Source: Hericium rajendrae
Taxonomy: Eukaryota > Basidiomycota > Agaricomycetes > Russulales > Hericiaceae
DNA: 64,000 nucleotides
Direction of reading: 5' to 3'
NCBI GenBank assembly: GCA_033439255.1
Contig: JAVRDV010000016.1
Coordinates: 248,001-312,000 of the forward strand
Below the pieces are notes generated by a model that was not told the DNA's origin, ran no database searches, and saw nothing but the letters and a program-made list of their open reading frames with translations. Position 1 is the first letter of the stretch, and each line of letters starts with the position of its first letter. Position numbers and translations under genes: made by a program. Positions 1-64,000 of this stretch are shown here, in pieces.

Positions 1-378
1 TGCACCTGCAAGCCATATATACATTAGGTGCGCCAAGTGTGACGAGGAACAGGGCGCTCACGGTGACGATAACCCCTCTAATGCCGTCCGGCTAACAAGA
101 TTCAGTGATACAGAGCCAGATATCACGTCATGTTCGAAATAAAGTGGCAAGGAATGCGAATTCGGGGAGCGGCTCCTGATATGAAGTGAAGCCCATGGAT
201 TCCCTCGGCTATTCTCCAGCGAATATTGATGTTGGCTCTGAAAGGGAGTTGCAGGAGTTTGCGAGATCGAGAATGAAGATGTAGGAGAATAAGCGGGCAG
301 AGTTGAGGGACGTGGTCGGCGAGGATGAGAGCTATAAGGTGGGGGTCCCTGGTCCATGGAAAGAAGAGGATCAAACAA
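1..378 (-). CDS. Arrestin-like N-terminal domain protein, 5' part only
   Basis: This is the first exon or two of a gene that leaves the window at its left edge. The protein starts MFDPLLSMDQGPPPYSS and is Pro/Ser-rich for about 55 residues. It then reads YSLENSRGNPWASLHIRSR and LPLYFEHDVISGSVSLNL, the usual opening beta strands of basidiomycete arrestin-like (alpha-arrestin) proteins. The open frame stops at a TGA next to a good donor (GTGAGC, reading down from base 61), with an acceptor GCTTGCAG ending at base 6. The exon is therefore 62-378, a 56-base intron follows, and the next exon begins at base 5. Known members are adaptors in membrane-protein trafficking, but no function beyond the fold can be read here. 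A second family member lies at 34355-36072. The family call rests on the motif pattern only. Confidence 0.6.
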
Positions 379-1183
379 CGCTTGCTCATACCATAAATAC
401 TGTTAGCACGGGTAACATTGTGACGCATGACGGTAAGTATCTCCTATCATAGTTATGCCACAAGGTGGAGAACGCTCCTAGAGGGGCATCTTGTGCATGG
501 CGGATGTGGAACGTCGTGAGGCATGCGGTCGGTTCGCCCATGTGCACCCCAACGGCGTCGCTTCTGCCTGAGCACGGATGGTTCCTGATCCGTGCAAGCG
601 CAGATGCGACGATTTCAGGATTCCCCACGGCGCTCGGCCAAAGACTGAGTTTATAAAGGTAAGAGTAGCACAGATGCACATGCTACTTGCTACACGTTGG
701 AGAATGCGCGTCTCAACATGAGTCTGTTCATCCAAACTTGATCCAATAACGAGCCAAGAACGGGTGTAATGTGATAGCCAGCGAAAATCCTGCTATGCAT
801 GGGCTTAGTGACATAAGAAGGTGTGATGGAGACTGGAGATTACTCTCACGAGGCGGTATTGTAAAAACTCTACGATGCCTATGTCCAGGACAACGTTCAT
901 CTCGAGCATGTGCAATGTCCTGAGTAAACTTCATGCTCAAACAGATCCATTATCTCTGCAGTAAGCAGCGGCCCGGCTGCCGATGGTGCATTTTAGGCAG
1001 GTCGTTCTCACGGTCCAGTATCCGATCCAGGAACGTTGTTTGCCACAGACGCGTCTCTTGCAACTTCAAACCGACTGCTTCACGTATGTTCGATACTCGA
1101 AGTTACTTCAAAACGTTTCTAACATCATTCTTCACTACCCAGACTGATTGTGATTCACTAAAACAGCGGGATCCGACTCAAAC
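379..1183. other. Intergenic region between divergent genes
   Basis: No convincing coding exon, repeat or RNA gene is visible. The short open frames on both strands lack recognisable motifs. The stretch must hold the promoters of the minus-strand arrestin-like gene and the plus-strand nucleoporin gene. Confidence 0.5.
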
Positions 1184-3127
1184 ATGTCTTTCGGAGGGTG
1201 AGTAAATCATGTCACGATGTTCGAACCGGCGTCCCATTCCTCTTGTTCTAGCTTCTCGACATCCGGCTTAAAGCCCAATCTGGGCACGTCATGGTCTACT
1301 TCCAATACGCCCGGAGTGCCGACACAACCAGTTACTCAACTGGCCACTCAAGCGGGAACACCACAGGCTACTTCTCCTCCTGCCCAAGGAGGTGGCTTAT
1401 TCGGAGGACAGCAACAACAGAACCAACCCTCCACGTCTCTTTTCGGTGGTCTGGGTCAGAACCAGCCACAGCAGCAGCAGCAGCAGCAGCCGTCAACAGG
1501 TTTGTTCGGACAATCGGCGCAGGGTGCACAGACTGGTACTGGAACGGGTCTGTTTGGTGCGTCTCAGGCGAGTACTCAACCAGGACAGACAGGTGGGGGT
1601 CTTTTTGGTGGCGCGCAGCAGCCTTCAAACTGGAACACGAGCAATCCATTACTTCCGAAATCTGCCTTCGGTGCGGGTTCGCCCGCGACTCAGCAGCCTC
1701 AGACTGGGGGTTCATCGTTATTCGGGCAACCCCAGCAGCCTCAACAGAGTACGGGATCTGGACTCTTCGGGCAACCCCAACAGCAGCCTCAGCAGATGGG
1801 CTCATCGCTGTTCGGACAGCCGCAGCAAAGCCAACAGGGTGCTGGCATGGGTTCTTCGTTATTCGGGCAGCCACAACAGCAGCAGCAGCAGCAACCTCAA
1901 CAACCCCAACAACAACAGTCGTGAGTCCGTCACAAAATTTATATTTTCGTTATGTGAATGTGCATATTGTGAAGGGGCCTTTTTGGTTCTTTATTGGGCC
2001 AGCCGAAACCACAGACCAGGTACGCTACTACTACCTTGAACGTTGTCATCTGCTGATATACGTTACAGCTTTGGGTGCAGATATTTGTATTTGTGCTCAT
2101 GTTCTAACTATATTGAGACATTTGCCATGTAGCTTTTCAACTACTCAACCATCCTTGGCACTCCAACCTGCAACCCCAACAGGACCACCAGCATTTACGA
2201 AATCAACAAAGTATAATGATCTGCCAGACAACCTCAAGAAAGTATTTGAGGAGATCGAGTGCGTACACTGACTTGGCTTTATGTATCGCCCGTCCTGACA
2301 AAGGTGGAAGAGGGCATATACAGGGCCGCGTACAAATCAGCAACGAGCTAAAGCAGCGCAAAATTGGCGAGGAGGCCACGAAAGGGCAAGAGCATATCCG
2401 GAGTGTACACAAGGTACACAACTCCGACGATGCCTTTCTTAGATGCTGAAGCCACCCACAGGACCTCATAAGCGCTATCACCATCCTTCAATCGGACGTG
2501 CTAGCAGTGCGTGACCTCAAGGCCAAAGTCGATCAGACCGTCCAAGACACGATTGCCGCGACACACATCATCGATGGCTTCCGGAACCCTCAGCAGCATG
2601 GCGCGTACCTCAAGAACCACGCCAGTTTCCCCCTAGAGTATGTCGCTACCTCCGAGCAACTTCCGCTTTGATTGAACAAGGTCTGCAGGTTCTTCATGCG
2701 GATTACGGACCAGATAAGGCGGCGCTTGCAGTGGTACAAGGCGACTATTGAGGTAAGTCGCGACCTTCGCTGCTTCCGTCGATGGCGCTGATACGATGAC
2801 ATGACCACGCAGCAAGTGGAACGGAAATTGGCATCGACCGCACAACAAGCGCAATATACCCCGCAAGGTACGAATCGTGCTTGCAGATAGCGATAGTAAA
2901 ATTGGTGCTCATGATCTACAGCTATCACCACCACTCTCGAGGCGCAGCACGCATCGTTCATTGCGCTCGCCAATAAGACCGCCGCCCTGGATTCTGAAGT
3001 CCAAAAACTGAAGTCATTGTATACCCAGCTCTGGCGGCAGAAGACGGGTAGCATGCGGGACCCGTTTTACGGGCTCGATAGAGGCAGTGGGGGAGAGTTC
3101 GGCTTGGAAAGCTTGTATGCGAAGTAG
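1184..3127 (+). CDS. FG-repeat nucleoporin, Nup49/Nup58 family
   Basis: This is a nuclear pore component of the central channel (Nup62-Nup58-Nup54 type complex; yeast Nup49). A 14-base first exon codes MSFGG, with ATG at 1184 and donor GTGAGT at 1198. The next exon, 1252-1920, holds about 200 residues rich in Gln, Gly and Thr with repeated LFG/GLFG motifs (GGGLFGGQQQQ, GSGLFGQPQQQ, SSLFGQPQQ). The natively unfolded FG part ends and a conserved coiled-coil part follows: TKSTKYNDLPDNLKKVFEEI, then RVQISNELKQRKIGEEATK, RNPQQHGAYLKNHASFP, RRRLQWYKATIE and finally KTAALDSEVQKLKSLYTQLW, ending LESLYAK and TAG. The C-terminal helices match the Nup58/Nup49 coiled coil. The FG-to-coil junction (1921-2131) is best read as one intron, but a tiny extra exon near 2003-2019 cannot be excluded. 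At least six introns are present. Confidence 0.85.
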
Positions 3128-3507
3128 TTGTGAGTCTTCCATTGTCGTTGGCATGCGCCAATGCAATATAGCCATACATGTCCGTGTCTACGGAGAATGA
3201 TTCATGCTCTCATGTGCGTACACATCTAACCCTTTTGACGAGATGGGTGTCCCACCTGCTGAGTAGCTGGGTGGTGCCGAACGTGGTTGGGCTAAATCAA
3301 ATTGTAATGTACTCCATTTGAACCACAGGCCTCCCGATAGACTGATAATTCGCTAGCGTAGCAATCCATTCCCCTTCGTGAGACATGGATACCCCCATCG
3401 AAACTTGGCTATTCTCTCGCTCCGGGGGTGTTGCAACGGTAATGCACCCGTTGAGATTGTATTCTTGAAAGAAACTTGCGCATGATAGAAGGACCCCTGC
3501 AATTTCC

Positions 3508-3600
3508 CTCAGATGTCTGGTCCGCTGATCCTGGATTTTGCCCATATATGTCCGGACATGTTTTGGGCCCGATTGTGTCCGTGCTGGCCCAGACATCCGC
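3508..3600. repeat. Short dispersed repeat, copy 1
   Basis: The segment starts AGATGTCTGGTCC and ends GGCCCAGACATC, so its ends are near-inverted. It shares the words TATGTCCGG, TTGGGCCCGATTGTGTCCG and GGCCCAGACAT with the copy near 5680-5752. It is probably a decayed MITE-like repeat. The exact limits are uncertain. Confidence 0.35.
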
Positions 3601-5679
3601 CGGGGGCCACTTTTCGTCCGTGATTACCTTGCTTGCCAAGGTGTCTCGCACCCTCATAATTCGTAGCGCCGAAACCAACGCAGACAACAGCTACAAACAT
3701 CGCAATTAGCGCCGTTGCTTGCTTCACGGTCGCAAAAAGCAGTATACTAACTATCCTCCTCTCCATATCACCGCAAGCCACTTTCCCAATCGTAAGTACA
3801 GTGCATATTTCCGCAAATACAGAGCATCATTACTGCCCACAGATTGTATGTGAGCGAACAGCACTGGTCGTGCCGTGAGGGTGGACCCATCTGGATCTAC
3901 AAAGTAAGTACACCGAGGCCAGTGTTCCGAACCGTACTAGTTAGTGCTTAGACATGTGTCAAATCACGCTTGGTCCACGAAAAAAAAGTCAGTGCACCTA
4001 TATGACTTGTATACGATAGTGTTCTGATATCGCTGCATTTGTATGGTACTTCGACTTGACAGGGCTGCGAGACTTCGGCTTGATGTCGCTGCGAGCATGA
4101 CCTTCGCGAGCGTGTTCTTTGCGACAGCTCGCAGACGACTTGTCGCAATTCATTTGGACCTGTCTCACCGTGACATAAGGCTGTCACCAACTCAATTCGA
4201 TCGATACAATAAGAACAGGTAAGGGTAAGACAGATCAATTTATTACAGGCTGAGAAGCAGGTCACTGAGCTGTGCGCTGACGGGAGGACTTCAAGGCTAT
4301 CGTGCTTGAGATGAGCAAGCACTGTACCGAGCCGCACCGCGTTTTTGCATCTAACAACATCTCCCCGCACATACTGTACCATCGACAACACGGACACTGA
4401 CGTTTCGTGCCTACGGCAGTCCCGACGGCATGCGCACCTCGCCTCACTCCGTCCCCACAAGTTGTGCGGCCACAGAACGATCTTCGCGATCCCTGAGCAC
4501 CAGCTCTGGGTATCTTCCAGCCCCTTGTACTTTCTCGCCCGATCGCAATACTTCGCACACCGACTCGGCCTTCAACAATCTCGCGCTACCCCAGCTCATG
4601 GCACGAGCTTTCCACGTCGCATACGCACACCTGATAACACCGGGCTCCCAGCAACATGCATGTGGTCTACACAATTCGCGCGTCCTGTCAGCAGCATGTA
4701 TACGACCCAAGCGATGTACTCGCGTTTTCAGCGTCGTGCGCACGGACTCGACCATGTGCGCATGCTCTCCGGTTCCCCATCGCTCCTCCCAGCTCCCCGC
4801 ACACGTGCCTCGATCGACCTCGAAGCAGTTCATCACCGCCGGTCCCAATGACGTGCAGGAGAAACCCCGATGACAACGCAGACGGAGAGTGGCCTGACCA
4901 CCACGGCGCCATGGCTCCGAGGCGCACGGCACTGAAGCCCTGCAATGAACCGACATGTGGGTCAAATTTGAAGCTCAGCATGCCGTGAAAGCGACCAATG
5001 CACATGGCACATCTGTTTGCAGAGAACGAGATCGAGATGTGGATTTTACGTAAGGCATAGGAAGCATACACTATGATGTGCCACTACTGTAGTAGTACAC
5101 TGCAAATACTACGGGGCACCACAATGTACATCGGTCGTCGTATGTTAATAAGGGCTACCAACATAGCTCTAGATTTATTGATAAGACCCAATCCATTCTG
5201 CAAGCAAGGTTTCTGCCGACGCAGTCGGCGCTTCCCCAGTCTGGCCCAGACATCCAAAAAATACGAATTTTTTCCTCCTGCGCCCTGCAGGCGCGGCGGA
5301 ACAAACTTTGTCGTTGTTCTGCGAGCTAGCTGCTACGGCAGCTCTGGACCAAGAACCGGCACCAGTTAGCGGCGAAAGCGAGGGTCAAGGTCATTCTTGA
5401 GGTCGGCACTCGGACAGGGCGCCTGCTTCATTGATTTTGGGCCCGATACTTTTGTCGGCTCCCACCCGGCGTGTGTGGTGGGGCACTGTGGGGCATCTGT
5501 GATTCGAGGCGGCGGGCGGCGACAAGCTGGCTGGGGACGACTCTCCGTGACCGGTCGCTTCACCTATAACGGAGAGCCCGGTTGCCGCCAGAAGACATCA
5601 TGTCCGGCATGGACCAGACCTCCTCCGGGACCCCCGTTGATGTCCGCGATATGGCCCACACAACCCTGCCCGAAGAGGC

Positions 5680-5752
5680 CCAAATATGTCCGTTCTGGCC
5701 CAGTGCTTGGCCACTTTGGTGCCCAATCGTGTCCGGCGCCGGCCCAGACATA
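5680..5752. repeat. Short dispersed repeat, copy 2
   Basis: It resembles the copy at 3508-3600, sharing GCCCAAATATGTCCG, GCCCAATCGTGTCCGG and GGCCCAGACATA in the same order with an extra insert in the middle. It directly abuts the left end of the TA-flanked element that begins at 5755. Confidence 0.35.
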
Positions 5753-6451
5753 TACAGTATTTGAGCACTCCTCGAGTTGCTATCGTTCCTCGAGTCACAT
5801 GCGATTTTTGCTGCGAAAGCGGGCTCTTCACCCTCGGACTTGATGCAGACTACGAGTAATATACTGTAGCTATGTACTACATGATTTTTGCTGCCCATGT
5901 TGCATTGGATGTGAAGATATTTAGCAAACACTGCAGAAACAAGCAAAATCCGAAATTTGTGGAGTGAATCTAATTGCCATGCCTGAGATCCACATCAGAT
6001 CCTTCAGGATATATCATGTATGATACAAATGCCATGTATCCTGACAATGTGCCTTGCCGTTGGTATACACAGATGTGTTATATCGACAAAATATGCATCG
6101 AGTCGGGGCGGCGCGAGCAGAGATGGAGCGCGCATCAGGTCACGTCACGCTTTGCTGCGCCTGCGGCAGAATGCGATCCCATCACCAATGACTGTAGATA
6201 TACCCGATTAGGAAAAATAGATGTCTGAGCGTGTCACGACTCGAGGACTGCAATTTGGCCGATAAGACAATTCTTCACTGATGTCCCTTGTTCGTCCGAC
6301 ACCCTCATTGATTTGACTCCGGAGGATGTCAGACTTATTCTATTTATGACAGAGAAGCTCGATCTAACAAAAAAATCACAATCAAGGAGCTCTCCGGGAT
6401 CCCACACGGTGAGCAAAATTTGGTCGACTCGAGGAGTGCTCAAATACTGTA
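5753..6451. mobile_element. Non-autonomous Tc1/mariner-like element (MITE-like)
   Basis: The two ends form a perfect 25-base inverted repeat, at 5753-5777 and 6427-6451. Both ends are bounded by TA, and the element proper opens CAGTATTTGAGCACTC and closes with the reverse complement ending ACTG. A TA target duplication plus CAGT...ACTG termini is the signature of the Tc1/mariner superfamily. The interior of about 695 bases holds only short open frames without a recognisable transposase, so this is a deletion derivative or MITE mobilised in trans. Its right end lies 10 bases from the left end of the giant palindrome. Confidence 0.65.
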
Positions 6452-6534
6452 AGGGAAATTGTAGGCTCGGACCTAACCGGTAATTCACACTCCGCAGGCT
6501 CCGTTTCCATTACCGGCTGGGCTACAATCGGCAG

Positions 6535-6580
6535 TTTTTGGCAGGCCAGCCAAAAGTGCTCGTTCGACTTAGTGAAATCG
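6535..6580 (+). repeat. Terminal inverted repeat core, copy A outer end
   Basis: It contains TTTTTGGCAGGCCAGCC and runs into CGTTCGACTTAGTGAAATCG. Just outside it, CCGGTAAT and ATTACCGG form a small inverted pair (about 6477-6515). Confidence 0.75.
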
Positions 6581-6663
6581 CGCGTCGCGCGGCACCAAAG
6601 GCAGAGCGCGTGTTCGTCTTAGCTGTTTTTTTTGGTCAATTATTACTCTGTACTAGCACACTA

Positions 6664-9600
6664 TTAATCTACATCAGCCTCCTCGAAGTCATCAGAGTCA
6701 CTCTCAAACTCAAGTTCATCATCATCACCCTCCTCTGCAATATTCTCTTCAAAAATAAGCTGGTCTGCATCCATATCCAATGCGACATCCTCCTCGTTCA
6801 CAAGCTCCAACTCGGGACTCACCCCGACATCGAGGTCTTCCTCCAAGTCTACATCTTCGTCTGTGTCATCGGTGTCACCTTCAGTTCCTGGCGCATCAGC
6901 AGCGCCGTCATCCTCGGACCCTAACATGGAGGCCCGGTAAGTAGGTTACATAGAAACTCAAGTGTTGTACTTACCAGATGATGAAAACACTGCTGATGGG
7001 AGAGACGAAGGCATCGAGGTGGGTGAACCTACTAAGGGACGCATCCGGCGCCGCCTCTGTAGGTTCCGAAATGTCTTGTTGAACTGGCGCAAAGGCGAGT
7101 TCAAGCCCCATGTGAGCGCACTGAAACCCTCAGCGACAACATCGGGCACGGGCTTGTCATCCTTTGTGAAGACACGACCCAGAACTTCGTGGTACACTTT
7201 GTTATGTTCAAGGCTTCCCATGAGCTCCTCGATGTCGCCAGTGAGATCGAGTGAAGCATGGTGGTTCCCTTGTTTCGCACCAAGGGAACTGTTGACCTCG
7301 GTTGCGAGGTCTCGAAGGAGTTGAATACAGGGCGAAATCGTGTGGAGCCACTCCCATGATGCACCGCTGCCGTGTGCCGCATAGAATATCTAGTACGACC
7401 CAATAAGAAATACAGTCATTCATATTCCGAGCTCTGAAGGGACGCACCTTGATCCAAAAATTTAGATGTTCTTGCATTAGATCCACCTCTACCCAACCAC
7501 TCGGCTTGCCAGTAGGATTAACGAGCCAGTTGTTGAGCACAATGTCCCTGTATTAAATAAGTCAGATGCCCAGGAGGGATCCGAGCAGAGAAAAGATCCC
7601 TCACATGACAGCAGGCAGCCAGACATGCTCAATGTTGTGAATCAGAAATAGAACCTCGTGCGCATACTTTGTGCGCCCTTGACCTCGAAAGCTAAAGGCC
7701 CAGACTTTGAGGATGACGAGAATACGGCCTGAATCTCCCGCCTTGATAGCATTTGAGAACGCCGCCAACAGTAAGGCGTCGCACAGGAAAAGGATGGCAT
7801 TCTCGAACACCATGTCACCGTGTGCATCACCATCCCGTGCCCGTGCGCGTCATAGTCTTGCAACCTGAGAAATATCTGTATACTCATTGTGAACGGCCTT
7901 GGCATACTCTCGAAGACGTTCCCATGTCAGGTCATCACCTAGATCCTCCAGAGAATGCTTGCCTGACACAAGAAGCACGCAATGCATAACGCGCGCATAA
8001 AGGGAGACAAAAATGAGGTCGCGACACGTTCGAAATGGTGGGAGAGACGTGGCAATGATGGGTTTGCGCTGCAGCGCCGTATTGTGTGCCAGGAGGGAAG
8101 CCGGGTTCGTAGATTCATGGTTCTGTAGCCCAAGGTGAGCGAGCAATAAACCGTGCATCGCTGCCATCTTGTAATGGAAGAGGCCAGGGACGAAAAGCGC
8201 CCATCGAAGCGAACCAGCGCCACCCTGGTTCCCCGCCCTTGTTGCCACGACTGCACGCAATCGTGCAATGGACAGCTGGTCTCCAGCGATCAGCTTCAGA
8301 AACTCGGACACTTGTAAGTCCTTCAGTCCAAGCTCTTGCATGATCGCGTCGATGACCTGAGCATTGCCGCTGGTAGTCGCTTCGTTGATGTTCATGGCCG
8401 GCAGAGGATGAATCTCTGTCTTGTGAACCTCGATTTTGTGCGACGAAATGGGTTCTGTCTTCCGAACATTGTCTTGGAATTTCTGAAGCTTTAATGCATT
8501 CCCAACAGCAATACGCAAGATTGTATGTTCGATACAGTCACTGTAGAGCTGACGCTCGCGTGCCGTCAATTTCAGATCATCTAGCGTGAGTGGTGGTGCC
8601 TTGTCGAATGATTCATCCAGGGTAGCAGTCTTCAAATCATCCTTGTTCGCCTTGAATAAGGGCACTATGGTAGCACAAGTGCCATTTTGCATTGTGTCTA
8701 TCCAACATGAAGTAAGTAAATTTGTATCTGCGTCATTTGGTCGATCGGCTTACCTATATGTCCGATGACTTGTTCACCTACCCGCCGTAACATGTTTATA
8801 TTATCATAAACTGTCAGGAAAAGGTTTGCCGCAGCGATCAGTTGGGCGAGGCGACACATTGAAATTGACAGCCGCTCGAGTGAGCCTAGACGGCGCTTCG
8901 ACGAGGAAGATGTCTTGTTAGCATTGGGTGCTTTGTCGGATGGAGTTGCTTCCACATCAACAGGGGGCAGTGGTTCCAAGTGAGCTTGTTTCCCGCCTGA
9001 TCCTGCCAATGTTGCATAACTGACGCTGATTCCTAAATGGTTCATCACGCTAATTTGCTGCCGCGATCCACCAGTTGAATAGAGATAGAGGCCAAGTACG
9101 TGTCGTGCGTATGAGTTTCGCTTACTTCTTGCTCCGATGAGGTTGATTGCAGTGGATTCAGCTAACTGTATACAATACAGACAATGTTAAAACACGAATT
9201 GTACAATTCTTAATACGTACGAAACTCTTCTCTTCCAGCAATTTCGATGAACCATGCGCTTTCTGCTGGTTCGATGTTGTTACCCAGTCAAGGCACTCCA
9301 TCAAGACTGGACAATGCTGGCGCATCAGTTGCCTGAGGTCATGAAGCTTCAGACCGAGCACGAATGAAGCATCAATGGCCCGGTTCCCAACTCGAAGGAA
9401 ACCCTCCTGCGTAACTTTCTGTGCTTCCTTTCCAATGATCCTGCTGACATACTCTGTTGACCATCTATGCAGGGTATTATGCACAGTGTCGGGCATCTCG
9501 TTGGATGAGCAGAAGTCAAGGACCTTGCACAAAATGCCAGAGTCGAAGAAGTTCTTCCACTGCCAGTCACGATCCAGGTTGCCCGAATCAAAAACGTAGG

Positions 9601-10057
9601 CCACAAGATCTGCAAACTTGAGTCCGTAGGTCTCGAGTATGCCCAGTGCACGGTCCAAGCCTTCCTTCCGATGTTTGGCAGCTGCCTCGTGTTCTTCGGC
9701 TGCACGCTGTGGCTTCTCCATGCGCTTTTGCGTGTTTATGGCTGTGATCTTCTGTCCAGCATACTTCCTTCCCTTGCGCTGATGGTCCTCCTTGTTTCGA
9801 ATAGGCGAAGACCAGATAACGCTAGTGTCATCACTTTGTAGAGCACTTGCAGAGCCCACAAGGTCTAGCGAAGGAAGAACACCGGTGGTATCTTCTCCGC
9901 CGTCACTTTTCCCAGAAGATGTTACATTGGGAGAATCCCATCGGTCTCGATGATCGTTCGAATGTCGTCCAATGTGTGGACTGCTTAGAGCTATTGGCGA
10001 GTCGGGGAGTACTGAGAGCGGTGAACTAGGTGGTAAGTCGGCCTTTTCCTCTGGCAT
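6664..10057 (-). CDS. DUF6589 protein, probable transposase, copy A (premature stop)
   Basis: This is the transposase candidate of the element. The first exon (10057 down to about 9222) gives a Ser/Pro-rich N terminus (MPEEKADLPPSSPLSVLP), a basic patch, then DRDWQWKNFFDSGILCKVLD. Later exons carry the DUF6589 hallmarks: LYLYSTGGSRQQISVM, YDNINMLRRVGEQVIG, LIAGDQLSIARLRAV, PGLFHYKMAAMHGL, KAGDSGRILVILKVWAFSFR, RTKYAHEVLFLIHNIEHVW, WVEVDLMQEHLNFWIK and AHGSGASWEWL. The C terminus is a long Asp/Glu tail ending EEADVD. Asp in DNIN, Asp in GDQ and Glu in MQEH are plausible metal ligands of an RNase H-fold DDE enzyme; this is inference. An in-frame TGA at 7850-7852, after SQVARL, stands where the family normally has an Arg-rich link. 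It would remove the last third, including the candidate Glu. Arm A also has Cys in FLCDALL where copy B has Arg. Confidence 0.75.
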
Positions 10058-10275
10058 TGAGGAAGAATGACCTGTGGTCCGAAAGTTATAGATCTAGGTT
10101 ATACAAAAAATAAGCTGTACGCACCGAAATTCAACAGAGAGAAAAATGACTGAGATGAAAAGTGCGTCGTGCGGCCAAACGAGCATTTGAATTTACAAGC
10201 TCGAGACCTGTGGTGTGCGTTCCCCACCTCTGCCTCCTTGTTAGGCTCTTACTGTCATTGTATTCTCTCAGAGAC
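10058..10275. promoter_or_regulatory. Divergent promoter region inside transposon copy A
   Basis: About 220 bases separate the divergent start codons of the DUF6589 gene (10057) and the helicase gene (10276). The helicase frame stays open upstream to 10162. I prefer ATG 10276 because the protein there begins MPLKHNPAIRRVRPVRNRAQ, a basic start. The shared region would couple expression of both genes. The same region lies at 17906-18123 in copy B. Confidence 0.5.
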
Positions 10276-13200
10276 ATGCCGCTCAAGCACAATCCTGCTA
10301 TACGCAGAGTCCGTCCTGTTCGCAATCGAGCACAGCGCCCAGCTCCTCCTCCCGCTCACAAGCTGACTCCTGAGGACGTTGCCGACCTGCGCTCACGCCT
10401 GAAGACCCAGCTCGGTGGACGAGAGCCTCGCATATTCCAACTGGATCTTGTGCAGGTGCAAGAAGAGCACCAGGATGCTCTATGCCAAGCTGCAACAGGA
10501 CAGGGCAAGACAGCCATCGCTGCTGGCCCCTACGTACTCGAGAAAAATGCTGGTCGAGTAACCCTCATGGTTTCGCCTCTGATAGGCCTACAGAATGAAA
10601 TGGTGCGAGTACAGCCTTTCAATATGTAATAGGAGTTTGCTAATTGCTCGACCCAGGCTGAGACATTCAAGGATGAATTCAAACTATCTGCAATTGCAGT
10701 TAACAGCTCCACCCACGGCGGATGCTCTTCGGACCTAATGACTGTACGCATTTTCTCCCTTGATATTGTCTCACCTCAAACTACTCCCAGGAAATTGTTG
10801 AGGGCAAATTTCACATCGTTTTGTTGTCCCCCGAAATGCTTCTATCTTCGCCGTTCATCAACGGAGTCCTGCGTCATCCCGACTTCGCGTCTCGCATATA
10901 TTCTGTTATCATCGACGAAGCACATTGTATATCGCATTGGGGGGCTGATTTCAGGAAACAATACGGCCAGATAGGCATGATTCGAGTATTTTTGCCTCGC
11001 GACATCCCGATCATTGCGGTTTCTGCTTCGTTAACGGAGCGAGTCATACAAGACATTGTCCGTACCCTACAACTGGACCGGTCGAACTATCTCTCTTTAG
11101 GAACCTGGGCAACGATCGTGCAAACATTTCACTTGTCGTCCATGCCATTCATAATCCACAGTCCTCATATAGTGATCTCGACTTTCTGATTCCCTCCACT
11201 GTCACCTCACCGTTGGACATCCCCAAGATATGGATATATGCCGACAATATTGACACCGGAACTGACATCATCGACCACCTTCGCTCCTTGCTACCCGAAG
11301 AATACCACGAGTCCATTCGACCGTACAACGCTGTACATGACGATGAGTACCGCAAGCGGGCGATGGAGCTCTTTCGAGAGGGTACAATCCGAATACTAGT
11401 ATGCACGGATGCTGCAGGAATGGTATGCTGCTGTATTCCTCAGCGCTTGATATATAATTGACACAATCTTGTACACCTCCAGGGGTGTAACATTTCCGAC
11501 ATTGATGTCATCGTGCAATGGAAACTGCCCGCTAAGCTCTCAAGCTTCATCCAGCGTGCTGGACGTGCCGCTCGCAACCCTAGCCGTCAAGGTCTTGCCG
11601 TATTACTTGTCGAGCCCGCGGCATACACTATTTCCACATCTACGAAGAATACTGAGGTGTCCAACAAAGGTTCCAAAGGGAAGAAGAACAATGGCCATGC
11701 CAAGGGTACTGGACAAGGCTTCTGGAAGAAAGCCACAATTAAAGGGCATGCAGCGAGTCACGGGCGATTCTGTGGTGCGTGTACTTGTCAAGATGCGATC
11801 CCAGCCTGCGACGAGCCAAGGTTTGAGTGCGACGATCCTTCGGAAGGCTTGTACAACTTCATTCAAGCTACAACCTGTCGACGAAACATCCTTGTTGATG
11901 TTTTCCACAATCCCAAACCAAGTGAGTGTGCCTTCTCTGTACGACTTGTATTGGATACCAGAGTACTCACCATGAGTCGTTACAGATCCTACCGTTCCGT
12001 GCTGTGATCTATGTGACCCCACATTACTCGACCGTACGTGCCCCGGCATCCGCAAGGTTTCACGCGGCCGAGGTATTCAGTATGCAGCGCAGCCATGCCA
12101 TAGCCTCCTCGAGGCGCTGGATCGCTGGCGCGATGACATCGTAGCGTGCGATGAGCCGCAGTCGCTATTCCCGTCGACCTGTATCCTCCCAGATTTCGCT
12201 GTCGAAAAGCTTGCGAAGCTCGCCCTACCGCTTTCCCCGGGCAACATTCAGAGCTTTCTTGCACCACAGTGGCCTTTGTGGGCGAAGTATGGCCAAGAAC
12301 TCACTAATATGATGGTGGCAGTCGATACTTGCAGTTATGTGTCGATTTCCGATCCTCAGGAATCGGGCTTTAGTGCTACGCAGGCAAAACGTGCCCGAGT
12401 GGCCCCCGAAATTGAAGATATGTCAGCTTCTTCAACGCCGGATCATGACCAGCAGGACATCATCGACATCGCTCCAGCTCGCAAGAAGGCTCGTCTCATT
12501 CAGTCCAAGCCAAACGAGGGAACCTCGTTTACAAACCAGCACGCCACATTCCATGTCAACCCACAGCCTGCAGCTCCAACGATTCAGCAGCAAAGCACTT
12601 CGACATTCGGCACTCGTGTGGCAGTTCCGATGCTGGCACACGATGTTCCCCAGTCATCATTCCCAATACTAGTCCCTTCCCCTTCGTCTCTCACCATACC
12701 GACATCGCACGGTATTGGTCCAGTGCCCGCTCACCCATCGTTCGTTACCACATCCATGCCGACAACTCGTAAATGTACCGGACATCTGACAAGCCAATAT
12801 AGTGTTGCGCCAGCCGAAGCGCTGCATCGCCACGTGCACCTGCTGCACACCTCGGGACCTGCCATGCCGCCGCCCTCGTTCGAGCCATCAAGAATCCCCA
12901 ATGGCGGCATGCGAGCCCCATCCGAAGCGCACCGGTCGTACATGCCATACGCTTCGGGGTCTTCCCTGCCGCCGCCCTCATCCGACCCAAGATATCCGAA
13001 CGGCGATGCACCAGCCCAAGCCCAAGCGCACTGGATGTACACCCCGCACCCCTTGGGGCCTGCCCTGTCGCCACCCTCGTTTGAGCCAGCAAGGATCCCC
13101 CACAGTGGTGCACCAGCACAAGCACAATCGCACCGGCCATACACGCCATACCCTTCGGGGTCTGCCATGCTGTCTCCCTCATTCGAGCCAGCAAGATACC

Positions 13201-13745
13201 CCAACAATGGTACACCAGCCCAAGTGCACCGTCTGTATACGCTGCACTCCTCGGGGCCTGGGCTGCCGCCGCCCTCGTTCGAGCCGGAAAGATTTCGCAA
13301 AGGCGGCGTACCAGCACAAGCACAAGCGCAGCGGCTGTACACGCCGCACCCCTCTGGCCCCGCCTTGTCGCTCCCCCCGTTCGAATCATCAAGAAACCCC
13401 AATAGCGGCGCACCGGCAGAAGCGCAGCTATACAGGCTATACCCTTCGCAACCTGACCTCACGCCGCCGTCGCTCGAACTCGCGAATCGCGCCACAGCTG
13501 CGCCATACATACCTCAATCATACGAATCTCCCAGCGTCACACAAGGCATACCTTTCGCGGCTGAAGCACATATGCCACTCTGGTCAGAACATGACCCAGC
13601 AGCCTTTGCGCCTCCAGTCACACCTGCACGTCAATACGTGAACACGCAGCTCTCATCACCTCATCACAACCTCATGTCATCCTCGTATCCTTATGACCCA
13701 TATTCTCATAGGCAACACTACCCTAATACAGGCCCACAAGCATAA
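10276..13745 (+). CDS. RecQ-type SF2 DNA helicase, copy A (frameshifted)
   Basis: This is an ATP-dependent 3'-5' DNA helicase of the RecQ branch by motif, presumably helping transposition or repair at the element. In order it shows a Walker A motif (AATGQGKTAIA, near 10490-10515), VSPLIGLQNEM, a DEAH box in IIDEAHCISHWGADFRKQY (near 10905-10960, the RecQ signature), SAS as motif III, IWIYADN, ILVCTDAAGM followed by GCNISDIDVIVQW (motif V) and FIQRAGRAARNP (motif VI). A Cys-rich region follows (RFCGACTCQDAIPACDEPRFEC, written here in parts: RFCGACTC and IPACDEP). The C-terminal 300 residues are Pro/Ser-rich tandem repeats. Arm A has two extra bases (TC) near 11093, between motifs III and IV, which shifts the frame relative to copy B. 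Its long C-terminal frame, 12276-13745, is intact. Several introns are present. Confidence 0.75.
12818..13490 (+). repeat. Coding tandem repeat in helicase tail, copy A
   Basis: About six and a half imperfect copies of a 32-35 residue unit. The consensus begins HRLYTPHPSGPALPPPSFEP, then a basic residue, PNGGAP and AQAQA. Repeats start roughly at the codons for HRHVHLLH, HRSYMPYA, HWMYTPHP, HRPYTPYP, HRLYTLHS, QRLYTPHP and YRLYPSQP. The segment is Pro/Ser/Ala-rich and probably disordered. The mirror copy is near 14698-15370. Confidence 0.8.
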
Positions 13746-13986
13746 TATCCTTGCAGATATACCCAGCAACCGAATTAGACAAGCATTGCATCAGATTAGT
13801 GACTAGACCTAGTAGAAGCTCGACTTGGTCCCGATTTCTTATTGAACTGGCTTGTATAAAAGGCATCGTATGTTGCAAATAGTATGTACAATCGAAATGA
13901 GTTGGTTTGGAGAAGGATACATTGTAGAGATGCATTGAGGCGGCCTTGCGTACTCGAGCAAGCAAAGGGAAAGCACGTTGAATGCA

Positions 13987-14031
13987 CGATTTCACTAAGT
14001 CGAACGAGCACTTTGGGCTGGCCTGCCAAAA
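13987..14031 (-). repeat. Terminal inverted repeat core, copy A inner end
   Basis: The core reads inward as CGATTTCACTAAGTCG and ends GGCTGGCCTGCCAAAA. It is the inverse of 6535-6580 with a few mismatches. Confidence 0.75.
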
Positions 14032-14156
14032 TCGGCCCGAGTTAGCCCAGGCCGTATGCAGCAAGCTCGGCTTGCCCGGCTGCTAACGACTCCGACGAAA
14101 AGCAGCCGGGCAATTCGAGCTCAGCTGCACCGACGGCCTGGGCTAACTCGGGCCGA
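14032..14156. other. Asymmetric centre of the palindrome
   Basis: Pairing is perfect through the GAGTTAGCCCAGGCCG block but becomes imperfect from about 14056. The two terminal sequences (TGCAGCAAGCTCGGCTTGCC against TGCAGCTGAGCTCGAATTGC) differ by several changes and one base in length. The two copies of GCCCGGCTGCT are then separated by about 16 unpaired bases (AACGACTCCGACGAAA). The two inner termini are therefore not exact copies, although the rest of the arms nearly is. Confidence 0.7.
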
Positions 14157-14201
14157 TTTTGGCAGGCCAGCCCAAAGTGCTCGTTCGACTTAGTGAAATC
14201 G
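14157..14201 (+). repeat. Terminal inverted repeat core, copy B inner end
   Basis: The core reads TTTTGGCAGGCCAGCC and ends TTAGTGAAATCG. It is the mirror of 13987-14031. Confidence 0.75.
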
Positions 14202-14442
14202 TGCATTCAACGTGCTTTCCCTTTGCTTGCTCGAGTACGCAAGGCCGCCTCAATGCATCTCTACAATGTATCCTTCTCCAAACCAACTCATTTCGATTGT
14301 ACATACTATTTGCAACATACGATGCCTTTTATACAAGCCAGTTCAATAAGAAATCGGGACCAAGTCGAGCTTCTACTAGGTCTAGTCACTAATCTGATGC
14401 AATGCTTGTCTAATTCGGTTGCTGGGTATATCTGCAAGGATA

Positions 14443-17400
14443 TTATGCTTGTGGGCCTGTATTAGGGTAGTGTTGCCTATGAGAATATGGGTCATAAGGA
14501 TACGAGGATGACATGAGGTTGTGATGAGGTGATGAGAGCTGCGTGTTCACGTATTGACGTGCAGGTGTGACTGGAGGCGCAAAGGCTGCTGGGTCATGTT
14601 CTGACCAGAGTGGCATATGTGCTTCAGCCGCGAAAGGTATGCCTTGTGTGACGCTGGGAGATTCGTATGATTGAGGTATGTATGGCGCAGCTGTGGCGCG
14701 ATTCGCGAGTTCGAGCGACGGCGGCGTGAGGTCAGGTTGCGAAGGGTATAGCCTGTATAGCTGCGCTTCTGCCGGTGCGCCGCTATTGGGGTTTCTTGAT
14801 GATTCGAACGGGGGAGCGACAAGGCGGGGCCAGAGGGGTGCGGCGTGTACAGCCGCTGCGCTTGTGCTTGTGCTGGTACGCCGCCTTTGCGAAATCTTTC
14901 CGGCTCGAACGAGGGCGGCGGCAGCCCAGGCCCCGAGGAGTGCAGCGTATACAGACGGTGCACTTGGGCTGGTGTACCATTGTTGGGGTATCTTGCTGGC
15001 TCGAATGAGGGAGACAGCATGGCAGACCCCGAAGGGTATGGCGTGTATGGCCGGTGCGATTGTGCTTGTGCTGGTGCACCACTGTGGGGGATCCTTGCTG
15101 GCTCAAACGAGGGTGGCGACAGGGCAGGCCCCAAGGGGTGCGGGGTGTACATCCAGTGCGCTTGGGCTTGGGCTGGTGCATCGCCGTTCGGATATCTTGG
15201 GTCGGATGAGGGCGGCGGCAGGGAAGACCCCGAAGCGTATGGCATGTACGACCGGTGCGCTTCGGATGGGGCTCGCATGCCGCCATTGGGGATTCTTGAT
15301 GGCTCGAACGAGGGCGGCGGCATGGCAGGTCCCGAGGTGTGCAGCAGGTGCACGTGGCGATGCAGCGCTTCGGCTGGCGCAACACTATATTGGCTTGTCA
15401 GATGTCCGGTACATTTACGAGTTGTCGGCATGGATGTGGTAACGAACGATGGGTGAGCGGGCACTGGACCAATACCGTGCGATGTCGGTATGGTGAGAGA
15501 CGAAGGGGAAGGGACTAGTATTGGGAATGATGACTGGGGAACATCGTGTGCCAGCATCGGAACTGCCACACGAGTGCCGAATGTCGAAGTTGCTGCTGAA
15601 TCGTTGGAGCTGCAGGCTGTGGGTTGACATGGAATGTGGCGTGCTGGTTTGTAAACGAGGTTCCCTCGTTTGGCTTGGACTGAATGAGACGAGCCTTCTT
15701 GCGAGCTGGAGCGATGTCGATGATGTCCTGCTGGTCATGATCCGGCGTTGAAGAAGCTGACATATCTTCAATTTCGGGGGCCACTCGGGCACGTTTTGCC
15801 TGCGTAGCACTAAAGCCCGATTCCTGAGGATCGGAAATCGACACATAACTGCAAGTATCGACTGCCACCATCATATTAGTGAGTTCTTGGCCATACTTCG
15901 CCCACAAAGGCCACTGTGGTGCAAGAAAGCTCTGAATGTTGCCCGGGGAAAGCGGTAGGGCGAGCTTCGCAAGCTTTTCGACAGCGAAATCTGGGAGGAT
16001 ACAGGTCGACGGGAATAGCGACTGCGGCTCATCGCATGCTACGATGTCATCGCGCCAGCGATCCAGCGCCTCGAGGAGGCTATGGCATGGCTGCGCTGCA
16101 TACTGAATACCTCGGCCGCGTGAAACCTTGCGGATGCCGGGGCACGTACGGTCGAGTAATGTGGGGTCACATAGATCACAGCACGGAACGGTAGGATCTG
16201 TAACGACTCATGGTGAGTACTCTGGTATCCAATACAAGTCGTACAGAGAAGGCACACTCACTTGGTTTGGGATTGTGGAAAACATCAACAAGGATGTTTC
16301 GTCGACAGGTTGTAGCTTGAATGAAGTTGTACAAGCCTTCCGAAGGATCGTCGCACTCAAACCTTGGCTCGTCGCAGGCTGGGATCGCATCTTGACAAGT
16401 ACACGCACCACGGAATCGCCCGTGACTCGCTGCATGCCCTTTAATTGTGGCTTTCTTCCAGAAGCCTTGTCCAGTACCCTTGGCATGGCCATTGTTCTTC
16501 TTCCCTTTGGAACCTTTGTTGGACACCTCAGTATTCTTCGTAGATGTGGAAATAGTGTATGCCGCGGGCTCGACAAGTAATACGGCAAGACCTTGACGGC
16601 TAGGGTTGCGAGCGGCACGTCCAGCACGCTGGATGAAGCTTGAGAGCTTAGCGGGCAGTTTCCATTGCACGATGACATCAATGTCGGAAATGTTACACCC
16701 CTGGAGGTGTACAAGATTGTGTCAATTATATATCAAGCGCTGAGGAATACAGCAGCATACCATTCCTGCAGCATCCGTGCATACTAGTATTCGGATTGTA
16801 CCCTCTCGAAAGAGCTCCATCGCCCGCTTGCGGTACTCATCGTCATGTACAGCGTTGTACGGTCGAATGGACTCGTGGTATTCTTCGGGTAGCAAGGAGC
16901 GAAGGTGGTCGATGATGTCAGTTCCGGTGTCAATATTGTCGGCATATATCCATATCTTGGGGATGTCCAACGGTGAGGTGACAGTGGAGGGAATCAGAAA
17001 GTCGAGATCACTATATGAGGACTGTGGATTATGAATGGCATGGACGACAAGTGAAATGTTTGCACGATCGTTGCCCAGGTTCCTAAAGAGATAGTTCGAC
17101 CGGTCCAGTTGTAGGGTACGGACAATGTCTTGTATGACTCGCTCCGTTAACGAAGCAGAAACCGCAATGATCGGGATGTCGCGAGGCAAAAATACTCGAA
17201 TCATGCCTATCTGGCCGTATTGTTTCCTGAAATCAGCCCCCCAATGCGATATACAATGTGCTTCGTCGATGATAACAGAATATATGCGAGACGCGAAGTC
17301 GGGATGACGCAGGACTCCGTTGATGAACGGCGAAGATAGAAGCATTTCGGGGGACAACAAAACGATGTGAAATTTGCCCTCAACAATTTCCTGGGAGTAG

Positions 17401-17905
17401 TTTGAGGTGAGACAATATCAAGGGAGAAAATGCGTACAGTCATTAGGTCCGAAGAGCATCCGCCGTGGGTGGAGCTGTTAACTGCAATTGCAGATAGTTT
17501 GAATTCATCCTTGAATGTCTCAGCCTGGGTCGAGCAATTAGCAAACTCCTATTACATATTGAAAGGCTGTACTCGCACCATTTCATTCTGTAGGCCTATC
17601 AGAGGCGAAACCATGAGGGTTACTCGACCAGCATTTTTCTCGAGTACGTAGGGGCCAGCAGCGATGGCTGTCTTGCCCTGTCCTGTTGCAGCTTGGCATA
17701 GAGCATCCTGGTGCTCTTCTTGCACCTGCACAAGATCCAGTTGGAATATGCGAGGCTCTCGTCCACCGAGCTGGGTCTTCAGGCGTGAGCGCAGGTCGGC
17801 AACGTCCTCAGGAGTCAGCTTGTGAGCGGGAGGAGGAGCTGGGTGCTGTGCTCGATTGCGAACAGGACGGACTCTGCGTATAGCAGGATTGTGCTTGAGC
17901 GGCAT
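14443..17905 (-). CDS. RecQ-type SF2 DNA helicase, copy B (tail frameshifted)
   Basis: The same gene as 10276-13745, read from ATG 17905. Here the central helicase exon is whole: 17360 down to 16722 runs without a break from MLLSSPFINGVLRHP through DEAH, the SAS motif, SNYLFRNLGNDRANISLVV and IWIYADNIDTGTD to LVCTDAAGM. Motif VI (QRAGRAARNP) follows at about 16640-16610. The tail is broken. Four bases present in copy A (near 12595) are missing near 15590, and one C of the six-C run is missing near 14812, so the repeat tail changes frame twice and ends at a different stop near 14547. An Arg replaces Cys in the RFCGAC motif. The motor domain is thus intact in B and the tail is intact in A. Confidence 0.75.
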
Positions 17906-18123
17906 GTCTCTGAGAGAATACAATGACAGTAAGAGCCTAACAAGGAGGCAGAGGTGGGGAACGCACACCACAGGTCTCGAGCTTGTAAATTCAAATGCTC
18001 GTTTGGCCGCACGACGCACTTTTCATCTCAGTCATTTTTCTCTCTGTTGAATTTCGGTGCGTACAGCTTATTTTTTGTATAACCTAGATCTATAACTTTC
18101 GGACCACAGGTCATTCTTCCTCA

Positions 18124-21100
18124 ATGCCAGAGGAAAAGGCCGACTTACCACCTAGTTCACCGCTCTCAGTACTCCCCGACTCGCCAATAGCTCTAAGCAG
18201 TCCACACATTGGACGACATTCGAACGATCATCGAGACCGATGGGATTCTCCCAATGTAACATCTTCTGGGAAAAGTGACGGCGGAGAAGATACCACCGGT
18301 GTTCTTCCTTCGCTAGACCTTGTGGGCTCTGCAAGTGCTCTACAAAGTGATGACACTAGCGTTATCTGGTCTTCGCCTATTCGAAACAAGGAGGACCATC
18401 AGCGCAAGGGAAGGAAGTATGCTGGACAGAAGATCACAGCCATAAACACGCAAAAGCGCATGGAGAAGCCACAGCGTGCAGCCGAAGAACACGAGGCAGC
18501 TGCCAAACATCGGAAGGAAGGCTTGGACCGTGCACTGGGCATACTCGAGACCTACGGACTCAAGTTTGCAGATCTTGTGGCCTACGTTTTTGATTCGGGC
18601 AACCTGGATCGTGACTGGCAGTGGAAGAACTTCTTCGACTCTGGCATTTTGTGCAAGGTCCTTGACTTCTGCTCATCCAACGAGATGCCCGACACTGTGC
18701 ATAATACCCTGCATAGATGGTCAACAGAGTATGTCAGCAGGATCATTGGAAAGGAAGCACAGAAAGTTACGCAGGAGGGTTTCCTTCGAGTTGGGAACCG
18801 GGCCATTGATGCTTCATTCGTGCTCGGTCTGAAGCTTCATGACCTCAGGCAACTGATGCGCCAGCATTGTCCAGTCTTGATGGAGTGCCTTGACTGGGTA
18901 ACAACATCGAACCAGCAGAAAGCGCATGGTTCATCGAAATTGCTGGAAGAGAAGAGTTTCGTACGTATTAAGAATTGTACAATTCGTGTTTTAACATTGT
19001 CTGTATTGTATACAGTTAGCTGAATCCACTGCAATCAACCTCATCGGAGCAAGAAGTAAGCGAAACTCATACGCACGACACGTACTTGGCCTCTATCTCT
19101 ATTCAACTGGTGGATCGCGGCAGCAAATTAGCGTGATGAACCATTTAGGAATCAGCGTCAGTTATGCAACATTGGCAGGATCAGGCGGGAAACAAGCTCA
19201 CTTGGAACCACTGCCCCCTGTTGATGTGGAAGCAACTCCATCCGACAAAGCACCCAATGCTAACAAGACATCTTCCTCGTCGAAGCGCCGTCTAGGCTCA
19301 CTCGAGCGGCTGTCAATTTCAATGTGTCGCCTCGCCCAACTGATCGCTGCGGCAAACCTTTTCCTGACAGTTTATGATAATATAAACATGTTACGGCGGG
19401 TAGGTGAACAAGTCATCGGACATATAGGTAAGCCGATCGACCAAATGACGCAGATACAAATTTACTTACTTCATGTTGGATAGACACAATGCAAAATGGC
19501 ACTTGTGCTACCATAGTGCCCTTATTCAAGGCGAACAAGGATGATTTGAAGACTGCTACCCTGGATGAATCATTCGACAAGGCACCACCACTCACGCTAG
19601 ATGATCTGAAATTGACGGCACGCGAGCGTCAGCTCTACAGTGACTGTATCGAACATACAATCTTGCGTATTGCTGTTGGGAATGCATTAAAGCTTCAGAA
19701 ATTCCAAGACAATGTTCGGAAGACAGAACCCATTTCGTCGCACAAAATCGAGGTTCACAAGACAGAGATTCATCCTCTGCCGGCCATGAACATCAACGAA
19801 GCGACTACCAGCGGCAATGCTCAGGTCATCGACGCGATCATGCAAGAGCTTGGACTGAAGGACTTACAAGTGTCCGAGTTTCTGAAGCTGATCGCTGGAG
19901 ACCAGCTGTCCATTGCACGATTGCGTGCAGTCGTGGCAGCAAGGGCGGGGAACCAGGGTGGCGCTGGTTCGCTTCGATGGGCGCTTTTCGTCCCTGGCCT
20001 CTTCCATTACAAGATGGCAGCGATGCACGGTTTATTGCTCGCTCACCTTGGGCTACAGAACCATGAATCTACGAACCCGGCTTCCCTCCTGGCACACAAT
20101 ACGGCGCTGCAGCGCAAACCCATCATTGCCACGTCTCTCCCACCATTTCGAACGTGTCGCGACCTCATTTTTGTCTCCCTTTATGCGCGCGTTATGCATT
20201 GCGTGCTTCTTGTGTCAGGCAAGCATTCTCTGGAGGATCTAGGTGATGACCTGACATGGGAACGTCTTCGAGAGTATGCCAAGGCCGTTCACAATGAGTA
20301 TACAGATATTTCTCAGGTTGCAAGACTATGACGCGCACGGGCACGGGATGGTGATGCACACGGTGACATGGTGTTCGAGAATGCCATCCTTTTCCTGCGC
20401 GACGCCTTACTGTTGGCGGCGTTCTCAAATGCTATCAAGGCGGGAGATTCAGGCCGTATTCTCGTCATCCTCAAAGTCTGGGCCTTTAGCTTTCGAGGTC
20501 AAGGGCGCACAAAGTATGCGCACGAGGTTCTATTTCTGATTCACAACATTGAGCATGTCTGGCTGCCTGCTGTCATGTGAGGGATCTTTTCTCTGCTCGG
20601 ATCCCTCCTGGGCATCTGACTTATTTAATACAGGGACATTGTGCTCAACAACTGGCTCGTTAATCCTACTGGCAAGCCGAGTGGTTGGGTAGAGGTGGAT
20701 CTAATGCAAGAACATCTAAATTTTTGGATCAAGGTGCGTCCCTTCAGAGCTCGGAATATGAATGACTGTATTTCTTATTGGGTCGTACTAGATATTCTAT
20801 GCGGCACACGGCAGCGGTGCATCATGGGAGTGGCTCCACACGATTTCGCCCTGTATTCAACTCCTTCGAGACCTCGCAACTGAGGTCAACAGTTCCCTTG
20901 GTGCGAAACAAGGGAACCACCATGCTTCACTCGATCTCACTGGCGACATCGAGGAGCTCATGGGAAGCCTTGAACATAACAAAGTGTACCACGAAGTTCT
21001 GGGTCGTGTCTTCACAAAGGATGACAAGCCCATGCCCGATGTTGTCGCTGAGGGTTTCAGTGCGCTCACATGGGGCTTGAACTCGCCTTTGCGCCAGTTC

Positions 21101-21517
21101 AACAAGACATTTCGGAACCTACAGAGGCGGCGCCGGATGCGTCCCTTAGTAGGTTCACCCACCTCGATGCCTTCGTCTCTCCCATCAGCAGTGTTTTCAT
21201 CATCTGGTAAGTACAACACTTGAGTTTCTATGTAACCTACTTACCGGGCCTCCATGTTAGGGTCCGAGGATGACGGCGCTGCCGATGCGCCAGGAACTGA
21301 AGGCGACACCGATGACACAGACGAAGATGTAGACTTGGAGGAAGACCTCGATGTCGGGGTGAGTCCCGAGTTGGAGCTTGTGAACGAGGAGGATGTTGCA
21401 TTGGATATGGATGCAGACCAGCTCATTTTCGAAGAGAATATTGCAGAGGAGGGTGATGATGATGAACTTGAGTTTGAGAGTGACTCTGATGACTTCGAGG
21501 AGGCTGATGTAGATTAA
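18124..21517 (+). CDS. DUF6589 protein, probable transposase, copy B (premature stop)
   Basis: Mirror copy of 6664-10057 with the same exons and domain hallmarks: YDNINMLRR, AGDQLSIARLR, FHYKMAAMHG, DLMQEHLNFWIK and an acidic tail. It keeps Arg in FLRDALL, where copy A has Cys, and has Met in DDKPMPDV, where copy A has Val. It carries the same in-frame TGA as copy A, at 20329-20331. The stop therefore predates the duplication that made the palindrome, or was spread by conversion. Downstream of the TGA the frame stays open and conserved (ENAILFLRDALLLAAFSNA), so the stop looks recent. Confidence 0.75.
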
Positions 21518-21600
21518 TAGTGTGCTAGTACAGAGTAATAATTGACCAAAAAAAACAGCTAAGACGAACACGCGCTCTGCCTTTGGTGCCGCGCGACGCG

Positions 21601-21646
21601 TGATTTCACTAAGTCGAACGAGCACTTTTGGCTGGCCTGCCAAAAA
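21601..21646 (-). repeat. Terminal inverted repeat core, copy B outer end
   Basis: It starts TGATTTCACTAAGTCG (one base different from the copy A outer end) and ends GGCTGGCCTGCCAAAAA. The outer extension to 21719 mirrors 6462-6534. Confidence 0.75.
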
Positions 21647-21727
21647 CCGCCGATTGTAGCCCAGCCGGTAATGGAAACGGAGCCTGCGGAGTGTGAATTA
21701 CCGGTTAGGTCCGAGCCTAGTCTTTCT

Positions 21728-23336
21728 ACACTCAGCTTATTGCGAGACTGCATTCACAGGTTGACCTTCCTGTGTCATCGGAGATATCGCGTAAGCTCGA
21801 AGGTTTATATGTATCGTATCCTTCGTTGATCGGCATCATGCTGCTGTGGGAGATAGAATACGGTGAGGCTCTGGAGTATACGACACTTCGCCGTTCTTTG
21901 ATAAGTTCTGCAGCCATGCAGACCATAGAGGATAAGACGACGGGATCTGCTGTGTCCATCAAGGTCTCAATCCATGCTTGATCATCGGCGTATCGCTAGG
22001 GCATGACACATGGGTCGTTCTGTCAAAGATACTAGGCCCAGACTAGAACAACAAAAAAGCCAGATTGATGGGTCTTGCCAACTTCCAAGTCGGGCCATGC
22101 AGGTCACGAGTAGTCAACGTTCGACAGACTCCCAGAGCGCCGTGCAGCAGACAATTGGACTAAACCTTCATCATCACTTCGGGCTCACGGGGTCGTTCGG
22201 CCTTCGAAGCACTCGCTCGGTGTGTGGCATGGTCTTTTACTTCAATACGTCGCTCATAACACTGTCGCGTTTATCAAGCATCTCCTCGTCTCAGCCGCAT
22301 AACCCGGCCCTCCAGAGCAGTATAACCATGATTCAATGCGGTCAGTGTGACCGTTTCTTTCAATCCGCCTCTGATTTGAACGCGCACTGTCGGGCCGAGG
22401 CTGACCATCTCGATTTCTATTGCGACGCCTGTTCGAAGTCCTTTGCACACGAGGTAGCCTTAGAGGATGTGCGTGCCCATCGTCTCAACTCCGACCTCTA
22501 TCGTCTACCAAAAATGTACTGATTGAGCTGCAGCACCTCCGAGGTGCACTGAACCATCAGGGAAACCCAGACGACCACGCAGCATATGACAACTTTCTGT
22601 CACGTTCTGATGATGGAGGCACGGAACCGTATTGCGCGATATGCAGTCGATGGTTCGCTAGCGTGGACAATTTGTATCAACATCTTGCGGAATCCAAGCG
22701 ACACAACTGGTGCTTCATCTGCTGGCGAGACGGATTTCCTAGAGCAAGTATGCATCTTGTCCTTGGATATACGTCGGATCAGATAGATACTCATGCATGA
22801 TGACTGCAGCACCATGCCTTGCCAGCTCACGGAGTCCGTGACGTACACTGCCCGCTGTGCAAGGCTACATTCAAGACGCTCTCGTCCATCGCCGTGCACA
22901 TCGAGTCGGGCGAATGTCATAAGATCCCGCGCCATCAAGCCACCGCAGCTGTACCGTCACCACCCATCGCACCCACCACCTCGCTTCCGCACAGCACCCA
23001 GGCTCGCTCCTCGCTGGCGCCTCGGGCCATGATGACCAACGGCGCCACCGAGCTCGCCTTCAACGGCACCGCGTACGAGTGTTGCCTATGTCACCGCGTT
23101 TTCAAGACGCTGGCGGGGCTGGATTCGCATCTCGGCTCCGCGGCGCACGACCGGGGTGAGCACAAGTGCCCGAAATGCGAGGTCGTGTTCATGTTGGTTT
23201 CGGGGCTGGTCCAGCACGTGGAGAGCGAGGAGAGTGGGCCGGTGAAGTTCGAGAAGGTTCATCGCCAAGTGCGCCCGTTGACGGGTCAGTTCGCGCGGAT
23301 GATGGCGAGGATCACTGAGGGGTCACGTTAACGAGC
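21728..23336 (+). repeat. Tandem duplication unit 1 (zinc-finger gene plus upstream DNA)
   Basis: This unit is homologous to 23685-25290. The upstream non-coding parts also match, for example TTATTGCGAGACTGCATTCAC against TTACTGCGAGACCATATTCAC, and CTCGAAGGTTTATATG against TTCGAAGGCTTATGG. The whole gene with about 600 bases of leader was therefore duplicated. Homology starts almost at the palindrome edge. Confidence 0.6.
22328..23331 (+). CDS. C2H2 zinc-finger protein, copy 1
   Basis: A multi-finger C2H2 protein, function unknown, possibly nucleic-acid binding. It starts at ATG 22328 (MIQCGQCDRFFQSASDLNAH). The exons are 22328-22468, 22534-22747 and about 22825-23331. The first intron splits the second finger, so CDACSKSFAHEVALED joins HLRGALNH. 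Using the acceptor after TTGCCAG (22824) keeps the frame into THGVRDVHCPLCKATF. Visible fingers are CGQC...H, CDAC...H, CAICSRWFASVDNLYQHL, CFIC, CPLCKATFKTLSSIAVHI, CCLCHRVFKTLAGLDSHL and CPKCEVVFMLVSGLVQHV. His spacing is often wider than the canonical 3-5. Relative to the downstream copy, exon 2 is shorter near CWRDGF, which the alternative acceptor compensates. Confidence 0.65.
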
Positions 23337-23684
23337 CTCTTCTTTGGTCGTGAAGGTCCTAGGCATTGGGCTGTATGATATTGTGGTACCTTGTCAGAAT
23401 AATTGGTTACAATCTACAGTGGAGGCGCGACTTGAGGACCATGTGCGCAAAATAGTTGTGAGTCTTCTATTGTCGACTGCCCAGTACATCTGACTGACCA
23501 CCGAGAACTTGGGCCCATGGACTATAGTGACAAAGATGGTGAGCGGCCGTATCTCTGCACAATGACGTTTCCGCATGCCGTTGTGTTCTAAAGACTGGCC
23601 ACCGATCTAGGAGGCTGGATCAAACTGCCGCCTTACACGCAGGTTTCATGTCCGAGGACGTCCTGCCAAACCGATATTCAATGC

Positions 23685-25290
23685 ACCAAGTCTCATGATC
23701 TTCCTTCGACGCTTTCTGCTTACTGCGAGACCATATTCACGGGTGATTATTCTCGTGTCCGTCGGCCGTGGATAGGCGGAGATATTGCCTCGCTTCGAAG
23801 GCTTATGGATTCCTTCATTGATCAGTTTCACACTGCTCCGGAAGCTAGGAATATATAGAATTCTGTGAAGTATTTGACTGCTTTCCCATCCTTTTGGCAG
23901 TCGAGCTGACAACAGAACGCAGAAGGACGGGATCAACGCCGTCAATCTCGTGGATTCTCAGTACATCGCCATAGTCTCGTGTTGCGATTGCGACAGAGCA
24001 TGGCCAACACGGCGAAGGATCCGCGCTGATAAACCTCGCCAGCCTCTGATCGGGCTATGTAGGTCATAGGAAGACATGTCTTGTGAATCGGCGAACTGAC
24101 GGGGCTCGCCGAACGCATGATGGAGCGCTGCTTAGCAGAATATTCCATTGACCACTTCTATTATCGCTTCTCTTCGATTCATGGCACTGTCACCCTTTCG
24201 AAGCGCCAGTCCGGTGCACAACATGATATTTTACCTCATATCTCTGGTACGCCCTTTATAATGACGTTCCCCTCCTCCGGCATTTCCTCATTCTGCGATC
24301 TCTGATTATCCAGGACAGAGTCGAATCATGTTCGAGTGCTGCCAGTGCGACCGTTCCTTTAACTCTACTTCCGCTTTGGACGCGCATTGTCGAGCAAAAG
24401 CTGACCATTCTGGTTTTTCTTGCTGTGGACGGATCTTCGCACGTGAAGAGCATTTGCAACAGGTTCGTATGAATCATCTCGAATGAGGACTGTATCTTCT
24501 GCAGATGGGCAATTGATTCCTTTGTAGCACCGCCAGAATTCATCCAATCATCAGGAAGATTCCGACGATTCTTCGTCAAGCTCCGAGGATGAAGACGTAG
24601 AGCCGTATTGTGCGATATGCCAGCGATGGTTTGGTAATGCCGAAAGTTTACATCAACATCTCGCGAGCCCTCGACACAACTGGTGCTTCGTCTGCTCGCG
24701 AGATTTCGCATCTGAGTCGTCCCTAGAGCAAGTAAGTATCCTACCCCCGATACATGGCGGATCGGAGCCTCACGCACCACGGTTGCAGCACCAAGCCTCG
24801 CCCGTACACACAGAGCGGGACCTACAATGCCCTCTGTGCAAGAAGGGGTTCAAGGCGCACTCGTCCATCGCCTTGCATATCGAGTCAGGTGCATGTCACA
24901 ATATCTCCCGCCATTAAGTCACTGTGGTAATACATTCCCTGCCCATCGTGCCCACCATATCACTGTCGCATCGCATCGAGGTCGACTCGTCGCCAGCACC
25001 CCGGACCATCACGAATCACAGCGCCACGGAGCTCGCGTTCGACGGAACCGTATACGAGTGCTACCTATGTCACCGCATATTCAAGACGCTAGATAGACTT
25101 GATCTCGACTCGCCGGCGCACGACGAGGACGAGTTCAAGTGTCCGAAGTGCAAGGTTACATTTAAGTTGGTGTTGAGGATGATCTAACACGTTGAGAGCG
25201 AGGCGCGCGGGCTGGCGAAATTCGACTAGATGCAGGACCGGGTGGGCACGTTGACGAATCAGTTCACTAGGCAGCTCAGATTCCAATGAT
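23685..25290 (+). repeat. Tandem duplication unit 2
   Basis: The second copy of the zinc-finger unit is diverged from unit 1 throughout (roughly 70-80 percent by eye). The duplication is therefore much older than the palindrome next door. Confidence 0.55.
24328..25187 (+). pseudogene. C2H2 zinc-finger protein, copy 2, decayed
   Basis: A paralogue of the gene at 22328 with the same exon plan. It starts MFECCQCDRSFNSTSALDAH, has a donor after HLQQ (GTTCGT), then reads EPYCAICQRWFGNAESLHQH, WCFVCSRDFASESSLEQ and CPLCKKGFKAHSSIALHI. Two kinds of damage are visible. The second finger has lost residues between its cysteines (SCCGRIF against YCDACSKSF). A TAA at 24915-24917 stands where copy 1 has CAA, ending the protein after ACHNISRH. 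The last two fingers (YECYLCHRIFKTL, CPKCKVTFKL) remain readable downstream but outside that frame's product. A shortened protein of about 150 residues could still be made. Confidence 0.6.
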
Positions 25291-26860
25291 TCGTTCCCTC
25301 GAGGATAGAGTATCTGGGGATTTGTTTGTACGACGGTGGAAAGCTTTAGATGTCGAAGACGGAAAACGAACTGCCAGAGTTACGAGCATTGTCCCCGACC
25401 TCAGATCGGTGCTCATCGTTCATGAGCTGATAGCTAGTGAAAATAACGATAGGCGCAAGTAAAGAAGCCACTTGTACCTATAGTTAGTCTCCCAGAGGCA
25501 GATTAGACAGGACTCAACGCTTCGTGCCTCAGGATCGTCTGTCTGACCCTATAGTACGCCCTACCAACAACAGAAGGCTGTAAATACGTCCAAACAGACG
25601 CCTGCGTGGTCACTCACAGCGACGTCGATGTACGTCGAGTCACCGCACTTTGTTCATAACTTCTGAAATCTCTGAGAGGGTTGTCTGGCCTGTGAGTTCA
25701 GAAGTTACTTTTCATTGATGCTGCATGCAGAAATAATGATCTTCATGTGGGCGCCTAGTCCTTCCGTTCAATGGGGCGGCCACTAGCAGTGCTTCAGCCG
25801 AGTCCGACAGAGTCCAGCCCGCATCAGCATCCAATTTAGTAGTCAACGAAAAAGAAAATATAGAGATACAGAGTCTAGTTGGGTAAATGATAAGCTTCAA
25901 AATTGCTCTGTCTCGCTAATGAACCCCGTTTCTTGTAGATACGAATAGCTACGTGCTGGCATGGAGCATATTTCACACAAATTCGTCCTGTCCAATGTGC
26001 AAATCACAAACATGAAACGAGGCACGTCATCTAGTCTCCCGGGGGCAGAGTAGATACTGGACTCAACCATCGTGCCTCAGGATCGTCGTATCTGACACGT
26101 CATCCAACAGAATGCATGCATTCCGGGTCAGATACTCTCCGAGATATCGATATCGGACTGCGATTGAGTAAGAGTGCAAACTATACCTCATGACAGATTA
26201 CCCACCAGGTACTTAGGGAGCCAAATCCACCCGCGGCTCCTTTTCCATTGGAAGTATGATCATTCCTTGGGCTTGACGTGCTGCATGAGCGACGTTCTCT
26301 GGCATCGACAATGTCGTCCGCTCGCTCGCGCTTTAATTCGTGAAATTCGACTCTCGAAACAGGCGCATACAGAGGACTCGCAGACTCGAGCCAGCATCGA
26401 GTGGTCCAATTATGGCTGCAAGTAATCCTTTCGTTCTAAGATCTTTTGGGAAGCTTATGCTATTGGCAGGTACTATGCACCATTCCCCACTCGCTCTTCC
26501 TACGCCATCGCGGGGCGCTGTCAAGCGTCTGTTCTTGGAACCTTCCATTCTGTTTCCAAGTCGAACGCAGACGAGCGTACCGCCTTGCAATATGCCCCGC
26601 GCATGCGATCGCAGCCCTTAATTCGTTTAGATGCACATGCACTCTCGTGCCGTCGCTTGCCAAAAAAAATTGACAGGGAAGAATTTATGGTAAGTGTCTA
26701 TCAGGAGCATTGCAATTACCGGATTGACAGCTGACTTTATTTGACGCTTTCCTGCAGCCTATATACTGAGGCGTAGTCAGTTGCTCCTCATTGTGCCCTC
26801 CTCGGTGTCGCTTCATTTCCCATTATTCCTGTGAATCCACCTTGGCACTCATCTACTGTC
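25291..26860. other. Intergenic region with a diverged direct repeat
   Basis: No supported gene. Two segments, 25484-25547 and 26031-26096, share TAGTCTCCC, GACTCAACC-like and CGTGCCTCAGGATCGTC in the same order and orientation, about 547 bases apart. They are probably traces of an old duplication or repeat. The promoter of the DyP gene lies at the right end. Confidence 0.4.
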
Positions 26861-28734
26861 ATGGCATCCTCCACGACGATATCTCATCCTGGTTTTCATC
26901 CCGACCTACTTCAGCATCTGCCTCGTCGTAGTCTCTTGCCCGACTTAAGCGTGCCGGGCTCGACGCCTGAGGCACCCCAGGGACTCCCTGACTTGAATAA
27001 TGTTCAGGGAGATGTCTTCTTACTCTTTCCCAAGGTCTGTTACAGTATTCATGCATTTTGTCCTTGTCTTGAAACATTGACAATACTGCCGGGCATCCAG
27101 ACTGTCGAGAATTTCGTATTCTTCACCATCAATAATGTCCAAGCATTTAAGAATGGCCTTGCAAATTACAAGCCGACGACTTCTCGAGATGTGCTTGACC
27201 ATCTGCGAGCCATTGCTTGTATCAAGAGAGACGCAACTGGCAACCGCATCGATATCATACAGAGCCAGCTCGCTCTCAGCCGCTCTGGATTAAACAAACT
27301 CGGCCAGACGGACAAGACACGCGACGATCACTTCGACGATGGTTCTATGATCAAAGATAAGCCCCTCCCCGGCGATATAAACGACTGGGACCCTGTTTTC
27401 AAGGACGGAAAGGTTGATGGCGTGTTTCTGGTCGCTGGCGAAAGTCAGTGATACTTCGTCTTCATTACTTTTGTTTACGCTATTGACTCCGGATTGATAG
27501 AGGATCAAGATTGCGACAAGTTATCCAAGGACCTGATCTCGAGTTTCGGTCTCACCGATACCGTTATCCTCAAGGGAAAGCTCCGTCCTGAAAAGTTCAA
27601 AGGCCACGAGCATTTCGGATATGAAGACGGCGTCTCGCAGCCTGCGTTGCGGTATGTGCACTTGTCCTTTGCTTTCAACGAATGGATGTCACTCATAGGT
27701 CTTGTATCCAGAGGCCTTGTTAAGCCAAACAAAGGTCAGCTTCAAGCCGATCCTGGTGTCGTTATCATGGGGTACAAGGGCGATCCGATCTTGGGCGACC
27801 CAACGGTCCCTCAGCGACCGGCTTGGACGAAGGACGGGACCATCATGGCCTTCACGAAGCTCGAGCAGGATGCCATTGGCTTCGAGCAGTATCTGGAAAA
27901 GAATGGTCCAAAGTGGCGAGATTGGCTCACTCAAGAGCAAGTCAAGGATATCTATTCTCCGCTCAGCGCACAAGAAGGCGCAGAGCTATTTGGCGCGCGC
28001 CTCGTTGGCCGTTGGAAATCGGTACGTACCCGTACGTCCAACGTCTTGTTGGTATGCTCAATTTGGTCATGTGATCAGGGCGCGCCGCTTGCGAATGCGC
28101 ATTCCCGTGACGATCCTAGCCTCGCCACCCAAGACAAGGCAAATGACTTTGATTACAGCGTGCCAGGACAAAGTGGCCCTTCTGACCGTTTTTGTCCCTT
28201 TTATATCCATACTCGCAAGGCTGCACCTCGTAACTTGGATCCTGTCATCCCGCAGAAAGCCTTGGAAGCAGCCCTTATCATCCGCGGAGGTATTGCATAT
28301 GGTCCCGAAGTACGATACGTACACCTTATACTAGAGATGCAGCTCGTTAACGTTCATTGCAGGTTACTCAGGCTGAGCGCGACTCTTACAATGCAAACGC
28401 CAAAAGCCCAAGAGGACTTCTGTTCCTCTGCTACCAGTCGACGGTCGAGAATGGCTTCATACTTCAAACCACGAAATGGGCTGACAATGACAACTTCCCG
28501 CCGATAAACCAGATTGTTGGTATGTCTGTGAATTATTGGATCTGAACTTTTATTCATGGCGCTTCCTCAACAGGACAAGATCCAATTCTAGGCAGCCCGT
28601 CGACGAATCCCGCCGTCATGGCGAAATTCCCCAATCAACAGTTTTTCGTCACATCTCGAGGCGGGGAGTACTTTTTCGTCCCGTCGGTCGCGACGCTTAA
28701 GGCCTTGGCATCCGGCGGCAACAACTCCGTCTGA
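26861..28734 (+). CDS. DyP-type (dye-decolorizing) heme peroxidase
   Basis: A heme peroxidase that oxidises dyes and phenolics with H2O2. Fungal members are linked to lignin-derived aromatics. Read from ATG 26861 (MASSTTISHPGFHPD), it has about seven exons. The first intron is 27035-27100, and the second, at 27448, joins GEK to DQDCDKLS. The family motifs are GYEDGVSQP (GxxDG, distal Asp), YIHTRKAAPRN (proximal heme His) and IIRGGIAYGPE (distal Arg). VPQRPAWTKDGTIMAF, a long C-terminal beta region (RGLLFLCYQSTVENGF) and the ending GGEYFFVPSVATL also fit. Length is about 500 residues, normal for fungal DyPs. No signal peptide is evident at this start, so it is either intracellular or made with a short propeptide. 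The GTG at 26831 in the same frame does not add one. Confidence 0.9.
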
Positions 28735-29890
28735 CCAGCTTCCCGTAGTCCATTATTCAACCAGCACTGGGTGTTTGAGTATGTGCAAAATGCCTAAACC
28801 TAGTAAATCTCGGTGGAATGGTTTTTCGCTCGTTTGGCTGGTTAGGATAGTGCGTAAGATAGATTCTGTGTACTGAGACGTAGAGTACCCTACCGTGCGT
28901 AACTGATGTTTGTTTGCTCAATGCCCTGCCGATGTGATTCTCGTAAAACTGGTCGCTTTCGCCTCTGCGACTGCGCTCCACGGCCTCCATCACATACAAC
29001 ATAGTAATCAGGAGGAATTGTCAAGATGAAGCCTACCCAGGCAGTACAGCCGTCCGCTGCCTCATGGTTAATTGCAACGACGGTAGGTCGGAAGGCTGAC
29101 TTCACCTCCACCCGTATGGGCTTGAAAGTGATGACTGGATGCCTGGACGGAATTCGACTGGACCCAGTCAAACAAAAGCAAACAGACCTTATGAACCTTC
29201 TTTCAAAACCTCATCTATGAACAGACGACGATCTAGAGAGCATGGTCTAAGTCTATATTGAGTCACTGGACATCGTAAATCCGGGACATACTTACGTTGT
29301 CAGTACTAGCGCCCTGCGGTTGGCAGTTAGAGTAAATGACCTGCGCGCGATGGTCCTGGGCGAGCAGGTCAAACGCTACCGCTATATATCGCTGTCTTGA
29401 GGAAGCTTTCCTTGTAATATTTTCCGCCGGTTCAGCGCCGTACACTTGCAATGGGATGATGATATCTGTCAACGGCCACCATAGTCAGGTCATATTCGCA
29501 GCGACGGCCGATACAAGGTAAATTTTGGACACAGCACGGCGTGATGACGGTATCTCGACAGAGTATACTTAGTGACGGTTTGTGGCAAGGACCGATTGCG
29601 GGTTAGACGCCGGCAGGAGGGAGAACCAACTGCGCATCGCTACACTGCCTGAAAAATCTTAGCACTTACGGGGAACATGTCTTCATATGTCAACATTCTG
29701 TGCATCCACCGGCTCGCGCTGCGTTTCCACATTCATTCAATTCCGAGGGACGTGTACAGCAGCCATCTCCGGCGCACAGGGAGATCGGCACGCGGGCGCT
29801 CTCTTGGACCTTCGCCCTGTACTCTATAAGTAGGATCCCAGACACACAAGATTCTCATCCGATACCCTAATATCCACCGCGGCGACACCC
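28735..29890. other. Intergenic region
   Basis: No convincing gene. Small open frames at 28890-29220 on both strands have no recognisable motif. A TATA-like CTCTATAAGTAG at about 29820-29831 sits some 60 bases upstream of the next start codon. Confidence 0.4.
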
Positions 29891-31072
29891 ATGGCCGGAC
29901 AACAATACGACGTGGTCTCCGGCGAGCAGTACCGATATGCACTGACCAACTTCGTGCGTAGCGCCATTCCCGCGCGCACACCAAGCTGATGCGATCGCGC
30001 GATCCAGCGTATAGCTCACGAGAAGGTCGAGCAGCAGCGCGTGCAGCTCGAGGAGCAGGAGAAGCAGGTCGCGCTGCTGCGCGAGCGCATCGCGACGCTC
30101 GAGGGGACGAACCAGCTGAACGAGCCGAAGACGGGCGAGAAGCAGGGCGGCTACTCCGTCGACGATTTCTCCATCAAGGTGCGGATCGCTCGCACTAAAA
30201 TGACTCTCGGTGTTGTTGACTGCGTCGGGGCAGAATGCAGCGTCGCGGCTCGAGCGACAGATCAACCGATGGGCGACAGAGCTTATTCGAACACCGCCCG
30301 TGGAGATCTCAGAGCTTCGCGATGCCGTTCTGAGCGACATATTCGACGGGGGAGAGCTGGAGATCGCGGGCGATGCAAGGCCCATGGAGGTGCAGAATCT
30401 CCTACGGCACACAATGGCAGATACAATCTCAGAAGCCATCGTGAACTCGCTCATCGTTACCAGCTCTACAGAGGCCAACGACCAGCTCACGCGGATCCAT
30501 GAACACATCTTCGCCCGTATGTCCATTTGCAGTCTATTCCCAATTTACATATCTGACATCTTACCCACACACCAGGCGATCCGACCGTAGCCGCCGTCTG
30601 GCGACGCCAAACCTTCTCCGCAGCCGTCGACAAATGCTCCCCCGAAATGTCGCGCTCCATCCTCGAAGAGCACATGCCGACGCTCATGCAGCTCCTCAGC
30701 CCCGCCGGCGGCGCATCCGCCACGGCGGTGCTCGACGCAGCAGTCGAGTTCTCGCGCATGCTGCACGGCTCGCCGTCCTCCGCGGGCGGCACCGTCGACG
30801 CGTTCTACCGCTCGTTCGTGCCAGAGATCGGCAGCACGCTCTACCCGCGCCAGGTCGAGCTCGTGAAGCGCTGTCTGCGCAGCGAGCGCGGCGAGCTCGA
30901 CCGCGTCGGCGCGACGATCTTCCCCGGGCTCGTGAAGGTGTCGCGCGGCGCGGGTGCGGATGCGCAGAGCGCTCCGAATATGCAGGCGGTGGTCAGGCGT
31001 GCGCAGGTCATTTGTGAGTGCGCGTTGCAGGCGGGCAGTAGTAGCAATGGGTCTACGCCGGCGGTGGGATAA
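29891..31072 (+). CDS. Conserved basidiomycete protein with N-terminal coiled coil
   Basis: Function not recognised, but the pattern is familiar from uncharacterised Agaricomycete proteins. It starts MAGQQYDVVSGEQYRYALTN at 29891. The next exon is a strongly charged heptad region (HEKVEQQRVQLEEQEKQVAL, then RERIATLEGT), followed by GGYSVDDFSIK. Further exons read NAASRLERQINRWATELIR, LRDAVLSDIFDGGELE, LRHTMADTISEAIVNSLIV, RIHEHIFAR, then WRRQTFSAAVDKCSPEMSRS, HMPTLMQLLSP and GATIFPGLVKVSRG, ending GSTPAVG at TAA 31070-31072. There are three introns. The C-terminal region looks alpha-helical and globular. It is convergent with MIC60, with about 170 bases between the stops. Confidence 0.7.
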
Positions 31073-31239
31073 GGGATGGAACTTGCTGTAATGACATACC
31101 AGATGTATACCCTTTCGAGATACCAATAGTTGCATCACATTCTACTTATAGGGTCCACAGGGAGACACAGGCATTAGTGAATCGTTACCCAGAAGTCCTG
31201 TTGTAAAAGTTCTATATTTTAGGGGAATATACTATCGCC

Positions 31240-33417
31240 TCAAATGACCAACAATGACGCAAGGGTAGCTTCCGACTCAACGACCTGGATGCAGGAGATG
31301 TCAAAGCGCAAAGCACACGGGCAATGCAAGAACTTACATCCAACGCCTGCTCGACCTCCAGACGCCTGCGCGCCGCGTCGAGCCAGTCCTTTAGGAGCGT
31401 CTTCGCGGTACCCGTCAACTGGTTTAGTTCCCGCGCTGCCAAATCGAGGTCCTTCTCATTGAGATAATGCTCCGCGCGCGACAGCACGCTGAGCACATCG
31501 TCGCCAGGCACCAGTCCCTGCTTGCGGAACGTGAACGCTGAGAACAGATGCGACGCGATGTGCGAAAGCACACCCGCGTTCTGGTCGGGCACGAGCGCGA
31601 CACGCGACACGCGGGGCGCGACGGACGTCGCGAACCACGATGTGAGGTCCGCGAGCGGCTCGACGCCAACGTCCGGCGCGTCCGACGCGTCGAGCGTCTC
31701 GAGCGCGCTCGCGACGACCGGGTCGTCCTTCGCCGCCGCGATATGCCGCAGCACCCGCAGCTCGTCGCGGAACGGCTGGCGCTTCGGCGCGTCGATGGCG
31801 CTGTGCAGCGCGCGGATCGCGGACCACAGCGAATGTACGCGCAGGTTCTCGTCGAGGTACGTCGAGTTGTCGAGCGCGATGCGCTCGAGGCGCTTCAGGT
31901 TCGCCGCGAGCTCGTCGAGCTTCGCGAGCCGCCCGCCGCGCTCCTGCTCGACGTGGACCTTGATGTCGCGGATCCAACGGCGCTGGAGTTCGATGCCCTG
32001 AGCTATGACCTCTTCCTTCAAGCTGGCGGATCATGAGCAATGTAACGCCGGACAAGGAGTAAATGGGCTTACCGTTCGTTGATGATTTCACGCTGGGTTT
32101 CCAGCTCACGGTCAAGTTTCTCCCGGTACTCCTTCGCGAACTTCGCCTTCTCCCCATCCAAGTATTCCTTGAAACCGGCCTCTTGGTGGTCAAGCTTGTC
32201 CTGCGCATCGAGCTCAATCTCGAGCAGCTTCAACGTGTACTGCCGGGCCTGCTCATCCAGCTCCTGCTCGAGCTTGTGCTGCTCCTCCTCACGCAGTTTG
32301 TCAAAATCGTGCGCCAGTTCAGTTAGATCCGTCCTGGCAGTGTCGAGCACGCCCCGTGCCTGCGTCGCAGCGGCAGGGTTGTCGTTTAGGAATGCGGCGA
32401 GGTTGTCGATGGTGGATGCAAGATGAGAGATAACGGGTTCCGAAGAGCTGAGCCCCGCGACAACGGGTGCGACCAGAGGGAGGGGCTCGACGGCTCCTGC
32501 GCCTTGATCCGGTTCAGCAGCAGGCTTTGGCGGAGTGGGCCGTTTGTAGCCAGGTGGAGGCTCGAAGCCGATGGGCAGCGGCGCATCGTACACGTCCTTT
32601 CCAACGAATTCAGTGGTCTTCAACTCGAGCTCACCCTCCCTCGGACCAAGCACGTCGGGCACTGCATTTGTCGGCTGGCCGGGTGTCGTGGTCGCCTCGG
32701 GCAGGGAAGCAATGGGCGATTCGGAGGAGAGAGCATGTTCCGCCTTGCGGATGAGATCGTCGACGCCCTCGGAGAACTGCTCAGCCTGGTCCTTTGCGAT
32801 GGCGGCCGCCCGGACACTCTTCTCGTTCACCTTGCTGACGTGTATGTCGGTCTTTAAACGGTCCAAGATTCCTTCCCCAGACTCCACAGCCTTCTCAGTC
32901 GCGTCCTTTATCCCTTTCACTTTCTGCTCTGCCTTCTTCTCTGCCTTCTTCGCCTGGTCAACGACTTCCTCGGTCGCATAGCCTAGCTGCTTGCGCGCGA
33001 AAGTGTAGGTTTTGATGCCACCCTCAATTGTGTTGTCAACGACATCCTGGAGAGTGAGGTTATCCCAGCCATGATTTTCGCCAAACTCGATGACGGAGGG
33101 GCCAAAGGGCACGCGGTTGATGAAGAAATCGTAATACACGGGATTGTTGAACGCAACGAATGCGCTACCGACGTAGTACGTGGTCGTCGCGGCGGCCGTG
33201 TAGAAGACCAGACGGCGCACGATATGCTTCTTTTTCTTGGGGGCGGCAGACTCGACTGTCTCCGACGTTTCCGTGGCGAAACGCTGGATGCACGAGACCC
33301 GTATAAGTCGCTAAAATTAGGAGAAAATGGGCTGAAACTCACCCTTCGAGACACTCGTACGAGCCCTTTGCTCGCGGGCGATGCTGCCTGCCTGGCGACA
33401 GGCAAAGCACGGTACAT
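31240..33417 (-). CDS. MIC60: MICOS complex subunit MIC60 (mitofilin)
   Basis: An inner-mitochondrial-membrane protein that forms crista junctions. Exon 1 (MYRALPVARQAASPASKGLV) plus the start of exon 2 (RLIRVSCIQRFATE) make a typical basic, Ser/Ala-rich mitochondrial presequence. A membrane segment follows (VFYTAAATTTYYVGSAFVAF), then NPVYYDFFINRVPFGPSVIE. The middle is acidic and Pro-rich. A long coiled coil follows (REEEQHKLEQELDEQARQY, GFKEYLDGEKAKFAKEY). The conserved mitofilin C terminus includes LDELAANLKRLE, LWSAIRALHSAID and LNQLTGTAKTLLKDWLDAAR. A final short exon completes EQALD-VVESEATLASLLVI. The intron near 32022-32068 joins NER to LKEEVIAQG. Length is about 670 residues, normal for fungi. 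Confidence 0.93.
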
Positions 33418-34354
33418 CCGGGTGTGGTGGGTATTGCGGTGGTGGTGCGTAGACGCTGCAGCTTCAGCGCCGTCACGATTTCCGCCGAGGGTGTCACGGG
33501 ATCACATGATCGTTACCGTGACAATGTCCCGCGTTCACCGCGTCTGCCTTGCTGGGTGGGGGTGCCATTGACCCGTTTTGTTGCCAGCGCCCAGCTGTCC
33601 TGATCGTGAAGCCCACTCTGTTTGCGATCACCCCAAGTCTGTCTATCAAGACCGTTCATTTTTCCGTTCTATATGTCAATATGCCGCGGACAGCTTTTCC
33701 GGATATACCAAACCTCGGTACCGCCGCCGATGAGTCTCCAATTAATCTCTTCAATTTTAACGACTTGGCGGGGTCTGGCTGTGTTCTCTGTGCGCACTAC
33801 CAGCAGTGTTCTGTTCGTCAGGCCTCAATATGTCTCAGGGCTTGCAACATCAGACATCCGTCCCCGTGACACACCGTTTCCCAGGCAAACGAGCGCTGTG
33901 AAAGTTTCTGCCCGGGTCCACCATCTCAATGAAGCCCAAGTGAGTGCTATGCCTATTTCCGTGCCGAGAATCGGGGTGCCTCCCTCTGGGTTCCATCGCG
34001 GAACCTGAGAACTTCAAGTGTCAAATACTGGCTGTGTTTTACGGTTCCAACCGGTGCTGCTTGGATGATACTGCGCCTTTTTTCTCCCATCATGGCTACT
34101 ATCTCTACAACGTGGTCAGTGATGTAGGGTCAGGCACTCTACTGCGGGCGCTCAAGCGCTCACTTTAGAGTCACTAAAGAAAGACCGTTCCGTCGCCTGA
34201 GTGGGCAGGAGGTGAATGAACCTTGTCCATCTTTGGTAACTATATAGCAGCACGAACGTGCGTCACTAATTGGCCACACCGGGCGTTATTATAAAACGTC
34301 TCAGACATATCTCTTGGCCCTCTCCTTCTCACTCTTCAGAACACCCTCGAAGCC
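33418..34354. other. Divergent intergenic region, MIC60 / arrestin-like
   Basis: About 940 bases between divergent genes. Open frames at 33549-34008 show no domain and are probably chance. Both promoters must lie here. Confidence 0.45.
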
Positions 34355-36072
34355 ATGGACTGGGATATACCACTCTCGACGCCATCACCAAAGTTCACGG
34401 CCGATTTCCCGCAGGACATCGTGCTCGACATCCATCAAGGGTTTGCTTCGCCATCGCCGGATCCTGAAGCGGGAGAGTGCTCAGGGATTAACAGCGCTTC
34501 GGATTCCTACTCACACGACTTGGAACTTCGACCCATCGCTTCTGGCCTGTCATTTACGACCGCTTTCAACTGTGAACATCGATATTCCCTCAGGGCTCGC
34601 GACAAAGAGTGCGCTATCGTCGTTATGCGGAGCCGTTCGCACAATCCGGACATGCCACCGACTTATTACATGGGCGACGAGATTTCTGGATACGTCGCAC
34701 TCCCGCTCGCGAACCTTTCGAGTATCACGCGCGTAGAGGTCGTCGTGAGTACTCATGACATTGCCATTCGTCGTCGTTGCAATTAACCATGTTATTAGAT
34801 GCTGGAATTCGCGGCAGGCTCACCGGAACCCCTGGCAGAAACGCGCCGCAGCCTTGTACCCGAAGAGCTCGACTCAACGTCTATCAAGTCGAAAGGCCAT
34901 ATCGAGTGGCCATTTCAGATGACTCCTATGCGGGAGGCTGTGTCCGACAACGCGTCCTCATCGGACTCGTCTAGCTCATCTCCTACTCGGCGGTTTTCCA
35001 ATTTCTCCATTGCTACACGGTCCTCGCGAAATAGCCGCACCGACGCCTGCCAGATCACTGTGACTGCCCACCGACGGGGTCTTCAGCCCAAGGCTTTGTG
35101 AGTTTCTCCCAGGATACGTGCTCCCCCCAGGTCACTGACTCCGTGCTTTGGACAGCTTGATGCGGGACCTTACGTTCATAACATCGTCAGAAGCGAAAAG
35201 TCCGACCTCGCCTCTTGGATTCTTTGGTCACGACCCCACGCTCCGGCCGCCCAAATCCCTCGTCCCAATAGTAGAGCGGCGGATGAAGGAGCTCGACCCG
35301 GTAGTAATCAAGGGATTGCTCTTTAGGACTGACCCTGTCGAAGTGCACTGCCAGGTATGCATCTCTTATGTGTCGGGCTATGCATGTCTAACGTAAATTC
35401 ATTGCTCTTAGTTAGGCATCGCAGTACCAGTTCGTAGCATCAGGAATGCCTTCTGTATACTCCCTTACTCACCACTCCACATCCAGCTCGTATATGCCGT
35501 TGGCGAATCCATTCCCCTCAGTATGACTCTCACCACCCCCGATCGGCCTGCGGTCGACCTCCTCGCAGTATCGCAAGCCATCGATGTGCGGCTGTTCAAG
35601 ACGATGGCCTTTGGCAAGAATGCACACGAGGTCGCGCCAAGCCACCGCGCCACGTACAAGCGCAATGATTGCGTTGGCATCGCGCGCTGGGTTCCCGAGA
35701 GCTCCGGCCAGCTGCCCCCGTTGCCGGGCGACGACAGACCACGCTGGCGGGTGCGGCTGCGCGGCGCACTGCCTACGCACGAAGACGCGAAGGTAAGCTC
35801 GACGTCGTTCGAGTACAAGCACATGGCGATGATGGTGAGTCGCTGTTCTGCTGGTGCTCGAGGGTGCGATGCTAATGTGCGTGCGCAGTACACGGTCAAC
35901 CTGTTCCCATTCAAGGCGAAGGACTTCCACCCGTTTTTGGCGGCTGACAAGGAGCTCGTCATACTCAAGGTCGCAATCAATGATTCATGACCGTGTTCAT
36001 GCCAGCTGATGCTGAGGGCATTGATCTGACATCTAGCTCACGCTCACGCACCCATCGCGCGCGGAGGAGTAG
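34355..36072 (+). CDS. Arrestin-like protein (complete)
   Basis: It starts MDWDIPLSTPSPKF at 34355. A disordered N terminus of about 65 residues leads to HRYSLRARDKECAIVVMRSR, YYMGDEISGYVALPLANLS and ITRVEVV. This is the arrestin N-terminal sandwich, comparable to the partial gene at 1-378. Later exons read LEFAAGSPEPLAETRRSLVP, a Ser-rich linker (SSSDSSSSSP), LMRDLTFITSSEAKSPTSP, VYAVGESIPLSMTLTT, LLAVSQAIDVRLFKTMAFG, WRVRLRGALPTHEDAK, FEYKHMAMM, YTVNLFPFKAKDFHPF and a short end LTHPSRAEE with TAG at 36070-36072. Five or more introns are present. Alpha-arrestin-like proteins generally act as trafficking adaptors. No PY motif is obvious here, so ligase recruitment is not supported from sequence. 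Confidence 0.7.
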
Positions 36073-37159
36073 GTGGTTCGATGCATCTGCTTTCATGGTC
36101 TCGTCTTAGAAGGATTGGTCATCTCTCTCTATCCCCCCATGCTATCGTTTTCATCTGTTGGGTCATGCTCTGTTGTTGTGCTTGTATCTGAATCCTGGGT
36201 TGTCTGGTTAGATGTTGTAATATTTCGCTCGCATATAAATTATGGTATTTTAGAGGCATCGTACATGTGTACATATCTATGTAGTCTAGCGGTGGAAAAA
36301 TATGGAAGAGGAGACTGGTTATACTGAATGAAAGTCAGGAGAAAGCCAACATAGATCTCAGCTTGATCTCGACGGTAGCCCTGTCTCCTCGAACGTTCGT
36401 CGTCTTCAGATCGGCATGTTGGACTCGGAATATAATATTTGCCGAATTTGCAATCGATCTCTCTGCGGGCCCGGAGACCAGTCGGAGACCGTGCCTTCCG
36501 TGCATGATATCATCATTTTTTCTCACTCTCCAGCTTCGAGCTCGTCGGCTCTTCGATAACCTTTCATGCCGTCCATACCCGTCCACACCCCGTTGCTCCT
36601 CTACGTGCAGATATGATACAGTGTCCAAAAATAGGCAAGTAGAAACATCAGAAAGTGATGCATACGGTCAGCTGACGGTGGTGTTGGGGCGGCCGGCGTG
36701 GAACGAATATTCAGAACGCGCGCGACGAAACTGGTAACCAGCTCTATCTCGTCAACCATTATGCCAAACTCGTAGACACCCACGGAACTCGCAGACGCCG
36801 TCAATAACGGCTCACCCAGTGTCCAGCCCACGAAACTCTGTCAATGGACAAATCAAGTCGATTTTCGAACGTTCAGAATGTGGCTAACGAGGCTGGCACC
36901 CTCGTTTGTAACCCATGTGGCGCGTGTGCCCTCGTTCGCGTCTCTGTAATAACGACTGCATGGAGGTGAGTCTCAGGAACGCCGAATCCGGCAGGAGACA
37001 ACAGGCGTTGGAGCATCTGCGCGATGTATCTATGCCGGCAGCCGTGATCCCGAGCGCCTGCCTTATCATAAATAAGTCAGGCCCGTCTGCACCCGTTTTT
37101 GCAGACTGCTCGTTCCTCGACGGTCCTCAAAATACAGATTCACGGTCACGACTCACGAC
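36073..37159. other. Intergenic region, one unexplained open segment
   Basis: No supported gene. On the minus strand, 36850 down to 36601, an open segment preceded by a CAG acceptor reads FVGWTLGEPLLTASASS then VYEFGIMVDEIELVTSFVA. It looks protein-like but has no partner exon that I can join and no recognised family. It may be a gene relic. Confidence 0.35.
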
Positions 37160-39794
37160 ATGTCTACGACGACGGATGGAGAGCAGGCGAAGGCGAGGGA
37201 TGCGAAGGTGGTGGAGGCAGGCGTGGATGGGGAGGCAGACATGGATGTGGAGACAGGCGTGGATGTGGACGATGTCCCAAGCCTGAGCAGCACGTCGACA
37301 GACAAGTACACGACGACGCGAAGGGAGTTGTGGTGTTTCTATCTGTATTATATCGTGCGTTCCTCGATCTCAGTCTCTTGGTTCATTACATTGAATATAT
37401 AAATGCATATGCTTCGCCATTTGCTTTTTGCAGGGCAATAACGGACTCAGCGGATTCAACTTTGGGCCCTCGCAATTCCAGAACTTGTTGTATCTCGCAG
37501 GCTACGACCCTACCCAGCCGCCATTCACTGCGCCCTGCGGTAGTGACACGGGCTGCGTGTTGCCTTATCTCGGTCGCGTTCGCGACAGTGCGTAGCCTAT
37601 TTTCTACTGGCTCAGAACTGGCTTTTATGCGTGCCCTTCCTTCAGTCAACTCGATCGTGCTCACCACGAACGGAATCAGCTTCGCCATTCAGGCCGTACT
37701 CCTCCTAGTCATCGGCGCATGGGCAGACTACGGCCGCTGGAGGTCCAACCATTCCTTACCCTTCTACGTCGCGTATATTAACAGAAGGCGCGCCGCTCGG
37801 CGCCCTGCTTCACAGACCAAATATCACGATTTTCTTCACCCTCGTGGCCGTCGGCGTTTCCTTTGGCTGGCTCGGCGTCGAAGACCCCTCAAAATGGCGC
37901 GCGGGCGTCGCGCTCTACGTTCTCGGCCGTGAGTCCTCCATTGGCCCGCGAAACCTGCTATGAGCCTCTAAACCCTCCGCGCCAGTGATAACATACCAGG
38001 TGAGTTTAGCATCTGCTCTCTAACAGAGCTCAGTCACGAACGGCGCTCGTGCCAGTGCGCGCTGACCTTCTGGACCGCGGCGTTCCCGGGCCTCGCGCGG
38101 AACCTCCCGGAGGTGAAGCAGTCCGCCGAAGACGCGTCCGTCGGGACAAAATCGTGAGTCCCCGGCGCCGCTCTGCGCGCGCTAGCTATCTCACCGCCGG
38201 CGACAGCGCGGACGCGCACGAGCGGTTCGAGAGCCTCGCGCGCAACCGCGTGTCGAACATCTCGTTCGCGGTGTGCTCTGCGGGCGAGATCGTCGTGCTC
38301 GCGATCATGGTCGGCATCATCAAGGCGCTGCATACGGAGGAGAGCACGGAGAACAATACGCGCGCGTTCAGTGTGATTATCGCGTTCGCGGGCGCCGTGT
38401 GGCGTGAGTGCGGCCTTTTTGTGCTGGTGTGCGCCGCTGATGAATGTGTCGGGCGCAGTGGTCTGTGCGCTGCCGTGGTTCTTCTTCGAGAAGCGCAGGC
38501 CGGGTCTGGCGCTTCCGCCGGGCACGTCGCTCCTCACGGTCGGGCTCAGGCAGACGTATGTCGCGTTTCGGGAATGTATGCGCCTCAAACAGACGTTCTT
38601 GTATCTGATATTCTACTTCCTCATGTACGTCTTTTTCCCAAGATTGCGGCCGTTGAGTTTACCTTTGCTGACGCTGTTGGTCAGGGGCGACGTGCTGAAT
38701 ACCACTGTGTAAGACTAGGATTATCTGGGTCAGTCGTGCGTAGATTCTGACTTGTAGGTGTCGGTTTCGTGCAGTACTGTTATTGGGACCTTGCAAAACA
38801 CGTTCGTCTTCGGTCTCTTCGCTAATGGAATGCGTTCTGATTGTTTTGCTTCGTAGGGTCGTGTCATATTCTACGTTGCAGTTGACGCTCCTGCTCCTGG
38901 TGGGCATCGTTGCTCAGGGTGTCGGCATCTAGTGAGCATTTTCTCCTCTAAACCAGATGGAGTTGGCTCATGCGGCTTTCGAAGCGCATTCTGGCTTGTC
39001 CAGAAGAAATTCAATATACCCACGAAAACCGTACGATCCTCTGCCTGTTTAATGATCATCAACCTACATTTCATCTAGATGCTCATGTTCAATGTCTTCT
39101 GGATTCTGGTCCGCTGCTCTTTTTCTTCTTTGATGAATTCTTATCTCTGACATCACATATAGATATTGACGATCTGGGGCCTCATTGGCGTCCATACTGA
39201 CAAATTTGGCTTCAAGCACGTCTGGGAAATCTGGTAGGTCACGTCGATCCTAGAGCCCCGCGATGCACTCATCTCTTCGCAGGCTGTACCAGGTCTTCTA
39301 CGGCCTAATGGTGTGCCCGTGGTACGCATACAGCCAGACGATGATCAGCGAGGTCTCTCCCATGCCGCAGATGTACGCCCTCTTCCATCCGCATCTACAC
39401 TTCGCGAGACTCACACGCCGTTGATGCTATCCAGGTTCCTGTTCTTCGCGCTATTCTCTGTCGTACGTCACACGCCGCCTATAGCGCTTGAATACTGACC
39501 CAGAGAAAACCAGATCGGCAAGACATCAGCATTCATCGGGCCCTTCGTCTCGAGCGCGATCATCAGCGCCTCGGACAACAACGACAACATGCCCTTCGCG
39601 TTCCTCTTCGGCCTGTGCGCGCTTTCTTCTCCCCTCGTCTGCTGTCTTTCCCTGATGTGTGTGCTTGCAGCGGCGCATTTAGCACGGTGTTCCTGTTCTT
39701 CGTGGACATGAAGAAGAGCAAGGTCGAGTGCGACGAGTTCATCGCGGCTGAGGCGAAGCGGGACGCGTTCGGGACTGATTCGGACTCAAATTGA
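37160..39794 (+). CDS. Atg22-like vacuolar effluxer (MFS fold)
   Basis: A multi-pass membrane transporter of the Atg22 family, which exports amino acids from the vacuole after autophagic breakdown. The N terminus is hydrophilic and acidic (MSTTTDGEQAKARDAK; VETGVDVDDVPSLSS). The family signature follows: RRELWCFYLYYI-GNNGLSGFNFGPSQFQ, with an intron between. Further segments are LLYLAGYDP, VNSIVLTTNGISFAIQAVLL, GAWADYGRWR, CALTFWTAAFPGLARNLPEV, RNRVSNISFAVCSAGEIVVL, LPWFFFEKRRPGLALPPG, LKQTFLYLIFYFLM, VSYSTLQLTLLLLVGIVAQG, LYQVFYGLMVCPWYAYSQTM, SEVSPMPQM and IGKTSAFIGPFVSSAIISA. It ends in a short charged tail, KKSKVECDEFIAAEAKRDAF, at TGA 39792-39794. More than ten introns, some very close together, make the exact exon set uncertain; the family call is firm. 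Confidence 0.85.
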
Positions 39795-41534
39795 CGGCCT
39801 AGCTCACGGAGGATAAGTAATGGGCCTACGATGAGGCCACGGCAATAGAATGAACGGCCTCGCGAGGTCTTTATGGCTGTTTTACGTGCGTGATACTGGT
39901 GGTCGCGCGGATGGCCCCGAGGCGAGAATCCTGCAAAGACGTATTCGGAGTTCCTGGACTCCTGATCCGAGGCACGCTCGTGGGTGGATCGTTCGGCGAA
40001 ATGAAAGATGACGCAGTATCAACTGATGCTAACGCGAAGGTGTGAGGGCGTGCAGGTAATTTGCGCTCGGAAAAGCTAATCATTTCTCAAGTGTGAGATA
40101 CCTCCGGTATGAAATCATGATACTGATGTCAAATATGTCGATGCATGGCCTGCAGAAGCTTGCAGAAGTCAGAAATTAAGTTGTTAGATTACACACGACG
40201 TTCGGAATCGATGTGGCCATGGTCGATAGGAGACTGCCCTGCTGCGCTACCCCCGAAATTTTACGTGACATCACCGTCGGAAGCGCACATGAACTTCGTA
40301 ATGTCCACAGCCCCGAGTCGAAATTTGAGATTGGACGTCGGCGTGGTACCCAGACGGTGCTGGGAGGTTTTCGCGCGAGATGAAAGACCGCAGTGGGAGC
40401 CCTCAAAAAGGTGAGGTGGATGTATCGATGATTAGAGACCGAAATAGAGTCTATCGGCCAAGAAATTCTAAGGAATTTACGCAATTCTAATTGGTTCTGA
40501 AGCAGCAGCACACAAGTCTTAACCAATCAGATTGCGAAAAACCCTAAAAATTACTAGGCCGATAGACCGTCGAAGATTGGTGTAGCCGTCGATGTGGTGT
40601 CCAGACGGCGGTGGGAAGTTTTCGCGCGAGATAAAAGACGGAGGTAACGTCATATGTGCTCGGACCAGCACGCTCGGACCAGCATACATTGAATGTACGA
40701 AACATACCATGTGTTAGAGGTTATCTCTGCTCGTCTGACCCGGGCGTAAGTCTGCCTTGAAATGCACCGTTGTGGTGAGAGAAATACCGTACGGGAGCGC
40801 TTGAAGATATGAATCGCGCATAATCTCGGATTGGGACTACCTGATGCGTTCCGAAGATTAACAAAGAAGCCCGCCGCTATCCCGCCTACGGAGAGGCCAC
40901 GGCCTTGCAGTCCGGCGTTGCAGGTGTCCGAAGAAAAGGGACGCCTATATAAGGTCCAACAACCCAGGACCGAGCTCAAAATCCGACCGCGGAGCCATAG
41001 AGGTCGTAGGGCCGTTCCTGTAACTGTTAAACCGTCAGTCTCAGCCGCGCATCCTCCCAGACATCGAGCAGCACCTTAAAGCCGCCTTCGAGCATCAAAA
41101 AGGCTGTCGTCCATCAGAGAGGTGGGTGGTGAAAGAGTTGGTAGGGAATCAGCATCATCACCGATATTTGAAATTCGCAGGACGCGCCTAGCTCGGTATT
41201 TAGACGTCACGGCACGAAACCCGAACCCCCTCTGCAACTCCTTCGAGCGTCCTTAGATTTCTGCCTCTTTCGTTCGTCTTTCATCAGCTCTCCATCGCAT
41301 TGATTCAGTTTCTTCTACTTTCTTAGTCCTTAATCGGCGTAGCGTAGTGAGCATAATTCCGGGATCTGACTAACCGCTCTTTGCAGCACTAACGGTACGT
41401 TGGTGACAGTTTCCCCGCGCTTGTTTCGGCCCTATCGCACAGGCTTTGTAGCGAATCGGTTCCCCACACTAGTATTCTTCCCTGCCCATCAACTCTAGTT
41501 ACCCCACACCTTTCCCCTCTCCCCGCACCATCCA
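39795..41534. other. Repeat-bearing intergenic region upstream of trehalase
   Basis: No supported gene. It contains a hairpin repeat (40449-40567) and two direct copies of a sequence of about 65 bases (near 40333-40395 and 40585-40652). Both copies contain CCAGACGG and TTTTCGCGCGAGAT. A weaker third copy lies near 39970-40015. CCCCT motifs (stress-response-element-like) occur near 41225 and 41515, upstream of the trehalase start. The 5' end of the trehalase transcript probably starts near 41250-41400. Confidence 0.45.
40449..40567. repeat. 119-base hairpin repeat (MITE-like)
   Basis: It begins GTCTATCGGCC and ends GGCCGATAGAC. The left arm can be paired with the right arm for about 48 bases, meeting at ATTGGTT/AACCAAT around a loop of about 24 bases with CAGCAGCAGC-like sequence. 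It has no coding capacity. It sits between the two direct copies of the local 65-base repeat. Confidence 0.6.
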
Positions 41535-44360
41535 ATGGCACCACCTTTGTCCCATCCGCCCGGCGTGAACTTTGTCGATGACGAGAGGCCCGTCAATGTG
41601 GACGCCGCCACCTACTACGGTGGAACGGAATACCATAGTCGTTCGAGGACATATAGCACGGTACGCATTTCTCTACTTATGACGTGGCTTCCGATCTGAG
41701 CAGCCCGCGTGTCCTGCGTAGTCCTCACCCTATGGCTACGCCCCGAAGCGGACACCCGCCTTTCAGGAAGATTGGCACATGAGGCCGAGGAGAATGTCGC
41801 ACGACGAAAAGAGCTCCGCACCGCGGCGCTTCCTCATCGACGTCGAGGAGACCATCCGTCTTGTCCTTGAGCAGGAGGATACCGACGGCGACTTCCAAAT
41901 CAGCATCACCGATGCCGGTCCCAAGATCCTTTCTCTAGGGACCGCCACGAGCAATGGCTACAAGAGCTTTGATATTCGAGTAGGTCCTATGTTCTGCAAT
42001 ATCATGTCAGCGGCTCACAAATATGGTCCTAGGGTACCTATATGCTGTCAAACCTTTTGCAAGAGCTTGCACTAGCCCGAGACCACAACCGAAAACGTAT
42101 TGTCCTCGACGAAGCCCGTCTCACCGAGAACCCTGTTGATCGCCTCTCGCGCATGATCAAGAATTCGTTCTGGCATTCTTTGACCCGCCGCATCGACGGC
42201 GACGGTCTCGAGATCATCTGCGCCGATCCCAAGAACCGCACTGGTCACATTCAACCACGCATTTACGTCCCCCATGGCGAGCCGAAGATGGTTGAGTATT
42301 ACAAGAGGATTGCGAAGGAAAAGCCACACCTGAATCTGGATGTACAAGTCCTCCCTCCCAAGCCTGACGATGCGTACTTCGTGAAGACCCTCAACACCAA
42401 GCCGGGTATCCTTGCTTTGGCTATGAATGAGGTCAATGACGGCAAGGGTAGCCGATCATTGAAGGGTATCCCCTTCGTTGTGCCTGGTGCTCGTTTCAAC
42501 GAGGTTTGAGTCTTTTGCTTCTTGTCATTATTGCTGCATTGCTGATGCGCCTGTCAGCTCTACAACTGGGACTCCTACTTTATCTCGTTGGGGCTCCTCG
42601 TGGATGGCCAAGTCACCATGGCGAAGGGCATCCTCGAGCACTTCATCTTCGAGATCCGGCACTACAACAAGATCCTGAACGGAAGCCGATCGTACTACCT
42701 GTCGCGCGCCCAGCCGCCGTTCCTCACGGACATGGCACTCCAGATCTACAACCAGCTCGATCGTTCCGACCTTGAAGCCAACCGCCTGTGGCTGAAGCGT
42801 GCAATCCAGGCTGCCATCAGGGAGTACCACACCGTCTGGGTCGCAGAACCGCGGGTGGATCCCAAGACGGGTCTGTCTCGCTACCGCCCTGACGGCATTG
42901 GCATCCCGCCCGAGACGGAGGCGACGCACTTCACGCACATCCTCGAGCCGTACGCGCACAAGCACGGGCTCTCGGTCCTCGAGTTCAGCGAGAAGTACAA
43001 TGACGGACTTTTGAGGGAGCCGGAGCTCGACGAGTACTTCCTTCACGACCGCGCGGTGCGCGAGAGCGGGCACGACACCTCGTATCGCCTCGAGAAGCGC
43101 TGCGCGAACCTCGCGACGATCGACCTGCAGGCGCTGCTATACAAGTACGAGATCGACATCGCGACGGCGATCCGCGAGGTGTTCGACGACGAACTCGAGC
43201 TCGACGACGAGTTCCCGCTTGCGCCGTTCCCACCGTCGCCCGCAGCGTACGCGAGTGCGCGTCGCGAGGCGTCGACGAGCCGCAAGCAGCACAGCGAGGA
43301 GTGGTTTGCGCGCGCAGAGTTCAGGAAGCAGCAGATCGACAAGTACTGTTGGAACGAGAGCAAGAGCCTGTACTTCGATTACGATACCGTGCAGGAGAAG
43401 CAGAGCCTCTATGAGAGCGTGACCGCATTCTGGGCGCTCTGGGCCGGCTGCGCGAGTGAGGAACAGTGCTGGAAGCTTGTGTATGCTGGTTCTGTTCTAT
43501 TCCTGCGCGCGGCGTTTGCTGATGTGCATGTGATGTGGTTGACAGATCTTCGTCGTTGAAGAAGTTTGAGGTCCTCGGCGGTCTGGTGTCGGGAACCGAG
43601 GAGTCCCGCGGGACGATCTCGCTCGACCGTCCCAATCGACAGTGGGATTACCCCTACGCCTGGTAAGCTTTGTGTTCGCCTCGTTGTTTCCGATCAGCGT
43701 TGACGTGGAGGGTGTGACAGGCCGCCTCATCAGATCATGGCGTGGGTAGGCTTGGAGCGTTATGGCTATCTTGAAGACGCCCAGCGTCTGGCGTACAGGT
43801 TCCTCTACATGTACGTTCCGTCTATTGTCGTCCCTGGACGCACGTTCATCGTTCTTGCTCTCGTACAGGATGACCACGGCGTTCGTCGACTTCAACGGTG
43901 TCGTCCCTGAGAAGGTAAATATAGCGTTATTGCAGCCCCATTCGCAGCGCCTGATGAGACGTCGCAGTTCGATGCAGTGAGGCTCTCCCATCTCGTCGAT
44001 GCCGAGTACGGGAACCAGGGCATCGACTTCAAGATGGTCCCGCGCGAGGGTTTCGGCTGGATGAACGGTACGCACCTCTTTCCCCGCCCTCTTCTGCGAC
44101 TGACCTGACGCCCCACAGCCGCGTACCAAGTCGGCCTGTCGTACCTGTCGAACCACATGCGCCGCGCCGTCGCGGCGTGCACGTCGCCCGAGGTGTTCTT
44201 CGGCAGGAGCATGATGGGCGAGCATACCGCGGCGCCGCCGGGCAGCGTCGTGAACGACCCGCTCGGGCTCGCGATGGAGAGCCTCGCCATCAAGGCGCCG
44301 ACGCCGATGGAGGCGGCCCAGCCCCCGCCGCCCTACCTCGCCGGCCAGCCCATCGTTTGA
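41535..44360 (+). CDS. NTH1: Neutral (cytosolic) trehalase, GH37
   Basis: Hydrolyses trehalose to two glucose in the cytosol. It starts [20 protein letters not shown] at 41535. The regulatory N terminus has a PKA-type site in [12 protein letters not shown]. It is followed by the neutral-trehalase calcium-binding loop [17 protein letters not shown], as in yeast Nth1. The GH37 signatures are [16 protein letters not shown] (split by an intron at about 42506-42560) and [19 protein letters not shown]. Other conserved blocks are [52 protein letters not shown] and [16 protein letters not shown]. The length fits the family. Activation by cAMP-dependent kinase and 14-3-3 binding is known for Nth1 and is only inferred here from the RRMS site. 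Confidence 0.95.
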
Positions 44361-45478
44361 GTCCGCGGTATTCATATTGTGGTATGGCGCAGTGGCGCAT
44401 GCTCTTCGTTTTGGCTCTAGTCTACCTAATTCCCGGTCGTCAGCGGCGGGGTAATGATCTGGTTTCTTCATCCGTCCGTTTCTAGTCTCGTCTGTGTTTC
44501 GTTCTCATACCTCAGATCCACGTTTCGCATAGATGATGTGTTCGGGATCAGCACGAACGGTTTCTTCTTTTCTTTCTCAAGTTGTTAGTTTCATTCGATA
44601 ATAGTCAACCATTGTATAAGTATTTCACGTTGCACGTCGTAGCTGTCCAATCGACATGATTTGATCCATACATCAGCTGTCTGCTTGCGTGTCTTCTTTA
44701 TTCTGATTCAATGGCGACGGGGCCCATGGGACGAACGACGACGAAGACGAAGTACTAGTTTTTGAGATGCTCCTCGGAAACTCCGTAAAAAGCACCTGCT
44801 CAGCACCATCGATCCATCAGAATGAGGACTTGGCATGATACGAAAGGCTTTTTGAGCCAATATTAAGTAGCAAGCCAATATTAAGTAGCAATGGCAAGAA
44901 CCAGCAAGTTACATGCCGATGATCTTTCGACCGGTGGGAATCCACGGACTGGCCTGGGCCCGCGTCGCGTCGCGTCGTGAAAACAAAAAGTTACATATGG
45001 GCCTTTGACTTTGTCGCCGTCCATTCTGAGAGTCGTATCAGTCAGATCCTTGTCCAAGTACTGCTCGACTCTTCATACCATGAGTCAAGTCCTAGACATA
45101 ATTCATCCGGTGTCTTTGTCAACTTCTCTTGCACCATGCAACTGCGACGTCACGACGGGCCTATTGTATGTATCACGACGTCCGCAAATCAATGTGCGTC
45201 CCAAGGCAACAGAGCTCAGTCTCGCGGAAGACCACGAGGACAGACAATAACGGCTGTGGGAACTAGTAAGCCTTTCGTTGCTCTGCAACCACTGGACACA
45301 TATTCTGTGAGTGCGTTAAAAGTGCGACTCCATCACCGGCAGGCATTCATTATTTCCTACCCATCTGTGCCCCCCTTGTCGAGACTGTGTGGGCCTCGTG
45401 TTCTTGCCACGGCCTCTCTAGTCGGCTTTGACAGCGTGTCCTCTCAGCTCACCTATAGCCGCCCTCTAAACGACAATC
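44361..45478. other. Intergenic region
   Basis: Contains the trehalase 3' region and the promoter of the kinase gene. The open frame at 44977-45570 overlaps the kinase start out of frame and is not supported. A perfect 18-base tandem duplication lies at 44855-44890. Confidence 0.45.
44855..44890 (+). repeat. Perfect 18-base tandem duplication
   Basis: Two adjacent copies of AGCCAATATTAAGTAGCA. This is a recent small duplication in non-coding DNA. Confidence 0.85.
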
Positions 45479-48416
45479 ATGAGCTCCGGCGGCAGCGGCG
45501 TGCTCGGCGCGCTCGTCAACATCGTCAAGGATCTCCATCCTGCATTGGCAGTCCTCAAGGGAATCTATGACATCTACGACGGGGTCCAATACAATAAGAA
45601 ACGGTGCGGCGGCCTCGTCGATCGCGCGCGTCGTGTCCTGGTCGTTATCAACACTGAGCTCAACACAAAGAGAACACGCCCGAAGCCGGCCAATGTGAGG
45701 CGCCTTGAAGAGTACGTAAACGCATTGGGGCGATATTCGCTGAATCTTGATTGATGACATCGAGCAGGACCCTGGAGTATATTCGCCAGATTATGCAGAA
45801 CTACGCCGCTCTGTCGTTGGTACCCAGTCTCATACGCAGCGAAGAGATCAAGCGGGCCATCGAGCAGGGCCATTATCGGCTTGAAGACTGCTTGCAACTA
45901 TTTCAGGCGAGTTTATGCAGTCCCTTGTCTGCATGGGCGGCGGCGCGCTGATGAAGATGTCGTACAGATAAAGTCGCTGCGGCAGATCCAGGATTTCCAG
46001 AGCGCAATGCGCAGGGAAGAGAAGGAGCACCACAACGAGCTGGTTGTGTTACTCAAGAGCATCCAGGATGCCTTGCAGCGCGGAGAGCCCCTCGGAAGGC
46101 AGCTCTTCTCCATTGACGGCCGCCGGGAGGACGAGGTTATGCTTGCCATGCAGCGCGTCGGTGTCCGTTTCTGCCGTCCTGGAATACTGATACCGACGTA
46201 TTACATTTTTCTAGGAGATTGAAAGGCGTGCAGAGGACACATCCGTGGAGAAGCAGATTCTCCAGCTCGGCTTGCGCTCCCTGAAGAAGCAAGGCAAGAA
46301 GATGGCTCCCGAGTGGACGATTACCTCGTTCGATCTAAGACTGTATTCTGGGCCTGAAGCCCAGATTGGAGCGGGGGATTTTCCAAAGTGGTGCGAGGAC
46401 AGTGGAAGCGGATAGACGTTGCAGTCAAATATGTCTATGGTGATGTGAAGGTAAAAATTGTCTTCCACTCATAGTTGGGAGCTAAATAACTAATGACGGT
46501 GGCCAGCCACTGAGTCGAGAAATAGCGGTGTGGAGGCAACTGCGGCACGACCACATAGTTCCGTTCTATGGAGCCTCGATGTCTGCGGAGCCGCCCTATA
46601 TTGTCTCCAGGTACATGAAGAACGGAAACATGATCTCATATTTACGTCGCAATCCAACAATGGACAGGGTGAAGATAGTGCGTGATCGTCTTCGCTTTGC
46701 ATAGTTCTCAATAATATTGATTCTGCTCTAAGGTCTATGAGGTGTCGCTGGGCCTGCTATATCTGCATGGAGAGTCGATTGTACATGGCGATATCAAAGG
46801 CGTACGAGGTCTAACAATATATCTTCAACGCAATCCTGATCCTCTTTCCGGCAGGAAAATGTCCTAATTGACGACTCTGGTAAAGCTTGCATAACGGATT
46901 TTGGTTTGTCGAAGGTCAAGACGGAAGAAAACTCTTTGCTTTACATGAGCAACTCGTCTACTAGAAGACCGAAGATTGCTGGTACACCGCGGTTCATGGC
47001 ACCCGAGGCCTTAAAGGAAGGTCGTCAGAACTACAAGACGGATGTATTTTCCTTCGGAATGCTTATTTACCAGGTGTGATGTCTGAATTCAAAGCGTAAA
47101 TACTAATTGCTGAAACCTGATGATAATATTGAAGGCGTTTACATTAAAGATTCCCTTCGCCGATGCAAGTGACGAAGATTTGCACTCGGGGCGGCTTAAG
47201 CCTCTGAAGAAGCCTCAAGAAGAAGCCCATGGATTGACCAATGGCTTGTGGGATCTGCATCGGTCATGCATCGACGCCAATCCGGCTATCAGGCCTCTGT
47301 TCGAGCAGATTACCTTGATCATGGAGTCTCTGAGCAACAGCTGGGATCAAGTATGGCGAAAGCATCATTCCGCAGGATCAGGTTTGGATCTTCCTTGCCT
47401 TGAGACCCCCCAGAATTGACATCAAAGGTAGCGTTGCCCGAAAATCCAATCCCAGCGAGCCGCTTCCAGGAGACTCTCGTTGCGAAAGGTCATTCCTGGT
47501 TCAAGGGGATCTCTAAGGCACTCCTTCCCAGCTCATTATACTTCAGGGAGAACAGAGCCTTTTACATCAAGTATACGATATGCAACTACCGTGCCACCAT
47601 GACACTCGAGGACGCCAAGCCTCAGATCAGAGCATATGGTTATCTCTACCCCAGTCATCCCAAAAAGCTGTCATTCCAATAGTGAGCCGCCCGTCTTGCT
47701 TTGCCCAACGTCAAACGTTTCTCAGCCGCGTTCATCGTAGCCAGGGGAGCCAGAACAGCTTTGTGAGCTGGTATACACGAGACGTTTTAGAGGCGTGGCG
47801 AATCGACGCACACCAGATCACGCGCAGTGGTCCACAAGTCATGTCATTGAAATTCAGCGGCGATGGCGTGGCCCGGCTTTGGTTCGAAACATTTCTGCTA
47901 TATGCCAAGGGGAAGGATCCTCGAGGTTCTGGTAAGCCTTTTATTTCGCCTACCGGCGAACGAGGAACTGATAGATACATAGGATGCTATCCTGTGCCTG
48001 TGATTTGTAAGACGGAGGGCGTCTACTGGAAGCGAAGGGCCAAGCAGAACATAGAGGTAGCGCATACAAACCTTACTCGTCCTACATCTCCGGTACGTCA
48101 CCAGCCAGACCATGCCAACACATGATTGCTCATCGAGATGTAGCCTCTAAGCGACGCATGGATGACGTTGCCCAAACCACTTTCCTGCAGCGCAGTCTCG
48201 GAGGGCTCGAAGACGATTTCTTTCACCGCGAAAAATGAGAAACCGTGGCCACCACATTGGACGTACACTCTGGACGGTCGTACCATTCGTAGAGAAGCCC
48301 GGCAATGGCCTGAACAGGACGTCTGGTACATTTTGGAAGAATGCTGCCATACGGATGACGAGGCCAGGTTGTGGTTCACGGAAATCAAGAAGACAGTGCA
48401 GAGTTGGCAGCATTAA
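45479..48416 (+). CDS. MLKL-like protein: N-terminal helix bundle, protein kinase, extra C-terminal tail
   Basis: The N terminus (MSSGGSGVLGALVNIVKDLH, NKKRCGGLVDRARRVLVVIN, LEYIRQIMQNYAALS, RLEDCLQLFQ) looks like the four-helix HeLo/MLKL-type domain that many Agaricomycete kinases carry. The kinase has VAVKYVYGD (beta-3 Lys), SREIAVWRQLRHDHIVPFYG (alpha-C Glu), SIVHGDIKG-ENVLID (HGD in place of HRD), ITDFGLSK (DFG) and FMAPEALKEG (APE). The glycine loop is in two frames: IGAG before and FSKVVRGQW after a G5 run at 46373-46377, an apparent one-base deletion or sequencing error. If 47351-47427 is an intron (GT-AG, phase 0), the frame continues into a tail: VALPENPIPASRF, HPKKLSFQ-YQGSQNSFVSWY, ITRSGPQVMSLKFSGDG, GCYPVPVICKTEGVYW and TYTLDGRTIRREARQW, ending KKTVQSWQH. 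Otherwise it stops at 47419. The tail is of unknown function. Confidence 0.6.
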
Positions 48417-49107
48417 TGTCACAGCAGGCGGATGAAGAACCGCCAGCCTACGATCCGACCGTATGTTTTGGACGTTAATGTCAACGGAGTCAAGTGACAC
48501 GAGCAACTTAGAAGTGGTACATCCCACGCGATTTACAGGACTCAACATATCGGGCGCTGCACGTCGAACAAGACGTACGTTTCTCTTTTCTTCTTCATGA
48601 GGATCAGATGCAGAGCAACAGAGCCACAGACCAACTACCCAGACGCAAGTCCATCTCCGGCTGCCAGCCCCACTATCGTGGCCCCGATCGAAAAGCTGGA
48701 TGCACAATGGATACACAATGGATGCACAGTCTCCCAAATCCGACTCGACTACCGCCCAGATCTCGAAGCCATGTAGAGGAGCCGTCCGGCCTCGATTCGA
48801 CAATATCGTCGCGCACTCAGTGATCCCGATCCATTTGGCCTCATTCTCGTCCCGGCTCCCGAGTCCCACCTAGTCGACGCGCTCTTCTGCGACCGCACTG
48901 GGAGGGAGCGGCCAGGAGCGGGTCTGGACTATTCCTTCATGCACATTTTGGATGCACACGCTGGATCGTCGGACCATTCGTAAAGAGTCTCGGAAAGGGC
49001 CCAGGCAGGACGTGCTGTACAGTACGGAGGAGCGTTGGGACACGTATGATGAGGCTGAGTTGTGGTCCCAGGAACTAAAGGACATCGTGCAGAGTTGGCA
49101 GAATTGA
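48416..49107 (+). pseudogene. Partial, degenerate copy of the kinase tail
   Basis: An ATG at 48416 overlaps the TAA of the preceding frame and could start MSQQADEEPPAYDPT, with a donor GTATGT and acceptor AACTTAG leading to KWYIPRDLQDSTYRALHV. Further on the reading breaks up, with FGLILVPAPESHLVD and VWTIPSCTFWMHTLD in different frames. The end, LDRRTIRKESRKGPRQDVLY then DEAELWSQELKDIVQSWQN and TGA at 49105-49107, clearly matches the tail of the preceding gene. It looks like a tandem duplicate that is losing its frame; a functional spliced form cannot be excluded. Confidence 0.45.
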
Positions 49108-49629
49108 TGTCATATATATGTTAGATTCGGTAATTATGGCAGCCATCGGGCTTTGCCGAAGTCCTTAAACCTTATCTACGAGTACTTACCGGTGTCATCA
49201 ACGTCCCAATTTAGTCGTGTCGTTTTATTCCGTTGTCGCTGCGCTCGCTGTTTTCAACAATATAGGCAAACGACACGATGTAAACGCGTGGCGGGGCTTA
49301 CGACTCAGGAGTCGTTCCTGGGTCCTTTGATACAAAACATTTGTCCAGAGCGTGCGTTCCGTTCATCCCTTTGAACACATGATGACTGTTTTTTATGCTC
49401 GGGCAAGCAACAGAGACTGTATTCAACTTTCTACGTATACGCACGTATGTTCCATTGTCTCGAACGTTATTTCATTGTCTCGCCAGATACGGAACATAAC
49501 TGATTACTTTTTTTCTATCCCTTCTCTAGATGACCATTTGATGACCATTGCCTTGTTCCTCCAACGTTCTTGACTGGCGTAATCTACTACCGTGGCGCAC
49601 CCATGATATTGAATCGGCTTGACTTTCAG

Positions 49630-50156
49630 CATTCCTTCTTGTCGACCTCAACCCGTACCTTACAACGAACTCGGAGATCACTCCCATTATCAGAGAGCTC
49701 GGACAGCGCTTCGCACATACCGAGTTTGGATCCCGGCCAGAGGGACCTTACAGGACCACGTACTTTTATGACGCACTCCCTACTGCTCCTCTTCATTCCT
49801 TGGACGAGTTCCATGCATACTATGATCAACTTCTGCAGAATTCGAAAAGATTTTCAGGAGGGCAAATCCACCATGATTTACAAGCCCTTCGTCACAAGAG
49901 TCAAGAAGAACCCGAAACGCCTGTTCTGGCCCATGGTGATCTGTCTCCGCGTAACATCCTTGTGAAGGACGGGAAGATCATTGCTGTGGTCGATTGGGAA
50001 ACCATCGGCTGGTATCCGACATTCTGGGAGCGTGTCGGCATGCAGACAATGATGCATCGACGATTGACAGATGCTCTGTCTGATGTTTTCCAGAAGAGGC
50101 CTGAGGCTGCAGCAGTATACCTCTATGTCCTGGCGTGTCTAGATTCGCGTTACTGA
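49630..50156 (+). CDS. APH-family (aminoglycoside phosphotransferase-like) kinase, partial
   Basis: The C-terminal half of a small-molecule kinase fold. It opens after an acceptor (TTGACTTTCAG) and reads LVDLNPYLTTN, then RELGQRFAHTEFGSRPEGPY, DEFHAYYDQLLQNSKRF, VLAHGDLSPRNILVKDGK (Brenner-type catalytic loop), IIAVVDWETIGWYPTFWE (metal-binding Asp) and ends LYVLACLDSRY at TGA 50154-50156. Upstream, near 49395-49460, one frame reads GQATETVFNFLRIRTYVPLS, resembling the N-lobe of the same family, but the N-lobe exons cannot be joined with confidence. It is either a gene with unresolved 5' exons or a truncated relic. The physiological substrate is unknown; the name does not imply antibiotic resistance. 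Confidence 0.5.
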
Positions 50157-50289
50157 ATCGGTAATGGCCCTTTTCTCCCAGTCAATTTTTTTCTCGACGC
50201 TATGGACTCGCAATGAAGTTTTTTGTTTCCTGCGATATCTCATCTTTTGGCACATGCCAGAATGAGCAAGGTATGTTCTGACTGAAAGT

Positions 50290-51000
50290 CCGTTGCCCAG
50301 TCCCTTGACTCGGCGTCTGGTGCTCACTTCGACGTCACCTACTTCCCACCAAATCAGTAGTAATTTCATCGCAACTCGCTCAATGACCGGCAGGTACTCT
50401 TCCATGGTACGATCCAGCGCACCGACAAGTACATCTTCCGCCTGCCAGCCCCGCAGCCCCGCTCCCATGGCCCCGATCGAAAAGCCGGACGCACAGTCGC
50501 CCAAATCCAATTCGACACCGCCCAGATCTCGAAGCCATGATATTGCAGAGGACCCGCCCGGCCCCGACTCGACAAGATCGTCGCTCCCCAGTCATCCCGA
50601 TCCGCCTGGCCTCGTTCTCGTCCCAGCTCCGGAGTCCCAGCTTGTTGACATTCACAAGGTAAGTTATCACGCCATCCCCCTCCCGCCTCAAGAGAAAGGC
50701 GTGTTGTACGGTCGCTTTGGTGACGCCTCTTCTGCGAGCGGGAGGAACGACCCGGAACGAGTCTGGACCATTCCTGTATGGCGATGGCGAAACCCAGGCG
50801 ACGCGTCCGAGCGCCGCGGCTGCTCGGGTCTGTCTCCGTGGGCCTTGCGCTTTAGAGACACGAAAGCACGCCGAGCGACGCGGGCCGAAGAAGCACTGAG
50901 CAGTCGCACGACTTTCGGGCTGGCGTGGTTCTCAGCCCAGAATCAACGTCGACTCGGTGGTGATCGGATGCCTCGAAGCTAACGTTGATTGGAGTTATAT
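50290..51000 (+). pseudogene. Second degenerate copy of the kinase-tail unit
   Basis: Nucleotide similarity to 48560-48960 is easy to see: both have CATCTTCCGCCTGCCAGCCCC-like, GGCCCCGATCGAAAAGC and CCCAGATCTCGAAGCCATG in the same order. Protein pieces include GLVLVPAPESQLVD and ERVWTIPVWRWRNPGD. Frame breaks and a missing C terminus (no SWQ ending) mark it as a relic. Confidence 0.45.
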
Positions 51001-51549
51001 GTGTGTGTGAATGGCGAGGGCTTTGTGGCGCCTGATCGGGAGGAACGGGACGTCGAAGTGTTGCTGTATGGAGGGCGCGCTTCTTCGGAGGAAGGGAGGC
51101 GTGAGAGGTAGCTTTAGGTTTATTTTTGTGTCATCGTGGGCAGGAACGCGGTCCGGGGCTGCGAAGCCGTGGTGCCTATAGGTTCCTTGAACACCTACAC
51201 TTGAAGATATGCATACTCAGACTCAAACGCGTCTTGCAGCGAACCACTCGACTGAACACGAGGACCCACGCGCGAATACAGCACTATACAGACGAAGTCA
51301 GAGGTCATGTCCAAGTGCATGATAATATACATTTTGATACATCTTCCAGTCTCATATATCCTGATCCTACACATTACCCAACGACGATGTCAAGGAGTAT
51401 CGTACCCATGGTACAGCGGCGCCAATGCGCGCAGGTGCTTTGGTATAATAAGTTAGACAACACAGAGCGGGGAGGATGCGGGGTCCAAGCTTCGGATAAG
51501 GGACCTGGGCCCGCAGAAATAGAACGTGTGCACTGCGCCTCGGAAGCAC
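51001..51549. other. Intergenic region
   Basis: Nothing recognisable. Overlapping open frames of up to 143 codons have no domain. Confidence 0.4.
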
Positions 51550-52404
51550 TCAATTGAAGCCGTCGAAGTGCCCCCTGAGGATGCGCTCGCCCATGGGCGA
51601 CGGCGCGCGGCGCTGCCGCCCGTCGGCCGAGCGCGCGCTCACAGTCGCGCTGCGGCGCGTCTTGCGCGGAGTCGTGGGGAGCGCGGTGCTGCTCGCCGAG
51701 GGCGGCGAGACTGCCGACGGGGGCGGCGCGGCGGGCATTGGGGGTGAGGTTGCGCGTTGTGGGGAAGTGAGGTTTGGCTGTGAAGTGGGTGTCAGCGGGT
51801 GTCGGGACGCTGGTGATAGGGGCTGTGGGCTGGGGGGCGGGAGCATGGGGAGGGTGCTTACGCGGAAGCCGCCGCCCAGCGAGAGCCGCCGGAGCACGCC
51901 TGCGCCGCGCTGTTGCTGCTGGTTCTGCGTTGCGGAGGGCGCTGCTGGAGTTGGGGGCTGAGCGAGCCGGGCGTTGCCGGACCAGCTTGTGGAGGCCGCA
52001 CGACGGTGTTGCGGGGAGGACTGTGCGTCGTCCTGCATTTCTTCGTCTGCGAGCAAATCCCGGTGAGTACAAGATACAGATAAAGTATGAGCAGAAGGAG
52101 TGTCGAGGAGATACGGACCTTCGAATACGGGCTGCGCACTACCGAGGCCGGTGGAGCCCCGACTAAATGGGAAGGTAGACCCCTTGGTCGGGGAGGAAAC
52201 ACCCATGAAATACGAAAGGAATGGTGAAGTTGAAGGGGAGGTCGAGACCCTGGGTGGGTTGGGTGACTCGGGTGTGTGGAGGGGTAGGGAGCTGGGGGAA
52301 GAGTCGGAGGACGAGAAAGACATATGGCGGCGGCGGGAGGAATTGCCAATTGGGATAGGAGACGACGGCTGGTAGTCGTTGGGGGAATTGTTATCTGCGG
52401 ACAT
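51550..52404 (-). CDS. Conserved disordered Ser/Pro-rich protein
   Basis: It starts MSADNNSPNDYQPSSPIPIG at 52404. Two exons are separated by an intron of about 75 bases (donor GTCCGT after PVFE, acceptor GCTCGCAG before DEEMQDDAQSSPQHRR). Exon 1 has SSPTKGSTFPFSRGSTGLG and the whole is rich in Ser, Pro and Thr. Exon 2 contains LRRLSLGGGFR, a long TP/SP-rich stretch, TPRKTRRSATVSARSADG and ends APSPMGERILRGHFDGFN. The many SP/TP sites and RRxS-like sites suggest a phosphoregulated, intrinsically disordered protein. The conserved-looking short blocks (LRRLSLGGGF, MGERILRGHF) argue for a real gene. No function assigned. Confidence 0.65.
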   Translation of the reverse strand: MSADNNSPNDYQPSSPIPIGNSSRRRHMSFSSSDSSPSSLPLHTPESPNPPRVSTSPSTSPFLSYFMGVSSPTKGSTFPFSRGSTGLGSAQPVFEGPYLLDTPSAHTLSVSCTHRDLLADEEMQDDAQSSPQHRRAASTSWSGNARLAQPPTPAAPSATQNQQQQRGAGVLRRLSLGGGFRVSTLPMLPPPSPQPLSPASRHPLTPTSQPNLTSPQRATSPPMPAAPPPSAVSPPSASSTALPTTPRKTRRSATVSARSADGRQRRAPSPMGERILRGHFDGFN

Positions 52405-53589
52405 GGTAGGATGTGCTTTATGCTTTATAACGTTTCGGTACACAGCAGAGTAGATGGATGGGGGAAGGACGAGAGGATTTGGTGAGACTCAGCCGGTTGC
52501 TTATAAGGATGCAATTCCGTGCTACTTTGATCTCCATCACGTGCACATTCTCTGAGATCCAAATCTCGCCCTCTTCAGATCCCGACTCCAGCCTCCGTCT
52601 TCCTTTCCCTTCGCCTCGTTCTCTAACAATCAACCTAGAATCGTACGTGCCAAACTATCTTCCCATGAATCTCCATGTATCTCACTCCACACGGTGGTTT
52701 TCATGCTTCCATGCCAGCATGAACCACTGCAAAAGCCGATCTGACCTTGGAACCCAGTCACGCCGGCCCCGTCCCAGCAAGGCAACCACCTGCCGCCCCA
52801 TCTTGTCTCTGTCTCCGAGTACACGGCCCGCATGACAGAGCAATTCATTCTCGTCCGCCGCATGTCCCTTACCCCGCATTTCGAAGCCACGGAACCATCC
52901 GGGCTCTTTTGCGTTTGTTCCTCAACTTTTGCCTCCATCTCCCGCTCAATGCTGCCCTATCTGCCCAGCCTACTTCATTGCGATCCCGACGCAGGCATGC
53001 TTGCCATCGCGCCTCGGGGCCGACTCTATTCTGATGACTACACCAGAATCGCCATGACCACGCCGGAGACGCAGCCGCGCTACGAAGTTCGGATACCGCC
53101 GATCGCTGAGGACATGGCGTAAACACCCTGCCTACTTCAGCGCGACACCGCTTCTGACTGCGCCCAGCTGTGGCCAGCCTCATCCTGGGCGCACTCTCGA
53201 TCCCGTTTGGTCAGAGAAGGTGCTGACTGTGGTATGGAAGTCCTCATGGGGGCTGCCATCCAGCCTTCCCGCCGAAGTATGTGGTTGGTGCCTTTCCCAC
53301 ATCGGCACGGGTGTGAATGAGAGTACGGCTGGCCAATGGGGCGCGAGTCGGTATGGTCTTGTGGACTGTGCTCGAAGCTCGTCTCGATAATGTGATGTCG
53401 AGATGACACCGTCTGACCTCACAGCGTCTACTTCGTCGGTGCTAGAAGCTCTGTCTTTCTGTCGCTCGAGGCGTGCATAATGCAGCCTTGCCCCCTGACG
53501 TACCCTCTGCCGATCGCGGCTTCTCGCACATATGTGCAACGCAGCCTCTATACAGTTTCACCCCATTCCGAAACTCTGTCACTCATCCG
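52405..53589. other. Intergenic region
   Basis: No gene supported. The longest open frame, 52832-53122 (starting MTEQFILVRRMSL), has no recognised domain. The region holds the promoter of the minus-strand gene ending at 51550. Confidence 0.4.
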
Positions 53590-54235
53590 ATGGCGGCATG
53601 GTGGTGGCATCTCCAGCGAGCACTGCATCATCACATTGATGACTGACAAGACGCTCGTCGCGGTGTTTTGCAGAGTTTGATGGTCGGGCTCTGTCGGTCT
53701 GATAGGCGTTTTCGGTCCAAAACTTTATCTGTCTATGCAAGGAATTAGTACTTATACAAACATCAAAGCCCATACATCGTTCCTAGAAAAACTCACGCAC
53801 CCCGTTATTGTGCGCGATCACGCGAGCGAGCAGATCGGTAACGTGCCACGCCTGGCTGTCCTACTTCTTGGGCCCGCATGAAGTCCCAAGTCATACGCGG
53901 TCAAGTCATCCGCGGTCAAGAAACATGCAATCGATAGGACGAATATCCAATGCTCGCACATGTCGAATCCATTCTGCATGACTTCTGTGTCGTACTTCTT
54001 CACAAGCGCACTGCGCTCCTTCATGAGCTCCGCGCGATACACCTGCACCTAACCAAGCGACGTCGTCCCTTCACGGCTTGCGCCACAATCGTCCTCAGCT
54101 TATCCGACAGACCCGGTGCGAGCGAGTCCTTGACGCCCTCGCTGGACCGTGTCTCCTGGTGGCCCGGTTTTCTGCGGTCTGCGAGGGAAAAGGGCGAGAC
54201 GCGGTGCCAGTAGATGTTTCGCAAAGGCGAGCACC
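53590..54235. repeat. Left arm of an inverted duplication (with 56810-57560)
   Basis: The segment is the reverse complement, diverged, of 56810-57560. Shared words include AAACACCGCGACG, CGCGATCACGCGAGCGA-like, GATAGGCGTTTTCGG and CGGTGCCAG. It carries a decayed DUF4246 3' end on the minus strand and the end of a luciferase-domain relic on the plus strand (GGGISSEHCIITLMTD, 53593-53680). This is the opposite order to the right arm. Confidence 0.65.
53818..54235 (-). pseudogene. DUF4246 fragment, C-terminal
   Basis: Reads NIYWHRVSPFSLADRRKPGH, then loses the segment that follows in the intact gene, and resumes SDKLRTIVAQAVKGRRR. In another frame it continues QVYRAELMKERSALVKKYDT and ends FDMCEH, with TGG where the intact gene has its TGA stop. 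It is a truncated, internally deleted, frameshifted copy of the gene at 55097-57160. Confidence 0.65.
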
Positions 54236-55096
54236 ATTCCCTGCGTAGTCGTCACACTGCCCCGACTTTGAACTCACATTCCAGCTCTCTTGCTTCTCAT
54301 TCAACTCCACTGCACGGTGCCGAACAACAGAACGCATTGTGGGATCTACCCCACACGGAAGTAAATCTGCACATCTCTTTCGATCGAGAGGCGTCGGCGG
54401 TCGTTCCTCGATCTCGCGTCCAGTCCAATTTGGGGCATGGGCGGCACCGACCTGATAAGACCGTCGTCCACTTCATCCCCGCTCCCGAGTCTCTAGACTG
54501 GCTCCGATTCTTGTCCACATTGTCTTCAGACAAGGCACCAGTTCTGCGATTTCTTCTGCGAGAGCCACCTCCTACGTCATGATCCAACGATATATTTGGC
54601 ACGGAAACAGATATACCTTCATACGTACAACTCAGCGGGACTTCAGACGAGCCTCAAGTTGTCGGTGAGGAACGAACTCGGCAAAGACTGTGATGTTGAT
54701 AGTTTCCTGACAAAATATTCCCACCTGAGTTGAAGTTATCCAGCTGTTTCACCGATGAGTTTGACTTTCTCGACACGCGAATCGCGTTCTGCTGCAAATT
54801 AGTTACATCAACTCTCAGGACCTTGATCAGTTTGAGTCAGAGTACATGTCTACTGCCACGTTCTTCCCACCGTCAGGGTCTGCTTTGCTCTACAGCTCGG
54901 CGCTCAGCGCTCATGATTCGCATGGGTCCGACAGCAGGACGACAACTTCGACAGCACACACAGCGCCCGACAGCCATCAGCGCTCTTCCCGTGTCCTGCA
55001 ATGTATTAAGCAGCTCGGAACCGTGCCAGGTATATAGCTCATCATCACTCTTTGGAACTGGCATTCTTACATCGAGAAAGACAGCCATTTCGTATC
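54236..55096. other. Upstream region of the DUF4246 gene
   Basis: No gene supported. A plus-strand frame at 54214-54582 contains VVHFIPAPESLDWLRFL, faintly like the VPAPES motif of the kinase-tail relics, but this is too short to call. Confidence 0.35.
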
Positions 55097-57160
55097 ATGC
55101 CGCAGGAAATTACGGAAATCGATCTGCTGGAATTTCCTCACCCCTTCTTCTCGCCTACCCATGACTATGAGCATTATGACGGTTTTGGCGAGGACCCGTC
55201 AACTGTATGTCTATCTTATATTGCCTGGAATTAGCCTGATGCGTCTCTGTCTTGTATAGGTGGCAGAGCTGCAGATGATCGCGCTGTCGTGGTCCATTCG
55301 AAGCAAGAGTGACTGGCAGACGAAGATGAAGGACCCGGCTATCCTCGCGCGCTGGCGCAAGGAAGCTTTCGAGCAGCAAGAGTCTGCGACTGTAGATCGC
55401 AAGTTGAGTTCAGCTATGGTGTGTATTTCTTCAATAGTTTTGCATGTCTGAATTGTCACAATGTACGGACTACGTTGCAGATTAGCTATGTGCTTGCCGA
55501 ACTTGAAGGCTACGCAAAGCTGATTGATCCCCAGACTGGCATTCAGGCAAGAGCATTTTCCCAGAATCCATCCTGGTGGAGAAAGCCTTAACGCTAGACC
55601 GTTTTAGCATGCGTGCAACGACTCCGTCTTTTGCTCTCATCGTTCTATCCCTGATGACATTAGAGCTAAGTTGCTCGCTGAAGTCGCTCAGCTCGAGGAC
55701 GTACCCGAGTCGCAGAAGGACTGGCATCCAGGCTCGGCCGGACAAGTCCTAGATCTCGTCCACCCGTCGCTGTACTGCATCGTCTACGGCCGTACCCTGG
55801 CCCGGTGGGAGGACGGGGTATACGCACCTTTGGCCGCCCCCGAAGGAGACACAGACGAGATGGACCAATTTCTCTCCAGAGAAACTGCCTGGATGCCGTC
55901 CGACTTCTCCGTCGCGGATGACGGCGCCGTTCGCCTCGTCTCGCCCTACATCAACAACATCCACCCGTCGAAGAAGGATCTCATTTCCGTGATCGAGTCC
56001 GTCCTAGGCGCGTTCGTGCCCATGTGGGAGCGTGTTCTGGGCTCGATATATCATATCAATGAATCGCGCCCTCACGACAACGGCACGGGTTTCTGGCCGT
56101 CGCACCGCATCAACTATGGCTCAGATGGTGTCATACGCTGTCTCTGGTACAATCAACCGTATCGCGAAGCGCCCGAGCAACAGGAGCACCGGGAAAACGA
56201 CTACGCCTTGTTTCCTGGCGAGGATTGGAGAGAACGCCGCATGGTCTGGTTGCGCTCGCTGCCAGCAGACGCGTTCTGCTTGCCGGAAGCGTATCCTGAG
56301 TACACTGGTGCTCTGGAGAGCGATTTCAAGACAGTCCGCTTGCGTGGGAAGAACCTGCAGGTCATTGTGAAGCTCGCCAATATTCACCTTACGCCCCAGA
56401 AACCTGAGTACCCTGGCGGGAACTGGCATGTTGAAGGTGCGTCTTGTCCGTGATTTTTTTTGGAGGCCCGTTGTGAATGGTTATCCGGAAAGGCATGCTG
56501 AATGAGCGGATCGTATCCACGGGCATCTATGTGTGTCGCTAGCTGTGTTCTTTCGAGTCACGGTGCTCATTCGCATGCAGTACTACGACTCGGAGAATAT
56601 TACCGATTCGCAGCTGTCCCTCCGCGTTTCTGTCAGCGAGCCTCTGTACCACATGCAGAACGACAACTTATGCACGCACGTTCTATACGGCTTCGAGGGG
56701 TGCGCAGAACCTCTGCTTTCATCGGAGCATCTGCTCACACGGCTATTTTAGCGGCGAGGAACTCATACAGGAACGCGGGAGCGTGACGACGACGCAGGGC
56801 ACGACGCTCGCCTTCCCGAACATCTACCAGCACCGCGTCTCGCCGTTCGCGCTCGCGGACCGCAGTAAGCCGGGACACCGCAAGATTCTCGCGTTCTTTC
56901 TCGTCGACCCCGAGGTGCGCGTGTGCTCCGCGACGGAGGTGCCCGTGCAGCGAGAGGAGTGGATCCGCGAGGCCGTCGATGACGCGCTTCGGACGCGCCT
57001 GCCGGCGGAGCTGCGGGCGATGGTGGCGGAGGACATGCAGGGGATGACGCTCGCGGAGGCGAAGGCATACCGCGCGGAGCTGGTGAAGGAGCGCAGTGCG
57101 TTCGTAGAGGAGTATGACGGGGAAGTCATGCGACAGACGTACAATATGTGTGAGCACTGA
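55097..57160 (+). CDS. DUF4246 protein, intact copy
   Basis: A member of a large fungal family of unknown biochemical role. It starts MPQEITEIDLLEFPHPFF at 55097. Exons continue VAELQMIALSWSIRSKSDWQ, ISYVLAELEGYAKLIDPQTG, HACNDSVFCSHRSIPDDIRA, then a long exon with WHPGSAGQVLDLVHPSLYCI, AWMPSDFSVADDGAVR, SYINNIHP and LWYNQPYRE. The C-terminal part has PEYPGGNWHVEG-MLNERIVSTGIY, YDSENITDSQLSLRV, GTTLAFPNIYQHRVSPFALA, RKILAFFLVDPE and the usual ending KAYRAELVKERSAFVEEYD...NMCEH. The HVEG and QHRVSPF blocks resemble the metal and 2-oxoglutarate binding layout of Fe(II) dioxygenases; that is inference. About seven introns; the last (GTGCGC...TTTTAG, about 56700-56749) joins FEG to GEELIQERG. The 3' third is copied in inverted form at 53590-54235. 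Confidence 0.85.
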
Positions 57161-57560
57161 ATGCTCCGTGTGCACTGAGCGCACTGTTTTCCTACGTTTC
57201 ATAATCTCATGAGAAGACTTTCACGCATAGTAGTATGGTATCTGCAACCATCTGCTCTGATCAGTCAACGCGCCCGAGCAGTAGGACAGCTAGACGAGGA
57301 TCGGCGAGGAAGCATGAGTCCTTGAAGCACGTTACCAATCTGTTCGCTCGCGTGATCGCGCATAACAACGGGATGCGTGGGTTTTTCTAGGAACGACGTT
57401 TGGGCTTCGATGTTTGTAGTAGCTCCTTGGGTAGACAGATAAAGTTTTTGACCGAAAACGCCTATCAGACCATCAAACTCTGCAAAACACCGCGACGGGC
57501 GTCTTGTCAGTCGTCAGTGTGATGATGCTGTGCTCACTGGAGATGCCGCTCGTCGTTTCG
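56810..57560. repeat. Right arm of the inverted duplication
   Basis: Counterpart of 53590-54235. It spans the last exon of the DUF4246 gene, its 3' flank and the end of the luciferase-domain relic. The arms are diverged by indels, so the duplication is old compared with the palindrome at 6-22 kb. Confidence 0.65.
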
Positions 57561-57785
57561 CCCCCGAGCGGCTTCAGCGCGGTCGCGACGAGCCAGAAAA
57601 GGATGCCACGTGGGATTCCGTTCGTGTCGAGGGCGCGCCATTGGTTGTAACTTGTAGCTCGCGCGGGCTGCGGGGAGGAGGACGGGCAGGAGCGCGGTGC
57701 GCACGGGGTACGTTTGGGCGGCCGCGGTGAGATCGGCCAGGGACGAGGCGGGGATGTAGGAGAGGAGCGCACTGATGGCGGCCAT
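57473..57785 (-). pseudogene. Broken N-terminal fragment of a luciferase-domain paralogue
   Basis: From ATG 57785 it reads MAAISALLSYIPASSLADLT and VRTALLPVLLPAARASY. In a second frame it continues NQWRALDTNGIPRGILFW, LVATALKPLGGETTSGISS. The last block matches WGWLCATALKPFGRETLGT of the gene at 58587-59523. The C-terminal domain is absent and the frame is shifted, so this is a relic. Confidence 0.6.
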
Positions 57786-58586
57786 TGGAAAGTTAGCTGT
57801 GGGCGCGATATGACTCGCGCGGGAAGGGATGAATGCGTGATTGCTGAGGAAGAAGCTACGTCCGGCTACCTCAGCAGCCCTTATACCCCCCACACAGCTT
57901 GCTCTTTGAGACTATGAAGGCGGCATGTCATAAAGATGCGACGCACAGGCTGGAGGCCGAGCGGTGATGATCATCCTGAGCTGCTGCAAGACCGTGCTGC
58001 GCACTCGCGTTGGCGGTGAAATGGCCTAGGCGCTGAACGCATCCCGACAGATCCCGACGGAGACGGCTGCATCTAAGCGCCCAAAAAGTGCCCACGCAGC
58101 GTCAATGCTGAGTTGTTGCCGGTGGCCCGACGCTGTTCTGTTCATGATTTCTATGCACTGATCCAAATCGCCTTATATGATGCTCTTGAGGTTGAAGTGA
58201 CAGCCGTACAGCCTGTTCATGCTGCTGAGAAGCGTGTACGATACGCTTCCAACAGGTAAACCCATAAGCCAGGAAGACTGGTTTGCCATCGGCCCTTACA
58301 GAAAAGTCTCGGAGAATAACAATGCATACGTGAGACTCACTGTTCTTGGCTAAGGCAGTTGCTGAGCGCTGAAGAGTTTGCCCAACGACATCGATACCCA
58401 CATCGGTTCTTTTCAAGCAGGCTGCAGTCTGCGATTTGGCACAGCATATGCGGGCGACAGGTGTTGCGAAAAATCGATTGAATGTGTGCACTTACTACAC
58501 ATAATTGCATAAGTATACAGAAAATCTTCACTTCTTTCTTCTCTCCTATGATCAATGCTCTTAGGTCCGCCGTACCAATCATGACC
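57786..58586. other. Intergenic region
   Basis: Nothing recognisable. A 129-codon minus-strand frame (58102-58491) has no domain. Confidence 0.4.
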
Positions 58587-59523
58587 TCACGTCGAGAGTT
58601 CCTCGCCGACAGCATATGACGCAGCGGCCCGCAGGACGCGTGTGAGCAGCGCGGCCTCCTCGGCGTCGCGCGGGGCGTAGAGCATAACATACTCCTTCGG
58701 GAGCTGGAGATACTGCACGCTCTCGATACCGAGCGTGTCCGTCCCCGCGAGCGGGTGTCGCTGCGCCCAGCCCTTCTCGATAACTGCCGCCTCGTCAGAC
58801 TCGGAGAACGAAACGACAAAGAGGAAGAAGGGACGCACGGGTCCTGCAGTCCGCGGGTGCAAGCACGGCGTGCAACGAGCCGTCGCTGCCCTGGTGGACG
58901 TGCGCGATCTCGCGGCGCGCGGCGATCGATGCGTGCGTCAGCAGGTGCGTCGGGATGTTCGGGTGTACGAGCAGGCCCTCGTGCTGGCGCTCATTCGGCG
59001 AGGGCCCGAGCACTAGTTTATCCGGGTGCCCGTTCGCAAGAGCGCGCATCGCCTCCACCATCGACTGCGCGCATCAGCGTAGGTATGTAAAGGAGACAGA
59101 GAGCGAGAAGGGCACGCATACCTCCTGCAGGGCGGGCGGGGCGCTCTCCGCGAGTTGGCGGTGCGGGACGAAATGCCACCCGGTCGGTGGGCGCGCACCA
59201 CTGCGCATGGGGACCGTCTCGGGCGCGAGGAAATGACGCGTGTCGGGGTCGCCCTCGTAGACCGCGGTGCCGAGCGTCTCGCGGCCGAACGGCTTCAGTG
59301 CGGTCGCACAGAGCCAGCCCCAGACATTGTGGGGCAGCCCGCCCGGGCCGAGCGCGAGGTAGCTGCTGTAGTTGCTGTAGAGGGGGAACAGCACGAGGAG
59401 CGCGGCGGTGCTCGTGACGATGATGCGGGTGTACGGGCGCAGGCGCTGCACGATGGGCGAGCGGGTGAGCGGCTCGAGGCGCTCGGAGAGGGCGGAAATT
59501 GCAGTGGAGGGGGTCGACGACAT
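58587..59523 (-). CDS. Luciferase-domain-containing protein (fungal family)
   Basis: Belongs to a fungal family that databases label luciferase domain. Light emission is not implied. It starts MSSTPSTAISALSERLEPLT at 59523. A hydrophobic segment follows (IIVTSTAALLVLFPLYS), then YLALGPGGLPHNVWGWLC, ATALKPFGRETLGTAVYEG and TGWHFVPHRQLAE. Intron 1 (GTATGC...GCGCAG) leads to HPNIPTHLLTHASIAARR, EIAHVHQGSDGSLHAVLAPA and DCRT. Intron 2 (GTGCGT...GCGGCAG) restores LIEKGWAQRHPLAGTDTL, LQLPKEYVMLYAPRDAEEAA and ends at TGA 58587-58589. The HxH...DGS and GW.QRHPL.G motifs are the family signature. Length is about 270 residues. The N-terminal membrane segment suggests membrane association. Confidence 0.75.
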
Positions 59524-60411
59524 GGTGTACAAGAGGGTAGGAGGTAGTGGTACTGTCTGAGAGCGTTCTCAGGAGGCGGGTATATATACTGGCGCATTAG
59601 GGGTGCCGAATTGGTCGTATGGAAGGCCTGGCCTGCGGAGTGGGCGAACCACGCCTGCGCACTCAACGCATGCCTGGCATTCCAGAAAGGACTGGTAAAT
59701 GTTAACAAGGGGTGACTTTCCGTGGGCGAAATGTTATTCGTCGTCAATAGAACGGAGGTTGAATCGTTCAGAACTCCGTCCTATTCCAGATTACTCTCTT
59801 CCGTCGCGTCGATGAAATAGACCACAAAACTTTTATTGAGAAGACAAATCGTGATGAGGGAATGCCATATAAGGGCAAAATGAGCTCGCGTAGCTTCGCG
59901 TATCAACGACCCTTCCCATATGCGGTTGTTTCTGGTCTGTCGAATCTATTCGGGGGGGTCGGACCCCCCTTACAGACTTTCGTTTATTCAAGGTTTATTC
60001 GAGGGGGTCAAGACCTGATCTGCCTGTTCCTCATCTCGCGTAGAGTCGGCATCTCGGCGATCTCACTTATTCTATTCTATGCAGCGAATAAAAGCCCACG
60101 GAAAGTCACCCAAGATTTCTCATGATGTTACCAGTGCCAAATCATAACGTAGTTGGAGTTTGTGGTGAGCTCGACTAGCGCCGACCAGAAGTAGCGGGAG
60201 TCATGTGATGAGGGAAATGTACTCGTGGGGGTAAGCGTTGGCATGGGCAACGTCCATTCACATTCTCTGTCATCGACAACACAATCACTGGCTGATTTCC
60301 ATTTTCTTTCTTCAGGCTCCTGCTGTCACTCCGTAGCATGTAAGTCTCCCCAAAAATGCTCTGCAAAATGCACCGATCATGCATCTGATGACGACCTGTT
60401 CACAATGTCAG
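59524..60411. other. Intergenic region and unresolved 5' exon
   Basis: No gene supported at 59524-60240. A G-run pair (GGGGGGGTCGG and CGAGGGGGTC, near 59950-60010) is notable. The first coding exon of the next gene should lie within about 60240-60410, but none could be joined in frame with confidence. Confidence 0.35.
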
Positions 60412-61789
60412 GCCGCTGCCGGACGAACGTCCCCGCGCCTCCGTCGCGAACCTCATAGGCCGCTTCGAACAGCATACGAAGCGCCAGTCGATCTCGGGCT
60501 CGACGTCTCCCCCGAGCAACGGCATAATCCTCCCCAGCCGCACCTCCAGCGTGCTCTCCCATACCACCGGCGACTCCGCCAAGGAGGAGCTCAAGACCGC
60601 GCGCGAGTGGCCCCCCGCATCCAGGAGCCCCCCAACCGCGCCCGCGCCCGCGCGCAAGGACACGCTCTCGACGCCGTCCCCCGCGCCAGCACCCGCACCC
60701 GCGCCGGCTCGTCCGAGCCTCGACACGCCCACGCCCACGCCCACGCCACCCGCGAACGCGCGCTCCGACCCCGAGCCACAGACCGCCAAGCCGCCGCGGC
60801 AGTCCCTCATCGCCGCGCCCAAGGCCGCCCCCGCCGCGCGCAAGCTCGCAAGCAGCACCGCGCCACGCCATTCCGCCCCGCCCAAGCCCACACACACATC
60901 CCCATCCAAGTCCACCCCCGCCCGGGCGACCGCCGCGCCCGGGTACCGCCCAAAGACCCCATCCAGCACCGCGCGCCCGAAGACGCCATCTCGCGCCGCG
61001 CAGCCCAAGACGCCGTCCCGCGCGAGCGCCAAGTCGCCCACCCCCGCGCCGTCCCGCGGGCTCTTCGCGCCGACCGCCGCGTCGCTTGCGCGCGCCCGTG
61101 CCGCCGCGCCGCCTGTCGCGTCTCCGGCGCCGCCGCGCAAGGTCGACCTGAGCCGGCTGAGCAAGCCGACGGCTGCGAGCGCGAGCAAGGCGCGTGTCCC
61201 GGCGCCTGCGCCTGCGCCTGCGCGGGGTGCGCCGGTGAAGAGGGGAGCGCCGGTGGGCAGGGGTGTTGCGAGGGGTGTGGGTGCGGGTGCGAAGGCGGTT
61301 TCGAAGGGCGCGAATGGGGTGAAGGCGGCGGCGGGAGCGGCTGTGGTGGTTGCGGCGGTTGAGGCGGAGCAGCAGGAGGCTTTGTCTGACCCTGCTGTTG
61401 AGCAGCATGCTGAGCCGGAGGAACTTGTCGAAGTGGAAGTCGAGGAACGCGTCGAGCTTGAGCCCGAGCCCGTCGAGCTGGAGCACGAGGAGTCCGAACA
61501 TGTGGAGTCCGAACCAGAACCTGCGGTCGAGGAGCATGCCGAGCCTGAGGTGCCCCTCGAAGGCGCCGAAGTGGACATCGAGGAGGCGCATGAGGCGGAG
61601 GACGCCGGCGCACAAATCGCGCATGCGGAGCCAGAGCATGTCGAGGCTGCACATGAGGAGCACGACACCGCTGCCCCCGTCGACGAGGAAGTGGTCAAGC
61701 GCGACGATCTCGAGGAGATGGTCGCGATGCTCGAGGCACCCGCCGCCATTATCGCCGCCGTGGCGGGTGAGATTCCCGACGAGGAGTAA
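60412..61789 (+). CDS. Ala/Pro/Lys-rich protein with acidic C terminus
   Basis: The main exon opens after the acceptor AATGTCAG (60411) and reads PLPDERPRASVANLIGRFEQ, HTKRQSISGSTSPPS, SSVLSHTTGDSAKEELK. A Pro/Ala-rich basic region of about 200 residues follows (SRPKTPSRA-like repeats: KTPSSTARPKTPSRAAQ, KTPSRASAKSPTP). Then come RKVDLSRLSKPTAAS and an Ala/Glu-rich acidic tail (EEHAEPEVPLEGAEVDIEEA), ending IPDEE at TAA. The strong switch from basic to acidic and the TPxR-type repeats suggest a disordered scaffold, possibly nuclear or cytoskeletal; no family is recognised beyond the short RFEQxTKR block. The start is not resolved, since the frame has a TGA at 60389 just upstream. High GC makes long antisense frames that are not genes. 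Confidence 0.6.
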
Positions 61790-62333
61790 AAGAACATGCA
61801 AGAAATAATCAGAAGGTAACGACGGCTACGCTTATGTCTATACCATGATCTCCCGCACCTATCTCTCCTCTATCCTCTCAGGCTCGGCGCTCCATCTGTA
61901 CATGCCCGCACCGCACGAAGTTTACGATCGTTTTAACTTTTACCGAGTACCACAACCCAATCCGTTCTTGTACCGCTACATTTCCTGTCCTTCGCTGGTT
62001 TCTTGTCCATGCTCTGCATCGTTCCCTTCACGCATCGGCCCGTCTCTTCGTTCGCACGCAATTGCTCATCTACACGTTATACCTTACTCGATTCCTGATT
62101 TCCTTGGCTTGGCTCCGTTTTTCGAACTTGCAGATTGGCGGTCGGGAGTGCCTTCTATACCCGCGCGTATGGTACTTACGAATCGATTCGCATTTAGTTG
62201 GACTGATTCTCGTCCCCGTGCTTGTCCAGACCGACGCCCATCGCCCTATAGGCAGCGTGGTGTTTAGCTCGTGAGTCAAATTTCACAGCCTCTTCTAGAT
62301 TGTTGATTGTGGCCTTGCGGCAACTGGAGAGGA
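61790..62333. other. 3' flank, nothing recognised
   Basis: T-rich 3' region of the preceding gene and unassigned DNA. Small open frames only. Confidence 0.4.
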
Positions 62334-63095
62334 GGCAGACGGCACTGCAGTTTTCATGTCACAGCCTGTCGCAGGGCAACAAATGGAAGTATATCTTCCG
62401 TGGACAGGACACTTCGAAGGCTTCCTACCGTTTTCAGGTCACAGGCTGTCGCAACGGAACGATCCAAGAGACGATAATGGATATCTTCCTACCAGTTTCA
62501 AACGAATATGGGCGACACCGGACGATCTCTTTTGAGTCGAAAGGTAACAACTCAAAGCACGGATGTAGACACCATCCTACTGTTTTCAGGTCGCGGATTG
62601 TCGCGAGGGAACAATTCAGGACACGAATATGTATGACGTTCTACCCTTTTCTGACTGATCAGATTGTCGCAGGGCAACAATGGGAGATACGGAACTGGAT
62701 GGTTTCCTGCCGTTTTCGGGTCACAGGCTGTCGCAAGGAAAGAACTCAAGATGACATGAATACGCATATGGACAGATTACTACCGTTTCTGTGTCGCGTA
62801 CTGTCGCAGGTCAATCTCTTTTAGGCTGCAAGGAAACAATGTGAGGTACGGATATGGATAACATCATACCGTTTTTAGGTCACAGGTTGTCGCAGGCAAC
62901 AACCTGCAGCAACTCAAGATGACGTGAAGATGGACGAATTCCTGCCGTTTCTGAGTCGCGGATTGTTGCAGAAAGACAATTGCAGACATCGATATGAACG
63001 ACTGACAACCTCTTTCGGGTCTCAGACCGTCGCAAAGGCGACAAGTGAAGGTACAGATGCGGATGCCCGCTACCCTTTTATCGTCAAGGATATAC
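62334..63095 (+). repeat. Degenerate minisatellite, about ten units
   Basis: Imperfect tandem units of about 54-96 bases, most often 64-74. The recurring words are TACCGTTTTCAGGTCACAGG, CTGTCGCA, GGGAACAA, CTCAAGA and ACGATATGGAT. Units begin approximately at 62334, 62430, 62484, 62573, 62639, 62703, 62776, 62863, 62937 and 63001, with a partial last unit ending near 63080-63095. Similarity between units is modest, so the array is old. The open frames inside it are by-products. Confidence 0.75.
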
Positions 63096-63849
63096 GCTGA
63101 GTTACTAGCAGCCCGTAACTCACCTAACGTCTGATTGAGATCATTCTTTGAGCAAGCCGACGGCGATGCTGTTCCAAGTTGCATTTGCTGCTGCAGTGAC
63201 CCAAAAACAAAAACAGGCTGAACATGATGATCATGTATTCCGACTTGCCCAAAGACTCTATCATCTAATATACCGGTGCATGAATAGCGTGAATAAGTAC
63301 AATGGTGAGTGCGTGAACGGGGCAGACCGAGCGCGGGATATTGATATGCTGTGAAAGAAGAAGAGGAGAGCCGAGTCAAGTCTACGATGCAAAGCAGGAG
63401 CAGGAAAGAAGCGGAATAACGTGACCCGTGTGCGAGAAGGAGAACGAAGTGCTGCGTCGTGGTTATGCGTAAGTAATCCGGGAGTATCTGCCAGAAGGGT
63501 ATGCGTGCGCAGTGCGCGGTCGTGGATGAGTAATCGTGTGCAGTAGAGTGCAGCAATAGCAGCAGAAAACGTAGCGGGCAGTTTTCGAACGCAACACAAC
63601 GCATGGTGCCCTCTGGCACCCATCTGGTGAAAAGTATATACTGGTGGTATGCAGGATTAATCGGAAATCATAGGTAAGGAGCGGACGGGCCAATAGTGCA
63701 CCTGAACGGGCTTGCCGCGCCCTGATCGGAAACGACCTTGGGCGAACTGGCACACACTGGGGTAGCATAGATTGGCGAACGCAGCCGCCAGGCATCGATA
63801 TTGCACATTAGACAGATCGAGCGACGCCCCGTCGACCTGTCAGTATGCC
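63096..63849. other. Intergenic region
   Basis: No supported gene. Minus-strand frames at 63261-63795 lack recognisable domains. It lies downstream of the gene that enters at the right edge. Confidence 0.4.
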
Positions 63850-64000
63850 TCATGGGCTGCGGACAGCGGCACCATTGTTGGGCATTGGCGGCGATGATGG
63901 TGGGATGCCGAGGATCCCCCATACGGGATCGTCCTGCGGCGTGTCGGGGTGCACCTCGAACTTGTTCGAGGTGAGCGCCGCGGACGACTTGGACGGGTCA
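63850..64000 (-). CDS. 3' end of an unidentified gene, cut by the window edge
   Basis: Reading in from base 64000 on the minus strand, an open frame gives DPSKSSAALTSNKFEVHPD, TPQDDPVWGILGIPPSSPP, MPNNGAAVRSP and TGA at 63850-63852. Codon choice and the absence of stops suggest real coding sequence. There are too few residues to name the product. It has a Pro-rich, probably flexible C terminus. Confidence 0.45.
   Translation of the reverse strand, partial: DPSKSSAALTSNKFEVHPDTPQDDPVWGILGIPPSSPPMPNNGAAVRSP

Follow-up and report, generated by a model that had tools for sequence, protein, structure and literature searches.

How does a DNA transposon come to lie in a genome as two copies facing each other across a single end? 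The question is raised by positions 6462–21719 of a 64,000-nucleotide stretch of DNA from Hericium rajendrae (hereafter the window; C16:248001-312000 in an assembly of 46.8 Mb and 19 contigs). An earlier note, made from the letters alone, had described a palindrome there, composed of two inverted copies of one transposon and either very young, kept by gene conversion, or a product of assembly. We find that the structure is probably genuine, a dimer of an AcademH-like transposon in palindromic form and of modest age, and we infer that it arose through a break, foldback synthesis, end joining and conversion.

Results

Self-BLAST of the window returned a single inverted match, covering 6462–21719 over its whole length at 99.56% identity with the imperfect centre included. 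This confirms that the palindrome is present in the sequence at the position claimed for it, and a chance match of such length is far excluded. Global alignment of the left arm (6462–14055, forward strand; 7593 bp) with the right arm (14133–21719, reverse strand; 7586 bp) gave 14 substitutions and three indels of 2, 4 and 1 bp, a divergence of 0.18%. The net length difference of seven bases reported in the earlier note was thus reproduced, as was the identity of about 99.8%, which holds outside the centre. Pairing is perfect over the innermost 20 positions, from 14036/14152 inward to 14055/14133, and the 77-base spacer between 14055 and 14133 is an imperfect hairpin in its own right.

The left arm runs from the 5′ end of the element, TAGGCTCGG, to the base of its own 3′ hairpin; the right arm is a second copy, inverted, that ends exactly at the 5′ terminus of the element. 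Each outer boundary coincides exactly with a 5′ terminus of the transposon: the left one (6462–6520, forward strand) comprises the terminus TAGGCTCG and an inverted repeat discerned by eye, CCGGTAAT..ATTACCGG, and the right one (21661–21719, reverse strand) has the same terminus, inverted. An inner terminal inverted repeat of about 70 bp, 89% identical, lies at 6514–6583 (forward strand), with its partner at 13984–14054. The centre (14046–14142, forward strand) is one unfolded 3′ subterminal hairpin with an imperfect stem, a loop near 14085–14100, and the bases CCCAGGCCG and CGGCCTGGG. This one hairpin is common to both copies, and the canonical last 11 bp are absent from both. Two inverted copies of one transposon are indeed present, but they share a single 3′ end and do not each have their own.

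Each arm carries a gene for a DUF6589 protein and a gene for a RecQ-type helicase, divergently oriented. The DUF6589 exon of the left arm (7850–8692, reverse strand) encodes 280 amino acids matching PF20231 (E 4.4e-68), and that of the right arm (19489–20331, forward strand) differs from it by one residue; a search of DUF6589 against the PDB gave no match up to an E of 1. The helicase region spans 10162–12007 (forward strand) in the left arm, where frames 10162–10629 and 10821–11189 match DEAD and frame 11513–12007, which has no Pfam match, is counted in by position. In the right arm it spans 16176–18019 (reverse strand), where frame 16722–17360 matches DEAD and also Helicase_C and RecQ/WRN/BLM chains. 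The DEAD matches exceed the curated Pfam cut-off, and Helicase_C falls below it. Against the PDB, the helicase matched 36 distinct sequences of RecQ, WRN, BLM, RecQ5 and RecQ1, the best with an E of 2.4e-12. The arms are differently damaged, since an extra TC at 11090, absent from the right arm, shifts the left-arm helicase frame, and, in a 489-codon open frame further downstream (no Pfam match), AAGC and a single C are present in the left arm but missing from the right. In the window as a whole, Pfam recognized pieces of FG-nucleoporin, DyP, mitofilin, ATG22 and trehalase genes, which, like the type of the element, are in keeping with an agaricomycete fungus, and ARAGORN found no tRNA genes.

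We provisionally file the arms as an AcademH-like DNA transposon of about 7.7 kb. AcademH is a lineage of Academ (Kojima 2020, as cited in passages of PMC10045372 and PMC10799480), and the likeness lies in the terminal inverted repeats, the helicase gene, the 9-bp duplications of some relatives and the low copy number. The element has the helicase gene, and terminal inverted repeats are found both in it (the inner pair above) and in a relative on C11 (187 bp, 84%). AcademH target duplications of 9 or 10 bp are reported in a passage of PMC10045372, and a passage of PMC10799480 describes AcademH as low-copy in fungi. Unlike AcademH, the present copies are joined by their tails and have one 3′ end between them, without a target duplication, and the equivalence of DUF6589 with the Academ transposase is putative.

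Relatives of the element are present elsewhere in the genome. Among 20 fetched pieces, tblastn (E 1e-4) found DUF6589 in 14, the helicase in 8 and both in 7; the two occur together on C11, C10 and C4, and at two loci each on C2 and C9. At C16:50-70 kb, DUF6589 came from the genome search and the helicase from tblastn. The related elements end in TAGNCT. A complete relative of 7670 bp (C11:1226626-1234295) starts with TAGACTCG, ends with CGAGCCTA and is flanked on both sides by AGTCATAGG; a second, L043 (C11:588 kb), has AGTCTTTCG as its flanking sequence, as judged by eye. Short relatives of the window element consist of the 5′ end fused to the 3′ hairpin, and L050, L007, L049 and L052 among them measure 112 to 172 bp. 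A 9-bp target duplication was found in four of the seven relatives examined: the complete C11 relative, L043 and L050 (GGGCTGCCG on both sides) with 9/9 identical bases, and L052 with 8/9. Flank agreement was weak in L049 (3/9) and L007 (2/9), whose 3′ ends are altered, and none was seen by eye in L042, whose ends are different. L005, L047, L048, L051, L053, L054, the C10 relative and two C14 fragments, each missing one recognisable end, were not scored for duplication.

Queries with four parts of the element (DUF6589 exon, helicase, outer end, centre) gave no third copy of the subfamily among the matches listed; such searches score the best candidates only, so that a copy may have been missed. 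The next-best of those listed matched at 82% (DUF6589 exon), 58% (helicase) and 89% (outer end). Relatives of the centre lie at nine genome places besides the window, and beyond the window the matches listed in the centre search were only partial or short pieces. With the whole arm as query, C14 pieces were listed (76% over 1.8 kb) and the window's own copies were not, so that this search is no proof that further copies are absent. Contiguous matches on C1 and C12 to the outer end together with the centre, considered at first as empty target sites such as a tRNA gene, turned out to be short non-autonomous relatives built from the element's two ends. A link between RecQ genes and the scattered terminal-repeat pieces near contig ends was also discarded, the listed RecQ matches not adjoining these pieces.

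The 9 bp flanking the palindrome on the left (6453–6461, forward strand; GGGAAATTG) and on the right (21720–21728, forward strand; GTCTTTCTA) are identical at 2/9 positions, that is, there is no 9-bp target duplication. We rejected transposition of the palindrome as one unit on this low agreement; when the ends were moved by as much as 15 bases, the highest match was 75% (8-mers), and the best shifted matches listed all lay in or overlapped the element ends. Searches with the left and right flanks found no empty site at paralogous flanks: the left one matched only repeats elsewhere, over parts of 5000–5754, and the right one only its tandem neighbour. Exact termini without a duplication fit an excised dimer sealed in by end joining, and they also fit two insertions made separately.

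We compared the central junction with the 3′ ends of the relatives. These ends read CCGACGGCCTGG(A/G)TTCGAGGCTA in L047 and L050 and, with changes, in L052. L051 has an 8-base insertion; those of L049, L007 and L048 are altered or truncated, and L005 and L053 stop short of this point. The palindrome has GCTAACTCGG after CGGCCTGG, and GCTAACTCGG is the exact mirror, across the hairpin, of the bases before CCAGGCCG. The inverted arm thus starts at the very base of the 3′ hairpin, where relatives carry (A/G)TTCGAGGCTA after CGGCCTGG. An inverted repeat at the centre of a palindrome, with loss of the sequence distal to it, is expected of a foldback inverted duplication, and both are present here. 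Read from the sequence, this is the geometry that a 3′ end would give by folding on its hairpin, losing its flap and priming synthesis.

The 3′ hairpin of the window element folds with −49.7 kcal/mol over the 108-base centre (DNA parameters). Folding also gave strong hairpins at both ends of the complete C11 relative and at one end of the C10 relative, and L043 has hairpins at both ends by eye. An 8-bp inverted repeat at the 5′ end of the window element goes unused in the lowest-energy fold of 6462–6583, and no strong hairpin was found at the L042 end; these two ends argue against hairpins as a general rule. Within the hairpin stem, the palindrome reads AAGCTC where the five alignable small elements (L005, L007, L048, L052 and L053) read ATGCTC; L049 is diverged at the site, and L047, L050 and L051 lack it. 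The AAGCTC variant restores pairing with the other side of the stem, a trace, of one base only, such as one would expect had a folded strand been partly corrected.

We then asked how the arms differ from each other. Every one of the 14 substitutions is a transition, and in 12 the change is of the CpG type (CG in one arm, CA or TG in the other), against a background of 24% of C/G bases in CpG (p about 2e-6 for the excess). At 11 of these sites, covered by C14 relatives with some positions aligning poorly, the relatives agreed with the right arm at eight, with the left at two and with neither at one; the changes thus seem not to be even, with more in the left arm. In a control, an 8.3-kb dispersed pair on C14, 24 substitutions (divergence 0.29%) included 21 transitions and 15 changes of the CpG type. 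The resemblance of the two spectra suggests that the arms diverged much like real genomic repeats, and they look like two genuinely aged copies rather than a fold-back read artefact. Their youth, one of the options given in the earlier note, is only relative, as the arm divergence is of the same order as that of the control pair.

The substitutions are clustered: 11 of the 14 fall in the outer quarter of the arms, bounded at 1.78 kb, a limit picked after inspection of the data; this part holds 106 of the 464 CpG sites. The distribution departs from uniform in a Kolmogorov–Smirnov test (p 1.6e-4; 0.003 with the three indels) and in a simulation over either end (p 0.00065). Unevenness in the C14 pair was not significant (p 0.15), its stretch related to the outer arm having 7 of 24 substitutions and 131 of 579 CpG sites. 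Arm-to-arm conversion in the inner part is suggested as the simplest reading of the clustering, in line with the gene conversion proposed earlier, with uneven methylation as a possible alternative. Against complete homogenisation stand the three indels, every one of which is found in the inner part.

Discussion

The origin that we favour, with a probability of about 0.5, is foldback priming at the element's 3′ end after a transposase-type break there, followed by end joining and later conversion. A double-strand end, most simply left by a transposase cut, would arise at the 3′ terminus of the element of about 7.7 kb. The 3′ strand would fold at the element's own subterminal hairpin, its unpaired last 11 bases would be trimmed, and primed DNA synthesis would copy the whole element back to the 5′ terminus. 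The product would be a linear tail-to-tail dimer with one unfolded central hairpin and two outer 5′ ends, which end joining would seal into the chromosome without a target duplication. CpG transitions would have gathered later, the inner three quarters probably being kept alike by conversion between the arms.

Several observations argue for foldback. The inverted arm begins at the exact hairpin base, and the centre folds strongly; the AAGCTC variant in the stem restores pairing; both outer ends have the exact termini that an excised element would give; and there is no 9-bp duplication, as expected after end joining, though four of seven relatives have one. One duplication is also simpler than two insertions, because no third copy of the subfamily is among the matches listed. 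Joining of both 5′ ends exactly and without trimming is untypical of end joining and counts against this origin. A dimer moved by transposase would be expected with a 9-bp duplication, and its lack from the palindrome speaks against such a move. Also in its favour, PMC10622511 demonstrates for yeast that ends fold back and anneal where inverted repeats lie close to a break, that polymerase delta trims the flap and that fill-in occurs; in the sae2-deficient clones analysed there, stem mismatches were corrected, unlike those kept in the palindrome stem, which also weighs against foldback.

The same junction would result if two tail-to-tail insertions had lost what lay between them by a deletion between the direct 8–9-bp repeats CGGCCTGG(G), and this counts against foldback priming; it is the main rival, and the sequence alone fits both. 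One element would have inserted at GGGAAATTG and a sister copy nearby, inverted, at GTCTTTCTA, with slippage between the repeats, which form the hairpin bases, removing the unstable centre. Different 9-mers at the outer ends and exact termini on both sides are as expected from such a history, the direct repeats sit exactly at the junction, and centres of long palindromes are known to be lost. It would require, however, two close, tail-to-tail insertions of a subfamily with no third copy among the matches listed, and a deletion ending precisely at the hairpin bases on both sides, and we regard it as possible but doubtful. An assembly artefact, whether from a fold-back read or because two copies, separate or allelic, were misjoined, appears improbable, although 7.6-kb arms at 99.8% identity can mislead assemblers. 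The arms of a fold-back read would be identical or differ by random errors and the flank would be mirrored too, whereas here the changes are transitions, mostly of the CpG type, with a similar spectrum in the dispersed C14 pair, and the outer boundaries are exact between unrelated flanks. Of the assembly product suggested in the earlier note, a simple fold-back is therefore disfavoured; the CpG and boundary arguments bear on a fold-back read, not on a misjoin of two real copies.

A more far-reaching idea is that subterminal hairpins serve as self-priming ends, so that excised AcademH-like elements would regularly pass through hairpin-capped, dimeric linear forms, of which the palindrome would be an integrated example. 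In rolling-hairpin replication, linear DNA has hairpin ends and its dimer is bridged by an unfolded imperfect hairpin. The palindrome is likewise a dimer with such a bridge, and strong hairpins occur at the 3′ end here, at both ends of the C11 relative, at one C10 end and, by eye, at the L043 ends. The likeness is that of one sequence example, in which the replication cycle and a nicking enzyme would be hypothetical, and the hairpins may be mere transposase binding sites. Neither the 5′ end in the window nor the L042 end has a strong hairpin, and the palindrome has no target duplication. We saw no long palindrome in the C10, C11 and C14a elements or in 14 further pieces around DUF6589 matches (each at most 9.9 kb, so that palindromes centred outside would be missed), and rejected palindromy as a habit of the family. 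We thus consider a regular intermediate very unlikely; if true, it would mean that a eukaryotic DNA transposon has a step resembling that of parvoviruses.

On the favoured origin by foldback, the transposon family is known, if provisionally assigned, as is the class of mechanism, and the product is unusual. No description of a palindromic AcademH dimer was among the papers listed in a literature search, which is weak evidence of novelty. As in the yeast foldback inverted duplications described in parts of PMC10622511, a natural inverted repeat lies at the centre, the distal flap is lost and the arm is copied back; the Tetrahymena rDNA palindrome is named with them as a system of the same kind, by way of the reference list of that source. 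In contrast to those duplications, the arm copied here stops exactly at the transposon terminus instead of continuing along the chromosome. Foldback inverted duplication is described in the abstract of the same source (PMC10622511) as frequent in cancers and in yeast without the nuclease activity of Mre11. The locus is a candidate natural case of a transposon end hairpin seeding a palindrome of very large size, and would connect transposase breaks with this class of rearrangement. In evolutionary terms, it would be one local event within a known transposon lineage, and its aged arms can serve, on a small scale, as a natural test of gene conversion between the arms of a long palindrome.

Related elements elsewhere in the genome

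We found matches to both DUF6589 and the helicase, flanked by 333-bp inverted repeats, at L042:345-6815, a piece fetched from the same genome. The ends of this element read CAGACTCC, and a 9-bp duplication, which we looked for at these ends, was not seen. The element is probably recent, because its two 333-bp inverted repeats are 100% identical to each other.

Pieces of the terminal repeat of the complete C11 element lie scattered at C19:120766, C19:177224, C11:77749, C11:2255160, C10:2290599 and C9:22215, and all six show 80-81% identity to that repeat. On C9, C10 and C11, the three contigs covered by this statement, contig ends lie less than 80 kb from the pieces. No RecQ match was found beside any of the pieces among the matches listed in the genome search. 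When the 7.6 kb palindrome arm served as the query in a whole-genome DNA search, the window's own copies were absent from the listing; shorter queries listed them. Such a search may under-report long repeat queries.

The 8.3 kb repeats on C14 (L027/L028, about 398.7-407.0 kb, and L029/L030, about 1378.0-1386.3 kb) are 99.6% identical. Both contain a truncated AcademH-like end of 1.8 kb and run well past it. Degenerate tandem repeats in inverted blocks, reaching 94% over 1.36 kb, occupy L030:5032-9600.

Sequences flanking the palindrome

At window 5753-6451 lies a repeat, bounded by perfect 25-bp inverted ends (TA|CAGT...ACTG|TA), that looks like a non-autonomous Tc1/mariner-type element; 10 bp separate it from the first 5' base of the palindrome. 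A 515-bp repeat, of which the C8 copy is 97% identical, directly adjoins this element. To the right of the palindrome there is an open frame that matches C2H2 zinc fingers; the stretch immediately past it is present in tandem copies with 72% identity (window 22624-23292 and 24600-25265).
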